The position numbers and the translations under genes were made by a program. DNA of 64,000 nucleotides from Nocardioidaceae bacterium (GTDB lineage Bacteria > Actinomycetota > Actinomycetes > Propionibacteriales > Nocardioidaceae), in contig CP076053.1 in the NCBI GenBank assembly GCA_018672315.1, forward strand, positions 2,157,827 to 2,221,826, written 5' to 3'. Positions 1 through 64,000 of this stretch are shown piece after piece (position 1 is the first letter of the stretch; the number at the start of each line of letters is the position of its first letter). A model generated the notes under the pieces. That model made no database searches and had not been told where the DNA came from. It saw nothing but the letters and a program-made list of their open reading frames with translations.

Positions 1-1
1 G

Positions 2-352
2 ACGCTGGCGCTGCTGAGCGCGCTCGAGCTCGTCGGCGTGCTCGCGCTCCTGGTGCCGACCGAGGCGGCGGCATACGTGTCCTTCGCGGTGCTCGGGGTC
101 GCCGCCGGCGGGGTCGGCGTCGCCAACGGCACCGTGTGGGCGCGTACGTTCGGGCTCGCGGGACTCGGCCGCCTGCAGGGTCGTGCGCAGTCGTCGATGA
201 TCACCTCCGCGGCGGTCGCCCCGCTGGTGCCGGCGCTGTCGTTGTCGCAGACGGGGTCGTACGTCGCCTCGCTCGTCGTGCTCGCCCTCGTCGCCGCGGC
301 CGCCCTGACCCTGTCGCTCCTGCCTGATGCGGGCGCGCGCCGAGCGGACTGA
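2..352 (+). CDS. MFS-type transporter, C-terminal end (partial)
   Basis: The reading frame is open from the first bases of the window and stops at 350-352, so only the last ~116 residues are present and the real start lies upstream. The visible part is strongly hydrophobic with three likely membrane segments, joined by a short basic, glycine-rich loop (residues WARTFGLAGLGRLQGRAQSS), a pattern like the later helices of major facilitator permeases. The protein ends in a short charged tail. Substrate cannot be judged. It is followed after 48 bp by a flavoprotein gene on the same strand. Confidence 0.6.
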   Translation, partial: TLALLSALELVGVLALLVPTEAAAYVSFAVLGVAAGGVGVANGTVWARTFGLAGLGRLQGRAQSSMITSAAVAPLVPALSLSQTGSYVASLVVLALVAAAALTLSLLPDAGARRAD

Positions 353-400
353 TCCTGCCGCCTGCGTGATCACGCGCAGCTGGTCGGGCATAGGTCCTCC

Positions 401-1831
401 ATGACCACCGCCATCGTCGTCGGCTCCGGCCCCAACGGGCTCGCAGCAGCCGTACGCCTCGCCGAGGCCGGTCTCGACGTGACCGTGCTCGAGGCCGACG
501 ACCGCATCGGCGGGGGAGCGTCCAGCGCGGAGCTGACCGTGCCGGGTGTGATCCACGACCTCGGATCCGGCTTCCACCCCCTCGGGGTCGCCTCGCCGTT
601 CTTCCGCGACCAGGACCTGGCCCGGCACGGACTGCGCTACGTCTGGCCCGAGGTGCAGGTCGCCCATCCCCTCGACGACGAGCCTGCGGGGCTGATCTAC
701 CGCGATGTGGAGCGGACCGCTTCGCGGCTCGGTGAGGACGCCGACGCCTGGCGTGATCTCTTCGGCGCCTTCGCCGGGCACACCGAGCATCTCGCCGACG
801 ACGCCTTGGCGGCCCTGACGACGATCCCGCGGCACCCGCTGCTCCTGGCCCGCTTCGGACTGCGCGCCGCGCAGCCGGCCGGCCTGCTCGCGCGGCGCTG
901 GAAGACCGCCGCGGCCCGGGGACTCTGGGCCGGGTGCGCGGCCCATGGCACGACTCCGTTCAGCAACCCTCTCTCCTCGGCAGCCGGGCTCCTGCTCGCC
1001 GTCGCCGCGCACTCCCACGGGTGGCCCGTCGCCCAGGGCGGGTCGCAGTCGGTCGCCGACGCTCTCGTCTCACGGCTCCGCGAGCTGGGCGGGAGCGTCG
1101 AGACGGGCGTACGCGTGACCTCGGTCGACGACCTCCCGCCGCACGACGTGCTGATGCTCGACACCGCCCCCGGGGCCGCCGCGCAGATCCTCGGCGACCG
1201 TCTCCCGGGTCGGGTGCGGCGGACGTACACGTCGTGGAAGCACGGGCCCGGGTCGTTCAAGATCGACATCGCGGTCGAGGGCGGACTGCCGTGGACGGAC
1301 CCCGACGTCGGCCGCGCCGGCACCGTGCACCTGGGTGGGACCTTCGAGGAGATCGCGTACGCCGAGCGCGAGGTCGCGGCCGGCCGGCTCGCCGAGCGCC
1401 CGTACGTGCTGCTGGGTCAGCAGTCGGTCGCCGATCCGACCCGAGCGGCCGGCGACGTGCACCCGGTGTGGGCGTACGCCCACGTGCCGAACGGGTGGGA
1501 GGGCACCCGGGAGGAGGGCTACGAGCTGATCATGCGTCAGATCGAGCGGTTCGCGCCGGGCGCGAGGGACCGCGTGGTCGGGCGGTCCGAGCACTCCCCG
1601 GCCGACCTGGAGGCCTGGAACCCCAACTACGTCGGCGGCGACATCGCCGCCGGCGCCACGGGGCCGATGCAGCTGGCCATGCGCCCACGGCTCACGCCCC
1701 AGCCGTGGCTGACCGGCGTGAAGGGCGTCTACCTCTGCTCGGCGGCCACGCTGCCCGGCCCAGGCGTGCACGGCATGTGCGGGCAGAACGCCGCGGTCAC
1801 GGCCCTGCGAGCGCTGAAGCTGCCCGGCTGA
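401..1831 (+). CDS. FAD-dependent oxidoreductase, phytoene desaturase (CrtI)-like
   Basis: 476 residues. The N-terminus is a classic dinucleotide-binding fold, VVGSGPNGLAAAVRLAEAG (about residues 6-24), followed by the acidic end of the second strand (VLEADDRIGGG). The C-terminus has the matching FAD-contact motif near LCSAATLPGPGVHGMCG, a typical ending of CrtI-like amine-oxidase superfamily members. These enzymes oxidise or isomerise hydrophobic substrates with FAD. No carotenoid synthesis genes (crtB, crtE) lie nearby, so a carotenoid role is not supported; many actinobacteria carry such paralogues of unknown substrate. Start chosen at the ATG at 401, although no strong ribosome site precedes it. 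Confidence 0.8.
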   Translation: MTTAIVVGSGPNGLAAAVRLAEAGLDVTVLEADDRIGGGASSAELTVPGVIHDLGSGFHPLGVASPFFRDQDLARHGLRYVWPEVQVAHPLDDEPAGLIYRDVERTASRLGEDADAWRDLFGAFAGHTEHLADDALAALTTIPRHPLLLARFGLRAAQPAGLLARRWKTAAARGLWAGCAAHGTTPFSNPLSSAAGLLLAVAAHSHGWPVAQGGSQSVADALVSRLRELGGSVETGVRVTSVDDLPPHDVLMLDTAPGAAAQILGDRLPGRVRRTYTSWKHGPGSFKIDIAVEGGLPWTDPDVGRAGTVHLGGTFEEIAYAEREVAAGRLAERPYVLLGQQSVADPTRAAGDVHPVWAYAHVPNGWEGTREEGYELIMRQIERFAPGARDRVVGRSEHSPADLEAWNPNYVGGDIAAGATGPMQLAMRPRLTPQPWLTGVKGVYLCSAATLPGPGVHGMCGQNAAVTALRALKLPG

Positions 1832-1923
1832 GCCGGGCTGAGCCGGCTGGGGGAGGCCCCGTCCGTGCCGCCTCTCCCTCCGTGGGAGGGTGTGTCCCGC
1901 CGTGCTCCTCGCAGCCCGGTCAC

Positions 1924-1997
1924 GCGGACGTGGTGTAAAAGCAGCGCACTTCTCTTCCAGAGAAGAGGTCGAGGTTCGAATCCTCGCGTCCGCTCCA
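1924..1997 (+). tRNA. tRNA-Gly (anticodon TCC), CCA encoded
   Basis: A full cloverleaf can be drawn: acceptor stem GCGGACG (1924-1930) with CGTCCGC (1987-1993), D stem GTGT/GCGC, anticodon stem CTTCT/AGAAG around the loop CTTCCAG with anticodon TCC at 1956-1958, and T arm CGAGG-TTCGAAT-CCTCG (1970-1986). Discriminator T at 1994 is followed by a genomic CCA (1995-1997). The D loop is AAAAGCA, so the usual G18-G19 pair appears as A-G, which is unusual. A tRNA for GGA codons is expected to read a minor glycine codon in this GC-rich genome. Confidence 0.9.
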
Positions 1998-2024
1998 TCT
2001 CTTCTGGGCGCCGCGCACGTCGAC

Positions 2025-2567
2025 TCAGGAGCCCGAGCGCAACGGACTCCCGGGTGGCGCCGAACCGAACCCGTCGCGCGACCGGGTCAGGGGCACGTCG
2101 TGACGCCCGCAGTAGTGCTGCGGCACGTGCAGCAGCCGGGCGCGACGGTCCTCCCTGCCCAGCCGTCGGATCGGGGGGACCGCGGGAGATGACGGGCCGG
2201 GGGTGTCCCAGGTCGAGCCTGTCGGTCGCACCGCGAGAGCCCAGGAGCCGCCGTTGCGGGCGACGGCGACCTCGCGGATCTCCGACCAGGTCCACGATCC
2301 CCGCGTCTGCGACGACACGCTTCGCACCGCGATGCCCTCCGCGTCGATGCGGACACCGGTCCGTCCGAGGAAGACGGCTGCGGCTACCACCGCCGCGATC
2401 GTGCTGCCCTCAGGTGAGAGCCAGTCGGCGTCGACGAGACTGCGCACCACCACGACGACAGCGGCGATCCCTGCAAGAACGGTGAGAACGCCGAGCGCAA
2501 CGCGCCCCCACGAGGCGACGCCCTGAGTGAAAACCGGCGCGTCCGATGTTGCCTTGCCCGATGGCAC
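2025..2567 (-). CDS. Small membrane protein with PH-domain-like region
   Basis: 180 residues with a GTG start at 2567, only 16 bp after the crotonase stop, so probably the last gene of the minus-strand group. Two hydrophobic segments lie at about residues 20-42 and 52-70. They are followed by a beta-rich stretch (GVRIDAEGIAVRSV, then SWTWSEIREVAVAR) of the kind seen in bacterial PH/DUF304-type membrane proteins. The C-terminal ~60 residues are proline- and arginine-rich without recognisable motif. Function is unknown, and the family assignment is tentative. Confidence 0.55.
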   Translation of the reverse strand: MPSGKATSDAPVFTQGVASWGRVALGVLTVLAGIAAVVVVVRSLVDADWLSPEGSTIAAVVAAAVFLGRTGVRIDAEGIAVRSVSSQTRGSWTWSEIREVAVARNGGSWALAVRPTGSTWDTPGPSSPAVPPIRRLGREDRRARLLHVPQHYCGRHDVPLTRSRDGFGSAPPGSPLRSGS

Positions 2568-2583
2568 CTCGTTCGCTCCGCCC

Positions 2584-3462
2584 TCAGTCGCGGTAGATCC
2601 GCGGCAGGTCGCTCGCCGACGCGGTGAACTCCGGGCTGCGCTTCTCCCGGAAGGCCGCCACGCCCTCCTTGCCGTCCTCGATCGAGGTGTAGAACATCGC
2701 CAGCGAGTCCGCCTTGTGCGCCTCGAGCGGGTGGTCGAAGGACGGGTTGCGCCACAGCATCTGCCGCATCAGCGCGACCGACATCGGCGACCGACCCTCG
2801 GTGAACTTCCGCGCCAGGGCGTACGCCGCCTCCAGCAGCTCCTCCGGCTCGTGCACCGAGCGCACCAGCCGTCCGTCGCGCGCCTCCTCGGCGGAGAGGA
2901 TGTCGGCGGAGTAGCACCACTCCAGCGCCTGCTGCGGCCCGACGAGGCGCGGCAGGAACCAGCTCGAGCACGCCTCGGGCACGATGCCGAGCCGCCCGAA
3001 GACGAAGCCGATCCGGCCCTTGCTGCTCATCAGGCGGATGTCCATCGGGAGCGTCATGGTCGCGCCGATGCCCACCGCGGCTCCGTTGATGGCCGCGATG
3101 ACGGGCTTGCGGCAGGCGTGGATCGCCAGCACGACCTTGCCGCCGGTGTCGCGTACGCCGGAGTGGATCGGCTCCTCGGTGAGCCGCTCGTCGAGGTCCT
3201 CCGGGGTGGGGGAGAGCGTCTCGTCGAGGCCGAAGACGTTGCCCTCGGCGGAAAGGTCCATGCCGGCGCAGAACGCCTTGCCCCGCCCTGTGACGACGAC
3301 CGCGCGCACCGAGTCGTCGTCGTTGACCCGGGTGAAGGCGTCCTCCAAGTCGCGCGCCATCTGCACCGTGAACGAGTTCATCGCATCCGGGCGGTCGAGC
3401 CACAGCGTGAGGATGCCGTCGTCGTTGCTCCAGGTCAGGGTCTCGTACGTCGGGTCGCTCAC
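2584..3462 (-). CDS. Enoyl-CoA hydratase/isomerase (crotonase) family protein
   Basis: 292 residues from the GTG at 3462, chosen because GAGGAGAACC sits just before it; the frame stays open further upstream to 3504 but without such a site. The crotonase fold is clear: the oxyanion-hole region GKAFCAGMDLSAEG (about 61-74) and the second loop AAINGAAVGIGATM (123-136). By hand alignment the two glutamates used by classical hydratases are replaced (Thr135 and Gly159). A glutamate in GIVPEACSS (Glu163) falls where enoyl-CoA delta isomerases carry their catalytic acid. I therefore favour an isomerase-like role in fatty acid breakdown. It follows an LCP gene across a tandem repeat. Confidence 0.85.
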   Translation of the reverse strand: MSDPTYETLTWSNDDGILTLWLDRPDAMNSFTVQMARDLEDAFTRVNDDDSVRAVVVTGRGKAFCAGMDLSAEGNVFGLDETLSPTPEDLDERLTEEPIHSGVRDTGGKVVLAIHACRKPVIAAINGAAVGIGATMTLPMDIRLMSSKGRIGFVFGRLGIVPEACSSWFLPRLVGPQQALEWCYSADILSAEEARDGRLVRSVHEPEELLEAAYALARKFTEGRSPMSVALMRQMLWRNPSFDHPLEAHKADSLAMFYTSIEDGKEGVAAFREKRSPEFTASASDLPRIYRD

Positions 3463-3505
3463 GGTTCTCCTCGGGTCGGTGCGTGGTCGGGGCGACTCTG
3501 CCACG

Positions 3506-3590
3506 CCCGCGGGAATCGACCTCTCGCGGGAATCGACCTCTCGCGGGAAGTGACCTCTCGCGGGAAGTGACCCCTCGCGGGGAGTGGGCT
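3506..3590 (-). repeat. Five tandem 17-bp repeats after LCP stop codon
   Basis: Read on the plus strand the units are CTCGCGGGAATCGACCT or CTCGCGGGAAGTGACCC and variants, at 3506-3522, 3523-3539, 3540-3556, 3557-3573 and 3574-3590. On the coding (minus) strand the unit reads approximately GAGGGGTCACTTCCCGC. The array starts one base after the LCP stop codon (3592-3594) and lies upstream of the crotonase start. The same 17-mer in the same orientation relative to its upstream gene recurs at 38720-38770. No function is known to me. Confidence 0.9.
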
Positions 3591-3591
3591 C

Positions 3592-4905
3592 TCAGCGGGT
3601 GCCGGGCAGGCCGGAGCCCGTGCACAGCTGTCGACCGATGTCCTCGGTGCGGTCCTCCGCGATCAGGCGGAACATGCGGGGCGCGCGCTCGGGGTCCCAG
3701 TTCACCGCGAGGTCGACGATCGGCACCGAGCAGGTCAGACCGTTCTCGCCGTTGACGCGCGTCATCGCGAAGGCGAACCGGCCGAGGGCGAGGGCACCGG
3801 TGCCCTCGCCGACGGCGATGGACTTCGAGCCGGCCTGCCCGATGGCCCAGTACCGGAACGGGTCCAGCACGGTGCGCGGCGAGGTGATCTTCGACCCGAT
3901 CGCACTGACGACCTCGCGCTGGCGCGCGGCCCGGTCGATGTCGCCGAGCGTCGAGGTCTTGCGCGAGCGGGCGTAGCCCAGCGCACGCAGCCCGTTGACC
4001 TCGCTGCAGCCGCGGCGGATCTTCAGGTTCGCCAGCGGGTCCACGATCGGCTCCTCCGGGCACACGGTGATGCCGTCGACCGCGTTCACCAGCTGGACGA
4101 GACCGAGCAGGCCGATCTCGACGTACTCGTCGACGCGGATGCCCGTGTTCTGCTCGATCGTCTGCGCCAGCAGCGGTGCGCCGCCGAAGGCGTACGCCGC
4201 GTTGATCTTCGTGACGCCCTGGTCGGGCACGTCGACCAGCGAGTCCCGGGGGATCGAGAGCAGCAGGTTCGGACCGCTGCCGACGTGGAGGAGCAGGATG
4301 GTGTCGGTGCGCTGACCGACGTCCTCGGGACCCAGCGAGAGCCGACGCCGCTGCCGCTGGGTGAGGTCGCCGCGGCCGTCGTTGCCGACGACGAGGTACG
4401 TCGTGCCCGGCTGGCTCGCGGGTCGGTCACCGGCGGGTTCGAACTCCACGCGCGGCACCTGGGAGAAGGCGTAGAGCGGCACCGCGAGCAGGTAGACCAG
4501 CCAGGCGACCACGAGCAGCAGCAGCGCGCGCCGGATGCGACGACCCGTGCCGCGACGTCGTCGCGGACGGGGCGGCGGCGCGACAGCCGGTGCCGGTCGG
4601 TCCGGCGGAGGGCCGCTGAAGCGGCGGTCGTCCCCGCCACGACCGGCCGCGGCGCCACCACCGCGGGCCCCGGTGGTTTCGGCGGCGCCCGGGCGTCGGA
4701 TCACCTGGGTCTGCTCGTCGTCCGGATCGCGCGGGATGCGCATCACCTGGGTGGGGTCCGCGTCCTGGCTCGGACGCCGGGGGCCACGCGCCTCCCGGGA
4801 CCCGTCCGAGGAACGACCCTTGGAGCCGTACAGCCAGCCGAAGTCGTCCGCCGACTCCCCGGAGTCGCCGGAGCCACCACGACCACCGCGTCCGCTCTCA
4901 CCCAT
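3592..4905 (-). CDS. LytR-CpsA-Psr (LCP) family cell-wall polymer ligase
   Basis: 437 residues. A cytoplasmic tail of about 125 disordered residues is followed by a membrane helix (about 127-148) and an extracellular LCP domain. LCP hallmarks are visible: DTILLLHVG (201-209), the SIPRDSLVDVP arginine-aspartate motif (217-227), KINAAYAFGG (233-242) and a later arginine-rich YARSRKTSTLGDIDRAARQ. LCP enzymes transfer lipid-linked glycopolymers (arabinogalactan, teichoic acid) to peptidoglycan. The tail carries two similar motifs, DPTQVMRIP (Thr52) and EQTQVIRRP (Thr66), plausible Ser/Thr-kinase or FHA-domain sites. First gene of a minus-strand group ahead of the crotonase gene. Confidence 0.9.
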   Translation of the reverse strand: MGESGRGGRGGSGDSGESADDFGWLYGSKGRSSDGSREARGPRRPSQDADPTQVMRIPRDPDDEQTQVIRRPGAAETTGARGGGAAAGRGGDDRRFSGPPPDRPAPAVAPPPRPRRRRGTGRRIRRALLLLVVAWLVYLLAVPLYAFSQVPRVEFEPAGDRPASQPGTTYLVVGNDGRGDLTQRQRRRLSLGPEDVGQRTDTILLLHVGSGPNLLLSIPRDSLVDVPDQGVTKINAAYAFGGAPLLAQTIEQNTGIRVDEYVEIGLLGLVQLVNAVDGITVCPEEPIVDPLANLKIRRGCSEVNGLRALGYARSRKTSTLGDIDRAARQREVVSAIGSKITSPRTVLDPFRYWAIGQAGSKSIAVGEGTGALALGRFAFAMTRVNGENGLTCSVPIVDLAVNWDPERAPRMFRLIAEDRTEDIGRQLCTGSGLPGTR

Positions 4906-4931
4906 GGGGCGAGGTTAGCGGCGCCGGTGTC

Positions 4932-5801
4932 TCAGACCGGGCGGGCGAGCCGGTCGGCGACCACGCGCCAGACCGCGGGGTCGATGCCCATCGCCAGGTG
5001 CGGGGAGCCGATCTCGACGTGGTCCACGTGCGGTGAGGTGCGGTCCAGGCACGCACGCCAGGCGACGATGCCGTCGCGGCGGGAGAACATCGCGGTCACC
5101 GGGACGCTGATCGGCACCTCGTCGTGGGCGGCGCGCTCGGCCTGCTCCTTCGCCGAGGCGTCGTAGCGGCTCGCCACGAACGTGTACGCCGGTCCGCCCA
5201 CCACCGGGGTCCCGTACGTGACGACCCGACGCACCGCGTCGGGCGACCGGCGGGCGACCTCACGGGAGAGCACTCCACCGAGGCTCCAGCCGACCAGCGA
5301 GACCGGGCCGTGGCGTTCGGCGAGGTTCACGACCTGGGCGTGGAGGCGTCCCACGTCGGTGCGTACGTCGCCCTGGTTGGTGCCGAGGCCCCAGGACCGC
5401 GCGTCGTACCCGAGGCTGCGCAGGAACGTGCGGATCGGCCAGCCCGATGCCTCCGGCGCCTTCCATCCCGGCACGTCGACGACGACGTGCCCGTCACCGC
5501 GGGGCGCGCGGGTGAGGAACGGCGCGGCCAGGGCGAGGCGTACGCCGGTCAGCGGCGTGGTGACCTCTGCGAGCGTCAGGAGCCGCGAGGGGCCGGCGTC
5601 GGGTGGTGGGGTGTCGATGACCAGGTCGGCCAGGGGGTCGCTCAGCCCGGATCCACCACCGTTGATTTGTGGTCGGTGATTCCGGTGGAGCCTTCGCGTC
5701 GCTTGGTCTCGGGGCGTGGCTGATCTGCCGGTCGGTGCCGGCTTTTCCACTTCGAGGTCCTCGGTCGCGCCGTCTCTGGCTGGGTGGTCAGGTCGTGACA
5801 A
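4932..5801 (-). CDS. Alpha/beta hydrolase, 5' end replaced by insertion sequence
   Basis: The hydrolase proper spans 4932-5645 (237 residues) and keeps a complete catalytic triad by motif: nucleophile elbow GWSLGG, acid in SRRDGIV and histidine in GSPHLAM. It resembles lipase/esterase or PHB-depolymerase-like proteins. An IS1380-type element (5646-7282) entered right behind the original start. Rejoining the flanks gives GTG-CAG-CTGAGC, with the original start at 7293 and a protein of about 239 residues. The current frame runs into the element up to a TTG at 5801, which would add about 52 IS-derived residues. Whether the gene is still translated, from IS sequence, is unknown, so it may be a pseudogene. 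Confidence 0.7.
   Translation of the reverse strand: MSRPDHPARDGATEDLEVEKPAPTGRSATPRDQATRRLHRNHRPQINGGGSGLSDPLADLVIDTPPPDAGPSRLLTLAEVTTPLTGVRLALAAPFLTRAPRGDGHVVVDVPGWKAPEASGWPIRTFLRSLGYDARSWGLGTNQGDVRTDVGRLHAQVVNLAERHGPVSLVGWSLGGVLSREVARRSPDAVRRVVTYGTPVVGGPAYTFVASRYDASAKEQAERAAHDEVPISVPVTAMFSRRDGIVAWRACLDRTSPHVDHVEIGSPHLAMGIDPAVWRVVADRLARPV
5641..5645. repeat. Target-site duplication, left copy (CTCAG)
   Basis: CTCAG directly left of the insertion sequence; the identical right copy is at 7283-7287. Removing the element and one copy restores a continuous hydrolase reading frame with an upstream GTG. Confidence 0.85.
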
Positions 5802-7282
5802 GGGCTGGTGGCCCGGACGCGGTCGACCACAACAGTTTCCAGCGCGATGCCCACGGCCAGTGGGTGGGAAGGTGCAGGACGAGGCGCCGGCCGGTGGTCG
5901 CGATCCGGCCGGGGATGTTGATGATCCGGGTGCGCAGGGTTGCCCAGCGGGCGGTGCGCATCGAGGCAGCGACCGCGGTAGCGCGGGCGATGTTGAACGC
6001 GATCACGGCATGGGAGACCCAGGCGGCGTTGGCCGCGTACTTCCCCGACGGCAGGTGCGCGAGCGGACCATCCTTGAGCTCGGCGATGACCTGCTCGACC
6101 AGCGCGTGGTCACGATGACGTTGATCAGCCTCGACGGTCGAAAGTGTGCTGTTGGTGATGAAGGCGTGGTGGCGGTAGGTCGCGAACAGCTCGCCCTGCT
6201 CGGTCCCGTCCGATGCCAGGGGCTGGAGTCGCTTGACCCGGCGCACGACCAGACGACACCGGACGTGCTCGCGCTTGCGGCGGCCGGTGAACGCCACGAA
6301 GGGAACTTCGGCGACCTCGGCGTCGCTGACCCAGCGTTGCTCGTCCTCGTCGTAGACCGCGTTGGGGTACTCGATCGGCTTCCAGGCACCTGCGTCGATG
6401 CTGGTGATCGCCGCGGTCACGCTCGGCGTCATCCGCGCGGTCACCGAGAACCACGTCTTGTGCCGCAGGGCGGTGCCGACGAACGCGTGCCCGTAGTAGG
6501 CGGAGTCCGCACGCGCCAGGATCCGACCGGTCACGCCAGCGGCGCGGGCGGTCGTGATCACCTGGGCCAACAACCTGCCGGCGCCCCTCGCGGAAGCGGT
6601 GTTGCCCTTGCGGAGCCGGGCGCGGGCGATGACTGGTGCTGCGGTCGGAGTCGAGATCGCCGCCAGCTGGACGTTGAGACCGCGCTGGCCGGTGTACCCG
6701 AACGCCGCTCCCTGCTTGGCGTAGCCGTGGACCTCGCGGACGGTGTCGTCGACATCAACGAACGCAATCCCGTCCGCGTCCGAACCGGCGAGCAGGCCGG
6801 GCACCCGGGTCGCGAGTCCGGCCAGCAGCCCGGCGTTGATCTTGTCGAGCTGCTGCACGTGCCCGTGGGTGAACGAGCGCAGGAACGTGCCCAGCGTCGA
6901 CGGTGCCCGGACCCCGGCGAACAGTCGGCCCATCCCACCGTGGCGCAACAGGTCGAGGTCATCGATGGAATCCGCACCGGCGAGCATCCCGCCGACCACC
7001 GACGCGGTCTTCGCAGCAGCGTTCGGCGAGGCCACCGTCAGGTCGTCGAGAAGGTCGTAGAGCCCGGCCGACTCGGCCAGCCGCAGCGCCGGGACCAGAC
7101 CGGCTGCCGACACCAGGTTCGGGTCATCGAACACAGGCCGGATCGTGTGAGAAGGTTTCACTTACGAGGTGCCCCTCTTGAGTGGTTCGGATCGGACGTC
7201 GCAATCCAGATCCTCCCTGCTCAGGAGGGCATTCTCGTTCTACGCCACGCTCACGCCACCACTCGACATCGGTGGATCAGGG
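5646..7282 (-). mobile_element. IS1380-family insertion sequence, 1637 bp
   Basis: The ends are imperfect inverted repeats. The left end at 5646 begins CCCGGATCCACCACCG, and the right end at 7282 read inwards begins CCCTGATCCACCGATG (14 of 19 bases match). The element is flanked by a direct repeat CTCAG at 5641-5645 and 7283-7287, a target-site duplication. IS1380 members are about 1.65 kb with one transposase and usually report 4-bp duplications; here 5 bp fit, one of which may be chance. The intact ends, exact duplication and uninterrupted transposase suggest a fairly recent insertion. Confidence 0.9.
5788..7161 (-). CDS. IS1380-family transposase
   Basis: 457 residues, GTG start at 7161 with AGAGGGG about 10 bases upstream. 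The protein shows a DDE-type layout. First acid region: FVDVDDTVREVHGYAKQG, followed by GYTGQRGLNVQLA. Second: ILARADSAYYGHAF. C-terminal acid helix: HRDHALVEQVIAELKDGPLAHLP, with the conserved tail AANAAWVSHAVIAFNIAR. These are the family's usual landmarks. It acts on the element ends at 5646 and 7282. The frame is intact, so it may still be active. Its stop (5788-5790) lies about 145 bp inside the left end. Confidence 0.92.
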   Translation of the reverse strand: MKPSHTIRPVFDDPNLVSAAGLVPALRLAESAGLYDLLDDLTVASPNAAAKTASVVGGMLAGADSIDDLDLLRHGGMGRLFAGVRAPSTLGTFLRSFTHGHVQQLDKINAGLLAGLATRVPGLLAGSDADGIAFVDVDDTVREVHGYAKQGAAFGYTGQRGLNVQLAAISTPTAAPVIARARLRKGNTASARGAGRLLAQVITTARAAGVTGRILARADSAYYGHAFVGTALRHKTWFSVTARMTPSVTAAITSIDAGAWKPIEYPNAVYDEDEQRWVSDAEVAEVPFVAFTGRRKREHVRCRLVVRRVKRLQPLASDGTEQGELFATYRHHAFITNSTLSTVEADQRHRDHALVEQVIAELKDGPLAHLPSGKYAANAAWVSHAVIAFNIARATAVAASMRTARWATLRTRIINIPGRIATTGRRLVLHLPTHWPWASRWKLLWSTASGPPALVTT

Positions 7283-7287
7283 CTCAG
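7283..7287. repeat. Target-site duplication, right copy (CTCAG)
   Basis: CTCAG directly right of the insertion sequence, matching 5641-5645. The adjacent CTGCAC (7288-7293) is the reverse complement of GTG-CAG, the inferred first two codons of the hydrolase before insertion. Confidence 0.85.
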
Positions 7288-7348
7288 CTGCACGGGGGGA
7301 ACGGTAACCGGGACGCGGCCGGGGCGCCGCCCGTGAATACTGGCCCGC

Positions 7349-7870
7349 GTGAGCCACGAGACCGACCGCCCCGCCCCCCTGGCGCCCGCGTACAGCCGCG
7401 TCTCGCTCGCGCACCTCGCCGGTCACGAGGACTCCAACCTGCTCGGCAACGTGCACGGCGGCGTCATCATGAAGCTCGTCGACTCGACCGCGGGTGCGGT
7501 GGCGCAGCGGCACAGTGCCGGTCCCGCGGTGACCGCGGCGATGGATGAGATGGCCTTCCTCCACCCGGTGCAGATCGGCGACATCATCCGGACGCACGCG
7601 CAGGTGAACTGGGCGGGCAGCAGCTCGATGGAGATCGGCGTACGCGTCGAGGCGCAGCCGTGGGACGAGGCGGGCGACACCGCCAAGCACGTCGCGAGCG
7701 CCTACCTCGTCTTCGTGGCCGTGGACACCGACGGCAGCCCGCGGCGCATAGCGCCGCTGGAGCTGACCGACGACGAGGAGCGGCGTCGGTCGCGCGAGGC
7801 GGAGATCCGCCGGTCGCACCGGCTCGCCAGCAAGGACGAGATCCAGCGCGGGCGGCGGGGCGAGAGCTGA
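7349..7870 (+). CDS. Acyl-CoA thioesterase, hotdog fold
   Basis: 173 residues from a GTG. The hotdog-fold active-site helix is plain: EDSNLLGNVHGGVIMKLVDS (about 28-47), which places the Asn, the HGG turn and the Asp typical of BACH/YciA-type acyl-CoA hydrolases. It is followed by AAMDEMAFLHPVQIGDII. These enzymes hydrolyse acyl-CoA to free acid and CoA, usually as trimers or hexamers of single or double hotdog units. A charged C-terminal tail (DDEERRRSREAEIRRSHRL) is likely helical. It is divergent from the disrupted hydrolase; before the IS arrived only about 55 bp separated the two starts. Confidence 0.88.
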   Translation: MSHETDRPAPLAPAYSRVSLAHLAGHEDSNLLGNVHGGVIMKLVDSTAGAVAQRHSAGPAVTAAMDEMAFLHPVQIGDIIRTHAQVNWAGSSSMEIGVRVEAQPWDEAGDTAKHVASAYLVFVAVDTDGSPRRIAPLELTDDEERRRSREAEIRRSHRLASKDEIQRGRRGES

Positions 7871-7954
7871 CCCCTCGCCCCGGCGCGCCGGTCCGCGAAA
7901 CCCGGTCGGCGAGGACGACACTGGTGGAGCTCTCGTCTCAGGAAGGTCTTCCCC

Positions 7955-9403
7955 ATGCACCTGCCGGACCAGGCGCCCGAGCAGTCACGACACCGTGCCG
8001 CATCGTTGCGCTTCCGCCGCGCCCTCACCTTGATGGCGATGACCCTGGTGCTGCCGGGGTCCGCCCAGCTCGTCGCCGGCAACCGTCGCGTCGGCCGCAT
8101 CGCCGTTCGCACGGCCGCGACCATCGCCGCGACCGCCGTGCTGGTGCTGCTGCTCGGCGCGCTGTCCTCGGGCGCGGCGATCACGCTGCTCACGCAGGGC
8201 TGGATCCTCGGGCTCGTACGCCTCGGTCTCATGGGCCTCGCGGTCGGGTGGGTGCTGCTCTTCCTCGACGCCTGGCGCCTCGGGCAGCCGCTCGGGCTCG
8301 CCCAGCGCCAGCGGCTCGCGGTCACCGGGGTCAACGGCCTGCTCTGCTTCACCACCGCGGGCGCCCTGCTCTTCGGCGCCAACGTCGCGGGTGTCGCCCA
8401 GGGACTCGTCTCCGACGACGGCGTGCTGTCCTCCGGTGAGGCCTCCGAGCCGTGGGAGGGCCGCTACAACGTGCTGCTGCTCGGCGGCGACTCGGGCGCC
8501 GACCGCTGGGGCCTGCGGCCGGACTCGATCATGGTCGCGAGCATCGACGAGGAGACCGGGCAGACCGTGCTCTTCGGTCTGCCGCGCAACATGGCGGACT
8601 TCACCTTCCCCGAGGGGTCGGTCATGGCGCGGGAGTTCCCGCAGGGCTTCGACTGCGAGGGCTGCTACCTCAACTCGCTGGCCACGTGGGCGCGCGACAA
8701 CCACGAGATCTTCGGCTCCAAGAAGAGCGCCGGCATCGAAGCCACCCTCGAGGCCGTCGAGGGCATCACGGGCCTGCCGATCAACTACTGGGCGATGGTC
8801 AACCTGCGCGGCTTCCGCAACCTCGTCGACGCCGTCGGGGGCGTACGCCTCAACGTCACCCAGCCCATCCCCGTCGGCGGGGTCGGAGCCCCGATCGACT
8901 ACTACATCGAGCCCGGCGAGGACAAGCTGCTCGACGGCTTCGAGACGCTGTGGTTCGCCCGTTCCCGCGCCACCTCCGACGACTACTCGCGGATGGCGCG
9001 CCAGAAGTGCGTCCTCAACGCGATGGTCGAGCAGCTGGACCCGATGACCGTCGTGACCAGCTTCGGGGACATCGCCGAGGCGTCCAAGGCGATGGTCAAG
9101 ACCTCGGTGCCGGCCTCGGAGCTCTCGACCTTCGTGCCCCTGGCGATGAAGGCCCGCTCGCAGCCGATCCGTACGGTGTCCTTCGTGCCGCCGCTCATCG
9201 ACACGGGCAACCCCGACATCGCGCTGATCCACGAGCGCGTACGCCGCGCCCTGGGTGACAGTCCGCGTCCGGAGAAGAAGGCGGCCGTGCCGACCACGCC
9301 GCTCGACCCGAGCGCGGACGAGAACTCGACCGGCGGGTCGCTGGGCACCTTCGCCGACGGCTACGCCGCGAACGACTCCGACGACCTCGACTCGGTGTGC
9401 TGA
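7955..9403 (+). CDS. LCP family protein with multi-pass N-terminus
   Basis: 482 residues. Unlike the single-pass LCP protein at 3592-4905, the first ~140 residues hold about four hydrophobic segments, beginning with a conserved-looking LPGSAQLVAGNRRVGRIAVR. The extracellular LCP domain follows: NVLLLGGDSGADRWGLRPDS, VLFGLPRNMADF (the usual IPRD-like site reads LPRN here), and WFARSRATSDDYSRMARQ. It ends in an unstructured tail. Predicted to attach a lipid-linked glycan to peptidoglycan at the outer membrane face. Its stop overlaps the start of the next gene (GTG 9397-9399, TGA 9401-9403), so it belongs to the galactan operon and that polymer is the likely substrate. Confidence 0.88.
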   Translation: MHLPDQAPEQSRHRAASLRFRRALTLMAMTLVLPGSAQLVAGNRRVGRIAVRTAATIAATAVLVLLLGALSSGAAITLLTQGWILGLVRLGLMGLAVGWVLLFLDAWRLGQPLGLAQRQRLAVTGVNGLLCFTTAGALLFGANVAGVAQGLVSDDGVLSSGEASEPWEGRYNVLLLGGDSGADRWGLRPDSIMVASIDEETGQTVLFGLPRNMADFTFPEGSVMAREFPQGFDCEGCYLNSLATWARDNHEIFGSKKSAGIEATLEAVEGITGLPINYWAMVNLRGFRNLVDAVGGVRLNVTQPIPVGGVGAPIDYYIEPGEDKLLDGFETLWFARSRATSDDYSRMARQKCVLNAMVEQLDPMTVVTSFGDIAEASKAMVKTSVPASELSTFVPLAMKARSQPIRTVSFVPPLIDTGNPDIALIHERVRRALGDSPRPEKKAAVPTTPLDPSADENSTGGSLGTFADGYAANDSDDLDSVC

Positions 9404-11253
9404 GCGAGGGCGACGCGCACCGGGTCGTCGCCGTCGTCGTCACCTGGAACCGCCGCGAGCTGCTCGGGGAGGCCCTCGACGCCCTGGCGGCGCAGGAGCA
9501 CCCGCTCGAGCGTGTCGTGGTCATCGACAACGCCAGCGACGACGGCACCGCGGAGCTCCTCGCCCACCGGGCGCAGTCGGACCCGCTGCTGGACGTGCGC
9601 ACGCTCGCCGAGAACCTGGGCGGGGCCGGTGGGTTCGCCGCCGGCATCGCCCGGGCCCTGACCCACAGCCCCGACCTGGTCTGGCTGCTCGACGACGACA
9701 CCGTCCCCACCGCCACCGCGCTCGGTGCCGCGGTGACGGCCTGGCGTGACCACCCCGGCGACCCCCAGGGCCGACGACCGGCGGTGGTGGCCTCGCGGGT
9801 GGTGTGGACCGACGGGCGCGACCACCCGATGAACACCCCGCGCGAGAAGCCCGGGGTCAGCCGGGGCGAGCGCGCGGCGGCGGCGGCGGTCGGCTGCACG
9901 GCCGTGCGCTCGGCGTCCTTCGTCTCGATCCTGTGCGACGCCGCACGCGTCCGCGAGCGCGGCCTGCCCGTGGCCGACTACTTCCTGTGGAACGACGACT
10001 TCGAGTACTCCACGCGGCTCATCCGCGGTGGCTCCGGTCTCTGGTGCCCGGCCTCGGTCGTCGTGCACAAGACCAGGACGTTCGGCGCGACCGACGTCGA
10101 CCCCGGCGAGAGGTTCTTCTGGGAGGTCCGCAACAAGACCTGGATGTTCACCCGGTCGACGAGCCTCGCGCCGTCGGAGAAGCTGCTCTACGGCGCCTCG
10201 ACGGTGCGGCGGTGGGCGCGCACGTACGCCCGGTCCGCCGACCGTGCCACGCTGCGCCGCGGTCTCGTGCGTGGTCTGCGCGAGGGGTTCACGACGCAGC
10301 CCGCACCGACCGGTCGGCTCGTGGCGCACGCCCGGGAGTCCCGGGGCATCGGCCGGGACCTCGACGCCGGCGTGGCCTTCAGCCTCCTGATGAGCACGTG
10401 GGCCGGCGACCGGCCCGACTTCCTGCGCGAGGCGTTCCGCTCGGCGGTGGTCGACCAGACGCGTCGGCCCGCCGAGGTCGTGCTCGTCGAGGACGGTCCC
10501 GTGACCCCCGAGCTGGAAGAGGCCCTCACCGAGCTCGTCGCGCAGAGCCCGGTGCCGGTGCGACGGCTGCGGCTGCCCGCCAACGGCGGGCTCGGTCCTG
10601 CCCTGGACGCCGGGCTCGCCGCGTGTCGGCACGACGTCGTGGCCCGCATGGACACCGACGACCTGTGCGTCCCGGACCGGTTCGAGCGCCAGCTCCCGCT
10701 CATCGAGGCGGGCGCCGACATCGTCGGTGCCGGACTGGTCGAGTTCGGGGAGACGCCCGAGGACGTGGTGGGCCGTCGTACGCCTCCGACGGACCCGGCC
10801 GAGATCCGCCGTGTGATCCGCTTCCGCGACCCCTTCAACCACCCGACCGTGGTCTACCGCCGCGCCGCGGTCCTGGCGGCCGGTGGGTACACCGACATGC
10901 CGCTGATGGAGGACTACCTGCTCTTCACCCGCATGGTGGAAGCAGGCGCGGAGCCCGCCAACCTGGCCGAGCCGCTGGTCCTCTACCGCGTCGGCGCAGG
11001 CGCGTACGCCCGGCGCGGCGGGGGAGCTCTGCTGCGCTCCGAGCTCGCGCTGCAGCGTCGGTTCCGGCGCCTCGGACTGACCTCACGCCGCCAGTACGCA
11101 CGCAACGTGCTCGTCCGGGGCGGCTACCGCCTGGTGCCCGAGTCGGTGCGCCGCGCGGCGTACCGTCGGCTGCTGGCCAACCGCGGCGACGGGCCCGGCT
11201 CGCAGCCGTCCGCTCGCGGCGACCGCACGCCGATAGACTCCAGCCGCCCGTAG
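9397..11253 (+). CDS. Fused two-domain GT2 glycosyltransferase (GlfT1-like plus second GT2)
   Basis: 618 residues containing two family-2 glycosyltransferase domains. Domain 1 (about 8-260) resembles GlfT1, the enzyme that adds the first galactofuranoses to the linker: VVVTWNRRELL, DNASDDGT, ENLGGAGGF, WLLDDDTVP (DDD at 99-101), WNDDFEYSTRLI and the WEVRNKTWMF end. Domain 2 (about 327-560) is an independent GT2: SLLMSTW, VEDGP, ANGGLGPALDAGL, RMDTDDLCVPDRF (DTDD 419-422) and FNHPTVVYRR, like AmsE-type enzymes. Mycobacterial GlfT1 (Rv3782) is a single-domain protein of about 300 residues, so the fusion is notable. It sits between the LCP gene and glf, with coupled translation. Confidence 0.85.
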   Translation: MLSEGDAHRVVAVVVTWNRRELLGEALDALAAQEHPLERVVVIDNASDDGTAELLAHRAQSDPLLDVRTLAENLGGAGGFAAGIARALTHSPDLVWLLDDDTVPTATALGAAVTAWRDHPGDPQGRRPAVVASRVVWTDGRDHPMNTPREKPGVSRGERAAAAAVGCTAVRSASFVSILCDAARVRERGLPVADYFLWNDDFEYSTRLIRGGSGLWCPASVVVHKTRTFGATDVDPGERFFWEVRNKTWMFTRSTSLAPSEKLLYGASTVRRWARTYARSADRATLRRGLVRGLREGFTTQPAPTGRLVAHARESRGIGRDLDAGVAFSLLMSTWAGDRPDFLREAFRSAVVDQTRRPAEVVLVEDGPVTPELEEALTELVAQSPVPVRRLRLPANGGLGPALDAGLAACRHDVVARMDTDDLCVPDRFERQLPLIEAGADIVGAGLVEFGETPEDVVGRRTPPTDPAEIRRVIRFRDPFNHPTVVYRRAAVLAAGGYTDMPLMEDYLLFTRMVEAGAEPANLAEPLVLYRVGAGAYARRGGGALLRSELALQRRFRRLGLTSRRQYARNVLVRGGYRLVPESVRRAAYRRLLANRGDGPGSQPSARGDRTPIDSSRP

Positions 11254-11262
11254 ACGTCCTAG

Positions 11263-14533
<3,271 letters not shown>

Positions 14534-14537
<4 letters not shown>

Positions 14538-15451
14538 GCACCACCCACGCGGACGCGGGCGGCGAGAGACCGGCGTACGCCGACCTCCCCCTGCGCTCGC
14601 CCTCGCCCTCGGGCGGGCTGATCGAGGTCGCGCGACGCTGGTACCTGCTGCGCCTGATCGTGATGCGGCAGCTGGCGAAGCAGTACTCGGGGTCCTTCCT
14701 CGGCTTCTTCTGGTCCTACCTGCAGCCAGGCGTGCGCTTCGTCGTCTACTACTTCGCCATCGGCCTGGTGCTGCGCGTCGGCACGACCACGCCGAACTTC
14801 GCCATCCACCTCTTCACCGGGCTGGTCGCCGTCACCTTCTTCGTGCAGAGCTTCGGCCTCGGCACCCGCGCGATCCAGCAGAACCGGCAGCTGGTCTCCA
14901 AGATGGCGCTGCCGCGGGAGGTCTTCCCGATCTCGGCGGTGGTCGTCGCGGTCTTCCACACCGTCCCGATGCTGCTGTTCCTGACCGTGGCCTGCGGGCT
15001 GATCGGCTGGAACGGCGACTGGACGGGGGTGCTCGCTGTCTTCCTGGGGCTGGCGATGCTGACCGTCTTCGCGATCGGCACGGCCCTGCTCTTCAGCGCG
15101 CTGAACGTCTACTTCCGCGACTTTCAGAACATCGTCGCGACCATCACGCAGTTCATGCACTTCATGGTGCCGATGATCTACCCGTACTCGCGGCTCTCGG
15201 AGAGCTCGATCGGCGGCACCTGGATCGAGCAGCTCTACCTCGCCAACCCCGTCGCTCCCGCCGTGCTCCTGCTGCAGCGCGGCTTCTGGGACGGTGTCAG
15301 CGTGGGGGACCCGGCGTACGACTTCGCGGCGTCCTACCCGCCGCACCTGATCGAGCGGGGCTTGATCATGCTCGTGATCGGCCTGGTCTTCCTGGTCTTC
15401 AGCCAGTGGGTCTTCCGCCGCCTGGAGAACAAGTTCCCGGAGCGACTCTGA
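14534..15451 (+). CDS. wzm: ABC-2 type polysaccharide export permease (Wzm)
   Basis: 305 residues, GTG start inside the glfT2 stop (4-bp overlap). Six hydrophobic segments follow a cytoplasmic N-terminus that includes the amphipathic ARRWYLLRLIVMRQLAKQYSG, a pattern of ABC-2 permeases exporting O-antigen, teichoic acid or galactan. Together with the ATPase encoded next it should flip the lipid-linked galactan across the membrane, as Rv3783-Rv3781 do in mycobacteria. Ends with the basic tail FRRLENKFPERL. Confidence 0.93.
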
Positions 15452-16266
15452 TGAGCGGCACGACCGGCGGCGCCAGGCCGACCAGCATCGTCGTCGACCA
15501 CGCGTCCAAGGCCTTCACCCTGCGCTACCAGCGCAGCCTGAAGGACATGGTGGTGGCCCGGGCCCGGGGGCACCGCACCTCCGAGCGGTTCCTGGCCCTC
15601 GACGACGTCTCGTTCACGGTCGAGCAGGGCGAGTCGGTCGGTCTGATGGGGCTGAACGGGTCGGGCAAGTCGACCCTCCTACGCATGATCAACGGGGTGA
15701 TGCGGCCCGACGGGGGCGAGGTGCTCGTACGCGGCCACGTCGCCGGGCTGATCGCGACCGGTGCGGGCTTCCAGCCCCAGCTCTCGGGCCGCGACAACCT
15801 GTTCCTCAACGCCGCGATCCTGGGCATGTCCGCCAAGGAGACCAAGCGCAAGTTCGACGACATCGTCGAGTTCGCCGACATCGGCAAGTTCCTCGACACC
15901 CCGGTCTCGAACTACTCCTCGGGCATGGGAGCGCGGCTCGGCTTCGCCATCGCGATCCACGTGGACTCCGACGTGTTCCTCGCCGACGAGGTGCTCGCCG
16001 TGGGGGACCGGCCCTTCAAGAAGAAGTGCATGGAGCGCATGCAGGAGATCCGCACGTCCGGGCGCACGCTCTTCTACGTCAGTCACGCGCCGGCGTCGGT
16101 GCGCAAGATGTGCGACCGGGTGATCGTGCTGCAGAACGGCAAGGTCGGATTCGACGGCAGCGTCGACGAGGGCATCCGCTTCCTCGACTACGACGGTGAC
16201 GGCAAGGGGGCCCCCGAGGACCCCGACGACGACATGCCCGACGACGATTACGGCGCGGACGTCTGA
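15451..16266 (+). CDS. wzt: ABC transporter ATP-binding subunit for polysaccharide export (Wzt)
   Basis: 271 residues from the ATG at 15451, which overlaps the wzm stop (TGATGA). Walker A is GLNGSGKST (67-75), the signature motif is YSSGM (155-159, the form usual in Wzt/TagH proteins rather than LSGGQ), Walker B is VFLADE (175-180) and the D-loop follows at VLAVGD. An N-terminal insertion (SLKDMVVARARGHRTSERF) before the core strand is typical of teichoic-acid/galactan exporters. There is no carbohydrate-binding C-terminal domain; the protein ends in an acidic tail rich in Asp. It powers Wzm, and is the last gene of the coupled galactan operon. Confidence 0.94.
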   Translation: MSGTTGGARPTSIVVDHASKAFTLRYQRSLKDMVVARARGHRTSERFLALDDVSFTVEQGESVGLMGLNGSGKSTLLRMINGVMRPDGGEVLVRGHVAGLIATGAGFQPQLSGRDNLFLNAAILGMSAKETKRKFDDIVEFADIGKFLDTPVSNYSSGMGARLGFAIAIHVDSDVFLADEVLAVGDRPFKKKCMERMQEIRTSGRTLFYVSHAPASVRKMCDRVIVLQNGKVGFDGSVDEGIRFLDYDGDGKGAPEDPDDDMPDDDYGADV

Positions 16267-16394
16267 GGCGTCCGTTCTGCACCGATCGGCTGCGCGCCGG
16301 TCCGTAGACGCCCATGCTGTTCCTGGCAAGTCCTCCGGCGTGGCGAGCGGCGGGCCGCGAATTACAGCACTGTTGTTCTGAGGAATCGTTGCGA

Positions 16395-16416
16395 CACACC
16401 GTGTGACTGGTGTGAC
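16395..16416. promoter_or_regulatory. Candidate MtrA box upstream of amidase gene
   Basis: On the plus strand TGTGAC occurs at 16402-16407 and again at 16411-16416. Read on the other strand this is GTCACA-CCA-GTCACA, a direct repeat with 9-bp period. The published mycobacterial MtrA site is a direct repeat of GTCACA with a 3-base spacer (established knowledge). A short palindrome CACACCGTGTG (16395-16405) overlaps it. The site lies 42 bp before the start of a cell-wall amidase, the class of gene MtrA controls, and mtrA itself is in this window at 30208. Confidence 0.5.
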
Positions 16417-16458
16417 CTAGTGGGGCTCACGTGACTTCCCCCTCTCAGGAGTGCTCCT

Positions 16459-19416
16459 ATGTCCCCACGTCGGGAACAGCTCGTCGCGGCCTGTCAGCAG
16501 CTGCTGGTCGTCGGTGTCGTCGCCGCCGTCGCCGTGCCCGCGACCGCCATCGTCCAGCTCGACGTGGTCGGCCCCGCCGATGAGCGGACCGGGGCCGCCC
16601 CCGCGCTCGGGGTTCCGGGCGAGCGGGCTCTCGTCGCTCCCGCACCGGTCGACGTACGCGTCACCGAGCACGCCCTGACCGGGCGGTCGACCGCTGCCGC
16701 GCGGACACCGGCCGGACGCGCCGAGCGCATCCTGCACGAGGTCGCCGAGGCGCAGCACGCACACGAGCACGAGGGTGAGGGCGACCTGGTCCTGTCCTCG
16801 GCCACGACGGAGCCGACAGGCCCGGGGTCCGAGGAGGCCGTCGAGGACGTCGTCGACGACGTCGCCGAGGAGACCGAGCAGGAGCTGGCCGTGCTCAGCG
16901 AGCCGACCGAGGTCGCGGGACCCGCCACCGTCGGCGTCACCTGGGACCCCGAGACGACCTTCGACAAGGGCCAGATCAGCATCGCCGTACGCAGCCGCAG
17001 CGGTGAGGCGTGGTCGGACTGGACGGCGCTGTACTACGACCCCGCCCACGGGCCCGACCCCGAGTCGCCGGAGGCGGCGCAGGCGCGTCCGGGCACCGGG
17101 GAGCTCATCGTCGGTGACGTCGAGGAGGTGCAGGTCGCCGCGGCCACCGAGGACGGAGCGGTGCCCGAGGGCATGAGCCTCGCGGTGGTCGACCCCGGCA
17201 CCACCGAGGACGAGGTCGTCGAGGCCCCCGAGATCGACACCGCCGAGCTGGACTCCGCGAAGACCGGTGCGGAGGAGTCGTCCACCGAAGGCGCCGACCT
17301 CGAGCTCTCGGCGTCGTCAGCCCGGCTGCCCGAGACCTCGGTGACCCCGAAGCCGAAGATCTTCTCCCGCGCCCAGTGGGGCGCCAACGAGTCGATGCGT
17401 GACGCGTCGTCGCTGAGCTACTTCGAGGTGCACGCCGGCTTCGTGCACCACACCGTCAACGCCAACAACTACAGCCGGCGCGACGTGCCGGCGCTGATGC
17501 GCGGCATCTACGCCTACCACACGCAGTCCCGCGGCTGGTCCGACATCGGCTACAACTTCATCGTCGACCGCTTCGGCCGGATCTGGGAGGGGCGCGCCGG
17601 TGGCGTGGACCGTCCGGTGGTCGGGGCGCACACGCTCGGCTACAACGAGTACTCCTTCGCGATGTCGGCTCTCGGCAACTTCGAGGAGGTGCAGCCGCGC
17701 GAGAAGATGATCGACGCGTACGCCCGCCTGTTCGCCTGGAAGCTCTCGCTGCACGGCGTCTCGGCGTCCTCGACGAGCCAGTACGTCGGCTCGCGCACCT
17801 TCCCGGCCATCAACGGTCACCGCGACGCCGGCTCGACGGCGTGCCCCGGTCGCTTCCTGTACGCCCGGATCCCCGACATCCGGACGCGGGCGGCCGCCTA
17901 CCAGGCGAGCTTCACCGGCCGTGACCGCTCGGCGTCGGTGAGCGGCACCACCTGGCCGGACATCCTGCTGCGACGCAAGGGCGCCACCCGGATGCAGGTG
18001 CTGCCGACCGAGGGTCAGCTGCGGTTCGCGAAGGGGCGTACGGCGACCGACGCCCTCGAGGGCTACGACATCGTCACGCCCGTCGGGGACTTCGACGGGG
18101 ACGGTCTGGGCGACATGCTGGCCCGCGACGCGGACACGAGGCTGACGCGCGTGTTCACCGGTGACGGTGAGGGCGGGTACAGGCCGACGGACCGCACGCT
18201 GAAGACCTTCAAGCCGATGTCGGAGATCGCCGACGCCGGTGACATCGACGGCGACGGCAGGGCCGACGTGGTGGCCCGTCACCGCGACGGGCGGCTGTTC
18301 CTGCACCGCGGTCGCAACGGTGGCCTGCGCAAGCGGGTCCTCTTCACCGACCAGGCGACGCAGTACCGCGGAGTGCAGGGCGCAGGGGACATCGACGGCG
18401 ACGGCGACGAGGACCTGCTGGCACGCGACGGCGACGGCGCGGCGGTGGCCCTGCTGGGCAACGGTTCGCGGGGTCTCTCGACGGTCCGCCGCCTGCCCGG
18501 GTCCTGGAGCCAGTTCGACATCCTCGCCGCCGGCCACGACCTGACCGGCGACGGGCGCAGCGACGTGGTCGTGCGGCTCGGCTCGACCAAGAAGGTCTTC
18601 GTCTACCCGGTCGTGGGAGACATGCAGCTCGGCAGCCCGCAGGGGCCGTTCCGGACCGTCCGCGGCATCAGCCGGCTGTGGGTCGTCGGCGACGGTGGCC
18701 CGACCCAGCGTCTGGTGGGGCGCGAGGGCTCCCGTGCCATCAGCTTCGCGAGCAACGGTCGTCACAACGTCTCCGACGTGGTCACCACCAACGTCGACGT
18801 GAGCAAGGCCAACGCGCTGCTGAACGTCGGCGACTGGGACGGGGACGGCTACGGCGACGTCATCGTGCGCGAGCGTCGCTTCCTGAAGCTGTGGCGCGGG
18901 TCGGCGGACGGTCAGTTCGCCGGTCCGACGACGCTGAGCAAGAACTTCGCGAAGGTCCGCCTGCTCGCCCCGGCCGGGGACATGACCGGCGACGGTCGCC
19001 CCGACCTGATCGGGCAGCCCAAGGGCTCGGCCATGCGCATCTACCCCGGTGGCGGCTCGAGCGTCGGCGGCGGGTACGTCGCGCACTCCGCGATCGCCGG
19101 CAACCGCCAGGTGGTCGTGGGCCGCTGGAACGCCGACGGCGCGCCGGACTCCCTGGTCTCCCAGACCGACGGCAAGGTGCGGCTCTACCCGGGCAACGGT
19201 CCGGGCGGCCTGAAGTCGCCGCGCTCGGTCCGCGGCAACGTCAAGGGCATGAGCCGTCTGGTCGCGGTCGGCGACCTCGACAACGACGGCAGGCCCGACG
19301 TCGTCGGGCGCCAGAAGGGCAGCGGCATGCTGGTGCAGCTGACGCGCACCAAGAAGGGTCTGGGCCTGCCGCAGTACGTCGACGGCACCTACACGGACTA
19401 CGACCTCATCGGGTGA
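16459..19416 (+). CDS. Secreted N-acetylmuramoyl-L-alanine amidase with FG-GAP repeats
   Basis: 985 residues, ATG with CAGGAGTG upstream. An N-terminal hydrophobic stretch (about 14-32) is a likely signal peptide. Residues ~60-290 form an acidic, low-complexity and beta-rich region. The amidase_2/PGRP domain spans about 305-485: FSRAQWGANESM, Zn-ligand motif GFVHHTVNANNY, the GWSDIGYNFIVDRFGRIWEG core and the final ligands in NGHRDAGSTACPGRF. It should cut the amide between MurNAc and L-Ala. The C-terminal half carries at least seven Asp-rich calcium-type repeats (DFDGDGLGDM, DIDGDGRADV, DWDGDGYGDV, DLDNDGRPDV and others), predicted to form a beta-propeller. Rv3811, next to glf/glfT2 in M. 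tuberculosis, is a comparable amidase. Its end overlaps the convergent neighbour by 11 bp. Confidence 0.92.
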   Translation: MSPRREQLVAACQQLLVVGVVAAVAVPATAIVQLDVVGPADERTGAAPALGVPGERALVAPAPVDVRVTEHALTGRSTAAARTPAGRAERILHEVAEAQHAHEHEGEGDLVLSSATTEPTGPGSEEAVEDVVDDVAEETEQELAVLSEPTEVAGPATVGVTWDPETTFDKGQISIAVRSRSGEAWSDWTALYYDPAHGPDPESPEAAQARPGTGELIVGDVEEVQVAAATEDGAVPEGMSLAVVDPGTTEDEVVEAPEIDTAELDSAKTGAEESSTEGADLELSASSARLPETSVTPKPKIFSRAQWGANESMRDASSLSYFEVHAGFVHHTVNANNYSRRDVPALMRGIYAYHTQSRGWSDIGYNFIVDRFGRIWEGRAGGVDRPVVGAHTLGYNEYSFAMSALGNFEEVQPREKMIDAYARLFAWKLSLHGVSASSTSQYVGSRTFPAINGHRDAGSTACPGRFLYARIPDIRTRAAAYQASFTGRDRSASVSGTTWPDILLRRKGATRMQVLPTEGQLRFAKGRTATDALEGYDIVTPVGDFDGDGLGDMLARDADTRLTRVFTGDGEGGYRPTDRTLKTFKPMSEIADAGDIDGDGRADVVARHRDGRLFLHRGRNGGLRKRVLFTDQATQYRGVQGAGDIDGDGDEDLLARDGDGAAVALLGNGSRGLSTVRRLPGSWSQFDILAAGHDLTGDGRSDVVVRLGSTKKVFVYPVVGDMQLGSPQGPFRTVRGISRLWVVGDGGPTQRLVGREGSRAISFASNGRHNVSDVVTTNVDVSKANALLNVGDWDGDGYGDVIVRERRFLKLWRGSADGQFAGPTTLSKNFAKVRLLAPAGDMTGDGRPDLIGQPKGSAMRIYPGGGSSVGGGYVAHSAIAGNRQVVVGRWNADGAPDSLVSQTDGKVRLYPGNGPGGLKSPRSVRGNVKGMSRLVAVGDLDNDGRPDVVGRQKGSGMLVQLTRTKKGLGLPQYVDGTYTDYDLIG

Positions 19417-20149
19417 CGCGCTCCTGCTCGACCAGGTTCGCCGGCACGGGCTGACCGTGCCGGCGGACCAGCACCACTGATCCGGACCCCGCCAACGCCC
19501 CGCCCAGCACGTCGATTCCACGGTCCGAGCCGGGCGGGTCGTCGGCCAGGACGCGGTCGTCGTGGGGGCGGGCCAGCACGTCGGCGTGGGTGAGGACCGG
19601 CCCCGCGCCGGCGGGGTCGCGCCACGCCACGTCCTCGGCGGTCGGCGGGTCCAGCGGCACGTAGGCGTCGGGCATCGGGAGCACCTCGCGACCGAAGTCG
19701 AGCACGCCCGCCGGGAGCGTTCCGCAGGGGCCGGACATCGGCTTGAGGCTCAGGGCGAGCACGGGCACATCGCTGCCCGCGTACGCGTCGGCGTACGTCT
19801 CCGCGTCGGACTCCGCGCACGCGACCGCATCGACGGCGTCGACGTCTCCGACGGTGGCGCCCGGGGGCACCACCTCGATGCCCGCCCACCACGCGCCGCC
19901 GAGCAGCACCGAGGCCTGCCAGTGGGTACCGACGTCGAGCAGCAGGCGTGAGCCGCGCTCGAGGTCGAGCTCGTCGGTGAGCAGACCGGCGACCTTGGCC
20001 GCCCAGTTGACCCACGTGGTCGCCGACAGCTCGACCCGCTCACCGGTCGCGAGGTCGTAGAAGGTGACCAACGGGTCGCCCGGGGACGACCGCAGGCGGG
20101 CGGCGTACGCGTCGGGAAGGGTGGTGACGGCGACGGGGGAGGGGGCCAT
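19406..20149 (-). CDS. TIGR03089 family protein (AMP-binding-like)
   Basis: 247 residues from the ATG at 20149. Sequence such as DPLVTFYDLATGERVELSAT, TWVNWAAKVAGLLTDELDLE, RLLLDVGTHWQASVLLGGAW and AGIEVVPPG matches the N-terminal part of AMP-dependent synthetases but without the adenylate-forming signature or C-terminal lid. The family (as I know it) is restricted to actinobacteria and has no known function. In M. tuberculosis the counterpart Rv3268 also lies near the GDP-mannose pyrophosphorylase gene, here divergent at 20213. Confidence 0.82.
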   Translation of the reverse strand: MAPSPVAVTTLPDAYAARLRSSPGDPLVTFYDLATGERVELSATTWVNWAAKVAGLLTDELDLERGSRLLLDVGTHWQASVLLGGAWWAGIEVVPPGATVGDVDAVDAVACAESDAETYADAYAGSDVPVLALSLKPMSGPCGTLPAGVLDFGREVLPMPDAYVPLDPPTAEDVAWRDPAGAGPVLTHADVLARPHDDRVLADDPPGSDRGIDVLGGALAGSGSVVLVRRHGQPVPANLVEQERVTR

Positions 20150-20212
20150 GCCCCCACCGTAGGTGCGGCCGACGTGGCCGGTGGCCGCACCGGGCCTGGC
20201 ATCATGCGGGCC

Positions 20213-21301
20213 GTGAGCGACCACACGGGCGATTCGAGCGACACACCCGATCTCGGCACCATCGAGGCGGTGATCGTCGCGGGCGGCTTCGGCAGCCGGA
20301 TGATGCCCTTGACCGAGCGTCGGCCGAAGCACCTGCTGGAGGTCGCCGGTGTGCCGTTCGTGGAGCACCAGCTGACCCGCCTGGCGCAGGCCGGTGTGGG
20401 CACGGTGGTGCTGGCGACCAGCTACCACGCGGAGATGTTCGAGCCGGTGCTCGGCGACGGGTCCCGCTTCGGTCTCGAGCTGGTCTACGTGACCGAGGAG
20501 GAGCCGCTCGGCACGGGTGGGGCGATCCGCAACGTCTCCGACGCCCTGACCGACGACCCCGACGCCGCGATCGTGATCCTCAACGGGGACATCCTCTCCT
20601 CCCACGACCTGCGTGCGCAGCTGCTCGGCTTCCGTACGCCGCGGGAGGGTCGGGCCGTCGACGTCAGCCTCCACCTGGTCACCGTCGACGACGCGCGCGC
20701 CTTCGGAGCGGTGCCCACCGACGAGGTCGGACGGGTGACGGACTTCCTGGAGAAGTCCGAGGACCCGGTGACGAACCAGATCAACGCGGGCTGCTACGTG
20801 TTCCGCCGGTCGGTCGTCGACGCCATCCCCGCGGGGGAGGTCGTCTCGGTCGAGTACGACACCTTCCCCGGCCTGCTCCGTGACGACGCCGTGGTGGTGG
20901 GCCACGTCGACGCGGCCTACTGGCGCGACGTCGGCCACCCCCACTCGGTCGTCGGGGCCTCCTGCGACCTCGTGCTGGGCGTCGGGTCCAGCCCTGCGTT
21001 CTCACCGACCCCGGGGGCGGCCGCCTGGGTCTCGTCCGACGCGGTCGTGGGGGAGGGGGCGGTCGTGGACGGCGGCTCCGCCGTCAGCGCGGGCGCCGAG
21101 ATCGGCGAGGGAGCGGTCGTCTCGGGCAGCGTCGTCCACCCCGGCGCGACCGTCGGCCCCGGTGCCCGGGTGGTCGACTCCGTCGTCGCCTGCGGCGCCC
21201 GCATCGGCGCCGGCGCCGGCGTCATCTCGTGCGCCGTCGGCGACGACGCGGAAGTCCCGGACGGCGCTCAGCTGAGCGACGAGAAGATTCCTTGCGGGTG
21301 A
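20213..21301 (+). CDS. manC: Mannose-1-phosphate guanylyltransferase (sugar nucleotidyltransferase)
   Basis: 362 residues from the GTG at 20213; an ATG three codons earlier (20204) is equally possible. Nucleotidyltransferase signature AVIVAGGFGSRMMPLTERRPKHLL, then TEEEPLGTGGAIRNV, the metal-site LNGDILSSHDL, FLEKSEDPVTNQINAGCYVF and YWRDVGHPHS. The C-terminal ~90 residues form hexapeptide (left-handed beta-helix) repeats such as VGEGAVVDGGSAVSAGAEIG. It resembles Rv3264c, which makes GDP-mannose from mannose-1-phosphate and GTP. With the phosphomannomutase at 25874 it supplies GDP-mannose for lipoglycans. Glucose or other sugar specificity cannot be excluded from sequence alone. Confidence 0.85.
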   Translation: MSDHTGDSSDTPDLGTIEAVIVAGGFGSRMMPLTERRPKHLLEVAGVPFVEHQLTRLAQAGVGTVVLATSYHAEMFEPVLGDGSRFGLELVYVTEEEPLGTGGAIRNVSDALTDDPDAAIVILNGDILSSHDLRAQLLGFRTPREGRAVDVSLHLVTVDDARAFGAVPTDEVGRVTDFLEKSEDPVTNQINAGCYVFRRSVVDAIPAGEVVSVEYDTFPGLLRDDAVVVGHVDAAYWRDVGHPHSVVGASCDLVLGVGSSPAFSPTPGAAAWVSSDAVVGEGAVVDGGSAVSAGAEIGEGAVVSGSVVHPGATVGPGARVVDSVVACGARIGAGAGVISCAVGDDAEVPDGAQLSDEKIPCG

Positions 21302-21310
21302 TACCGGCGG

Positions 21311-21494
21311 TGACACCGGCTCGCTCCGCTCGCGTGATCACGGCGGGGACCACTGCGGGTGTTCGTCCGAGCGGACCTCGTCTGGACTGACGAGCACGCA
21401 CGTGCACCGAGGCGCCAGCCGAGGAGTGCGTGCGCGCGCAGGAGGGAAGTCGAGGGCTTGAGCGAGGACCCGCGAGCGGAGCGAGCCAGTGTCA
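21311..21494. repeat. Intergenic element bounded by 24-bp inverted repeats
   Basis: The arm at 21311-21334 (starts TGACACCGGCTCGCTCC) is the reverse complement of 21471-21494 with one mismatch (23 of 24). The 136 bp between contain further GC-rich repeats (for example GCACGCACGTGCAC near 21393 and GTGCGTGCGCGCGC near 21426) and no ORF with support. It fills the gap between convergent genes manC (ends 21301) and the DUF3105 gene (ends 21505). It could be a bidirectional terminator, a MITE-like remnant or an extragenic palindromic repeat. Confidence 0.75.
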
Positions 21495-21504
21495 CAGCAC
21501 GCCG

Positions 21505-22212
21505 TCAACCCGCGAACGGCTCCGGGCTGTCGCTGTAGGGCCAGGCGGTCATGAAGTCGTCCACCTCGGCGCCGTCGGGTCCGGTGCAGTAGCGGATCAC
21601 GCCCTGGCCGGTCTGCCCCTCGCCCTTCACCGACCAGTGGCTCAGTGCGACGTGGTTGTCGCCGGGGAACGGCTCCCCGTCCTCGGCGGTCCAGGGCACG
21701 GCGATGAACTTGCCCTCCGCGACGGCGGGCCCGGGGAACTTCTCGGTGATCTCCTCGACGGCGTCGAGGGCCTCCTCGTCGTTCGCGACGGTGTCGTCGT
21801 ACCAGAGCACGGTGTAGCCGTGCTCGAGGTTGTGCACCAGCGCCTCGACCTCGGGGCGGTCGTCGGCGGTGTAGAACTTGCGTCCGGGCACCACCTGCTC
21901 CCAGAGCGGTCGGTGCGGTCCGAAGGCAGGAGGCGTCGTCTCGTAGTCGACCTGCGTCTCGACGTGCTCCCCGCTGCCGTTGGCGGGTACGAGCTCGTCC
22001 TCCAGGCAGGTGGCCGCGGTGCCGACACCGACGAGTCCCTGGCCGGTGGCCGGGTCCGCCTCCTCACCGCTGAGGGTGAGGTAGCCGGCGACCCCGATCA
22101 CGCCGACGACGGCGGCGGAGACCGCTCCGATCGCGATGAGGCGGCGGCGGCGCTCGGACGCCTCCTGCCGGCGCAGCTGCTCGACCTTGGACCTGGCTCC
22201 GGACTCGCTCAC
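21505..22212 (-). CDS. DUF3105 domain membrane-anchored protein
   Basis: 235 residues. A basic N-terminus (KVEQLRRQEASERRRR) leads into one membrane helix (about 26-47). The extracytoplasmic part carries the DUF3105 pattern: YETTPPAFGPHRPLWEQVV, EALVHNLEHGYTVLWYDD and the C-terminal YCTGPDGAEVDDFMTAWPYS. The His of the HNLEHG motif and two lone cysteines (ATCLED and RYCTG) are conserved-looking and could form a disulphide. Function is unknown. Such proteins are usually single membrane-anchored genes in actinobacteria. Confidence 0.85.
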   Translation of the reverse strand: MSESGARSKVEQLRRQEASERRRRLIAIGAVSAAVVGVIGVAGYLTLSGEEADPATGQGLVGVGTAATCLEDELVPANGSGEHVETQVDYETTPPAFGPHRPLWEQVVPGRKFYTADDRPEVEALVHNLEHGYTVLWYDDTVANDEEALDAVEEITEKFPGPAVAEGKFIAVPWTAEDGEPFPGDNHVALSHWSVKGEGQTGQGVIRYCTGPDGAEVDDFMTAWPYSDSPEPFAG

Positions 22213-22276
22213 GGGTTCTGAGGATACGGGGCGTACGCGAAGGGCCGGCGCCCCCGCGGCCTCTCGCGTGGCGACG

Positions 22277-23308
22277 TCAGCGGGGAGTCAGGCGGACGGC
22301 CACGGCGTAGGTGTCGCCCTCGTGGCTCTCACTGCGATCACCCACACCCCAGCCGTGGGCCGTCGCGACCCGCGCGACGTCACCGAGCAGGGTCCCCTGC
22401 GCGAGGAGCGCGGACGGTTCGACGGGTGCCTCGGTGGCCACGAGCAGTCCGCCCGCGACGCGGGTGACCTCGCACCCGACGACGGCGGGCTCGGCGAGGT
22501 CGGCGAGGCGGTGCACCATCTCGACGACGTCGACCGGGGCGCCGAACGCGTCCGGCGGGTGTGCGGTGCAGGCGGCGACGACGGCCTCACGGGCCCCCAG
22601 CGCGAACATGTCGAGCCGGCGGGACCGGACGAGTGACGCGGCACCCGGGCCGGCCTCGTCGAGCACGTGCGTGTCGAGTCCCCGGACCAGGCAGAAGGGG
22701 CGTCCGCCGGTCTTGCGGGTGACCAGCTCGGCGGTGGCGGCGACCTCGTCGGCCACGGCCGGCGCGGTGACACTGAGGGGGTTGCCGTGGGTGTCCTCGC
22801 GGCCCGCGTGGTCGTCGAGGACGCGCAGCCCGGCCACCCCGATGGCGAGGTCGGTCTGCCCGAGCCGCCACGGGCGGCCCGCGGTGTCGGTGATGACGAC
22901 CGCGACGCGGCGGCCCGTACGCCGACCGAGCGCGTCGCGCAGCCGGCGGGCGCTCGCGTCGGGGTCGAGGGGCAGGTGCACCAGCGTGCCGGGGGTGACG
23001 TTCGAGGCGTCGATGCCGGCCGCGGCCAGCACCAGGCCGTGGCGCGTACGCACGATCGAGGTCGGGCCCCGGCGTGCCACCACGTCCACCGTGTCGCCGT
23101 CGATCGCGGTCGCGCGGTCACCGACGGAGGTGGCTCCCTCGGCCTTGCTGACCACCTTGGAGGTGACGGTCAGGACGTCGCCGTCGGCGACCTGGAGCCC
23201 GGTCGTGCTCAGCGCCTCGAGCAGCAGGGTCACCAGGTCGTCACCCTCGGCGACCTCGGGCACCCCGTCGAGTCCCCAGGCCTGCAGCGTCGATGCCCCG
23301 GCGGTCAC
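22277..23308 (-). CDS. cofE: Coenzyme F420-0:L-glutamate ligase (CofE / FbiB N-domain)
   Basis: 343 residues from the GTG at 23308, which overlaps the cofD stop in a GTGA junction. It adds glutamate(s) to F420-0 in a GTP-dependent reaction. Motifs: DVLTVTSKVVSKAEG (metal and substrate loop), RTRHGLVLAAAGIDASN, ITDTAGRPWRLGQTDLAIGV, and GNPLSVTAPAVADEVAATAEL. Mycobacterial FbiB is about 450 residues with a C-terminal nitroreductase-like domain that reduces dehydro-F420-0. Here only about 90 residues follow the ligase core, ending EGDTYAVAVRLTPR, and they do not look like that flavin domain, so the reductase step probably resides elsewhere. Confidence 0.9.
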   Translation of the reverse strand: MTAGASTLQAWGLDGVPEVAEGDDLVTLLLEALSTTGLQVADGDVLTVTSKVVSKAEGATSVGDRATAIDGDTVDVVARRGPTSIVRTRHGLVLAAAGIDASNVTPGTLVHLPLDPDASARRLRDALGRRTGRRVAVVITDTAGRPWRLGQTDLAIGVAGLRVLDDHAGREDTHGNPLSVTAPAVADEVAATAELVTRKTGGRPFCLVRGLDTHVLDEAGPGAASLVRSRRLDMFALGAREAVVAACTAHPPDAFGAPVDVVEMVHRLADLAEPAVVGCEVTRVAGGLLVATEAPVEPSALLAQGTLLGDVARVATAHGWGVGDRSESHEGDTYAVAVRLTPR

Positions 23309-24333
23309 CGGGGGCCCCGTGGGGCCGCCCGGGCGGCGAGCGCGAGGGCGTCGCGGACCATGCCCGCGGTGGTCGCGGGGTCGGTCATCAGCAGCGGCCG
23401 CGCGAGCGCAGGGATGCGCGCCGCCTCGAGCCGCCCGACGACGCCCTCGTCGACGGTGTCGACGAGCCAGCCGTCCAGCAGGCCGCCGCGCAGCCGGGAC
23501 CCGTAGTGCTCGGCGACGGCGTCGGCGCTGCAGGCGACCCCGATCGCCTCGAGCACCTGACGGGCGAAGCCGCGCACGTGGTCGCCGCCGACGATCGGCG
23601 AGAGCCCGATGATCGGTGCCGCCGTGCGGTGCAGTGCCTCGCGGATGCCGGGCACGGCGAGGATCGTGCCGACCGAGACGACCGGGTTCGACGGCGGCAG
23701 CAGCACGACGTCGGCGGCCTCGATCGCCTCGACCACGCCGGGGGCGGGGGAGGAGGCGTCGGCGCCGATCGGCAGCACCGCGTGTGCGGGCAGTGCGGCA
23801 CCGAGCCGCACCCAGTACTCCTGCAGGTGCACCGCGCGGCGTCCGGACGGCTCCTCGGCGTCGTCGACCACGACGTGGGTCTCGACGCGGTCGTCGGTCA
23901 TCGGCAGGAGGCGTACGCCCGGCTTCCACCGTCGGCACAGCGCCTCGGTGACCGCGGAGAGCGGGTAGCCCGCGTCGAGCATCTGCGTACGCACCAGGTG
24001 CGTGGCGAGATCACGGTCGCCGAGACCGAACCAGTCGGGGCCCACGCCGTACGCCGCCAGTTCGTCCTTGACCGTCCAGCTCTCCTCGCGCCGTCCCCAG
24101 CCGCGGTCGGGGTCGATGCCGTCCCCGAGGGTGTACATCACCGTGTCGAGGTCGGGGCAGATCTTGAGGCCGTGCAGCCAGATGTCGTCGCCGGTGTTCG
24201 AGACGACCGTGACGTCGACCTCGTCGCGGCGACCGGTCTCGGTGAGGTGGTGCAGGAGACCGGTGAGGAAGCGCGCGCCGCCGATCCCCCCGGAGAGCAC
24301 CACCAGGCGTGAGGGGCTGGTCGTGTCGGGCAT
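23305..24333 (-). CDS. cofD: Phosphoenolpyruvyl/2-phospho-L-lactate transferase (CofD / FbiA)
   Basis: 342 residues from the ATG at 24333 (the frame is open to a GTG at 24357). It joins the Fo deazaflavin to a phospholactyl or phosphoenolpyruvyl group carried on GDP, making (dehydro-)F420-0. Visible: glycine-rich VVLSGGIGGARFLTGLLHHL, VVSNTGDDIWLHGLKICPDL, DTVMYTLGDGID, and LPPSNPVVSVGTILAVPGIR followed by IIGLSPIVGGDHVRG. It is co-transcribed with cofE and divergent from the whiB2-like gene, the same arrangement as fbiA-fbiB/whiB2 in mycobacteria. Confidence 0.95.
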   Translation of the reverse strand: MPDTTSPSRLVVLSGGIGGARFLTGLLHHLTETGRRDEVDVTVVSNTGDDIWLHGLKICPDLDTVMYTLGDGIDPDRGWGRREESWTVKDELAAYGVGPDWFGLGDRDLATHLVRTQMLDAGYPLSAVTEALCRRWKPGVRLLPMTDDRVETHVVVDDAEEPSGRRAVHLQEYWVRLGAALPAHAVLPIGADASSPAPGVVEAIEAADVVLLPPSNPVVSVGTILAVPGIREALHRTAAPIIGLSPIVGGDHVRGFARQVLEAIGVACSADAVAEHYGSRLRGGLLDGWLVDTVDEGVVGRLEAARIPALARPLLMTDPATTAGMVRDALALAARAAPRGPR

Positions 24334-24449
24334 CGGATGATTGGTAGCGGTCGGCAACCGAGACGGTCAACTCATGAGGCGTGTCATCTGCCTGTCGAGA
24401 CCCGGTCTCGGCGTGTCGCAAACTTTTCTCGCGGTTTCAGGCATTCCGC

Positions 24450-24478
24450 TTGACGTTCGGTAACGACACGCATGTAAT
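24450..24478 (+). promoter_or_regulatory. Predicted sigma-70-type promoter of whiB2-like gene
   Basis: TTGACG at 24450-24455 and TGTAAT at 24473-24478 are separated by exactly 17 bases. This is close to the housekeeping consensus and stands in an AT-richer patch unusual for the window. Transcription would start near 24485, leaving a leader of about 40 bases with GGGGAGGAAGGGA just before the ATG at 24527. Confidence 0.6.
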
Positions 24479-24526
24479 TTCTCTCGTGTCAGTCCATCGG
24501 GGACTGCGGGGAGGAAGGGACCAGAC

Positions 24527-24784
24527 ATGCTGAGGGAGCTGCACGCACTGGACGACCTGGCCGAGGAGCCGGGCTGGCAGGAGCGCGCCCTGTGCGCGGA
24601 GACCGACCCGGAGGCGTTCTTCCCCGAGAAGGGCGGCTCGACCCGGGAGGCCAAGCGGGTGTGCCTGACCTGCGACGTGCGCAACGAGTGCCTGGAGTAC
24701 GCACTCTCCAACGACGAGCGCTTCGGCATCTGGGGCGGTCTGTCCGAGCGCGAGCGCCGCAAGCTGAAGAAGCGCGCGGTCTGA
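24527..24784 (+). CDS. whiB2: WhiB-family iron-sulfur transcription factor, WhiB2/WhmD type
   Basis: 85 residues. Four cysteines (Cys23, Cys46, Cys49, Cys55; CX2C and CX5C spacing) bind a [4Fe-4S] cluster. The G(I/V)WGG turn is GIWGG (67-71), followed by the basic SERERRKLKKRAV. WhiB proteins act by binding domain 4 of the main sigma factor. Position next to divergent cofD matches M. tuberculosis whiB2 (Rv3260c)/fbiA, and WhiB2/WhmD/WhiB controls septation and sporulation-type division. A strong ribosome site and promoter precede the gene, and a perfect 18-bp hairpin terminator follows. Confidence 0.95.
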   Translation: MLRELHALDDLAEEPGWQERALCAETDPEAFFPEKGGSTREAKRVCLTCDVRNECLEYALSNDERFGIWGGLSERERRKLKKRAV

Positions 24785-24832
24785 GACCGCGCTGAGGCGC
24801 CGCGCCGGCGGCGTACGCACCACCGACACCTG

Positions 24833-24879
24833 CGGGGAGTCGGTCGGCTCGAGGGGAAGGAGAGCCGACCGACTCCCCG
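24833..24879 (+). terminator. Strong hairpin terminator after whiB2-like gene
   Basis: A perfect 18-bp stem: left arm 24833-24850 (CGGGGAGTCGGTCGGCTC) pairs with 24862-24879 around an 11-base purine-rich loop. It starts 49 bp after the whiB2 stop. There is no T-run directly after it, as is common in GC-rich actinobacteria. Confidence 0.85.
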
Positions 24880-24903
24880 TCGTCGTTCCCGTCCCCGGCC
24901 CCT

Positions 24904-24989
24904 GAACGCCCGCAGGTGCGGGCTTCCCCGTGCATGTGCGGGCCCGCAGACCCGCAGGAGCACGGGTAGGGCCGCAGGTGCGGGCGTTC
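24904..24989. repeat. Nested palindromic element
   Basis: The outer arms GAACGCCCGCA (24904-24914) and TGCGGGCGTTC (24979-24989) are perfect inverted repeats. Inside lie CCCGTGC and GCACGGG (about 24928-24934 and 24959-24965) and several copies of the half-site TGCGGGC/GCCCGCA. The first hairpin GCCCGCA-GG-TGCGGGC is at 24908-24923. The same core forms the hairpin after secA at 43724-43751. The element fills the gap between the whiB2 terminator and the DUF3499 gene. It may be a REP-like sequence or a second terminator. Confidence 0.7.
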
Positions 24990-25046
24990 CGGGGGGAGTG
25001 GGCGAGCCTGGTCGGAACGACCGAGGCCGCCGCGTACGCTCCTGGC

Positions 25047-25445
25047 GTGGCCACCCGTCGACGTTGCTCCCGCACCGCCTGCGCGCGGGCCGCGGTCATG
25101 ACGCTGACCTACGTGTACGCCGACCAGACCGCGGTGCTCGGTCCGCTGGCGATCGCGGCGGAGCCGCACGCGTACGACCTCTGCGAGGAGCACGCCGAAC
25201 GACTGTCGGCCCCCCGGGGGTGGGACGTGGTGCGGCTCTCGACCGACCTCGGCTCCCGCGCCCCGAGCGACGATGACCTGCTCGCTCTCGCGGACGCGGT
25301 GCGCGAGGCCGCCAACCGTCCTCAGCCGGCGCTCTCACCTGAGCTGGAGCAGGTCGGGATCGACGCGAACGGATCCGTCGAGACCGGCCGTCGCGGCCAC
25401 CTCCGGGTGCTGTCGCAGCCTGTGGACGACGCCGAGGACGCCTGA
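25047..25445 (+). CDS. DUF3499 family protein, probable zinc-binding
   Basis: 132 residues from the GTG at 25047. Four possible metal ligands are placed as Cys7, Cys12, Cys46 and His49 (CSRTAC and CEEH), a treble-clef-like layout. The core reads ACARAAVMTLTYVYADQTAV, then LGPLAIAAEPHAYDLCEEHA. The second half is acidic and probably disordered. DUF3499 is an actinobacterial family of unknown role; Rv3259 occupies the same place next to whiB2 in M. tuberculosis. Confidence 0.85.
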   Translation: MATRRRCSRTACARAAVMTLTYVYADQTAVLGPLAIAAEPHAYDLCEEHAERLSAPRGWDVVRLSTDLGSRAPSDDDLLALADAVREAANRPQPALSPELEQVGIDANGSVETGRRGHLRVLSQPVDDAEDA

Positions 25446-25451
25446 TCACTG

Positions 25452-25847
25452 TTGCGATCTGACGCGACGCGGCGACCGCTCGGCGTAAGAGGGCGCCGGG
25501 CAGACCGGTCGCGTCGCGTCGTGGACTCGCCACGGTCGCTGCTGCTGCACCCACTGGTGCTGCCGTGCGCGGTGACACTCGTGGCGTACGACGCGCTGCT
25601 TGGATTCGACCTGATCATCGGTCGATCCGAGGCGGCGCCGGCGTTTCTCGGGGTCCTGCTGCTGGCGGTGGCGGCGCTGCTCGGTGCCACGACTGGGGCG
25701 GCCGCTGCCGCGGCTTGGTCGCGTCCTGTCGACGGGAGCGTTCCTGCATCGGCCCGTTGGCTCCGGCTGGCGTCGGCGTGGCCCGTCGTCCTACTCGGCG
25801 CCGGACTGGCGACCGGGGTGCTCGCGTTGGCGGGCGTCCACGTCTGA
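25452..25847 (+). CDS. Small hypothetical membrane protein
   Basis: Up to 131 residues; the first ~25 residues are arginine-rich and the real start may be the GTG at 25522. Three hydrophobic stretches are visible (LVLPCAVTLVAYDALLGFDLI, FLGVLLLAVAALLGATTGAA and SAWPVVLLGAGLATGVLALA). It resembles nothing I recognise. It lies 6 bp after the DUF3499 gene and 26 bp before the phosphomannomutase, so it is probably co-transcribed. Confidence 0.5.
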   Translation: MRSDATRRPLGVRGRRADRSRRVVDSPRSLLLHPLVLPCAVTLVAYDALLGFDLIIGRSEAAPAFLGVLLLAVAALLGATTGAAAAAAWSRPVDGSVPASARWLRLASAWPVVLLGAGLATGVLALAGVHV

Positions 25848-25873
25848 GCTCACTGCACAGTAGGGTCGCCGGC

Positions 25874-27259
25874 ATGGACGAGGCCTCCGCGTACGACAGC
25901 GAGAGCACGATCGATCCGGCAATCGTGGCGGCGACCTTCAAGGCGTACGACGTGCGCGGCCTGGCCGGTGAGCAGATCACGGAGACGCTCGCGGCGGCGA
26001 CGGGCAAGGCGTTCGTGGAAGAGCTCGCCGTGGGCGAGGTCGTCGTCGGTCACGACATGCGACCGTCCAGCCCGGGCCTGGCGGCTGCCTTCGCGCGCGG
26101 GGCCTCAGGTGCAGGGGCGGCGGTGACGATGATCGGGCTGGCCTCGACCGACCAGCTCTACTTCGCCTCCGGCGCTCTCGGCATGGCCGGGGCGATGTTC
26201 ACGGCCAGCCATAACCCGGCGCAGTACAACGGCATCAAGATGTGCCGCGCCGGCGCGGTGCCGGTCGGTCAGGACACCGGTCTCTCCGCGCTCGCCGACC
26301 GTGTCGCGGGCGCGACCGACCCCGGGCCCGGCGACGACGAGCCCATCGACGAGCGCGACGTGCTCGAGGACTACGCCGCCTACCTCCGCTCCCTCGCACC
26401 CGTCGAGGGCCGCCGGCTGAAGGTCGTGGTGGACGCCGGCAACGGGATGGCGGGACACACCGCGCCCGCGGTCCTGGGCGGGCTCGACCTCGACGTGGTC
26501 GAGATGTACTACGAGCTCGACGGCACCTTCCCGAACCACGAGGCGAACCCGATCGACCCGGCCACCCTGGTGCAGCTCCAGGCGCGCGTCCGCGAGGAGG
26601 GCGCCGACGTCGGTCTCGCCTTCGACGGCGACGCCGACCGCTGCTTCCTCGTCGACGAGCGGGGCGAGCTCGTCGACCCCTCGGTGCTCACCGCGCTGAT
26701 CGCCGACCGGGAGCTGCAGCGCGAGCCCGGCTCGGTGATCATCCACAACCTGATCACCTCCCGCGCCGTGCCCGAGATCGTCGAGGAGCTGGGCGGCACG
26801 GCGGTGCGTACGCGGGTCGGTCACTCCTTCATCAAGGCGCGCATGGCCGACACCGACGCCGTCTTCGGCGGCGAGCACTCCGGCCACTTCTACTTCCGCG
26901 ACTTCTGGCGTGCCGACTCCGGGATGCTCGCGGCCCTGCACACCCTCGCCGCCCTGGCCGAGACCGACCGGCCGCTCTCGGCGCTCCTGGCCTCCTACGC
27001 CCGCTACGTCGCCTCCGGCGAGATCAACTCGACCGTCGAGGACGGCGAGGCCGTCATGGCCGAGCTCGAGCAGCGATGGGCCGAGGACGGACAGGTCGAC
27101 CACCTCGACGGGCTCACGGTGACCGCCGCCGACTGGTGGTTCAACGTGCGCCCGTCCAACACCGAACCCCTGCTGCGCCTCAACGCCGAGGGCGCCGACC
27201 GGGCCACCATGGAGCGCGTACGCGACGCCGTGCTCGCCGTCATCAGGAGAGACGCATGA
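25874..27259 (+). CDS. manB: Phosphomannomutase/phosphoglucomutase
   Basis: 461 residues from the ATG at 25874. It is an alpha-D-phosphohexomutase: FKAYDVRG (about 21-28), the active-site phosphoserine loop FTASHNPAQYNGIKM, the metal loop AFDGDADRCFLVDE, sugar-specificity motif FGGEHSGHFYFRDF and phosphate-binding NVRPSNTEPLLRLN. It interconverts mannose-6-phosphate and mannose-1-phosphate (some also glucose), feeding the guanylyltransferase at 20213. The ortholog in the syntenic mycobacterial region is Rv3257c. Its stop overlaps the ATG of the next gene (ATGA). Confidence 0.93.
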   Translation: MDEASAYDSESTIDPAIVAATFKAYDVRGLAGEQITETLAAATGKAFVEELAVGEVVVGHDMRPSSPGLAAAFARGASGAGAAVTMIGLASTDQLYFASGALGMAGAMFTASHNPAQYNGIKMCRAGAVPVGQDTGLSALADRVAGATDPGPGDDEPIDERDVLEDYAAYLRSLAPVEGRRLKVVVDAGNGMAGHTAPAVLGGLDLDVVEMYYELDGTFPNHEANPIDPATLVQLQARVREEGADVGLAFDGDADRCFLVDERGELVDPSVLTALIADRELQREPGSVIIHNLITSRAVPEIVEELGGTAVRTRVGHSFIKARMADTDAVFGGEHSGHFYFRDFWRADSGMLAALHTLAALAETDRPLSALLASYARYVASGEINSTVEDGEAVMAELEQRWAEDGQVDHLDGLTVTAADWWFNVRPSNTEPLLRLNAEGADRATMERVRDAVLAVIRRDA

Positions 27260-27426
27260 ACCTCGACAAGACCCTGCTCGACCTCCTGGCCTGCCCCCAG
27301 TGCCACGGCGGGCTGCGCGCCGACGAGGAGCGGGAGGAGCTCGTCTGCGAGACGTGCCGCCTGGCCTACCCGGTGCGCGACGACATCCCCGTGATGCTCG
27401 TCGACGACGCCCGCAGCACGGCCTGA
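27256..27426 (+). CDS. Trm112-like zinc-ribbon protein
   Basis: 56 residues. The Zn ribbon is formed by Cys13/Cys16 (LACPQCHG) and Cys31/Cys34 (CETC), followed by RLAYPVRDDIPVMLVDDA, the standard ending of the Trm112/YcaR (UPF0434) family. Eukaryotic Trm112 activates methyltransferases; bacterial roles are poorly defined. It is coupled to manB by a 4-bp overlap, and followed after 14 bp by the SIS-like gene. Confidence 0.9.
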   Translation: MNLDKTLLDLLACPQCHGGLRADEEREELVCETCRLAYPVRDDIPVMLVDDARSTA

Positions 27427-27440
27427 GGCGCGCGTCGACG

Positions 27441-28472
27441 ATGGTGCTGGACGACGGTTTCGAGGAGTCCCGCCTCGACGACCCGACCGCCCTGGCCTCG
27501 CACGACGGCGCGCTGAGGTCCCTGGCCGAGGCCGGGGCACGCGTACGCCGCGAGGTCGGGATGGCGGCCGAGGACGCCGCGCGCGTCCGCGAGGAGCTGG
27601 GCGGGTCACGGCCTCGCGCGGTGGTGGCCGCGGGCCCGGACTCCCGCCTGCTCCGTGCGGTGCTCGAGCCGTGGTGCCCGGTGCCCTTCGTCGCGTGGCC
27701 CGGGTCCGGGCTCCCCGGCTGGACCGGCGGGCTCGACCTGGTGGTGATCCTCGCGCCGGAGGGGGCGGACCGTACGGCGGCGAGCGCCGTCGCCGAGGCT
27801 GCCCGGCGCGGGGCGCAGGTGCTCGTCGTCACGCCGAAGACCTCGATGGTCGCCGAGCACGCCGGACGCGACACGGTGGTGGTGCCGGCCACGACCGGCG
27901 ACCAGCTCGCCACGGCGGTCGTGGCCCTCGGCGTGCTGCACGACCTGGGACTGGGGCCCGGCTGCAACGCCGAGAAGGTCGCCGACGCGCTCGACCAGGT
28001 CGCCGTGGACTGCGGTCCGCAGCGCGACCTCGTCACCAACCCGGCGAAGGAGCTCGCGATCGCGCTCGCCGACGCGGTGCCGGTGGTCTGGGGCGGCTCG
28101 GTGCTCGCCGCCCGGGCGGCCCGCCGCGTGAGCGAGGCGATGCGGCGCTCCACCGGGCGCAGCGCCGTCGCCGGCGACGCGGAGAACCTGCTGCCCGTCC
28201 TCGAGGGCGCGCCGCGGCGCGACGTGTTCGCCGACCCCTACGCCGACGAGCCCGCTGCGACGAGGCCGGTGCTGGTCGTGCTCGACGACGGCAACGAGGC
28301 CCCGATGGTGCGCGAGGACCGCGGGCGTCTGCTCAGCGCGGCCCAGCAGGCAGGCGTACGCGTCGAGACCGTGCGCCACGACACGGGCGAGGCCCTCGCC
28401 TCCTACGCGGCGCTGCACGCGACGGGCTGCTGGGCCGCGGAGTACCTCGCGCTGGGGCGTACGCGGGACTGA
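27441..28472 (+). CDS. SIS-domain / phosphosugar isomerase-like protein
   Basis: 343 residues. Two Rossmann-like sugar-isomerase halves are suggested: PRAVVAAGPDSRLLRAVLEP with LDLVVILAPEGADRTAASAV and VLVVTPKTSMVAEHAG in the first, and VPVVWGGSVLAARAARRVSE with VLVVLDDGNEAPM in the second. It matches the Rv3256c-type proteins that sit between phosphomannomutase and mannose-6-phosphate isomerase genes in actinobacteria. Here manA is missing and ahcY follows instead. The catalytic role is unproven; it could serve as the phosphomannose isomerase for this pathway. Confidence 0.75.
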   Translation: MVLDDGFEESRLDDPTALASHDGALRSLAEAGARVRREVGMAAEDAARVREELGGSRPRAVVAAGPDSRLLRAVLEPWCPVPFVAWPGSGLPGWTGGLDLVVILAPEGADRTAASAVAEAARRGAQVLVVTPKTSMVAEHAGRDTVVVPATTGDQLATAVVALGVLHDLGLGPGCNAEKVADALDQVAVDCGPQRDLVTNPAKELAIALADAVPVVWGGSVLAARAARRVSEAMRRSTGRSAVAGDAENLLPVLEGAPRRDVFADPYADEPAATRPVLVVLDDGNEAPMVREDRGRLLSAAQQAGVRVETVRHDTGEALASYAALHATGCWAAEYLALGRTRD

Positions 28473-28624
28473 ACCCCGTGGCCGCGCACCGGGCCCGGGC
28501 CGAGGTGCTGGTCACGTGTGCACGGCGAGGATTCGGGCGTACGCGGGCGCGTCGCTACGCTCAGCGGTGGGCGTGAGCCAGCAGCCGCTGCCCAAGACAC
28601 CCCAACCGTAAGGACACCCGCTTC

Positions 28625-30055
28625 ATGGACTTCAAGGTCGCAGACCTCTCCCTGGCCGAGTACGGCCGCAAGGAGATCAACCTCGCCGAGGTCGAGATGC
28701 CCGGCCTCATGGCGATGCGCGAGCGCTACGGCGACTCCAAGCCGCTCGCCGGCGCCCGCATCGCCGGCTCCCTGCACATGACGGTGCAGACCGCCGTGCT
28801 GATCGAGACCCTCACCGCGCTCGGCGCCGAGGTCCGGTGGGCCTCCTGCAACATCTTCTCCACCCAGGACCACGCCGCGGCCGCGGTCGTCGTGGGCCCC
28901 GAGGGCACCGCCGAGGAGCCCGCCGGCGTGCCGGTCTTCGCCTGGAAGGGCGAGACGCTCGAGGAGTACTGGGAGTGCACCCAGGAGATCCTGCGCTGGC
29001 CCGGCGAGGAGGGCGCCAACATGATCCTCGACGACGGTGGCGACGCGACCCTGCTGATCCACCTCGGCGTCGAGGCCGAGAAGACCGGTGAGGCTCCCGA
29101 CCCCGACACGGCCGAGTCCGCCGAGCAGCGCGTCGTCTTCGAGGTCCTCAACAAGACCTTGGAGGAGGACGACCGCGTCTGGACCGAGATCGCCAACAGC
29201 ATCAAGGGCGTGACCGAGGAGACCACCACCGGTGTCCACCGCCTCTACGAGATGATGAAGAAGGGCTCCCTGCTCTTCCCGGCGATCAACGTCAACGACT
29301 CGGTCACCAAGTCGAAGTTCGACAACAAGTACGGCTGCCGCCACTCCCTGATCGACGGCATCAACCGTGCGGTCGACGTGCTCATCGGCGGCAAGGTCGC
29401 CGTGGTCTGCGGCTACGGCGACGTCGGCAAGGGCTGCGCCGACTCCCTGCGCGGTCAGGGCGCCCGGGTCATCGTCACCGAGATCGACCCCATCTGCGCC
29501 CTGCAGGCGGTCATGGACGGCTACCAGGTCACCACGCTCGAGGACGTGCTCGGCGAGGCCGACATCGTCATCACCGCGACCGGCAACAAGGACGTCGTCA
29601 CCGCCGAGCAGATGTCGCGCATGAAGCACCAGGCGATCGTGGCCAACATCGGCCACTTCGACAACGAGATCGACATGGCCGGCCTGGAGAACTTCGGCGG
29701 CATCGAGCGCACGAACATCAAGCCGCAGGTCGACCTGTTCACCTTCCCCGGCGGCAACGCGGTGATCATCCTCTCCGAGGGTCGCCTGATGAACCTGGGC
29801 AACGCGACCGGCCACCCGTCGTTCGTGATGAGCAACAGCTTCACCAACCAGGTGCTGGCGCAGATCGAGATCTTCACCAAGCCCGACGAGTACCCGGTCG
29901 GCGTCTACGTGCTGCCCAAGCACCTCGACGAGGAGGTCGCCCGCCTGCACCTCCCCGCGCTCGGCGTGAAGCTCACCGAGCTGACGACCCAGCAGAGCCA
30001 GTACCTCGGCATCGACGCCGAGGGGCCGTTCAAGCCGGAGCAGTACCGCTACTGA
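28625..30055 (+). CDS. ahcY: Adenosylhomocysteinase
   Basis: 476 residues, ATG preceded by GTAAGGACA. It hydrolyses S-adenosyl-homocysteine to adenosine and homocysteine, clearing the product of all methyltransferases. Seen: [46 protein letters not shown], the NAD-binding [20 protein letters not shown] and the terminal KPEQYRY. The ~40-residue insertion found in actinobacterial and plant-type enzymes (around [17 protein letters not shown]) is present. In mycobacteria sahH also lies close to mtrA. The 152-bp leader shows no convincing SAH riboswitch. Confidence 0.97.
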
Positions 30056-30078
30056 CCCCGGCCGGGCAGATGCGGTGA

Positions 30079-30108
30079 CACGCCCGCGGACTCGCGTCCG
30101 CGGGCGTG
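30079..30108 (+). terminator. Hairpin terminator after ahcY
   Basis: A perfect 13-bp stem CACGCCCGCGGAC (30079-30091) with GTCCGCGGGCGTG (30096-30108) and a 4-base TCGC loop, 23 bp after the ahcY stop. It separates ahcY from the mtrA operon. Confidence 0.85.
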
Positions 30109-30207
30109 GCGCCCGCAGCGGCGACGATGGCGCCACCACGGGAGAGCGAGGCCGGCAGTGGCGACAGGGACGACGAGCACGACAGCGACGACAGTGAGGG
30201 AGCCCCA

Positions 30208-30936
30208 GTGAGCGACCGAGGACGGGTGCTGGTCGTCGACGACGACGCGTCGCTGGCGGAGATGCTGACGCTGGTGCTGCAGCAGGAGGGCTTCGAGGCC
30301 GAGGTCTGCCACCGTGGCGACGAGGCACTGAGCGTGTTCCGGGCCTTCAAGCCCGACGTGGTGCTGCTCGACGTGATGCTGCCCGGTCGCAACGGCATCG
30401 ACGTGTGCCGGGAGATCCGTCGCGAGTCCGGGGTCCCCATCGTCATGCTCACCGCCAAGGGCGACACCGTCGACGTCGTGGTCGGGCTGGAGTCGGGCGC
30501 CGACGACTACGTCACCAAGCCGTTCAAGCCGAAGGAGCTCGTCGCGCGCATCCGCGCCCGCGTACGCCGCTTCGACGACGCCAAGCCCGAGACCCTCACC
30601 GTCGGTGACGTCCACATCGACGTCGCCGGCCACCAGGTGACCCGCGACGGGCGACCGATCGGTCTGACCCCCTTGGAGTTCGACCTGCTGGTGTGCCTGG
30701 CGCGCAAGCCGTGGCAGGTCTTCACCCGCGAGGTGCTGCTGGAGCAGGTGTGGGGCTACCGCCACGCCGCGGACACCCGGCTGGTCAACGTGCACGTGCA
30801 GCGCCTGCGCGCCAAGATCGAGCACGACCCCGAGAACCCCGAGGTGGTCCTCACCGTGCGCGGCGTCGGCTATAAGGCCGGCGCAGCCGGCGGTTCATCC
30901 CAGCTGGGCGAGGACGACGCCCCCGCACAGGCCTGA
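30208..30936 (+). CDS. mtrA: Response regulator MtrA (OmpR family)
   Basis: 242 residues from the GTG at 30208 (GAGGGA just upstream); an ATG at 30127 would add 27 acidic residues not seen in known MtrA. The receiver domain has DDD 11-13, phospho-acceptor Asp55 (VVLLDVMLPG) and Lys104 (DYVTKPFKPKE). The winged-helix domain follows (GLTPLEFDLLVCLARKPWQV, WGYRHAADTRLVNVHVQRLR, TVRGVGYK). MtrA governs cell-division and wall-hydrolase genes in actinobacteria. It forms an operon with mtrB (5 bp apart) and lpqB. Confidence 0.96.
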   Translation: MSDRGRVLVVDDDASLAEMLTLVLQQEGFEAEVCHRGDEALSVFRAFKPDVVLLDVMLPGRNGIDVCREIRRESGVPIVMLTAKGDTVDVVVGLESGADDYVTKPFKPKELVARIRARVRRFDDAKPETLTVGDVHIDVAGHQVTRDGRPIGLTPLEFDLLVCLARKPWQVFTREVLLEQVWGYRHAADTRLVNVHVQRLRAKIEHDPENPEVVLTVRGVGYKAGAAGGSSQLGEDDAPAQA

Positions 30937-30941
30937 GGCCG

Positions 30942-32603
30942 GTGACCCAGCCGCCCGTCGAACCGCGCCCGCTCGCGGACGAGACGCGGGGCGGGGAGCG
31001 GTCCGCTCGTGTCGCGCAGCTGGTCCGGCGTGCCCGGGGCACCACGAGCTGGTGGCGCCGGTCGCTGCAGGGCCGGGTGCTGGTCAGCACCCTGGTGCTG
31101 TCGGCGGTGGTGACGGGCATCGTGGGGTTCCTGCTCCACGAGCGTGTCGTCGGGGGACTGCTGCAGGCGAAGGTCAACGCCTCGCTGATCGAGGCCGGGT
31201 CGGAGACGGTGGCCGCCCAGGAGCGGCTCAGCGCGGTCAGCGGCACCGACTTCGACGCGCCGACCCAGCTGCGCCGACTGACCGACTCGATCATCGCCCG
31301 CGGCGAGGTGCGCGGCTTCTCCGTGGTGCTCCTCGGGCCCGTCCGCGGTGACGGGGTGGACCTGGGCGGCGCAGGCGTCCGCGGCACGCCGGGTCTGCTC
31401 GCCGAGTCCGTGCCACCGCGGCTTCGGGCCGCGGTCCGCGAGGACGCGACGACCGCCTGGACCTACACCCGCATCCAGTACGACTCCTCCACCCGTCAGC
31501 CGACCGTGCCCGGCGTCGTGGCGGGCTCCCAGGTGGAGCTGCCCGCGGACGCCGGCACGTACGCGCTGTTCTACCTCTTCCCGATGCAGGAGCAGCAGCG
31601 CACGGTCAACCTGATCGCCCGCGCGCTGCTGGTCGCGGGCGTCCTCCTGCTGGTGCTGCTCGGCGGTCTCACGTTCCTCGTCATCCGACAGGTCGTGACT
31701 CCCGTGCGGCTGGCCCGCCGCACCGCCGAGCGGCTCGCCGCCGGACGTCTCGAGGAGCGCATGGTGGTGCGCGGCGAGGACGACCTGGCCCGTCTCGCCG
31801 GAGCCTTCAACCAGATGGCCGCCAGCCTGCAGACACAGATCCGGGAGCTCGAGGAGCTCTCGCAGACACAGCGGCGCTTCGTCTCCGACGTCTCCCACGA
31901 GCTGCGTACGCCGTTGACGACCGTGCGGATGGCCAGCGACGTGCTGCACGACAGCCGGGCGGAGTTCGATCCGCTGACGGCGCGGTCCGCGGAGCTGCTG
32001 CAGACCGAGCTCGACCGCTTCGAGCGGCTCCTGGCCGACCTGCTGGAGGTCTCGCGGTTCGACGCGCGCGCCGCGTCGCTGGACCTGCACGAGGTCGACC
32101 TGGTCGAGCTGGCGGTCCGGGTCGTCGACGGCACCGGGCCGTTGGCGCAGCGTCGCGACACCCATGTCCGCGTGCACGCCCGCGAGGAGCCCGTCATGGT
32201 CGAGCTCGACGCGGGCCGCATCGAGCGAGTCGTACGCAACCTCGTGGCGAACGCGATCGACCACGCCGAGGGACGACCCGTCGACGTGCGGGTGGCGATG
32301 GACGACCACGCCGTCGCCCTGGCGGTGCGCGACCACGGCGTCGGGCTCTCCGAGCAGGACCTGCCTCGCGTCTTCAACCGGTTCTGGCGCGCCGACCCGG
32401 CCCGGGACCGAGCCACCGGCGGCACGGGGCTGGGTCTCTCGATCGCCCTGGAGGACACCAAGCTGCACGGGGGACGACTCGAGGTCTGGGGGCGCCCCGG
32501 CGCCGGTGCGCAGTTCCTGCTGACGCTGCCCCGTCGGGCCGGCGACGACCCCGGTGACGGGCCGCTGCCCGTGGTGCCGCGTGACGTCGAGGAGGTCGTG
32601 TGA
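30942..32603 (+). CDS. mtrB: Sensor histidine kinase MtrB
   Basis: 553 residues from a GTG. Two membrane helices (about 47-68 and 224-250) flank an extracytoplasmic sensor domain; a HAMP linker (TPVRLARRTAERLAAGRLEE) follows. The H box is VSDVSHELRTPLTTVRM, the N box RNLVANAIDHAEG, and the G boxes VRDHGVGLSEQDL and GGTGLGLSIALEDTKLHGG. The F box is RVFNRFWRADPARDR. It phosphorylates MtrA. Its stop overlaps the lpqB start by four bases. Confidence 0.96.
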   Translation: MTQPPVEPRPLADETRGGERSARVAQLVRRARGTTSWWRRSLQGRVLVSTLVLSAVVTGIVGFLLHERVVGGLLQAKVNASLIEAGSETVAAQERLSAVSGTDFDAPTQLRRLTDSIIARGEVRGFSVVLLGPVRGDGVDLGGAGVRGTPGLLAESVPPRLRAAVREDATTAWTYTRIQYDSSTRQPTVPGVVAGSQVELPADAGTYALFYLFPMQEQQRTVNLIARALLVAGVLLLVLLGGLTFLVIRQVVTPVRLARRTAERLAAGRLEERMVVRGEDDLARLAGAFNQMAASLQTQIRELEELSQTQRRFVSDVSHELRTPLTTVRMASDVLHDSRAEFDPLTARSAELLQTELDRFERLLADLLEVSRFDARAASLDLHEVDLVELAVRVVDGTGPLAQRRDTHVRVHAREEPVMVELDAGRIERVVRNLVANAIDHAEGRPVDVRVAMDDHAVALAVRDHGVGLSEQDLPRVFNRFWRADPARDRATGGTGLGLSIALEDTKLHGGRLEVWGRPGAGAQFLLTLPRRAGDDPGDGPLPVVPRDVEEVV

Positions 32604-34471
32604 GCTCACGACGAGTCCGACCCGGCGGGGCGCGCCGCACAGCGACGGCAGCCGTCGCCGTGCTCGCGCTGTCCGGGGCCGCGGCGTGCACGGGTCTCCC
32701 GACGGCCGGTCCGGTCGTCCGCGAGCCCGAGGTGGGCACGTCGGTGTCGGACACGTCGTCCTTCTACACCCCGCCCGGGCCTGCACCCGGCGACACCCGA
32801 CGCGGCATCGTCGGAGGGTTCCTGCTGGCGATGCAGGCCACGCCCGTCAGCGTGGCGGTCGCGCAGGAGTTCCTCACCGACGACGCCGTGGACACCTGGC
32901 GACCCGAGCGACGCACCCTGGTCTACGACGGCTCCCCGGTCTCCGAGAGCGACGACGGCATCGCGCTGGTGCTCGGCGGTGCCATCGGGCTCGACGCTCG
33001 CGGGCGCTGGCTCGGGCCGCAGGACCTGGAGCCGACCGAGCTCGAGCTCGTCCGGGAGCAGGGCGAGTGGCGCATCGCCAACCCCCCGAACGCCCTGCTG
33101 ATCTCGGCGAGCCACTTCGCCGACCGCTACACCCGGGCGGCGATCGGCTTCTTCGACCCCTCTGCGCGGACCCTCGTGCCCGAGCCGGTGCACTTCCCGC
33201 TCGGACCCCAGGGTGCGACCGCGCTCGTACGGGCGCTGCTGCGCGGCCCGCTCGTGCCGCAGGCGGAGCGATCCTTCGCCCCCGACGGCACGACGGTCGA
33301 CCTGTCGGTGTCGGTGTCCTCCGACGGGCTCGTCGAGGTGCCCGTGAGCGCCCAGGTGCTGAACCTCTCCAGCCGTGAGCTCGAGCGGTTCGCCGTGCAG
33401 CTGTCGTACACGTTGGCCCAGGTCGGCGGCGTCAGCCGCATCCAGCTCACCACCGGCGGCGCGCCGGTGGCCACGGGCACCGCGGGCAACGCGATCCCGA
33501 TCGACCTCGCGGGGACCCTCGCCCCGACGTACGCGGCTGCGGCGGGCGACCTGTTCGGTGTGCGGGACGGGCGTCTGGTGCGCATCGTCGACAACGCGCT
33601 GCGCGAGGCGGGTGAGCCGTGGACCGCGACGCCCTCCTCGGTCCGCGAGGCCGCGGTCTCCCTGGACGGCACCGTGGCAGCGGGCGTCTCCTCCGACGGC
33701 CGTCGCCTGCTGCTCGCTCCGCTGCTGCCGCTCAGTGACGAGGAGCGTCGGGGCGAGGACGGCGGAGAGGGCGACGGGGCCGGGGACGACTCGGGCGCGG
33801 GGGAGGACGCGGCGTCGTCCACGCGGGTCGGGGTCACCTTGCAGCCCGTGGCCGCCGGCCGCGACCTGCGCGAGCTCAACTGGACGCGTTTCGGTGAGCT
33901 GTGGAGTCTGGCGACGAGCCGGGACGGGGCCGTGATCCGCGTACGCACCAGCGATGGACGCACCGAGGTGGTCGACGTGCCGGGCGTCAGCGGCGAGCAG
34001 GTGACCTCGCTGCTGCTCTCGCGCGACGGGAGCCGGCTCGTGGCAGCGGTGCGCGGCGAGCGACGGGGCGAGCGGCTGGTGGTCTCGCGTGTCGCCCGCG
34101 ACGAGGTGGGGGGCCTGCGCCAGGTGCTGCCGGCCAGACCGCTGCCGCTGCTGCAGGGGCTGCTCGCCGACGGCACCACGGACGTGCTCGACGTCGCGTG
34201 GACCTCCGCCACCGAGCTGGCGCTGCTGACCCGTTCGCGAGGAGGCCTGGTCGAGGTGGAGCGTGCCGCCATCGACGGCTCGCCCGTCGCCGACGACGTG
34301 CTGTCGCTGGCCGTGCCGCCGGAGGGAGCCCGCACCCTGGTGGCCAGTCCCGACCCGGAGAGCGGGATCCGGCTGCTCACCGCGCAGGGTGAGGTCTTCC
34401 AGCTGGCCACGTCGGGCAGCTGGGTGCGGCTGCCCGTGCCTCTGCTCGACGACCACACCTGGGTGGGCTGA
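32600..34471 (+). CDS. lpqB: Lipoprotein LpqB
   Basis: 623 residues from the GTG inside the mtrB stop. It has a signal peptide with lipobox LSGAAAC and lipidated Cys30, an NTF2-like N-part, a GerMN domain around residues 200-300 (ALVRALLRGPLVPQ, SVSVSSDGLVEVPVSAQVL) and a C-terminal beta-propeller-like half. An acidic insertion (DDSGAGEDAASS) interrupts the propeller near residue 400. In actinobacteria LpqB binds the extracellular part of MtrB and modulates signalling; gene order mtrA-mtrB-lpqB is conserved. Confidence 0.95.
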   Translation: MSSRRVRPGGARRTATAAVAVLALSGAAACTGLPTAGPVVREPEVGTSVSDTSSFYTPPGPAPGDTRRGIVGGFLLAMQATPVSVAVAQEFLTDDAVDTWRPERRTLVYDGSPVSESDDGIALVLGGAIGLDARGRWLGPQDLEPTELELVREQGEWRIANPPNALLISASHFADRYTRAAIGFFDPSARTLVPEPVHFPLGPQGATALVRALLRGPLVPQAERSFAPDGTTVDLSVSVSSDGLVEVPVSAQVLNLSSRELERFAVQLSYTLAQVGGVSRIQLTTGGAPVATGTAGNAIPIDLAGTLAPTYAAAAGDLFGVRDGRLVRIVDNALREAGEPWTATPSSVREAAVSLDGTVAAGVSSDGRRLLLAPLLPLSDEERRGEDGGEGDGAGDDSGAGEDAASSTRVGVTLQPVAAGRDLRELNWTRFGELWSLATSRDGAVIRVRTSDGRTEVVDVPGVSGEQVTSLLLSRDGSRLVAAVRGERRGERLVVSRVARDEVGGLRQVLPARPLPLLQGLLADGTTDVLDVAWTSATELALLTRSRGGLVEVERAAIDGSPVADDVLSLAVPPEGARTLVASPDPESGIRLLTAQGEVFQLATSGSWVRLPVPLLDDHTWVG

Positions 34472-34574
34472 CCGGCTCACCACCCGATCTCCACAGCCCC
34501 TGACGTCACCACCGGCCGGACGGCCCCGCCTCCGCGATCCTGGTCCCGTGACGGGACGCGGCGAGGTGACGGGC

Positions 34575-35291
34575 ATGGCCCAGGCTGCGCGTGACCTCCT
34601 CACCGGCTCGGCCTGCCTCGGCTGCGGGACCCCCGGCCGCTGGTGGTGCCCGGGCTGCCGGATCCCCGGCGAGCCGCTGGTGGCCCGACCGTGGCCTCGG
34701 CCCGCCGGCCTGGTGCCCACGGTCGCGGCCGCGACGTACGACGGTGTCGTGGCCGGCGCGGTCGTCGCGCACAAGGACCGCGGCGCCCAGGAGCTGGCCG
34801 ATCCCCTGGGACGGTTGCTGGCGTGCGCGGTGAGTGGACTGCTCGCCGCTGTGCCCCCGCCCTCGGACACGACGGTGCTCCTGGTGCCGGTGCCCTCGCG
34901 TGCCGCGGTCGTCCGGGAGCGTGGCGCCGATCCGCTGCTGCGGCTGACCCGGCGCGCGGTGCGTACGCTGCGTCGCGAGCACCGGCTCCGGGTGGCGCCG
35001 GGGCTGCTGCTGCGTCACCGCGGGGGTGTGGCCGACCAGGCGGACCTCGACGCCGCGCAGCGCGCGGCGAACCTGCGGGGCGCGTTCGTCGCACCGGCCA
35101 CGGCGCTGCGGCGCTGGGGCGGACGCCCCGCGGTCGCCGTCGTGGTCGACGACGTGATGACGACCGGGTCGACCGCGGCCGAGGCCCAGCGGGCTCTCCA
35201 GGCCAGTGGTGTCCCCGTGCTCGGGTGCGCTGTCGTGGCAGCCACGACGAAGCGCTTTCGCGACAGCGTCGGCGACCGTCGTGGCGGATGA
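34575..35291 (+). CDS. ComF family phosphoribosyltransferase-like protein
   Basis: 238 residues from the ATG at 34575 (GGCGAGGTG upstream); an in-frame GTG at 34548 is an alternative. The N-terminal zinc finger is CLGCGTPGRWWCPGC (Cys14, 17, 25, 28). The C-terminal half is a type I phosphoribosyltransferase fold with PRPP loop VVVDDVMTTGSTAAEA and the upstream LLVPVPSRAAVVRERGADP. ComF-like proteins aid DNA uptake in competent bacteria; in actinobacteria the role is unclear. Mycobacteria carry a homologue (Rv3242c) between lpqB and the hibernation-factor gene, as here. Confidence 0.88.
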   Translation: MAQAARDLLTGSACLGCGTPGRWWCPGCRIPGEPLVARPWPRPAGLVPTVAAATYDGVVAGAVVAHKDRGAQELADPLGRLLACAVSGLLAAVPPPSDTTVLLVPVPSRAAVVRERGADPLLRLTRRAVRTLRREHRLRVAPGLLLRHRGGVADQADLDAAQRAANLRGAFVAPATALRRWGGRPAVAVVVDDVMTTGSTAAEAQRALQASGVPVLGCAVVAATTKRFRDSVGDRRGG

Positions 35292-35408
35292 GGTTCCGCG
35301 GCGCCGCGGATGCGACTAGCGTCTGGTCATGGAGCCCGGGCCGAGCCAGCGTCTCGCGGAGCCGGCTGACGCGCGCGGGCGCAACTGCTACGCAACGGAG
35401 GTCAGCGC

Positions 35409-36065
35409 ATGGATGTCGTGTTCCGCACCCGCCACATCGAGGTCTCGGACTCGTTCAAGTCCCACGTCGAGGACAAGGTCGCCCGACTCGAGAAGCACGA
35501 CCACCGCATCATCCGGCTCGAGGTCGAGGTCGAGAAGGACGACAACCCTCGTCTCGCCGACCGTGCCGTGACCGTGCAGCTGACCGCGAAGTCCAAGGGG
35601 CCGGTCGTCCGGGCCGAGTGCAGCGCCCACGACAAGATGGCGGCGCTGGACGGCGCCCTGGACCGGATGCAGGGTCAGATGCGGAAGGCGGCCGACCGCA
35701 AGCGCGTGCACCGCGGCCGGCGTACGCCCACCTCGGTGGCAGAGGCGACCGCCGACCTGCCGCTCGAGGAGCTGCAGGCCGAGCTGGCCGACGCGCAGGC
35801 CGCGGACGCGGCCCGGGCGGGCGACAGCGAGACCGAGCACCAGGTCGGTCCCATCTCGGTGGAGGGCGACGGGCCCATGGTGGTGCGGGAGAAGTCCCAC
35901 GCCGCCGCGCCGATGACCTTGGAGCAGGCGTTGTACGAGATGGAGCTGGTCGGGCACGACTTCTTCCTCTACGTCGACAAGCGCAGCGAGAGGCCCGCGG
36001 TGGTCTATCGTCGGCGGGGTTACGACTACGGCGTGATCTCCCTGGACGTGCAGCCGGAGGCCTGA
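35409..36065 (+). CDS. hpf: Long-form ribosome hibernation-promoting factor
   Basis: 218 residues, ATG preceded by ACGGAGGTCAGCGC. The N-terminal HPF domain (about 1-105: [20 protein letters not shown], then [15 protein letters not shown]) binds the decoding centre and stops translation. A linker rich in Ala/Glu/Asp (about 115-160) leads to the C-terminal dimerisation domain ([51 protein letters not shown]), the part that joins two 70S ribosomes into 100S particles. It lies upstream of secA as in mycobacteria (Rv3241c). Confidence 0.95.
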
Positions 36066-36120
36066 GGGATCTCGGCGCCCGGCAGCCGACCAGACGACAC
36101 CAGTGAGGGCGAGTGAGCAC

Positions 36121-36795
36121 ATGACGGTCACGGACACCGGCGAGCCCATCAGGGTCGTCGTCGTCGACGACCAGGAGCTGTTCCGCCGCGGTCTGATCAT
36201 GCTGCTGGGCGTCGAGGGCGACATCGAGGTGGTGGGCGAGGCGAGCGACGGCAACGCCGCCGTCGACCTCGTCACCTCCTCGATGCCCGACGTGGTGCTG
36301 CTGGACGTGCGCATGCCGAAGGGCCCCGGCCTCGAGGCGTGCGTGAAGATCCACGAGCTCGTGCCGAGCGCCAAGATCATCATGCTGACGGTCTCCGACG
36401 AGGAGTCCGACCTCTACGACGCCGTCAAGAGCGGGGCCTCGGGCTATCTGCTCAAGGACGCCTCGATCGACGAGGTCGCGCAGGCGATCCGCGTCGTCGC
36501 GGACGGCCAGTCCCTCATCAGCCCGTCGATGGCCATCAAGCTCATCGACGAGTTCAAGGAGATGTCGCGGGCGGACCGCAACGCGGTGCCGACACCGCGT
36601 CTGACCGAGCGCGAGCTCGAGGTGCTGCGGCTGGTCGCCACGGGCATGAACAACCGTGAGATCGCCAAGGAGCTCTTCATCTCCGAGAACACGGTCAAGA
36701 ACCACGTGCGCAACATCCTCGACAAGCTGCAGCTGCACTCGCGCATGGAGGCCGTGATGTACGCGGTCAAGGAGCGCATCCTCGACCTCCCCTGA
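36121..36795 (+). CDS. NarL/LuxR-family response regulator (orphan)
   Basis: 224 residues from the ATG at 36121 (a GTG at 36103 is a weaker alternative). The receiver domain has DDQ at 16-18, phospho-acceptor Asp62 ([13 protein letters not shown]) and the lysine of YLLKDAS. The LuxR-type HTH spans about 160-205: [20 protein letters not shown], then [20 protein letters not shown]. No sensor kinase gene is adjacent, so its partner is elsewhere. It sits between hpf and the YcaQ-like gene, and the following gene starts 10 bp after its stop. Confidence 0.92.
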
Positions 36796-36805
36796 CACGT
36801 ACGGG

Positions 36806-38077
36806 ATGGGGAGCACGCGTACGCAGCTGAGCCTCGCCGAGGCGCGCCGCGTCGCGGTCGCGGCGCAGGGCCTCGACCGGCGTACGCGACCGCGCCCGCC
36901 GACGCCGACGATGCGGCACCTCGGCGGGGTGCTGGACCGTACCGGCGTGTGGCAGGTCGACTCGGTGAACGTGCTCGCGCGGGCCCACCTGATGCCGCTG
37001 TTCAGCAGGCTCGGTCCCTACGACACCGACCTGCTGCGACGCGCCGCGGAGTCACGACCGCGCCGGGTCGTGGAGTTCTGGGCCCACGTACAGGCGTTCA
37101 TGCCGGTCGAGCTGTGGCCGGTGATGCAGCACCGCATGCGCCTGCACCGCGACTCGCCGCGGTGGCACCAGTGGCTCGGTGACCACGACCGCGTGGCCCA
37201 GCAGGTGCTGAGCGCGGTGCGCGAGCACGGACCGAGCACGGCGCGGGACCTGGACGACGGTGCACCGCGCTCACGTGACCACTGGGGCTGGAACTGGTCG
37301 GAGGCCCGCCGGGCCCTGGACTACCTCTACCTCGTCGGGGACCTCGCGATCGCGGGCCGGACCAGGCAGTTCGAGCCCGTCTACGACCTGCCCGAGCGCG
37401 TCCTGCCCGTCGAGGTGCTCGCGGCGCCGGCGCTCGGGGCCGCCGAGGGTGTCCGCGAGCTCGTACGCCGCGCGGCCCGGCACCACGGGGTCGCCACGCT
37501 CTCCGACCTCACCGACTTCTACCGCCTGCAGCAGGTGCGAGGACAGGGTCAGCAGGCGGCTCGCGACGCCGTCCAGGACCTGGTCGCCTCCGGCGAGCTG
37601 CTGCCGGTGCGGGTCGAGACGTGGGACCGGCCCGCGTGGTTGCACCGCGACGCCCGGGTGCCCCGAGCCGTCGACGCCGCGGCCCTGCTGAGCCCGTTCG
37701 ACCCGCTCGTGTGGCACCGGGACCGCACCGAGCGGCTCTTCGGGTTCCACTCCCGCATCGAGATCTACGTGCCGGCGGCGCATCGGCGCTGGGGGTACTA
37801 CGTGCTGCCGTTCCTCCTCGGCGACACGCTCGTCGCCCGCGTCGACCTCAAGGCCGACCGCACGGCCGGGGACGGCGCGTTGGTGGTGCACGCCGCGTAC
37901 GCCGAGCCGGGGCGCGCACCGCAGGAGCAGGTCGCGGACGAGCTCGCCCGTGAGCTGCGCGAGGTCGCACGCTGGTTGGGACTCCCGCGGGTGGTGGTAG
38001 GAGGACGCGGAGATCTCGCCCCCGCTCTCGCCACACGCCTGGTGGCGACCTCGGGCGCGGAGGAGGGCAGCCCATGA
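36806..38077 (+). CDS. YcaQ-like winged-helix DNA glycosylase family protein
   Basis: 423 residues. The family (HTH_42, interstrand crosslink glycosylase AZL/YcaQ) uses a QxD catalytic motif, seen here as WQVDSVNVLARAHLMPLFSR. Further matches: VEFWAHVQAFMPVELWPVMQ, the LDYLYLVGDLAIAGRTRQFE winged-helix segment, LLSPFDPLVWHRDRTERLFG, and YYVLPFLLGDTLVARVDLKA. It probably removes bulky or crosslinked bases. It is coupled to the following methyltransferase by a 4-bp overlap. Confidence 0.88.
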   Translation: MGSTRTQLSLAEARRVAVAAQGLDRRTRPRPPTPTMRHLGGVLDRTGVWQVDSVNVLARAHLMPLFSRLGPYDTDLLRRAAESRPRRVVEFWAHVQAFMPVELWPVMQHRMRLHRDSPRWHQWLGDHDRVAQQVLSAVREHGPSTARDLDDGAPRSRDHWGWNWSEARRALDYLYLVGDLAIAGRTRQFEPVYDLPERVLPVEVLAAPALGAAEGVRELVRRAARHHGVATLSDLTDFYRLQQVRGQGQQAARDAVQDLVASGELLPVRVETWDRPAWLHRDARVPRAVDAAALLSPFDPLVWHRDRTERLFGFHSRIEIYVPAAHRRWGYYVLPFLLGDTLVARVDLKADRTAGDGALVVHAAYAEPGRAPQEQVADELARELREVARWLGLPRVVVGGRGDLAPALATRLVATSGAEEGSP

Positions 38078-38715
38078 GCACGTCGCACCCGGTCTTCGCG
38101 CGCTTCTTCTCCGCGCTCTCCGACGCCATGGAGGACCGGGGCCTCGGTGAGCGCCGCGCCGCGCTGCTCGACGGTCTGACCGGCCACGTGGTCGAGGTGG
38201 GTGCCGGCGACGGCTCGAACTTCAGGCACTACCCCGGCCACGGCCGGGTCGAGCAGGTCACCGCGGTGGAGCCGGAGACGTGGCTGCGTGCGAAGGCCCG
38301 TGGCCGCGCAGCGAAGCTGCCGCTGTCGATCACCGTGGTCGACGGCGCCGCGGAGGACCTGCCGGTGAGGGACCGCAGCGTCGACGGCGTCGTGTTCTGC
38401 CTGGTGCTGTGCAGTGTCGCCGACGTCCGCGCGGCTCTGGACGAGGCCTTCCGGGTCCTGCGGCCCGGGGGCACCCTGCGCGTCCTCGAGCACGTCGCGG
38501 CCACCGGCACCCTGGCGCGCGGCACGCAACGGGCCCTCGACGCGACCGTGTGGCCGGCCCTGTTCGGTGGGTGCCACACCGCCCGGGACCCCCTGCAGCA
38601 CGTGGAGGCGGCGGGGTTCCGGGTGCTGGGATCCGAGCGGGTGCACTTCCCCGACGGCGGTCTGCCGACCCCGGTGACGCCGCACCTGCACCTGCGCGCC
38701 GTCAAGCCCTCCTGA
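38074..38715 (+). CDS. Class I SAM-dependent methyltransferase
   Basis: 213 residues starting with the ATG that overlaps the previous stop. SAM-binding motif I is HVVEVGAGDGSNF (about 38-50); the acidic residue of motif II is in AVEPETWLR. Motif III is GAAEDLPVRDRSVDGVVFCL and post-III is AFRVLRPGGTLRVLEHV. It resembles Methyltransf_11 enzymes such as small-molecule or lipid methylases; the substrate is unknown. The tandem 17-bp repeat begins 4 bp after its stop. Confidence 0.88.
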   Translation: MSTSHPVFARFFSALSDAMEDRGLGERRAALLDGLTGHVVEVGAGDGSNFRHYPGHGRVEQVTAVEPETWLRAKARGRAAKLPLSITVVDGAAEDLPVRDRSVDGVVFCLVLCSVADVRAALDEAFRVLRPGGTLRVLEHVAATGTLARGTQRALDATVWPALFGGCHTARDPLQHVEAAGFRVLGSERVHFPDGGLPTPVTPHLHLRAVKPS

Positions 38716-38719
38716 CGCC

Positions 38720-38770
38720 GAGGGGTCACTTCTCGCGAGGGGTCACTTTCCGCGAGGGGTCACTTCTCGC
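38720..38770 (+). repeat. Three tandem 17-bp repeats after methyltransferase stop
   Basis: Units GAGGGGTCACTTCTCGC (38720-38736), GAGGGGTCACTTTCCGC (38737-38753) and GAGGGGTCACTTCTCGC (38754-38770). The consensus matches, with about one mismatch, the minus-strand reading of the array at 3506-3590. Both arrays directly follow a stop codon and read in the sense direction of the upstream gene. Confidence 0.9.
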
Positions 38771-38824
38771 GGAGCCGCGGAAACCGGGTCGCGTACGCCG
38801 CCGTCGCTGCGCTTGACTGGGACC

Positions 38825-40105
38825 GTGAGCACGCCCCCGCGCCCGGATCTCGACGACCTCCGCCTGACCGGCCTGACCGACCTCGGTGGTGACCCCTCGA
38901 CGCGGCTCGACGAGTTCATCGACGCCGTCGCCCGCGGCTTCCACGAGACCGTCTCCGACGACGACCGCGCGCTGTGGCGGAGCACGACGCAGCCGGAGCG
39001 GTCCTTCGGCATCCGTGGCGGCGAGGGTGCGGCGGAGAAGTGGGTCGCGACGATGGCGGCCTTCGACCGCGTCCTGACCGTGCCCGGGGGCGAGTTCCCG
39101 ATCTGTGCCATCAGCGAGGTCACCGTCGCGCCCGCCTACCGTCGTCGCGGCCTGCTGACCCGCATGATGCGTCACCAGCTGCAGGACGCCCGTGCCCGCG
39201 GCGAGGCGGCGGCCTACCTCTGGGTCAGCGAGCAGGCGATCTACGGCCGGTTCGGCTTCGGCGAGGCGACCCGGCGTCTGACGCTCGAGGTCGACACGCG
39301 CCGCGGGGCCTTCGAGCCGCGCGTGGATCTCGGCGACGGTGTCGTCGACGAGGTCGACCGGGACACGGCGCTGCAGGTCGTCCCCGAGGTCTTCGAGCGG
39401 TTGCGCCCGCGTACGCCGGGGTGGTTGGACCGTCCCGGTCCGTGGTGGGAGGCCGCGACGTACGACGCGGAGGGTGCCCGCGGGGGAGCGGGCCCGCTGC
39501 GCTTCGTGCTGCACTGGAACGCCGCGGGCGAGGTCGACGGCTACGCCCACTTCCGCTGCAAGGAGGGCGGCCCGGACAGTGAGGGCGAGCTGCGGGTCTC
39601 CCAGCTCGTGGCGGCGACGCCGCAGGCGCGTGCCCGGTTGTGGCGCCTGCTGCTCGACGTGGACCTGATGCCGAGGTTGACGACCCGCTTCGGCGGTCCG
39701 GCGGAGCCCCTCCCGTGGTGGCTGGCCGATCGCGACGGGAGCTCCGAGAGGCTGCGGTCCGGCACGTTCCTCCGGCTCGTCGACGTGGAGGCCGCCCTGG
39801 CGGCGCGCACGTACGCGACCGAGGTCGACACCGTCATCGACGTGCGCGACACCCTGCTGCCCGAGAACGCAGGGCACTTACGCCTGCGCGGCGGGCGCGA
39901 GGGTGCGGAGGTCGCGCGCGTCGACAGCGCGGTCGCCGCCGATGTCGCGCTCGACGTCCGCGACCTGGGCAGCGCCTACCTCGGGGGCGTCGACCTGCGT
40001 ACGCTCCACCGCGCCGGCCTCGTCGACGGCAGCACCGCGGCGGTCGGGCACCTCGCGGCCGCGCTGCAGCACGACGTGCCGGCGGAGTGCCTGGACATGT
40101 TCTGA
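38825..40105 (+). CDS. Eis-like GNAT acetyltransferase
   Basis: 426 residues from the GTG at 38825 (a TTG 12 bases earlier is possible). The acetyl-CoA site is EVTVAPAYRRRGLLTRMMRH (V-x-P-x-Y-R-x-R-G), with WVSEQAIYGRFGFG just after. A second degenerate GNAT domain and a sterol-carrier-like C-terminal domain follow. The chain ends ECLDMF: a C-terminal Phe carboxylate is the catalytic base in Eis. Eis proteins acetylate aminoglycosides and protein amines at several positions; the natural substrate here is unknown. Confidence 0.9.
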   Translation: MSTPPRPDLDDLRLTGLTDLGGDPSTRLDEFIDAVARGFHETVSDDDRALWRSTTQPERSFGIRGGEGAAEKWVATMAAFDRVLTVPGGEFPICAISEVTVAPAYRRRGLLTRMMRHQLQDARARGEAAAYLWVSEQAIYGRFGFGEATRRLTLEVDTRRGAFEPRVDLGDGVVDEVDRDTALQVVPEVFERLRPRTPGWLDRPGPWWEAATYDAEGARGGAGPLRFVLHWNAAGEVDGYAHFRCKEGGPDSEGELRVSQLVAATPQARARLWRLLLDVDLMPRLTTRFGGPAEPLPWWLADRDGSSERLRSGTFLRLVDVEAALAARTYATEVDTVIDVRDTLLPENAGHLRLRGGREGAEVARVDSAVAADVALDVRDLGSAYLGGVDLRTLHRAGLVDGSTAAVGHLAAALQHDVPAECLDMF

Positions 40106-40136
40106 GCGGTCGCGGCCTCACGTACCATCGGCCCCG

Positions 40137-40757
40137 ATGCCCCCCTTCGTCCTGCTCCTCGGTGCCGTGCTGCTCGTCGGCGGCCTGATGCCGTCGGCTG
40201 CCGTGGCGAGCCCGGCGGACCGCTCGCACACCGGGCGTGACGGGGTGGCGCGGGCCTTCCCGCTGCCCGGCGGGGCCTCGTACGGGTCGGCCCACCACGA
40301 CTACCCGGCCACCGACCTGTTCGCGCCGTGCGGCGCGAGGGTCGTCTCCCCGGTCGACGGGGTCGTGCTCGAGCTGAGTCGCAAGGACCGGTGGAGCTCC
40401 GCGACGAACCGCGGGGTCCAGCGCGGCGGCAAGTTCTTCTCGATCGAGGGTGACGACGGCGTCCGCTACTACGGCTCCCACCTGCGCGGGGTGCGACCGA
40501 AGATCAAGGTCGGCAAGCGCATCCGGGCCGGCGTGGTGATCGGGCGCAACGGACGGACGGGCTCCGCGGCCGGCACCCCGTGCCACGTGCACTTCGGCCT
40601 GAGCCCCGTCTGTGCAGGCAAGCGCGACTGGGGCGTACGCCGCGGCGTGGTCAGCCCGTACGAGTTCCTGCGTTCGTGGGAGCGCGACGGCTCACGGTCA
40701 CCGAAGCGTGCGGTGCGCGGCTGGGAGCGCACGCACGGCTGCCCGCAGGCTCCCTGA
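40137..40757 (+). CDS. Secreted M23 (LytM-like) peptidase
   Basis: 206 residues from the ATG at 40137. A signal peptide (hydrophobic about 4-24, cleavage after AVASP region) is followed by a compact LytM domain: SAHHDYPATDLFAPCGARVV supplies the His and Asp zinc ligands, PVDGVVLEL the usual core strand, and GTPCHVHFGLSP the HxH motif. All metal ligands appear present, so it may be an active endopeptidase acting on wall peptide bridges. It precedes secA by 84 bp. Confidence 0.88.
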   Translation: MPPFVLLLGAVLLVGGLMPSAAVASPADRSHTGRDGVARAFPLPGGASYGSAHHDYPATDLFAPCGARVVSPVDGVVLELSRKDRWSSATNRGVQRGGKFFSIEGDDGVRYYGSHLRGVRPKIKVGKRIRAGVVIGRNGRTGSAAGTPCHVHFGLSPVCAGKRDWGVRRGVVSPYEFLRSWERDGSRSPKRAVRGWERTHGCPQAP

Positions 40758-40841
40758 GCCCGACCGCGCCGCCTCGACCCCCGACGTCTCTGACCTCGCT
40801 GCCGCGCCCGGCAGCATCCTCGACCCCTCAGGAGCAACACC

Positions 40842-43661
<2,820 letters not shown>

Positions 43662-43723
43662 CGGGCTCGCTCGGTGGGCGGCGGGTTCGCCCTCTGCCCT
43701 CACTCCACCCACTTCACCCGCCC

Positions 43724-43751
43724 CTGGATGCCCGCACCTGCGGGCGTCCAG
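43724..43751 (+). terminator. Hairpin terminator after secA
   Basis: Left arm CTGGATGCCCGCA (43724-43736) pairs with TGCGGGCGTCCAG (43739-43751) around CC, with a single wobble. It is 62 bp after the secA stop. The core GCCCGCA/TGCGGGC is the same palindrome found at 24904-24989. The rest of the gap to 43901 shows no gene. Confidence 0.75.
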
Positions 43752-43901
43752 GAGCCGGGGTCGCGTCGCGATGAACTCACCCGAGGCGTACGCATCCCGC
43801 GCCGCGAGGCTGTGATCCACAGACCGGCTGAGCCGGCAAGGCGTCCAACGGGTCTTCGAGCTCGGCGACTGGTCGGTCGAGGGGATGCGAGAGCCACCCA
43901 C

Positions 43902-44492
43902 TCACCCGAACTGCACGTCCACGGCCTGCCAGCGCCCCTCGCGCCGCTCCACGCGGATCGCGATCGCGCGGCACCGGGCGCCCTGCTGCACGACCACGCT
44001 GAGCTCGGCCGCGTACACGTGGGTGCGCGAGACGTGCACCGTGCGCACCTGAGGGCGGGCGTGCCGGACGCTGCGGACCCGGGTGCCGCCGGCGGTCAGC
44101 AGCTGGTAGCGCCGCTGCAGGTCGTAGTAGACGTCCTCGTCGGTCGCCTTCAGCAGCTGCGTGACGGGACGGACACCCGCCGCGACCTCGACCAGTGCCT
44201 GCGCGAACTGGGTCGCCCACGTGTGCAGCGGGTCGACGGCCTGGCCGGCGGCGGGCTGCAGACCCGACCGCGCCGGCACCAGTCGCAGATCCGGCGCGGG
44301 CAGCGGCGGGGCCGGTGCGGGCACGTCGAGGTCCAGCGCCAGGCTGCCCTGCACGGCGCACACCGGCGCCGGGACCCCGACGCGGCGTACGACCCGACGG
44401 GCCCCCGGGCGCTCGACCGGTGCGAGAGCGATGACGTTCGACGGCAGGGATCGCGAGGCAGCGGGCGGCGTGGGCGTGGTGTCAGCGGACAT
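43902..44492 (-). CDS. Rv3235-like hypothetical protein
   Basis: 196 residues. The first ~100 are proline/alanine/arginine-rich and disordered. The C-terminal ~95 form a compact NTF2-like-looking domain: HTWATQFAQALVEVAAGVRP, QLLKATDEDVYYDLQRRYQL, VHVSRTHVYAAELSVVVQQG and AIAIRVERREGRWQAVDVQF. Proteins like this (Rv3235 in M. tuberculosis) lie near secA in many actinobacteria and have no known function. It is transcribed towards secA and preceded by the LysM gene. Confidence 0.75.
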   Translation of the reverse strand: MSADTTPTPPAASRSLPSNVIALAPVERPGARRVVRRVGVPAPVCAVQGSLALDLDVPAPAPPLPAPDLRLVPARSGLQPAAGQAVDPLHTWATQFAQALVEVAAGVRPVTQLLKATDEDVYYDLQRRYQLLTAGGTRVRSVRHARPQVRTVHVSRTHVYAAELSVVVQQGARCRAIAIRVERREGRWQAVDVQFG

Positions 44493-44574
44493 GGGGGGCT
44501 CCTGGAGGCGGGTGTGGACGGCTGGGGACGGGACGGTCGGTGCTGGTCGTGACAGGGGAGAGGCGGGTGCGGGC

Positions 44575-45195
44575 TCAGTCGCAGCCCGGCGCGAGACTCG
44601 AGGTGTCGAGACGGGTGCCGGGGCGGATCAGGTCGGGGTCGGCGCCGATGGTGCGGCGGTTGGCGGCGTACAGGTCGCGCCAGCCGCGCTCGATCGCGGG
44701 CGCGCTCCCCGCGCGCAGCTCCTGCTCCGTGATGGACCAGAGCGAGTCGCCGGCGCGTACGACGTGGTCGCACCGATCTGCTGCGCCGCCGGGCCGGGCG
44801 ACGGGACGCGACGTCTCGGGGCTCGACGTCGCCGCGGCCGGTCGTTCGGGCCGCACGACCACCGGGGGCCCAGGTGCTGGGAGCGCGGGGGAGGGGAGTC
44901 CGTCGAGCGCCTCGGCGAGGCGCAGCGAGGAGTCCTGACCCGATGAGCCACCGGGTGCGGGAGCTGTCGCGTACGCGGGCTGCGCGACGCCGACGCAGAC
45001 GACCAGGAGCACCACGCGGCACAGGGTCGTCGGTGCACCCAGGCGCCGCAGCGCCGCGAGCGCCACGTCGGGCGACCGCCGGTGACGGAGGGCCACGAGT
45101 GCCAGCACCACCAGCCAGGCGAGCGCCGCACCCCCCGCGAGACGGGCGGCGACGAGCACCTGCGCCTCGAGCGTGGGCAGCATGTCGTCAGTCAT
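44575..45195 (-). CDS. Membrane-anchored LysM domain protein
   Basis: 206 residues from the ATG at 45195. Two hydrophobic stretches (about 13-32 and 50-70) are followed by a proline-rich linker and a C-terminal LysM module: CDHVVRAGDSLWSITEQELR, then YAANRRTIGADPDLIRPGTR. LysM binds N-acetylglucosamine chains of peptidoglycan, so the protein probably faces the wall. It is downstream of a promoter region with phased TTTG motifs and an inverted repeat, divergent from the gene at 45312, and upstream of the Rv3235-like gene. Confidence 0.82.
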   Translation of the reverse strand: MTDDMLPTLEAQVLVAARLAGGAALAWLVVLALVALRHRRSPDVALAALRRLGAPTTLCRVVLLVVCVGVAQPAYATAPAPGGSSGQDSSLRLAEALDGLPSPALPAPGPPVVVRPERPAAATSSPETSRPVARPGGAADRCDHVVRAGDSLWSITEQELRAGSAPAIERGWRDLYAANRRTIGADPDLIRPGTRLDTSSLAPGCD

Positions 45196-45211
45196 CGGTG
45201 TGATCCTTGCG

Positions 45212-45259
45212 TTTGCGTCTGTTTGCATCATTTGACGACGTTTGAGCCTGTTCGTCAAA
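45212..45259. promoter_or_regulatory. Divergent promoter region with inverted repeat and phased TTTG
   Basis: TTTGACGA (45231-45238) and TCGTCAAA (45252-45259) form a perfect 8-bp inverted repeat with 13 bases between. TTTG also occurs at 45212, 45222, 45231 and 45241, roughly every helical turn. On the minus strand TTGACG (complement of the right arm) could serve as a -35 for the LysM gene. An operator for a dimeric regulator is a reasonable guess. Confidence 0.4.
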
Positions 45260-45311
45260 CCTTGCTCCACAAGACGCAGCGCACCGACGCGCCGTCGGGC
45301 ACGCTGAGCAC

Positions 45312-45884
45312 GTGACGACGCAGCCGCCCGACGGCCCCCGCCCCGAGCGGTCGCTGCCGGTGCCAGACCCGGTCGAGGCACTCAGCGATCTCGAGTCCCA
45401 GGCCGCTGCCTGGAGCCGCGAGGAGCGCGAGGCCGAGGTCGACGACCGCGTGGTGGAGGCCTACCGGTCGGTGACCCTCGCCGCCAGGCTCGTCGCCTCC
45501 CTCGGGCGCGACCTCGTGGTCGACCTCGGACGGGCAGGACGCGTACGCGGCGAACTCACCGGCGCCGGCGACGGGTGGGCCGTGCTCGAGGACGACCGCG
45601 GGGTCGAGACGGTGGTGCTCACCGAGGCGGTGTCGGTCGTCCACGGCGCGGTCCACGCCGCCGCCTCGGCCGCAGCCTGGCCGCTGTCCTCACGCCGCAG
45701 TCTGGCTGCGTCGCTGACGCGGCAGCTGGCCGATCAGGCGCCCGTGGTGCTCACCCTTCGCGACGGTGAGCGCCGCTCCGGACGCGGACGACGTGTGGGA
45801 GCCGACTTCCTCGAGCTGGGCGTCGACGACGGGGGCACCGTGCTGGTCGCGCTGAGCGCGGTAGCCACGGTGCGACGCGCCTGA
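45312..45884 (+). CDS. Hypothetical protein with two Sm-like repeats
   Basis: 190 residues from a GTG. Two halves of similar pattern are visible: DLVVDLGRAGRVRGELTGAG with GWAVLEDDRGVETVVLTEAV (about 67-110), and PVVLTLRDGERRSGRGRRVG with ADFLELGVDDGGTVLVALSA (about 144-187). Each looks like a short five-stranded Sm/Hfq-type barrel. The N-terminus is charged and helical. No named family is recognised. It is divergent from the LysM gene and convergent with the HTH gene. Confidence 0.6.
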   Translation: MTTQPPDGPRPERSLPVPDPVEALSDLESQAAAWSREEREAEVDDRVVEAYRSVTLAARLVASLGRDLVVDLGRAGRVRGELTGAGDGWAVLEDDRGVETVVLTEAVSVVHGAVHAAASAAAWPLSSRRSLAASLTRQLADQAPVVLTLRDGERRSGRGRRVGADFLELGVDDGGTVLVALSAVATVRRA

Positions 45885-45909
45885 TCGGGGTGGGGCCGCC
45901 GGGGGGCGG

Positions 45910-46164
45910 CTACAGCTCGGCGTTCTCCGCGCCGGCCTCGGTGTAGGGGTGGGACTTCACGAACTCGTCGGTCTCGGCGTACATCCGCGCGATGAACTCC
46001 TCGAGCTTCGTCGCCTCGACACGCCACTGGCCGCGACCGCCGATCTTGATGGCGGGCAGGTCGCCGCGCCGCACCAGGGCGTACACCTGGGCGGTGGAGG
46101 TGGCGAGGATCTCCGCCACCTCGGGCAGCTGGAGGAAGCGGGGTCCCGCGACGTTCTCGGGCAT
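45910..46164 (-). CDS. Small helix-turn-helix (excisionase/MerR-type) DNA-binding protein
   Basis: 84 residues from the ATG at 46164. The winged HTH_17 pattern is clear: FLQLPEVAEILATSTAQVYA (helix-turn-helix) and LVRRGDLPAIKIGGRGQWRV (wing), then a helix EATKLEEFIARMYAETDEFV. Such proteins are often called excisionase-like, but here there is no integrase, and stand-alone actinobacterial members are chromosomal regulators. It is divergent from the SAF-domain gene, which it may control. Confidence 0.85.
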   Translation of the reverse strand: MPENVAGPRFLQLPEVAEILATSTAQVYALVRRGDLPAIKIGGRGQWRVEATKLEEFIARMYAETDEFVKSHPYTEAGAENAEL

Positions 46165-46284
46165 GCGATCAGTCTGGCACGGCCGACCGACGGGGCGGCG
46201 CGGTGAGGCGGACGTACGCCGGTTCTGACCGTGAGCCTGTGGAAAACCCGGCTGGACCGGCCCCGATACCGCAAGACTGGAGGG

Positions 46285-46962
46285 GTGTCGACTTCTCGCG
46301 TCCCCTCTCGGCCCCCTCGCACAGGACCCGAACGCTCGCGCCGCGGCGTCGCGTGGCGCGATCCCCGGTTGGCCGTGGGCGTGCTGCTCGTCGCCGGCTC
46401 CGTCGTGGTCGGCACCCTGCTGCTCGGCGGGGACGACCCGGGCGTCCCGGTCTGGCAGGTGCGCGCCGATCTCGCCGACGGAGCTCCCATCGACCCGGCC
46501 GACCTGCAGAGCGTGCGTGTCGTCCTGCCGGCCGAGGCGGCGGGGGCGTACGTCTCCGCGGCCTCCCCCCTTCCCGCCGACAGCGTCGCGCGTCGCGGCG
46601 TCGCCGCCGGGGAGCTGCTGCCGGCCGGGGCGCTGGAGCGCGACGGTGAGGGTCCGGCGCTGGTGCCCGTGCCGGTCGGCGACGAGGGCATCCCGGGCGT
46701 GATCCGACCCGGCTCTCTCGTCGACGTCTGGGTCGTGCCCGGGGAGGGTGCGCTGCCCAGCGAGACCTCGCCGCTGACCTCGGGTGCCGCCGAGCGCGTG
46801 CTCGACGACGTCGCGGTCGTCAGTCTCCCGACCGGGGTCGCCCTCGGCGGCGACGCGCCGGCACCGCTGGTCGTGGGCGTCGACGCGGACGCGGCGGTCG
46901 AGCTCGGTGAGGTGCTTGCGCAGCTGACGACAGGTCGTGCGGTCGTCGTGGGTCAGGGCTGA
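46285..46962 (+). CDS. SAF-domain membrane protein (CpaB-like)
   Basis: 225 residues from the GTG at 46285 with ACTGGAGGG upstream. A basic N-terminus and one membrane helix (about 29-48) precede an SAF/CpaB core: VPVWQVRADLADGAPIDPAD, LLPAGALERDGEGPALVPVP and GVIRPGSLVDVWVVPG. CpaB/RcpC proteins help assemble Flp/Tad pili. Its stop overlaps the ATG of the CpaE-like gene (ATGA), so the two are co-translated. No other pilus gene is in the window. Confidence 0.82.
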   Translation: MSTSRVPSRPPRTGPERSRRGVAWRDPRLAVGVLLVAGSVVVGTLLLGGDDPGVPVWQVRADLADGAPIDPADLQSVRVVLPAEAAGAYVSAASPLPADSVARRGVAAGELLPAGALERDGEGPALVPVPVGDEGIPGVIRPGSLVDVWVVPGEGALPSETSPLTSGAAERVLDDVAVVSLPTGVALGGDAPAPLVVGVDADAAVELGEVLAQLTTGRAVVVGQG

Positions 46963-48434
46963 TGAGCGGCGACGGCGACGCCTCCGCGTTCGGGGCGCCG
47001 GGCGTACGCCGAGGTGTGCTGCTGCTCGCGGACTCCCAGGAGTGGGAGTCCACCGCGTTGTCGCTGCTGCGTGCGAGCCGCTCGTTCGTGGTGGCGCGAC
47101 GGTGCCTGGACGTGCCGGACCTGATGGCGCTCGCGGTGACCGGCGAGGCCTCGCTGGCGGTCGTCGCGGGTGACGCGTCGGGCTTCGACGCGGCCTGCGT
47201 CGCCCACCTCCCCACCCACGGTGTGGCCGCCGTGGCGGTCGTGCCCGACGGGGCGGTCCCCGGTGCGTGGACGGCTCCGCGAGGCACCGCCGGCACGGTC
47301 GGCGTCGACCTCGCCGGCCTGGACGGCGCGCTGGCAGCAGCGCTGGAGACACGGGAGCCACGCGAGGCGCCGCAGAGGACGGCGACCGCGGCCCCCGAGG
47401 CGGACCTCGAGGGTCGCGCGGACGAGGCGATGTCCGGCCGAGCGGGGGAGCAGGCAGACATCAGCGGCGGCACGGCTGCGCCGAGCCCGACGCAGCCGAC
47501 GGCGTCGTCCTCCAGCAGCCCGCGTGGTCGACGCGGCCGGGTCGTCTGCGTCTGGGGACCGGTCGGCTCCCCGGGGCGTACGACGATCGCGCTGGCCCTG
47601 GCCGGCGAGCTGGCCGCCCGCGGACGACGTACGACACTGCTCGACCTCGACCCCTGGGGCGGCACGGTCGGGCAGCACCTCGGCATCCTGAGCGAGGTCT
47701 CCGGGCTGCTGGCGGCCTCACGCGCTGCGTCGGGTGACACGCTCACCGCCGACCGGCTCGACGAGCTCTGCGTCGGTGTCGGCCGTCACCTGCGCGTTCT
47801 CACCGGCCTTCCCGGCGCCGACCGCTGGTCCGAGGTCGGCGTCGGCACGGTGGAGCATCTCCTCGGGGCGGCGCGGGAGCTGGGCGACGTCGTCGTGGAT
47901 CCCGGTCCCGCGCTCGACCCGGCCGCCGTGGGCGGGTGGGGTGGCAGGCCCGTGCGCGAGCACCTGGCCACCGAGGCCGTCGCCGCGGCCGACGTGCAGG
48001 TGCTGGTCGGGTCCGCCGACCCGGTCGGGCTCACCCGCCTCGTGCGGGCCGCCGCGCAGCTGGCGGAGATCCGGCCCGAAGGCCCCGACCTGGTGCTCCT
48101 CAACCGTCAGCGACCCACCCTGGGCTGGGGGCCCGAGGAGGTGGTCGACGTCGTACGCCGGGCCGTGCCCGACGCACCGGTCGTCACCCTCCCCGACGAC
48201 CGAGCGGGCGTCGACCGGGCGTTGGCGGAGGGGGCGCTGCTCACCGAGTCGGGTCCGGGGCCGCTCCGCGCGCACGTCCGCGACCTCGTCGAGGACCGTC
48301 TCCTCGCGCTGCTCGGCGAGACCGCCCCGACGTCCGGGCCCGACGACCGGGGTGAGCAGTCCGTCGCAGGCCAGGTGGCTCAGGTCGCCGCCCGGCTCAT
48401 CCCGCGAAGAGGAGCCCGAGACCGGCCACGGTGA
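46962..48434 (+). CDS. CpaE/MinD-like P-loop ATPase
   Basis: 490 residues. The N-terminal ~125 residues look like a degenerate receiver domain (as in CpaE/TadZ), followed by a low-complexity linker (about 126-185) and a ParA/MinD ATPase domain. Its deviant Walker A is GPVGSPGRTTIALALAG (the usual signature lysine before GKT is replaced by Gly-Arg). Then come LLDLDPWGGTVGQHLG, GDVVVDPGP (Walker B region) and VQVLVGSADPVGLTRLV. CpaE-like proteins position pilus machinery. The last 38 bp overlap the convergent membrane gene. Confidence 0.8.
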   Translation: MSGDGDASAFGAPGVRRGVLLLADSQEWESTALSLLRASRSFVVARRCLDVPDLMALAVTGEASLAVVAGDASGFDAACVAHLPTHGVAAVAVVPDGAVPGAWTAPRGTAGTVGVDLAGLDGALAAALETREPREAPQRTATAAPEADLEGRADEAMSGRAGEQADISGGTAAPSPTQPTASSSSSPRGRRGRVVCVWGPVGSPGRTTIALALAGELAARGRRTTLLDLDPWGGTVGQHLGILSEVSGLLAASRAASGDTLTADRLDELCVGVGRHLRVLTGLPGADRWSEVGVGTVEHLLGAARELGDVVVDPGPALDPAAVGGWGGRPVREHLATEAVAAADVQVLVGSADPVGLTRLVRAAAQLAEIRPEGPDLVLLNRQRPTLGWGPEEVVDVVRRAVPDAPVVTLPDDRAGVDRALAEGALLTESGPGPLRAHVRDLVEDRLLALLGETAPTSGPDDRGEQSVAGQVAQVAARLIPRRGARDRPR

Positions 48435-49746
48435 TCGCGACCATCACCACCAGCAGCGGCAGCTGCGAGGTGCGTTCGCGTCCGGGGGGCACGACGGTCA
48501 GCGCCCGGTCGTGCGCGGCGAGCGCGCCGAGCACGTGGCCGCCCACGATGAGCAGCACGACCGAGGTGGCGAGCACCGAGGGGTGGTCGGCGAAGACGTA
48601 CCAGGGCGAGAGCCCGGCGGTGCCGAGCACGTCCCATCCCCGTCCGAGGGGGTCCGACAGCTGCGCGATCGTCTGCAGCCCCGTCGTGGGCAGCGTCGAG
48701 AGGTAGTGCGCCAGGGCGTACCCGACCGCGATCGGCACCAGCGCGTGCGCGAGCAGACCCGGGGTGGCCCGGGCCCCGCGGACGCCGTCGCGGGTCGGTG
48801 TCGCCGCCGCGCCGCCGACCAGCAGCGCACCGACGAGCAGCACGAGACCGAGCATGACCGCGGTGCCGATCAGCTCACGGCTCACCGTGCTGTCCTGAAC
48901 GAAGCGCACGTACGGGGTGAGCGTGGAGAGGCTGTCGTACGCCGTGGTGCCCAGCAGGACCGCCACGACGGCCGTCACGCCCGGCGGCACCGGGGCGGAG
49001 GCGAGGTGGGCCAGGGGGCTGCGCAGCACCAGCGTGCCGGAGCCGCCCCCGCTCCGATCGCGGTCCCAGGGGCTCAGCCGCGCGACGAGCTCGGAGTAGA
49101 CCTCGAAGGGATCGGCGGCGGCGAGCCACCGGGTGCCGAAGAGGAGTCCGCCGATGAGGGTGAGGACGAGGTAGCCCGCGATCCAGATGCGCAGTGCGTC
49201 CAGGAACGCGGCCTGCGGGTTCACGAGCTCCTGCCAGGTGAAGGCCAGAAGCGTCAGGGCCGCCGGCCACACCCCGACCCGCGGGGACAGCGACAGCAGA
49301 CCCTCGGCGGGGTCGATGCGGGCGACCCGGCCGATCAGCAGCAGCAGGGTGCGGACCGGCGAGAGCCATCGCACGACAGGGCCGAGCAGTAGCGAGGCGG
49401 GCACGAGACCGACCCAGACCAGCACGTAGAAGACGCCGAAGACCGGGTTCGTCGCGAGGTCCTGGCCCGCGACGAGCGCCAGCATGAACCAGGCACCGGC
49501 GACCAGCCCGAGACCGCGCACCACCACGGCGTACGCGGTCGAGTCCACGACCCGCGTCAGCCGCGGCAGGGGCCTGCCGGCCGGGGGCGGGGAGTAGCGC
49601 GGCCGCGTCCAGGCGACGCCGGCGACGGCGACCGAGGCGACCAGCGCGGCGGCGGCCGCCGCGATCGTCAGACCGAGGGGCAGCGGGAGGTCGGCGGCCC
49701 CTCCGATGCCGTGGTGGGGCACGAGGACCGACGCGGGACGGAGCAC
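48397..49746 (-). CDS. Polytopic membrane protein of unknown function (HGIGG type)
   Basis: 449 residues from the GTG at 49746, preferred because TGGAGCG lies just before it; the frame is open to 49773. About ten to eleven membrane helices. The N-terminus VLVPHHGIGGAADLPLPLGL is a recognisable extracytoplasmic opening I associate with a widespread actinobacterial/haloarchaeal family of unknown function. A cytoplasmic loop (DPFEVYSELVARLSPWDRDR) lies mid-chain. It is downstream of, and probably co-transcribed with, the cupredoxin-like lipoprotein gene. Confidence 0.8.
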   Translation of the reverse strand: MLRPASVLVPHHGIGGAADLPLPLGLTIAAAAAALVASVAVAGVAWTRPRYSPPPAGRPLPRLTRVVDSTAYAVVVRGLGLVAGAWFMLALVAGQDLATNPVFGVFYVLVWVGLVPASLLLGPVVRWLSPVRTLLLLIGRVARIDPAEGLLSLSPRVGVWPAALTLLAFTWQELVNPQAAFLDALRIWIAGYLVLTLIGGLLFGTRWLAAADPFEVYSELVARLSPWDRDRSGGGSGTLVLRSPLAHLASAPVPPGVTAVVAVLLGTTAYDSLSTLTPYVRFVQDSTVSRELIGTAVMLGLVLLVGALLVGGAAATPTRDGVRGARATPGLLAHALVPIAVGYALAHYLSTLPTTGLQTIAQLSDPLGRGWDVLGTAGLSPWYVFADHPSVLATSVVLLIVGGHVLGALAAHDRALTVVPPGRERTSQLPLLVVMVAITVAGLGLLFAG

Positions 49747-49789
49747 CGCTCCAGCGTAGGCAGCCTCCGTCACCCGACCCGGGGGCCGG

Positions 49790-50293
49790 TCACTCCACGG
49801 TGACCTGCGCGAGCACCTGACCCGACTCGTGCTCCTCGATCTCCACCACGCCGGCGCGCTCGAAGGTCACCGTCTGCGAGGACCGGCCTGGCTCGAAGTC
49901 CAGGTACTGCTCGGGGCTGGAGTGCACGTGCAGCTCGATCGCCCGGTCGGTGTCCACCCGGATCGTCAGCTCGCTGCCGCGCTTCAGGTCGAGCTCGGCG
50001 GAGTTGGGGCGGACGCGGTCGTCGCGCACCTGCACCGTCAGCACGGGCGCCTCGAAGGCCTCGTCGAGAGCCTCCTCCTCGGCCGGGTCGTCGCTGGCGG
50101 TCGTCTCCTCGGCGAGGTCCGAGTCGCTCGTCGTCGCCTGGACCGTCGGGTTGTCCACGGCACTGGGGCTGTCGGGGCCGTCACCCTCCCCGCAGGCGGA
50201 CATCATCGCGGCGAGCGCGACGACGGTGGTGACGAGGGCTGCGGGGCGACGGGAGAGGCGCAAGGAAGGCTCCGTGGGGTGGGGGACCGGCAC
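49790..50293 (-). CDS. Cupredoxin-like lipoprotein
   Basis: 167 residues from a GTG. Signal peptide with lipobox LAAMMSAC (Cys34), an acidic linker (about 35-80), then a beta-sandwich-like domain: LTVQVRDDRVRPNSAELDLK, LTIRVDTDRAIELHVHSSPE, and TFERAGVVEIEEHESGQVLA. The order resembles cupredoxin_1 domains, but the Cys/Met ligands of blue copper sites are missing; only His residues (HVHSSPE, EEHESG) remain. It may be a structural or altered metal-binding partner of the membrane protein encoded next. Confidence 0.72.
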   Translation of the reverse strand: MPVPHPTEPSLRLSRRPAALVTTVVALAAMMSACGEGDGPDSPSAVDNPTVQATTSDSDLAEETTASDDPAEEEALDEAFEAPVLTVQVRDDRVRPNSAELDLKRGSELTIRVDTDRAIELHVHSSPEQYLDFEPGRSSQTVTFERAGVVEIEEHESGQVLAQVTVE

Positions 50294-50403
50294 GTGGCGC
50301 GTGCCAGAATGACCCGCGCCCCGACCGGTGCGGTCAGGTCCGATGCAATGTCTGAAGCAGTGTCTACGGTGCCAGAGGTGCCCACGAGTCCCGGGAGACA
50401 GTC

Positions 50404-51867
50404 ATGGCCTCACGCCTGAGCGCTGCGGATCTCTCCCTGCTCGCGCTGGAGACCCCGCAGACGCCCATGCACAACGCGACGCTGGAGATTCTCGAGCCCG
50501 GGGAGTCGGGCTTCGACTACGACCGCCTGCGCGCCCTGGTCGAGGACCGGCTCGCGTTCGTGCCCCGCTACCGCAAGAGGCTGCGTACGGTGCCCGGCGG
50601 TCTCGGCACCCCGGTCTGGGTGGAGGACGAGACCTTCGACCTCAGCTACCACGTACGCCGCTCCGCCCTGCCGTCCCCCGGCGACGACGACCAGCTGCGC
50701 GACCTGGTCGGCCGCATCATGAGCCGTCGGCTCGACGCCTCCCGTCCCCTGTGGGAGGTGTACGTCATCGAGGGCCTGCAGCGGGGCCGCGTCGCGATGT
50801 TCACCAAGTCCCACCAGCTGCTCGTCGACGGCTCCGACACCGTCGACCTGGCCCAGGTGCTGCTCGACTCCACCCCCGACAGGCGCGAGATGGTCGCCGA
50901 GGACTGGGTGCCCCGCTCCGAGCCCCGCGCCCCCGGTCTGCTGATCGGCGCGGTCCGCGACAACCTCGCCCGGCCCGAGCAGGCCGTGGAGGCCGTCCGC
51001 GCCTCCGCCGACGCGGTCGGTCGGCGCGCCGCCCGCCGGCTCGGACCCGTGGCGCGCCTCGCGCGTGCCGTCGCCCCCGGTGGTGACACCTCGACCGAGT
51101 CGATCCTGTCGGTCCGGCCCTCCGAGCAGCGTCGCCTGGCGACGCTGGCGACCGACCTGGAGGACTACCGGCGCATCCGCGAGGTGCACGGCGGCACCGT
51201 CAACGACGTCATCCTCGCCACCGTCACCGGCGGCATCCGCGCCTGGCTGATGACCCGGGGTGAGTCGCTGGCCGCGCACGCCCACCTGCACGCGATGGTG
51301 CCGATGTCGGTGCAGGACGACGACCTCGCCCCCACCTCGTTGGGCGCCCAGGTCGCGGGTCACGAGCTGAAGCTGCCCATCGGCGAGAGCAGCGCGGTCG
51401 TCCGCCTGCACCAGGTGTCCTACGCGCTCACCGCCCACAAGGAGACCGGCAAGTCGGTGGCCGCGAACCGGCTGGCGGGCATCGCCGGCTTCGCGCCCAC
51501 GACCTTCCACGCGCTCGGCACCCGCGTGGCGCTGGACCACCGCCGCCGCGAGATCGACCTGGTGATCACCAACGTGCCGGGGCCGCAGTTCCCGCTGTAC
51601 GCCGCGGGTTCGCAGATGCTCTCCACCTACCCGGTGCCGCCGCTGCAGCCGCGCTCGGCCCTGGCCATCGGGGTGACCTCCTACGACGGTCACGTCTTCT
51701 ACGGCCTCACCGCCGACCGCGACGCGATCCCCGACGTCGACGTGCTCGCCGCGTGCATCGCCGAGGCGCTCGAGGAGCTCGTGGACTCCGCCTCCGACCT
51801 GGGAGCGCGGGCGCCGCGGGGGCTGTCGCGGCGGCGGCCGCGGCGTACGGACGACGAGCCCTCATGA
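50404..51867 (+). CDS. WS/DGAT-family acyltransferase with HQ active-site variant
   Basis: 487 residues, ATG preceded by CCGGGAGACAGTC. It is similar throughout to wax-ester synthase/diacylglycerol acyltransferases: LSLLALETPQTPMHNATLEI, VPRYRKRLRTVPGGLGTPVW, DASRPLWEVYVIEGL, GTVNDVILATVTGGIRAWL, and NVPGPQFPLYAAGSQMLSTY. The catalytic HHxxxDG reads HQLLVDG here: the second His, believed essential, is Gln (codon CAG). Activity may therefore be lost or changed. Typical members make triacylglycerol storage lipid from acyl-CoA. The next gene begins 16 bp later. Confidence 0.88.
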   Translation: MASRLSAADLSLLALETPQTPMHNATLEILEPGESGFDYDRLRALVEDRLAFVPRYRKRLRTVPGGLGTPVWVEDETFDLSYHVRRSALPSPGDDDQLRDLVGRIMSRRLDASRPLWEVYVIEGLQRGRVAMFTKSHQLLVDGSDTVDLAQVLLDSTPDRREMVAEDWVPRSEPRAPGLLIGAVRDNLARPEQAVEAVRASADAVGRRAARRLGPVARLARAVAPGGDTSTESILSVRPSEQRRLATLATDLEDYRRIREVHGGTVNDVILATVTGGIRAWLMTRGESLAAHAHLHAMVPMSVQDDDLAPTSLGAQVAGHELKLPIGESSAVVRLHQVSYALTAHKETGKSVAANRLAGIAGFAPTTFHALGTRVALDHRRREIDLVITNVPGPQFPLYAAGSQMLSTYPVPPLQPRSALAIGVTSYDGHVFYGLTADRDAIPDVDVLAACIAEALEELVDSASDLGARAPRGLSRRRPRRTDDEPS

Positions 51868-51883
51868 GCCCAGGTGAGCTCTC

Positions 51884-52360
51884 GTGAGCGAGGACGCGGC
51901 CCGCCTGTACGTGCCTGCCACTCGCGCACTGCTGCGCGCCGCGCGGAACACGGGAGACCTCGAGGTGATCTCGGCCCACGCGGTGACGTCGGCGCTCGCC
52001 GCGGCGATGCCAGGAGCCGACGAGGAGGAGCTCGCCTGGGCCGCACTCACCACCGCGGCACAGGCCTCGCTCGAACTCTCGGACGACGGCGCACGACGTC
52101 TCGTGCTCGTCGTCGACGCCCGCGGTGCCACCGACGCGGGGGACCCCGACGACCCGACCCTCGTACGCCTCGAGTTCCCCCCGGCCTGGAAGCGCGCCGC
52201 CGCGATCCACGCCGACCTGCCGGACGCCGCGCCCGCCGTCCGAGCAGCGCGGCAGGCGTACGCCACGGGCTCACCCGACGCGGACCGGCTCGCGGAGGCG
52301 TGCCTGGACCACGAGCTCGGCTGGTTCGGCGTGCAGGAGCTCGACGACCTGCTGACCTGA
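51884..52360 (+). CDS. Actinobacterial hypothetical protein (DUF6912-like)
   Basis: 158 residues from a GTG preceded by GGTGAGC. Opens with ARLYVPATRALLRAARNTGD, continues AHAVTSALAAAMPGADEEEL and ends HELGWFGVQELDDLLT; mixed alpha/beta, cytoplasmic. I associate this opening with a small actinobacterial family of unknown function (DUF6912), with moderate certainty. It lies between the WS/DGAT-like gene and pruA; a short hairpin overlaps its stop. Confidence 0.7.
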   Translation: MSEDAARLYVPATRALLRAARNTGDLEVISAHAVTSALAAAMPGADEEELAWAALTTAAQASLELSDDGARRLVLVVDARGATDAGDPDDPTLVRLEFPPAWKRAAAIHADLPDAAPAVRAARQAYATGSPDADRLAEACLDHELGWFGVQELDDLLT

Positions 52361-52375
52361 GGGCTTTGAGCCCTC
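52359..52375 (+). terminator. Short hairpin at stop codon upstream of pruA
   Basis: GAGGGCT (52359-52365) pairs perfectly with AGCCCTC (52369-52375) around a 3-base loop. It begins within the stop codon of the preceding gene and ends 26 bp before the pruA ATG. It may be a weak terminator or processing site. Confidence 0.4.
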
Positions 52376-52401
52376 GGCCGAATCCGTGCCAGGGTGGGCG
52401 G

Positions 52402-54039
52402 ATGGACGCCTACGCCGACGTGCCCACCCCCGTCAACGAGCCGAACCTGCACTACGCGCCCGGCTCGCCCGAGCGTGCCGAGCTGGAGGTCGAGCTCGTA
52501 CGCCAGGAGAGCACCCACCTCGACCTGACCTGCACGATCGGTGGCGAGAAGCGGACCGGCGGCGGGGCGGAGTTCACCGTGGTGCAGCCCCATGACCACG
52601 CCCACGTGCTCGGCACCGGCCGGATGGCGTCGGGCCAGGACGCGACCGACGCCATCGAGGCGGCGCTGGCCGCGGCGCCGGCGTGGCGCGACACCCCGTA
52701 CGAGGCCCGCGCCGCGGTCATCCTCAAGGCCGCCGACCTGCTCGCGGGTCCGTGGCGACAGAAGCTGAACGCCGCCACGATGCTGGGCCAGGGCAAGTCG
52801 GCGTTCCAGGCCGAGATCGACGCCGCCTGCGAGCTCATCGACTTCTGGCGCTTCAACGTGCAGTTCGGTCGGGACCTGCTCGCCGAGCAGCCGCCGGCCA
52901 ACTCCGCCGGTGTGTGGAACCGCATGGACCACCGCCCGCTGGAGGGTTTCGTCTACGCCATCACCCCCTTCAACTTCACCGCCATCGCGGGCAACCTGCC
53001 GACCGCGCCGGCGCTGATGGGCAACGTGGTGCTCTGGAAGCCGTCCCCGACCCAGCAGGTCGCCGCGCACCTGCTGATGGAGCTGCTCGAGGAGGCCGGC
53101 CTGCCCCCGGGCGTCATCAACCTGCTGCCCGGCGACGGTCTCGACGTCTCCGACGTCGCGCTCACCCACCCCGACCTCGCGGGCATCCACTTCACCGGCT
53201 CCACCCCGACCTTCCAGCACCTGTGGAAGACCGTCGGGGAGAACATCGCCGGCTACAAGACCTACCCGCGAATGGTCGGCGAGACCGGCGGCAAGGACTT
53301 CATCTGGGCCCACCCCTCGGCCGACGTCGACGTGCTGCGCACCGCGATGGTGCGCGGGGCGTACGAGTTCGCCGGTCAGAAGTGCTCGGCGGCCTCCCGT
53401 GCGTACGTGCCCGCCTCGGTGTGGGAGCACCTGAAGGACGACCTGGTCGCCGACATCGAGTCGATCCAGCAGGGCGACCCGACCGACTTCGGCAACTTCA
53501 TGGGCGCGGTCATCGACGACCGGGCCTTCGCCAAGCACAAGGCGGCCATCGACCGTGCACAGGCGGCGGACCACATCGAGGTGCTGGCCGGCGGCACGTA
53601 CGACGACTCGGTGGGCTACTTCGTGCGGCCGACCCTGCTGCTGTGCGACGACCCGAGCGACGAGATCTTCCACGTCGAGTACTTCGGGCCGATCCTCGCC
53701 GTGCACGTCTACGACGACGCGGTCGAGGGGACCTACGACGCGACGCTGGAGCAGATGGAGTCGGTCTCCGCCTACGCCCTCACCGGCTGCGTCATCAGCC
53801 AGGACCGCTACGCGGCCCAGGACGTCATGCACCGGCTGCGCTACGCGGCGGGCAACTTCTACATCAACGACAAGCCCACCGGCGCGGTCGTCGGGCAGCA
53901 GCCGTTCGGTGGCGCCCGCGCCTCGGGCACCAACGACAAGGCGGGGGCACCGCAGAACCTGCAGCGCTGGACGCTGACGCGGTCGATCAAGGAGACGTTC
54001 GTGCCGCCGAGGGACTACCGCTACCCCCACATGGGCTGA
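52402..54039 (+). CDS. pruA: L-glutamate gamma-semialdehyde dehydrogenase (1-pyrroline-5-carboxylate dehydrogenase)
   Basis: 545 residues from the ATG at 52402. It oxidises glutamate semialdehyde to glutamate with NAD+, the second step of proline catabolism. Key residues are in place: ITPFNFTAIAGNLPTAPALM, substrate-pocket VVLWKPSPTQQVAAHLLMEL, GIHFTGSTPTF (NAD site), general-base Glu in GETGGKD, and catalytic Cys in FAGQKCSAASRAYV. The C-terminus carries FGGARASGTNDKAG, diagnostic for this enzyme. The glutamate product is the substrate of the dehydrogenase encoded downstream. No proline dehydrogenase gene is visible. Confidence 0.95.
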   Translation: MDAYADVPTPVNEPNLHYAPGSPERAELEVELVRQESTHLDLTCTIGGEKRTGGGAEFTVVQPHDHAHVLGTGRMASGQDATDAIEAALAAAPAWRDTPYEARAAVILKAADLLAGPWRQKLNAATMLGQGKSAFQAEIDAACELIDFWRFNVQFGRDLLAEQPPANSAGVWNRMDHRPLEGFVYAITPFNFTAIAGNLPTAPALMGNVVLWKPSPTQQVAAHLLMELLEEAGLPPGVINLLPGDGLDVSDVALTHPDLAGIHFTGSTPTFQHLWKTVGENIAGYKTYPRMVGETGGKDFIWAHPSADVDVLRTAMVRGAYEFAGQKCSAASRAYVPASVWEHLKDDLVADIESIQQGDPTDFGNFMGAVIDDRAFAKHKAAIDRAQAADHIEVLAGGTYDDSVGYFVRPTLLLCDDPSDEIFHVEYFGPILAVHVYDDAVEGTYDATLEQMESVSAYALTGCVISQDRYAAQDVMHRLRYAAGNFYINDKPTGAVVGQQPFGGARASGTNDKAGAPQNLQRWTLTRSIKETFVPPRDYRYPHMG

Positions 54040-54048
54040 CCGACGGCT

Positions 54049-54092
54049 GCGTGAAGCCCTCCACGCGTCGTGGCGCGTCGAGGGCTTCACGC
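54049..54092. terminator. Bidirectional hairpin between pruA and DUF2505 gene
   Basis: GCGTGAAGCCCTC (54049-54061) pairs perfectly with GAGGGCTTCACGC (54080-54092). An inner 5-bp stem ACGCG/CGCGT extends the hairpin. It lies between two convergent genes and can serve both. Confidence 0.85.
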
Positions 54093-54114
54093 ACCCCCTG
54101 CCGAGCGGGTCAGC

Positions 54115-54591
54115 TCAGGCGAGCCATTGCTTGCCGACCTTCTCCTCGGTCCGCATGGCGGCCGAGAGCAGGTCGGCGATGAGCTTCTCGAGCTTGCCGC
54201 CGATCAGCGGCACGGAGACCTTGATGTCGACCGACACGGTCTCGGTGGTGGTGCCGTTGTGCTCGTCGAGGCTGATGGTGCCCTTGACCGAGCCGGGCTT
54301 GCCGGGGATCTCGACGCCCAGGTCGGCCGCCCGCGGTGAGGTCCAGTGCTCGGTCTGCACGATCGTGGTGGTGTCGCCGATGAACTTCTTCGCGGCGCTG
54401 GGGACGCCCTTGGTCTCCTGCACCTGCTCGATGCGGACGTCCATGCCCTCGCCCTTCGGCGTGACGTCGACGTCCCAGGACTGCGTCTGACGCAGTTCGG
54501 AGCAGACCTTCTCCCGGAACTCCTCGGACTTCAGCATCTCGAAGACCTGCTCCGCAGAGGCCTCGTAGGTCATGGTGTGCTCGTAGCGCAT
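54115..54591 (-). CDS. DUF2505 domain protein
   Basis: 158 residues from the ATG at 54591 with GGAGCCCCG directly before it. SRPBCC/START-like pattern: YEHTMTYEASAEQVFEMLKS at the front, a beta-rich middle (SWDVDVTPKGEGMDVRIEQV, TIVQTEHWTSP) and a C-terminal helix KLEKLIADLLSAAMRTEEKV. DUF2505 is an actinobacterial family, probably binding a hydrophobic ligand; the role is unknown. It is divergent from the glutamate dehydrogenase gene with a 196-bp gap in between. Confidence 0.88.
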   Translation of the reverse strand: MRYEHTMTYEASAEQVFEMLKSEEFREKVCSELRQTQSWDVDVTPKGEGMDVRIEQVQETKGVPSAAKKFIGDTTTIVQTEHWTSPRAADLGVEIPGKPGSVKGTISLDEHNGTTTETVSVDIKVSVPLIGGKLEKLIADLLSAAMRTEEKVGKQWLA

Positions 54592-54787
54592 CGGGGCTCC
54601 TTCAGTGCCGGCGACGTGGACGGTCCGCGGCACATCATGGCGCGACGTACGCCACGGCGCAGCAACCGGCCGCATGTTGCGTCAGGCCGCGATGACCGGG
54701 AAGGTCACAGTGAGACGCCCGACACAGCGAGTCGCACAGGCCGAGCGCGAGGACAGCGTGCGGCAGACCGCCGAGGAGAGGATCCCC

Positions 54788-57700
54788 GTGAGCCCCAGCC
54801 AGCACGCCCGGATGCAGGAGACGCTCGACAAGGCCGCCGCCGAGGCGGCCGAGTCGTCCTCGGGCCTCGGTGTCGACGGTGGCGTGGACCCCGAGGCGCT
54901 GGTGCGCGCGTACTTCCGCCAGGCGCCCCCCGAGGACGTGCTCGACCGCACCCCCCGCGACTGCTTCGGTGCCGCGTTCAGCCACGCCGGCCTGGCCCAG
55001 ACCCGACGGCCGGGCACCCCGGCTGTGCGGGTGCTCACCCCGACGGAGTCCTCGGAGGGATGGTCGGCCTCGGGTCACTCGGTGCTCGAGGTCGTCACCG
55101 ACGACATGCCCTTCCTCGTGGACTCGGTGACGATGGCGGTGTCGAACCTCGGCACCGAGATCCACACCGTGCTGCACCCCCAGGTGCTCGTACGCCGTGA
55201 CGAGCACGGCGGCCTGCTCGAGGTGCTCGGCGAGGACTCCGACCGCAGCGGCGACACCGGCGCCGAGGGAGTGCTGCGCGAGGCCTGGATGCACGTCGAG
55301 GTCGACCGCGAGTCCGACGCCGCCGACCTGCGGGCGCTCGAGGAGTCCGTGACCAAGTCGCTCGCCGACAACCGCGCCGCGGTCGAGGACTGGCGCGCCA
55401 TGCAGGACCGGGTCGGCGAGATCGTCGAGCAGCTCGAGGCCCGCCGCGAGGACGGTGTGGTCGACCACCTCGACGACGACCTCGACGAGTCCATCGCCCT
55501 GCTGCAGTGGCTGGCCGACGACCACTTCACCTTCCTCGGGTTCCGGTGCTACGACCTCGTCGAGCTCGAGGCCGAGGACCTTCCCGACGACGCCGAGGAC
55601 CAGGGCTCCACCCGGGCGCTGTGCCCGCAGCTCGAGACCGGTCTCGGCATCCTGCGCGCCGCTGAGGGACAGGAGCCCACCCCGTCGCGGTTGCCCGCCG
55701 AGGTCGCCGACCAGGCGGTCGAACCGACCGTGCTGGTGCTGGCCAAGGCCAACTCCAAGGCGACCGTCCACCGCCCGGCGCACCTGGACTACGTGGGTGT
55801 CAAGCGGGTCGACGAGGACGGCCGTGTCGTCGGTGAGTGGCGGTTCCTCGGGCTCTACTCCTCGACGGTCTACACCGAGACGATCACCCGCATCCCGGTC
55901 GTGCGACGCAAGGTCGAGCAGATCTTCGAGATCGCCGACGTCGACAGGGTCAGCCACACCGGCAAGGCCCTGATGGACGTGCTCGAGAACTACCCGCGCG
56001 AGGAGCTGCTCACCACACCCGTCGACGAGCTCGCGCCGACCGCCACGGCGGTGATGCGCAACCGCGAGCGGCGTCAGGTGCGGCTGTTCATCCGCTCCGA
56101 CCGGTACGCCCGCTACCTCTCCTGCCTGGTCTACCTGCCCCGCGACCGCTACACCACGGCGGTGCGCGAGAAGGTCACGGCGATCCTCAAGGAGCAGCTG
56201 CGCGGTGAGTCGGTGGAGTACACCGCCCGCGTGAACGAGTCGTTCCTCGCCCGGTTGCACATCGTCGTGCGACCTCCGCGCGACGAGGGGCTCCCGACCT
56301 ACGACCACGAGGACCTCGAGCGTCGCCTGAAGGAGGTCGCCCGCTCCTGGCGCGACGACTTCCTCACCGCCCTCGACGACGAGTTCGGCGAGGAGCGCGG
56401 CGCCGAGCTCGCCAAGAAGTACGCCCCGGCCGTCCCGGACTCCTACGAGGACCACTACGTGGCGCGCACCGCCGCGGTCGACGTGGGTCGCCTCGAGGCG
56501 CTGGAGGGCGAGGAGGACCTGAGCCTGCGGCTCTTCGAGCGTGTGGACTCCCGCCCCGGGGAGATCCGGCTGAAGCTCTACCGCCGCGGCACCCCGCTGA
56601 CGCTGTCGAACGTGCTGCCGGTGCTCACCGACCTCGGTGCCGAGGTGGTGGACGAGCACCCGTTCCCCTTCGAGGGCCTGGGCGTGCCGACCCACGTCTA
56701 CGACTTCGGCCTGCGTACGCCGGAGCCGGTGCCCTCCGGGGAGCGCGACCGCATCGCCGAGGCGCTGCTGGCGGTGTGGGAGGGGCGGGCCGAGTCCGAC
56801 TCCTACAACACCCTCGTGCTGGCCGCGGGGCTGGACTGGCGCGAGGTCGTCGTGCTGCGGGCGTACGGCAAGTACCTGCAGCAGGCGGGCACACCCTTCA
56901 GCCAGGACTACGTCGCCGAGACGCTCGCCTCCGCCCCGAGGATCACCAGCGGGCTCGTGGGCCTCTTCGAGGCGCGCTTCGACCCCGACTTCGACGGGGA
57001 TCGGGAGGCGGCTCAGTCCGACATCCGCGCCGAGATCGAGTCCGACCTCGAGGCCGTGGCGAGCCTCGACCACGACCGGATCTTCCGGTCGTTCCTGACG
57101 ATGCTCGAGGCCACGCTGCGTACGAACCACTACCAGGCCGCCGGGCCCCGTGACGGGGGCACCGGGTCGGCCGAGCACCACGACTACCTCTCGCTCAAGC
57201 TCGATCCCGGGGCGATCCCGGACCTGCCGCAGCCGCGGCCCGCGTACGAGATCTTCGTGTGCTCCCCGCAGGTCGAGGGAGTGCACCTGCGCTTCGGCGC
57301 GACGGCCCGCGGCGGACTGCGCTGGAGCGACCGGCGCGACGACTTCCGCACCGAGGTGCTCGGCCTGGTCAAGGCGCAGATGGTGAAGAACGCCGTCATC
57401 GTGCCGACCGGCGCCAAGGGTGGGTTCTTCGCCAAGCAGCTGCCGGACCCCGCCGAGGACCGCGAGGCGTTCCAGGCCGAGGGCAGGGCGGCGTACGCGA
57501 CCTTCATCTCCGGTCTGCTCGACCTCACCGACAACCTCGTCGACGGGGAGGTCGTGCCGCCGGCCCGCGTGGTCCGTCACGACGACGACGACACCTACAT
57601 GGTCGTGGCCGCCGACAAGGGCACGGCGACGTTCTCCGACCTCGCCAACTCCATCAGCGCCGACTACGACTTCTGGCTCGGCGACGCCTTCGCCTCCGGG

Positions 57701-59710
57701 GGTTCCGAGGGTTATGACCACAAGGCGATGGGCATCACCGCCAAGGGCGCCTGGGTCTCGGTGCAGCGTCACTTCCGCGAGATGGACGTCGACGTGCAGC
57801 GCGAGGAGTTCACCGTCATCGGCGTCGGCGACATGAGCGGCGACGTCTTCGGCAACGGCATGCTGCTGTCCGAGCACATCCGGCTCGTGGCCGCGTTCGA
57901 CCACCGCGACATCTTCGTGGACCCCGACCCGGACACGGCGGCGTCGTACGAGGAGCGCAAGCGGCTCTTCGAGGCCGACCGGTCCAGCTGGGCCGACTAC
58001 GACGAGTCGGTCATCAGCGAGGGCGGCGGCGTGCACTCGCGGCAGGCGAAGCGGATCGAGCTGACGCCTCAGGTGAGGACGGCCCTCGGCATCGACGACG
58101 ACGTCGCCGAGATGACACCCGCGGAGCTGATCCACGCCATCCTGCTCGCACCGGTCGACCTGCTGTGGAACGGCGGGATCGGCACCTACGTCAAGGCGTC
58201 CACCGAGTCCCACGCCGACGTCGGCGACAAGGCCAACGACCAGATCCGCGTCGACGGCGCCGACCTGCGCGTCAAGGTCGTGGGGGAGGGCGGCAACCTG
58301 GGCCTCACCCAGCTCGGCCGCGTGGAGTTCGCCCGCGCGGGTGGCCGCGTCAACACCGACTTCATCGACAACTCCGGCGGGGTGGACACCTCCGACCGGG
58401 AGGTCAACATCAAGATCCTCCTCGACCGGGTCGTCAAGGACGGCGACCTGACCCGCAAGCAGCGCAACCGGCTGCTGGAGTCGATGACCGACGAGGTCGC
58501 GATGCTCGTGCTGGCCGACAACTACGAGCAGAACACCGCGCTCGCCAACGCCGTGCTCGCCTCCCCCTCGCTGCTGCACGTCCAGGAGGACTGGATCCGC
58601 ACCCTCGAGGCCGACGACCTGCTCGACCGGGAGCTGGAGTTCCTGCCCAGCCGCAAGGAGATGCGTACGCGGCAGGCGAACGGCGAGGGGCTGACCACGC
58701 CGGAGCTGTGCGTGCTGCTCGCCTACACCAAGATCGCGGTGCTCGACGCGTTGCTGGACTCCGAGCTGCCGGACGAGGAGTTCTTCTCCCACCAGCTCGA
58801 GGAGTACTTCCCGACCGCGATGCGGGAGAAGTTCGCCGACCGCTTCGACGACCACCCGCTGCGGAGGATGCTCGTGGCGACGATGGTGACGAACAACTTC
58901 GTCAACCACGCCGGCATCACCTACTACCACCGGTTGCGCACCGAGACCGGGTCCGCGGGTGTCGACATCGTGCGCGCCCACCTGGTCGCGCGGCAGGTCT
59001 TCGGCACGCCCGAGCTGGTGCAACGCGTCAGCCACCTCGACAACGAGGTGCCCGCCGAGATCCAGAACGAGCTGCGCGGCGAGGTGAGGCAGCTGCTGGA
59101 GATCTCCTCGCGCTGGCTGCTGACCAACCGGCGCACCCCGCTCGACGGGAGTGAGGTCGCCGACCGCTTCACGACCCCGGTCCGGGAGCTGCTGGAGCAG
59201 CTCACCGACCTGTTCGGGGAGACCGAGCAGGCTGCGTACGAGGAGAAGCTCGCCCGCTACGACGAGGGCGGTGTGCCCGAGGACCTCGCTCGGGCGGTGG
59301 CGCTGCTGGAGCCCTCCAGCGCCCTGCTGGGGATCGTCGAGACCGCGCTGCGCGACGACGCCGACCAGGTCGACGCCGCCCGCGTGCACTTCACGCTCAG
59401 CGAGTGCCTGGGCCTCACCAGGGTGATCGAGAAGGCCGAGCAGCTGCCCACCGACGACCGGTGGGAGACGATGGCGCGCTCCGCGCTCTTCGACGACCTC
59501 GACGACGTCGCCGCGGAGCTGACCGCCCAGGTGCTGGCCGCGACCGAGCCGGGCGAGGAGCCCGCGAAGCGGGTGCAGAGCTGGTCGGAGGAGACCGGCG
59601 ACGGCGTCGAGCGCACCGTGGAGCTGCTCACCGCGGTCAGCGACGACGACGAGGTGGACCTGGCACGCATGTCGGTGGCCGTGCGGGCGCTGCGGTCGCT
59701 GCTCTCGTGA
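54788..59710 (+). CDS. gdh: Large NAD-specific glutamate dehydrogenase
   Basis: 1640 residues from the GTG at 54788, chosen for GAGGAGAGGAT just upstream; the frame is open from 54605. Length fits the 180-kDa class (Rv2476c, 1624). N-terminal ACT-like regulatory half: VLEVVTDDMPFLVDSVTMAV, TFLGFRCYDLV, VKRVDEDGRVVGEWRFLGLY. The catalytic part follows: RFGATARGGLRWSDRRDDFR, GLVKAQMVKNAVIVPTGAKG, KAMGITAKGAWVSVQRHF, VIGVGDMSGDVFGNGMLLSE, WNGGIGTYVKA. It deaminates glutamate to 2-oxoglutarate, linking pruA to the TCA cycle. Mycobacterial homologues are controlled by kinase PknG and the FHA protein GarA; neither gene is in this window. Confidence 0.95.
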   Translation: MSPSQHARMQETLDKAAAEAAESSSGLGVDGGVDPEALVRAYFRQAPPEDVLDRTPRDCFGAAFSHAGLAQTRRPGTPAVRVLTPTESSEGWSASGHSVLEVVTDDMPFLVDSVTMAVSNLGTEIHTVLHPQVLVRRDEHGGLLEVLGEDSDRSGDTGAEGVLREAWMHVEVDRESDAADLRALEESVTKSLADNRAAVEDWRAMQDRVGEIVEQLEARREDGVVDHLDDDLDESIALLQWLADDHFTFLGFRCYDLVELEAEDLPDDAEDQGSTRALCPQLETGLGILRAAEGQEPTPSRLPAEVADQAVEPTVLVLAKANSKATVHRPAHLDYVGVKRVDEDGRVVGEWRFLGLYSSTVYTETITRIPVVRRKVEQIFEIADVDRVSHTGKALMDVLENYPREELLTTPVDELAPTATAVMRNRERRQVRLFIRSDRYARYLSCLVYLPRDRYTTAVREKVTAILKEQLRGESVEYTARVNESFLARLHIVVRPPRDEGLPTYDHEDLERRLKEVARSWRDDFLTALDDEFGEERGAELAKKYAPAVPDSYEDHYVARTAAVDVGRLEALEGEEDLSLRLFERVDSRPGEIRLKLYRRGTPLTLSNVLPVLTDLGAEVVDEHPFPFEGLGVPTHVYDFGLRTPEPVPSGERDRIAEALLAVWEGRAESDSYNTLVLAAGLDWREVVVLRAYGKYLQQAGTPFSQDYVAETLASAPRITSGLVGLFEARFDPDFDGDREAAQSDIRAEIESDLEAVASLDHDRIFRSFLTMLEATLRTNHYQAAGPRDGGTGSAEHHDYLSLKLDPGAIPDLPQPRPAYEIFVCSPQVEGVHLRFGATARGGLRWSDRRDDFRTEVLGLVKAQMVKNAVIVPTGAKGGFFAKQLPDPAEDREAFQAEGRAAYATFISGLLDLTDNLVDGEVVPPARVVRHDDDDTYMVVAADKGTATFSDLANSISADYDFWLGDAFASGGSEGYDHKAMGITAKGAWVSVQRHFREMDVDVQREEFTVIGVGDMSGDVFGNGMLLSEHIRLVAAFDHRDIFVDPDPDTAASYEERKRLFEADRSSWADYDESVISEGGGVHSRQAKRIELTPQVRTALGIDDDVAEMTPAELIHAILLAPVDLLWNGGIGTYVKASTESHADVGDKANDQIRVDGADLRVKVVGEGGNLGLTQLGRVEFARAGGRVNTDFIDNSGGVDTSDREVNIKILLDRVVKDGDLTRKQRNRLLESMTDEVAMLVLADNYEQNTALANAVLASPSLLHVQEDWIRTLEADDLLDRELEFLPSRKEMRTRQANGEGLTTPELCVLLAYTKIAVLDALLDSELPDEEFFSHQLEEYFPTAMREKFADRFDDHPLRRMLVATMVTNNFVNHAGITYYHRLRTETGSAGVDIVRAHLVARQVFGTPELVQRVSHLDNEVPAEIQNELRGEVRQLLEISSRWLLTNRRTPLDGSEVADRFTTPVRELLEQLTDLFGETEQAAYEEKLARYDEGGVPEDLARAVALLEPSSALLGIVETALRDDADQVDAARVHFTLSECLGLTRVIEKAEQLPTDDRWETMARSALFDDLDDVAAELTAQVLAATEPGEEPAKRVQSWSEETGDGVERTVELLTAVSDDDEVDLARMSVAVRALRSLLS

Positions 59711-59755
59711 CCGACCGGCGGGCCGCGTACGCGGGATCGTCGTTACGGTGAGCGG

Positions 59756-61045
59756 GTGAGCACCGCACCGCTGTCCGACCTGGAACGTCGGGTCCTCGAC
59801 CACCTGGACCCCGACCGGCTGATCGACGACCTCACGGGGCTCGTCCGGCGTCCCTCGGTCTCCGGCACCCGCGCCGAGGTCGAGGTGCAGGACGACATGG
59901 CCGGCCTGCTCGCCGAGGCGGGCGCTCGCGTCGACGCCTGGGACATCGACCTGCCGCAGATCACCTCCGACCCGTGGTTCCCCGGCGCCGAGGTCGAGCG
60001 CGAGGCCGCCAAGGGCGTCGTCGGGGTCGTGGGCGGAGCCCCGGACGACGCCCCCGCCCTCGCGCTGAACGGTCACGTCGACGTGGTCCCCGTCGGCGAC
60101 CCCGAGGCCTGGCTGGGGCAGGACCCGTTCTCCGGTGAGGTCTTCGACGGCGCCGTCCACGGTCGCGGCACCGCCGACATGAAGGCCGGGGTGGCCGCCA
60201 ACGTCGCGGTGGTCCGTACGCTCGCCGCCGCCGGCATCCGGCTGGAGCGGCCGTTGGCGGTGCACTCGGTGATCGGCGAGGAGGACGGCGGTCTCGGCAC
60301 CTTCGCGACCCTGCGGCGCGGTCACCGTGCCGACACCTGCGTCATCACCGAGCCGACGCGCGGCCGACTGATCATCGCCAACGCGGGGGCGCTGACCTTC
60401 CGCATCGAGGTCGTGGGTGCTTCCGCGCACGGGTCGCTCCGGAAGCAGGGCGTCAGCGCGATCGAGGCGTTCTGGCCGATCTTCGACCGTCTGCGCGACC
60501 TCGAGACCGAGCGCAACCTCGACCGCGACCCGCTCTTCGAGGACCGCGACCTGCCCTACTCCATCTCCATCGGCACGATCAACGCCGGTGACTGGTCCAG
60601 CTCGGTGCCCGACAGGCTGGTGGCCGAGGGACGCTACGGCGTCCGCCTCGACGAGGACCCTCGCATCGCACGCACCGCCTTCGAGGACGCCGTGAACGAG
60701 GTCAGCATCAAGCACGACTGGCTGCGCGAGCACCGGCCCGTCGTGACGTGGCCCGGTGGGCAGTTCGCCTCGGGCCGGCTCTCGATCGAGCACCCGCTGG
60801 TCGAGGAGACCCGGGCGGCGGTCGTCGACGCCGGTCTCGCGGCACCCTCGCGGGTCGCGGAGGTGTACGGCTCCGACCTGCGCCTGTACGCCGGCATCGG
60901 CGGTGTGCCGACGCTGCACTACGGCCCCGGCGACCTCAACCAGGCGCACGCACCCGGCGAGCACGTGGCGGTCGAGGAGACCGTCGCCGTCGCCCGGGCG
61001 CTGACCGTGCTGGCGCTGCGTCGGTGCGGCGTGGTGGAGGCGTGA
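59756..61045 (+). CDS. M20 family metallopeptidase/deacylase
   Basis: 429 residues from a GTG. Metal ligands by motif: LNGHVDVVP (His), GRGTADMKAG (bridging Asp), GEEDGG (Glu pair), VITEPT and the last His in LNQAHAPGEHV. The dimerisation/lid domain lies at about 180-300. It resembles ArgE/DapE-type N-acyl-amino acid deacylases; the substrate cannot be set. It overlaps the SDR gene by four bases (GTGA), so both are co-translated. Confidence 0.9.
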   Translation: MSTAPLSDLERRVLDHLDPDRLIDDLTGLVRRPSVSGTRAEVEVQDDMAGLLAEAGARVDAWDIDLPQITSDPWFPGAEVEREAAKGVVGVVGGAPDDAPALALNGHVDVVPVGDPEAWLGQDPFSGEVFDGAVHGRGTADMKAGVAANVAVVRTLAAAGIRLERPLAVHSVIGEEDGGLGTFATLRRGHRADTCVITEPTRGRLIIANAGALTFRIEVVGASAHGSLRKQGVSAIEAFWPIFDRLRDLETERNLDRDPLFEDRDLPYSISIGTINAGDWSSSVPDRLVAEGRYGVRLDEDPRIARTAFEDAVNEVSIKHDWLREHRPVVTWPGGQFASGRLSIEHPLVEETRAAVVDAGLAAPSRVAEVYGSDLRLYAGIGGVPTLHYGPGDLNQAHAPGEHVAVEETVAVARALTVLALRRCGVVEA

Positions 61046-61911
61046 ACCCGCTCGGCTGGGCGCTGCGCTCGATCCCGCTGGGACCGCTGCAGCCACTCAA
61101 GAACGTCGCCGGATCGCCGGTCGAGGGACAGCGGATCCTGGTCACCGGCGCCTCCTCGGGAGTCGGTGAGGCCACCGCCAGGCAGCTCGCCGCGAAGGGC
61201 GCGGAGGTCTGGCTGGTCGCGCGCCGCCTCGAGGAGCTCCAGCGGGTGGCGACCGAGATCGAGGCGGCCGGGGGATCCGCCCGTGTCTCGACGTGCGACC
61301 TCTCCGACCTCGAGCAGGTCGACGCGCTCGTCGCGGAGGTGCTCGAGGCCGGCGGGGTCGACGTGCTGGTCAACAACGCGGGCAAGTCCATCCGACGGTC
61401 GCTGGAGCTCAGCTTCGACCGGTTCCACGACTTCGAGCGCATGATGGCGATCAACTACTTCGGCCCCGTACGCCTCACCATGGGATTGCTGCCCTCAATG
61501 ATCGAGCGTGGCGACGGGCACGTCGTCAACGTGCTCACCTGGGGCGTCCAGGGGCTGGCGCCGAAGTTCGCGGCGTACACCGCGGCGAAGGCGGCGCTCG
61601 ACGCGTTCGGTCGCATCGCCTCGCGCGAGCTGCGCCACCAGGGCGTGACGGTGACGAACGTACGCCTGGACCTGGTGCGCACACCGATGATCGCCCCGAC
61701 CGACGCCTTCGACAACCGGCCGGCCCGCTCACCGGAGGGCGCGGCGCGGATGCTGGTCCGCGCCTGCGAGGACCGCCCACCGGAGGTCAACACCCTGCTC
61801 GGCACGCTGGGCGCGATCTCGGGGATGGTCGCGCCCCGGGTCTCGGACCTGTCCTGGAACGCCGTGGACCGGCAGCTGCCCGACTCCAAGGCCGCCCGCG
61901 GCGACCGCTGA
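61042..61911 (+). CDS. Short-chain dehydrogenase/reductase
   Basis: 289 residues from the GTG overlapping the previous stop. The N-terminus is preceded by about 25 residues with a hydrophobic patch. Cofactor motif ILVTGASSGVGEATA, Arg for NADP in VARRLEELQ, then CDLSDL, VLVNNAGKSIRRSLE and the active-site YTAAKAALDAF. The catalytic Ser, 13 residues before the Tyr, is Thr (VNVLTWGVQ). It looks like SDRs acting on lipid or acyl substrates. The gene ends 16 bp before the convergent ku gene. Confidence 0.88.
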   Translation: MNPLGWALRSIPLGPLQPLKNVAGSPVEGQRILVTGASSGVGEATARQLAAKGAEVWLVARRLEELQRVATEIEAAGGSARVSTCDLSDLEQVDALVAEVLEAGGVDVLVNNAGKSIRRSLELSFDRFHDFERMMAINYFGPVRLTMGLLPSMIERGDGHVVNVLTWGVQGLAPKFAAYTAAKAALDAFGRIASRELRHQGVTVTNVRLDLVRTPMIAPTDAFDNRPARSPEGAARMLVRACEDRPPEVNTLLGTLGAISGMVAPRVSDLSWNAVDRQLPDSKAARGDR

Positions 61912-61926
61912 GAGGGCAGGAGGGGG

Positions 61927-62718
61927 TCAGGAGGCCTCGCCGCGCGACGCCTTCGCGTCGTCCACCGAGCGCTGCAGCGCGGCGAGCAGGTCGACGACCT
62001 CCCCGCCCTCCTTCTCGGTCGGGGTGGCCACGTCGGTGACCTCGCCGCCCTCGAGCTTGGCCTGCACCAGCGCCTCGAGAGCCTCCTCGTAGTCGTCGGT
62101 GTACTCCGAGGCGTCGAAGTCCCCGGCCAACGTCTCGACCAGGAGCGAGGCCATCTTCTTCTCCTGGTCCTTCGCCTCCTCGGCCGGCTCGACGTCGAAG
62201 TCGGGCTGCCGGACCTCGTCGGGCCACAGCATCGTCTGGAGCACGATCACCCCGTCGCGCACGCGGAGCACCGCCAGCGTCATGCGCTGCCGCAGCGACA
62301 CCGTCACCAGTGCCACCCGGTCGGTGTCGACGAGCGCCTCGCGCAGCAGCGCGTACGCCTTCGTGCCGGCCTTGTCGGGCTCGAGGTAGTAGGACTTCTC
62401 GAACCACAGCGGATCGACCTGGTCGCTCGGCACGAACTTCTCCACCGAGATCTCCCGACTGGAGCTGACCGGCAGCTCGGCGAGGTCCTCGTCGGTCAGG
62501 ATCACCATCTTGCCGTCGTCGGTCTCGTAGCCCTTGGCGATGTCGGCGTACGCCACCTCCTCGCCGTCCACCTCGCACACCCGCTTGTAGCGCACCCGGC
62601 CGCCGTCCTCGGCGTGCACCTGGCGGAACGTCACGTCGTGGCTCGACGTCGCGGCGTACAGCTTCACGGGCACCGAGACCAGCCCGAAGGAGATCGCACC
62701 CTTCCAGATCGCCCGCAC
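61927..62718 (-). CDS. ku: Ku DNA end-binding protein (NHEJ)
   Basis: 263 residues from the GTG at 62718 with GGGAGGGGCC upstream. The bacterial Ku core is plain: AIWKGAISFGLVSVPVKLYA, the HAEDGGRVRYKRVCEVDGEE linker, GYETDDGKMVILTDEDLAEL, and SYYLEPDKAGTKAYALLREA. It forms a homodimeric ring on double-strand ends and recruits LigD. The C-terminus is short and acidic, without the long lysine-rich tail of mycobacterial Ku. It is divergent from the ligD genes. Confidence 0.96.
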   Translation of the reverse strand: MRAIWKGAISFGLVSVPVKLYAATSSHDVTFRQVHAEDGGRVRYKRVCEVDGEEVAYADIAKGYETDDGKMVILTDEDLAELPVSSSREISVEKFVPSDQVDPLWFEKSYYLEPDKAGTKAYALLREALVDTDRVALVTVSLRQRMTLAVLRVRDGVIVLQTMLWPDEVRQPDFDVEPAEEAKDQEKKMASLLVETLAGDFDASEYTDDYEEALEALVQAKLEGGEVTDVATPTEKEGGEVVDLLAALQRSVDDAKASRGEAS

Positions 62719-62801
62719 CGTGTGGCCCCTCCCTGTCGCTCGCCGCCGCCGTGGACGGCCGAGGCCGTGCACGTCACGGCTCCTGAGGACAGGATGTACC
62801 C

Positions 62802-63764
62802 GTGCGACCGATGCTTGCCACCTCCGGCACCCGCGTACCCACCGACCCGGGGTGGGCGCACGAGGTGAAGTGGGACGGCATGCGTGCCCTGGTCGACGTC
62901 TCCGGCGCCCGCGAGCGGCGTACGCCCCGCCTCACGACCCGCACCGAGCGCGACGTCACCGTGGCGTTCCCCGAGCTCGGGGTCGTCGACGGGGCCCTCG
63001 CCGGCCGCGACCTTTTGCTCGACGGCGAGGTCGTCGCGATGGTCGAGGGCCGACCGTCGTTCGCCGGTCTGGCCGACCGCTTCCACGTCACCGACGCGCG
63101 CCGGGCGGCGAGGCTCGCGGCGGCCGCCCCGACGACGTACCTCGCCTTCGACCTGCTGCGTCTCGACGGCGAGGACCTGATCGGACGGCCCTGGGCCGAG
63201 CGTCGCCGCATGCTCGACGACATCGCCGCCACCGCGCTCGACGACGGCGGCTGGCCGCGACTCTCGGTGCCCCCGGTCTACGACGACGGCGAGGTGCTCC
63301 ACACCGCCACCGCCGCGCAGGGCCTCGAGGGCGTGGTGAGCAAGCGGGTCACCTCGCCCTACCGTCCCGGTCGCCGCAGCGAGGAGTGGCTGAAGTTCCC
63401 GCACCGGCCGACCCGTTCGTACGTCGTCGGCGGCTGGCGGCCCGAGAAGGACGGCCGCGGGCTCGGCGCGGTGCTCGTCGGTGAGCCCTCGACCGCGGGA
63501 CTGGTCTACCGCGGCCGGGTCGGGTCCGGCCTCGCCGGGGCCGCCGGACGGCGTCTGCTCGACCTGCTGCTCCCGTTGACCACCCACGAGGTGCCCTTCG
63601 CGACCGAGGTGCCGCCGACCGACGGCGACGTCGCGACGTGGGTACGCCCCGAGGTCGTCGTCGACATCGCCTCCCTGGGTCTCACCGGCGGCGGGCGGCT
63701 GCGGCAGCCCTCGCACCAACGCGTACGCCCCGACCTCACCCCCGACGACGTCATGGGCGCCTGA
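62802..63764 (+). CDS. ligD: ATP-dependent DNA ligase, LigD-type ligase domain
   Basis: 320 residues from a GTG. The adenylation motif I is EVKWDGMRAL with nucleophile Lys23. Then LLLDGEVVAM (motif III-like), TYLAFDLLRLDGEDLIGRPW (motif IIIa), GLEGVVSKRVTSPYRPGRRS (motif IV) and SEEWLKFPHRPTRSYVVGGW (motif V), followed by an OB-fold. Unlike M. tuberculosis LigD, where polymerase, nuclease and ligase are one chain, the ligase stands alone here. The polymerase gene starts 2 bp later. Works with Ku in end joining. Confidence 0.93.
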   Translation: MRPMLATSGTRVPTDPGWAHEVKWDGMRALVDVSGARERRTPRLTTRTERDVTVAFPELGVVDGALAGRDLLLDGEVVAMVEGRPSFAGLADRFHVTDARRAARLAAAAPTTYLAFDLLRLDGEDLIGRPWAERRRMLDDIAATALDDGGWPRLSVPPVYDDGEVLHTATAAQGLEGVVSKRVTSPYRPGRRSEEWLKFPHRPTRSYVVGGWRPEKDGRGLGAVLVGEPSTAGLVYRGRVGSGLAGAAGRRLLDLLLPLTTHEVPFATEVPPTDGDVATWVRPEVVVDIASLGLTGGGRLRQPSHQRVRPDLTPDDVMGA

Positions 63765-63765
63765 C

Positions 63766-64000
63766 GTGGCTGCCCGCCACGAGCAGCGCGTCGCCGTCGA
63801 CGGCCGGACCCTCGTCATCAGCAACCTCGACAAGGTGCTGTACCCGCGCACGGGCACGACGAAGGGGGAGGTGCTGCACTACTACGCCCAGGTCGCGCCC
63901 GTGCTGCTGCCGCACCTGGCCGACCGGGCGGTGACGCGCATCCGCTGGCCCCACGGGGTCGCCGAGGGGTCGTTCTTCGAGAAGAACCTGCCGACCGGTG
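63766..64000 (+). CDS. ligD: LigD polymerase/primase domain protein (partial, runs off window)
   Basis: GTG start 2 bp after the ligase stop; only the first 78 residues are in the window. RTLVISNLDKVLYPRTGTTK, GEVLHYYAQVAPVLLPHLAD and VTRIRWPHGVAEGSFFEKNL are the typical opening of the archaeo-eukaryotic primase-like LigD polymerase domain, which fills gaps at broken ends. Whether a 3'-phosphoesterase domain follows cannot be seen. Confidence 0.92.
   Translation, partial: MAARHEQRVAVDGRTLVISNLDKVLYPRTGTTKGEVLHYYAQVAPVLLPHLADRAVTRIRWPHGVAEGSFFEKNLPTG

Follow-up and report, generated by a model that had tools for sequence, protein, structure and literature searches.

What does a second glycosyltransferase do when it is joined to a GlfT1-like enzyme in the middle of a galactan operon? 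The question is raised by a Nocardioidaceae bacterium (GCA_018672315.1, contig CP076053.1, positions 2,157,827-2,221,826 of the forward strand). This 64,000-nt stretch is called the window below, and all positions are counted within it. An earlier note on this DNA held that a GlfT1-like enzyme is fused there to a second GT2 domain, which might add a branch, a cap or a different linker sugar and so give a galactan unlike that of Mycobacterium.

One gene, two glycosyltransferases

The gene (9397..11253, plus strand) encodes 618 amino acids with two GT2/GT-A glycosyltransferase domains, as indicated by its ORF, Pfam, AlphaFold2 and its relatives. Its GTG start overlaps the stop of a gene for an LCP (LytR-CpsA-Psr) glycopolymer transferase (7955..9403, plus; PF03816, E 2.2e-22; TIGR00350, 73.1 bits, cut-off 62.3), and glf, for UDP-galactopyranose mutase (11275..12456, plus; TIGR00031, 342.2 bits, cut-off 303.75), starts 21 bases past its end. 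Then come glfT2, for the polymerising galactofuranosyltransferase (12453..14537, plus; PF17994, E 1.6e-32; PF19320, E 7.6e-48), with a presumed GTG start overlapping the glf stop; wzm, an ABC-2 membrane subunit (14534..15451, plus; PF01061, E 1.2e-10); and wzt, an ABC transporter ATPase (15448..16266, plus, start presumed; PF00005, E 3.6e-22), which reaches 161.6 bits, below the cut-off of 400, against NF050108 (galactan_ABC_ATP). The order is thus LCP-fusion-glf-glfT2-wzm-wzt, and Pfam supports all five neighbors named in the earlier note.

The first domain, D1 (residues 9-312; 9421..10332, plus), is GlfT-type by a partial match to NF050113, by fold and by conserved residues. A linker (residues 313-327; 10333..10377, plus), modelled with low confidence at 314-319, leads to D2 (residues 328-600; 10378..11196, plus), a second complete GT2 by PF00535, model, fold relatives and motifs. 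PF00535 matches the protein in two stretches, the best at 339-487 (whole-protein E 1.4e-40), and the best match of PF13641 covers residues 9-173. The AlphaFold2 model (mean pLDDT 86.3) comprises two GT-A domains, its confidence dipping at 314-319; D2 modelled alone reaches a pLDDT of 89.2 and a pTM of 0.85. Each half therefore combines a GT2 profile match, a GT-A fold and an Asp-rich motif, the hallmarks of GT2/PF00535. Given a third-position GC of 0.93 and the same uninterrupted fusion in 41 of 89 loci, both an assembly error and a chance ORF can be dismissed. As judged from sequence and model, it encodes two complete GT-A domains, D1 being GlfT-like and D2 a different GT2. The claimed fusion is upheld, and structure prediction gives two full catalytic domains in this galactan operon, unlike the single-domain GlfT1.

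The motifs of D1 are GGAGGF (75-80), DDD (99-101), WNDDFE (198-203), H224 and RN (245-246), all kept in 38/38 aligned fused relatives. Those of D2 are DTDD (419-422), HP (482-483), ED (505-506), YR (530-531) and RRGG (539-542), kept in 25/25 aligned copies, fused and separate, apart from the T of DTDD. The DTDD motif ascribed to the second domain is real (D419-T-D421-D422), its second letter being A in 35 of the 38 fused relatives. The catalytic-type motifs of both domains are invariant across these 38.

D1 is related to GlfT1

Against the GlfT1 model NF050113, D1 scores 85.6 bits over residues 10-210, well short of the cut-off of 330; it is thus GlfT1-like and not a GlfT1 equivalog. By the same cut-off, two GlfT1 proteins pass (GlfT1_G070, 523.8 bits; GlfT1_G139, 377.9) and a GlfT1-like protein of genome G002 fails (245.5). 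In the tree, the 12 D1 rows form their own branch, separate from the GlfT1 rows, with support 93 (unstarred). D1 superposes on the GlfT2 structure 9nj0 with a Z of 23.2 (3.2 A over 282 residues). The motif GG[AS]GG[FY], which together with DDD we defined from our own alignment of GlfT-type rows and from no curated source, is common to D1, GlfT1, GlfT2, GTa and GTb rows; D1 and its 38/38 fused relatives carry both elements. GG[AS]GG[FY] is present in 24/24 D1 rows and 0/25 D2 rows.

The pairing is conserved, the fusion is not

The 89 D1/D2 loci fall into 41 with the domains fused, 27 with adjacent genes and 12 with the two apart, so that D1 and D2 are separate genes in 39. Within a sample of 226 genomes, D1 orthologs occur in 10, all with D2, and D2 in 12, all with GlfT2; GlfT2 itself occurs in 48, 36 of which have no D2 ortholog. 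These searches scored 10-11 first-look candidates per genome (30 for WbbL), and weak or buried copies may be missed. The pair is patchy: of 20 genomes sampled from the window's own family, two have it. Three loci appeared to have D1 only. Because one ends within D1 (L074), another lies on a contig that ends 5.3 kb after D1 (L079) and the third has its D2 in two frames (L048), none of the three clearly shows D1 in the absence of D2.

Of the 79 genomes behind the D1/D2 loci, 70 have GlfT2, which rules out D1-D2 without GlfT2 as a rule. The nine genomes without a GlfT2 match comprise five from Actinomycetaceae, of which two are MAGs, and four further MAGs; the D1/D2 locus L034 shows a 29% tblastn match to GlfT2.

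We rejected one common origin for the fused form: a 77-row tree, built by a short search with the contig-truncated rows L020, L029, L072 and L073 left out, needs six fused/not-fused changes, four of them forced by starred branches, and it fits gain and loss alike. A phylogenetic survey of the kind the earlier note proposed recovers the same fusion repeatedly, but also the same two enzymes as separate genes. Since they are separate in 39 of 89 loci, any difference in the polymer does not come from the fusion itself. The suggestion of a galactan unlike that of Mycobacterium survives best in its linker form. Among the matches listed in a search of open-licence papers, titles and abstracts included, none dealt with the fusion, D2 or a Nocardioides galactan.

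In some loci D2 sits where wbbL would be expected

Two further genes of the window mark the borders of an rmlD-wbbL-type locus: a second LCP gene on the left (3592..4905, minus; PF03816, E 4.1e-37; synteny) and a manB-like sugar-1-phosphate nucleotidyltransferase gene on the right (20174..21301, plus; NF052502, 405.3 bits, below the cut-off of 440). In three mycobacterial-type genomes rmlD and wbbL lie between LCP and manB; D2 occupies this place, behind an outward LCP gene and ahead of manB, in 16 of 71 loci (10 Nocardioidaceae, 6 Pseudonocardia). One border only is found in 25 of the 71 and neither in 30. We considered whether the space between manB and the amidase gene in the window contains a WbbL relic and rejected the idea: its open frame runs on the minus strand and does not resemble WbbL on visual inspection, and PF00535 has no match in this space.

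In Pseudonocardia a WbbL-like gene follows D2. The E of its ED pair is replaced in 6/6 loci and the D of its PDV in 5/6, and D2's own motifs are intact in all six. The WbbL-like gene is still an open frame and could have a non-catalytic role. Five stretches of three Pseudonocardia genomes held neither GlfT1 nor D1 near GlfT2.

D2 is not a WbbL ortholog by sequence, as BLASTP against two WbbL proteins gave no match above 35 bits. Of 79 genomes, 19 have WbbL orthologs (461.8-596.5 bits); every one of these belongs to a single family (f5) and lacks D2. The orthologs are present in 19/19 GlfT2 genomes of that family, three of which supplied the query rows. None was found in the 42 distinct D2 genomes searched, and a search of the window's genome with the WbbL profile gives nothing at 1e-15. 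Because WbbL in our sample is confined to this family, the mutual exclusion is confounded with ancestry. Further, 18 of the 48 GlfT2 genomes lack WbbL and also have no D2 next to their galactan genes (11 with the GTa/GTb tandem and 7 others), so a missing WbbL is not enough on its own to give its step to D2.

Of the rhamnose genes, RmlD at E 1e-40 is found in 19/19 WbbL genomes versus 6/11 sampled D2 genomes (G109 not counted; Fisher p 0.003, kinship not removed), and two of the six matches fall below the curated RmlD cut-off. At 1e-25, RmlD is found in 32 of the 79 D1/D2 locus genomes. An RmlC-like gene is kept in 5 of 18 RmlD-less D2 genomes checked. In 13 genomes with D1, D2 and GlfT2, the window's included, neither RmlC nor RmlD was found. 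D1-D2 strains that gave no match for either include Nocardioides jiangsuensis WL0053 and Psychromicrobium silvestre DSM 102047. The window's genome is 99.36% complete; its best RmlD score is 41.5 of 224 bits and RmlC has no match at 1e-10, both being found in other D2 genomes.

A proposed role, and its rivals

We propose that D1 and D2 are a two-enzyme starter of wall galactan, in which D2 probably performs the WbbL step with a donor other than dTDP-L-rhamnose; we put the probability of this reading, which rests on genomic evidence, at about one half. On a first sugar linked to polyprenyl diphosphate, presumably by WecA, D2 would add a second, non-rhamnose linker sugar, to which D1 would add the first galactofuranose or galactofuranoses, as GlfT1 does. 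GlfT2 would then polymerise, Wzm-Wzt would export, and the LCP enzyme would attach the chain to peptidoglycan. Fusion could pass the intermediate between active sites, but it is optional, as the many relatives with two proteins show. The genomes themselves provide the two domains and their operon, the constancy of the D1-D2 pairing and the failure to find WbbL, RmlC and RmlD; the order of action, the acceptor and the equation of D2's sugar with the linker sugar are what we infer from them. Of the three roles that had been suggested, the different linker sugar fits best, in view of the missing WbbL, the 13 genomes without detected RmlC or RmlD, and the Pseudonocardia relic.

A broader picture, offered tentatively and with slightly less than even confidence, is that one GlfT2 is fed by at least three starter modules: WbbL with GlfT1 (rhamnose), a GTa-GTb tandem, and D1 with D2 (a rhamnose-free linker). 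D2 would have displaced WbbL, as the intact D2 beside a decayed WbbL in Pseudonocardia suggests, and become fused to D1 in several lines. A point against the starter reading comes from Corynebacterium glutamicum, for which a two-hybrid table (PMC4213368) marks no WbbL-GlfT1 contact; the two steps are thus not always close to each other.

It is also conceivable, though unlikely, that D2 works later than D1 and GlfT2, giving the galactan a side branch or a terminal cap. Growing glycans are the substrates of many GT2 enzymes, and D2 is EpsE-like, albeit far below the cut-off (NF053739, 68.6 bits against 450); indeed, no curated NCBIfam model reaches its cut-off on D2. The fold relatives of D2, led by the second domain of K4CP (Z 24.1) and AvpGT (Z 23.8), include the wall teichoic acid enzymes TarP, TarS and RmlT, which decorate polymers. 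However, D2 is coupled to the initiating enzyme D1 in 10/10 genomes and absent from three-quarters of those with GlfT2, it lies in the wbbL locus of Pseudonocardia next to the decayed gene, and as a decorating enzyme it would leave the missing WbbL step unexplained.

A still less probable reading is that D1 and D2 divide the two Galf additions of GlfT1 (beta-1,4 then beta-1,5), D1 starting on the GlcNAc lipid. The mycobacterial GlfT1 is described as bifunctional (PMC7168186, PMC10951656). Further, glf adjoins D1-D2, and genus g3 of the window's family has two GlfT-type enzymes in tandem (GTa/GTb) upstream of glf. Against such a division, D2 lacks GG[AS]GG[FY] in every aligned row, and in genome G139 it adjoins the true GlfT1 equivalog noted above (377.9 bits).

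We rate as poor the chance that D2 is a rhamnosyltransferase that has replaced WbbL without homology, leaving a Rha-GlcNAc linker. There is precedent in Klebsiella, in which the dissimilar GT2 enzymes ORF3-O7 and WbbL-O12 are described as having the same WbbL activity (PMC11231755), RmlT works with TDP-rhamnose, and over half of the sampled D2 genomes have RmlD. These points must be set against the 13 genomes that show neither RmlC nor RmlD and against the uniformity of D2, whose rows are 47-76% identical to that of the window with one invariant motif set, which argues for a single donor throughout. We attempted to read that donor from the fold and abandoned the effort, as the best matches bind UDP, GDP or dTDP sugars.

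Finally, an alternating two-sugar polymerase like the chondroitin polymerase K4CP is very improbable: over the whole chain, K4CP (Foldseek E 3.1e-20) and heparosan synthase 2 give the best fold matches and the nine genomes without a GlfT2 match could be accommodated, but the superposition is poor (rmsd 15 A over 433 residues), GlfT2 accompanies most of the loci, and the two enzymes are so often separate genes.

Significance and comparison with known systems

The galactan enzymes of mycobacteria are described as essential and as drug targets (PMC7168186). In many other actinobacteria this set of polymerase, mutase and exporter seems to work with a different linker, and the chemistry that starts the wall-building pathway known from mycobacteria may not be the same everywhere. 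If true, this would show which parts of the galactan pathway are fixed and which are interchangeable, and would offer non-mycobacterial strains for studying the priming of GlfT2. The fusion would be a natural joining of two successive enzymes, usable for structural work, and D2, a GT2 family without a curated name, would gain a testable role. Such a starter would be a variant of the known galactan pathway.

The closest parallel to D1 is mycobacterial GlfT1 (Rv3782; NF050113), with which it has in common the GT-A fold, GGAGGF and DDD, and likely the same place in the pathway, before GlfT2. The GlfT1 proteins of our set have single-domain length (331 and 344 aa), whereas D1 is half of a 618-aa protein. 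For D2 the parallel is WbbL, the mycobacterial rhamnosyltransferase (Rv3265c); the two seemingly share a pathway slot, and in Pseudonocardia a locus as well. The polymerases K4CP (2z86) and heparosan synthase 2 (8vh7) likewise have two GT-A domains per chain, at 10-17% identity to the fusion; unlike them, D1-D2 shows no sign of polymerase function and many relatives use separate genes. The Klebsiella enzymes ORF3-O7 and WbbL-O12 both use rhamnose, belong to LPS and not to a Gram-positive wall, and are separate single enzymes, yet as described (PMC11231755) they are a precedent for dissimilar GT2s at the same adapter step of an ABC-transporter-dependent polysaccharide. WbbM of Klebsiella pneumoniae O2a (PMC12269835), which we liken by its description, differs in its GT111 and GT8 domains and its polymer-making role; like the fusion, it is a single protein of a galactan pathway that unites two glycosyltransferase domains, of which one transfers Galf.

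Results

The open reading frame at 9397-11253 (+) of the window comprises 618 codons; its GTG start overlaps the stop codon of the preceding LCP gene (7955-9403), and glf, the UDP-galactopyranose mutase gene (11275-12456), begins 21 bases after it. Pfam and NCBIfam identify these neighbors, as well as glfT2 (ending at 14537), encoding the polymerising galactofuranosyltransferase, wzm (14534-15451) and wzt (15448-16266). Neighbors among these six genes share a few bases or are at most 21 bases apart, a spacing that would fit one operon. The encoded protein has two GT2 domains (PF00535 and PF13641), here called D1 (residues 9-312) and D2 (328-600). From 38 aligned fused proteins, one of them the window's, AlphaFold2 predicts two GT-A domains (mean pLDDT 86.3) with a low-confidence stretch between them (314-319). 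The earlier note's observation of a fused two-GT2 gene inside a galactan operon is thus confirmed by Pfam, NCBIfam and AlphaFold2; the frame appears to hold two full catalytic domains, as Pfam and the predicted model bear out, rather than only one.

In all 38 aligned fused proteins, D1 retains GGAGGF, DDD, WNDD.E, H224 and RN, and D2 retains D-x-D-D, HP, ED and RRGG; the D2 set is also invariant in all 25 aligned D2 rows, some of which come from separate genes. With residue roles that we infer, both domains look catalytically complete. Their strongly basic C-terminal parts (16 K+R versus 5 D+E in 236-313; 17 versus 2 in 535-596) would suit enzymes at a membrane face. An IS1380 family transposase gene (5788-7161, minus strand; NF033539, 291.1 bits, cut-off 180) separates the left LCP gene from the galactan operon. 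After wzt, 16459-19416 (+) encodes a 985-residue protein that combines an Amidase_2 domain with FG-GAP repeats; its homologs adjoin the operon in many Nocardioidaceae loci, and it is possibly a wall hydrolase linked to the operon's polymer.

We classed 89 loci, namely the best 80 of 201 relatives from a scan of one genome collection and 9 from whole-genome searches (L148 duplicates L015). D1 and D2 are fused in 41, adjacent genes in 27 and apart within the same region in 12. Six loci, all from Pseudonocardia, have D2 without D1. Three are classed as having D1 only: L074 stops inside D1, the contig of L079 ends 5.3 kb past D1, and in L048 (Leucobacter coleopterorum, complete genome) D2 is spread over two frames (11009-11838) adjoining an intact D1 frame. 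On a tree of 77 rows, made like our other trees by a short search, the fused state requires at least 6 changes, 4 of them forced by starred branches. D1 and D2 therefore occur as a pair, and fusion or separation has taken place several times, as expected of enzymes for linked steps. On these comparisons, the conserved unit is evidently the D1+D2 pair rather than the fusion. In Arsenicicoccus cauae, another D2-like gene (L049:14308-15153, 42% identity) lies downstream of the pair, at a distance of about 2.6 kb. Five Actinomycetaceae loci (L034, L035, L038, L041, L053) carry the fusion in genomes with no PF19320 (GlfT2) match, and the last three have an additional GlfT-type gene downstream of wzt.

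Among 226 genomes of the class, with a limited number of candidates scored per genome in each search, D2 orthologs occur in 12 (251-461 bits; next best genome, 126) and D1 orthologs in 10 (381-503 bits; next, 143), all ten with D2. GlfT2 is present in 48, including all 12 D2 genomes; Corynebacterium glutamicum was the sole match among 14 control genomes. The 48 comprise 19 of one family (f5, no D2), 11 with D2, 11 of a genus (g3) of the window's family, and 7 others. Ten of the 11 with D2 also have D1; in G081 the pair is ~32 kb from glfT2, and in G139 D2 adjoins a GlfT1 equivalog. The pair is patchily distributed in the family to which the window belongs: two of the 20 genomes sampled, G000 and G216, have it. 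Genus g3 has two GlfT-type genes, GTa and GTb, in tandem (ten of the eleven genomes checked by tblastn, G198 by profile only); in the three loci fetched, the overlapping tandem stands upstream of glf, where D1-D2 would otherwise be (L133:2795-4644, L134:5396-7254, L139:5433-7231). In one g3 genome, G109, D2 is represented only by a distant paralog (L140:3432-4232, minus strand, 44% identity), on a contig apart from the galactan genes.

D1 scores 85.6 bits against the NCBIfam GlfT1 model, below the cut-off of 330, whereas the mycobacterial-type GlfT1 of G070 scores 523.8 and the GlfT1 of G139 377.9. In our alignment, GG[AS]GG[FY] and DDD are common to D1, GlfT1, GlfT2, GTa and GTb, and D1 matches the fold of Nocardia brasiliensis GlfT2 (9nj0; Z 23.2, 3.2 Å over 282 residues). 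Twelve D1 rows form a separate branch (support 93, unstarred) in a tree with weak deep forks. GG[AS]GG[FY] is absent from D2 (0 of 25 rows), whose fold neighbors are general GT2 enzymes: the second domain of chondroitin polymerase (Z 24.1), AvpGT (Z 23.8), WrtF and RmlT. Because these use several kinds of donor, the sugar of D2 cannot be read from its fold. Over the whole chain, two-domain polymerases match best (K4CP, E 3.1e-20), but the K4CP superposition is loose (15 Å over 433 residues).

A WbbL profile built from three genomes was searched in 79. Orthologs occur in 19 (462-597 bits; three being the profile source), the same 19 f5 genomes that have GlfT2; none has D2, and the G057 copy has an internal TGA. 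No ortholog was found in the 43 D2 genomes searched (42 distinct, G216 and G230 being apparently the same genome), where the best scores were 166.9 bits in G255 (the relic treated in the next paragraph) and 129.8; the window's genome gave no match at 1e-15. WbbL is limited to f5 in this sample, so the exclusion is a family-level fact; 18 of the 48 GlfT2 genomes have neither WbbL nor D2 by the galactan genes. RmlD, of the dTDP-rhamnose route, was matched at E 1e-40 in 19 of 19 WbbL genomes versus 6 of 11 D2 genomes (G109 uncounted; Fisher p 0.003, uncorrected for kinship). Of the 79 genomes behind D1/D2 loci, some of them MAGs of unknown completeness, 32 have an RmlD match at 1e-25. RmlC, of the same route, had no match at 1e-10 in 13 of 35 genomes searched, and these 13 also lack an RmlD match; an RmlC-like gene is kept in 5 of 18 RmlD-less D2 genomes. 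All 13 carry D1, D2 and GlfT2, and the window's single-contig, 99.36%-complete genome is among them. Thus, the D1-D2 galactan genes are retained in genomes that seem to lack the canonical dTDP-rhamnose route.

Three fetched genomes of mycobacterial type have rmlD, wbbL and manB next to an outward LCP gene, in that order. Among 71 loci with plus-strand D2, many of them short stretches, outward LCP and manB flank D2 in 16, one border only is present in 25 and neither in 30. Ten of the 16 are Nocardioidaceae loci in which D2 belongs to the D1-D2 galactan operon, and the other 6, from Pseudonocardia, have D2 alone; the window has both borders (LCP, 3592-4905; manB, 20174-21301). In all six Pseudonocardia loci (L055, L056, L060, L067, L068, L070), a WbbL-like frame, 39-49% identical to G070 WbbL, stands after D2 and before manB. 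The E of its ED pair is replaced in all six and the D of PDV in five; the D2 motifs are intact in all six. No other single observation is as telling as this decayed WbbL beside an intact D2, although the relic is possibly a pseudoenzyme or has a non-catalytic role. GlfT1 was not found in the Pseudonocardia stretches fetched round GlfT2. In three Pseudonocardia genomes, glfT2 is accompanied by another gene in convergent orientation, a divergent GlfT2-like one with 29-31% identity (L159:9700-11436, L160:8801-10522, L162:9665-11395).

Discussion

The earlier note proposed that the second domain adds a branch, a cap or a different linker sugar. This reading is supported in part. The last of the three options gains from the WbbL, RmlC and RmlD pattern and from the Pseudonocardia relic; the emphasis on fusion is incomplete, since only 41 of the 89 loci (best 80 of 201, plus 9) are fused. 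In the scheme that we propose, D2 would transfer a non-rhamnose sugar onto the lipid-linked first sugar, and D1 would add Galf to the sugar placed by D2. GlfT2 would then extend the chain, Wzm-Wzt would export the galactan, and LCP would ligate the exported chain.

In mycobacteria, WecA and WbbL make polyprenyl-PP-GlcNAc-Rha, to which GlfT1 adds the first two Galf (PMC10951656, PMC4213368). We give about even odds (0.5) that the D1-D2 system is a new variant of this pathway, with D2 taking WbbL's step without rhamnose. Klebsiella provides an established case of dissimilar GT2 enzymes that perform one and the same adapter step (PMC11231755).
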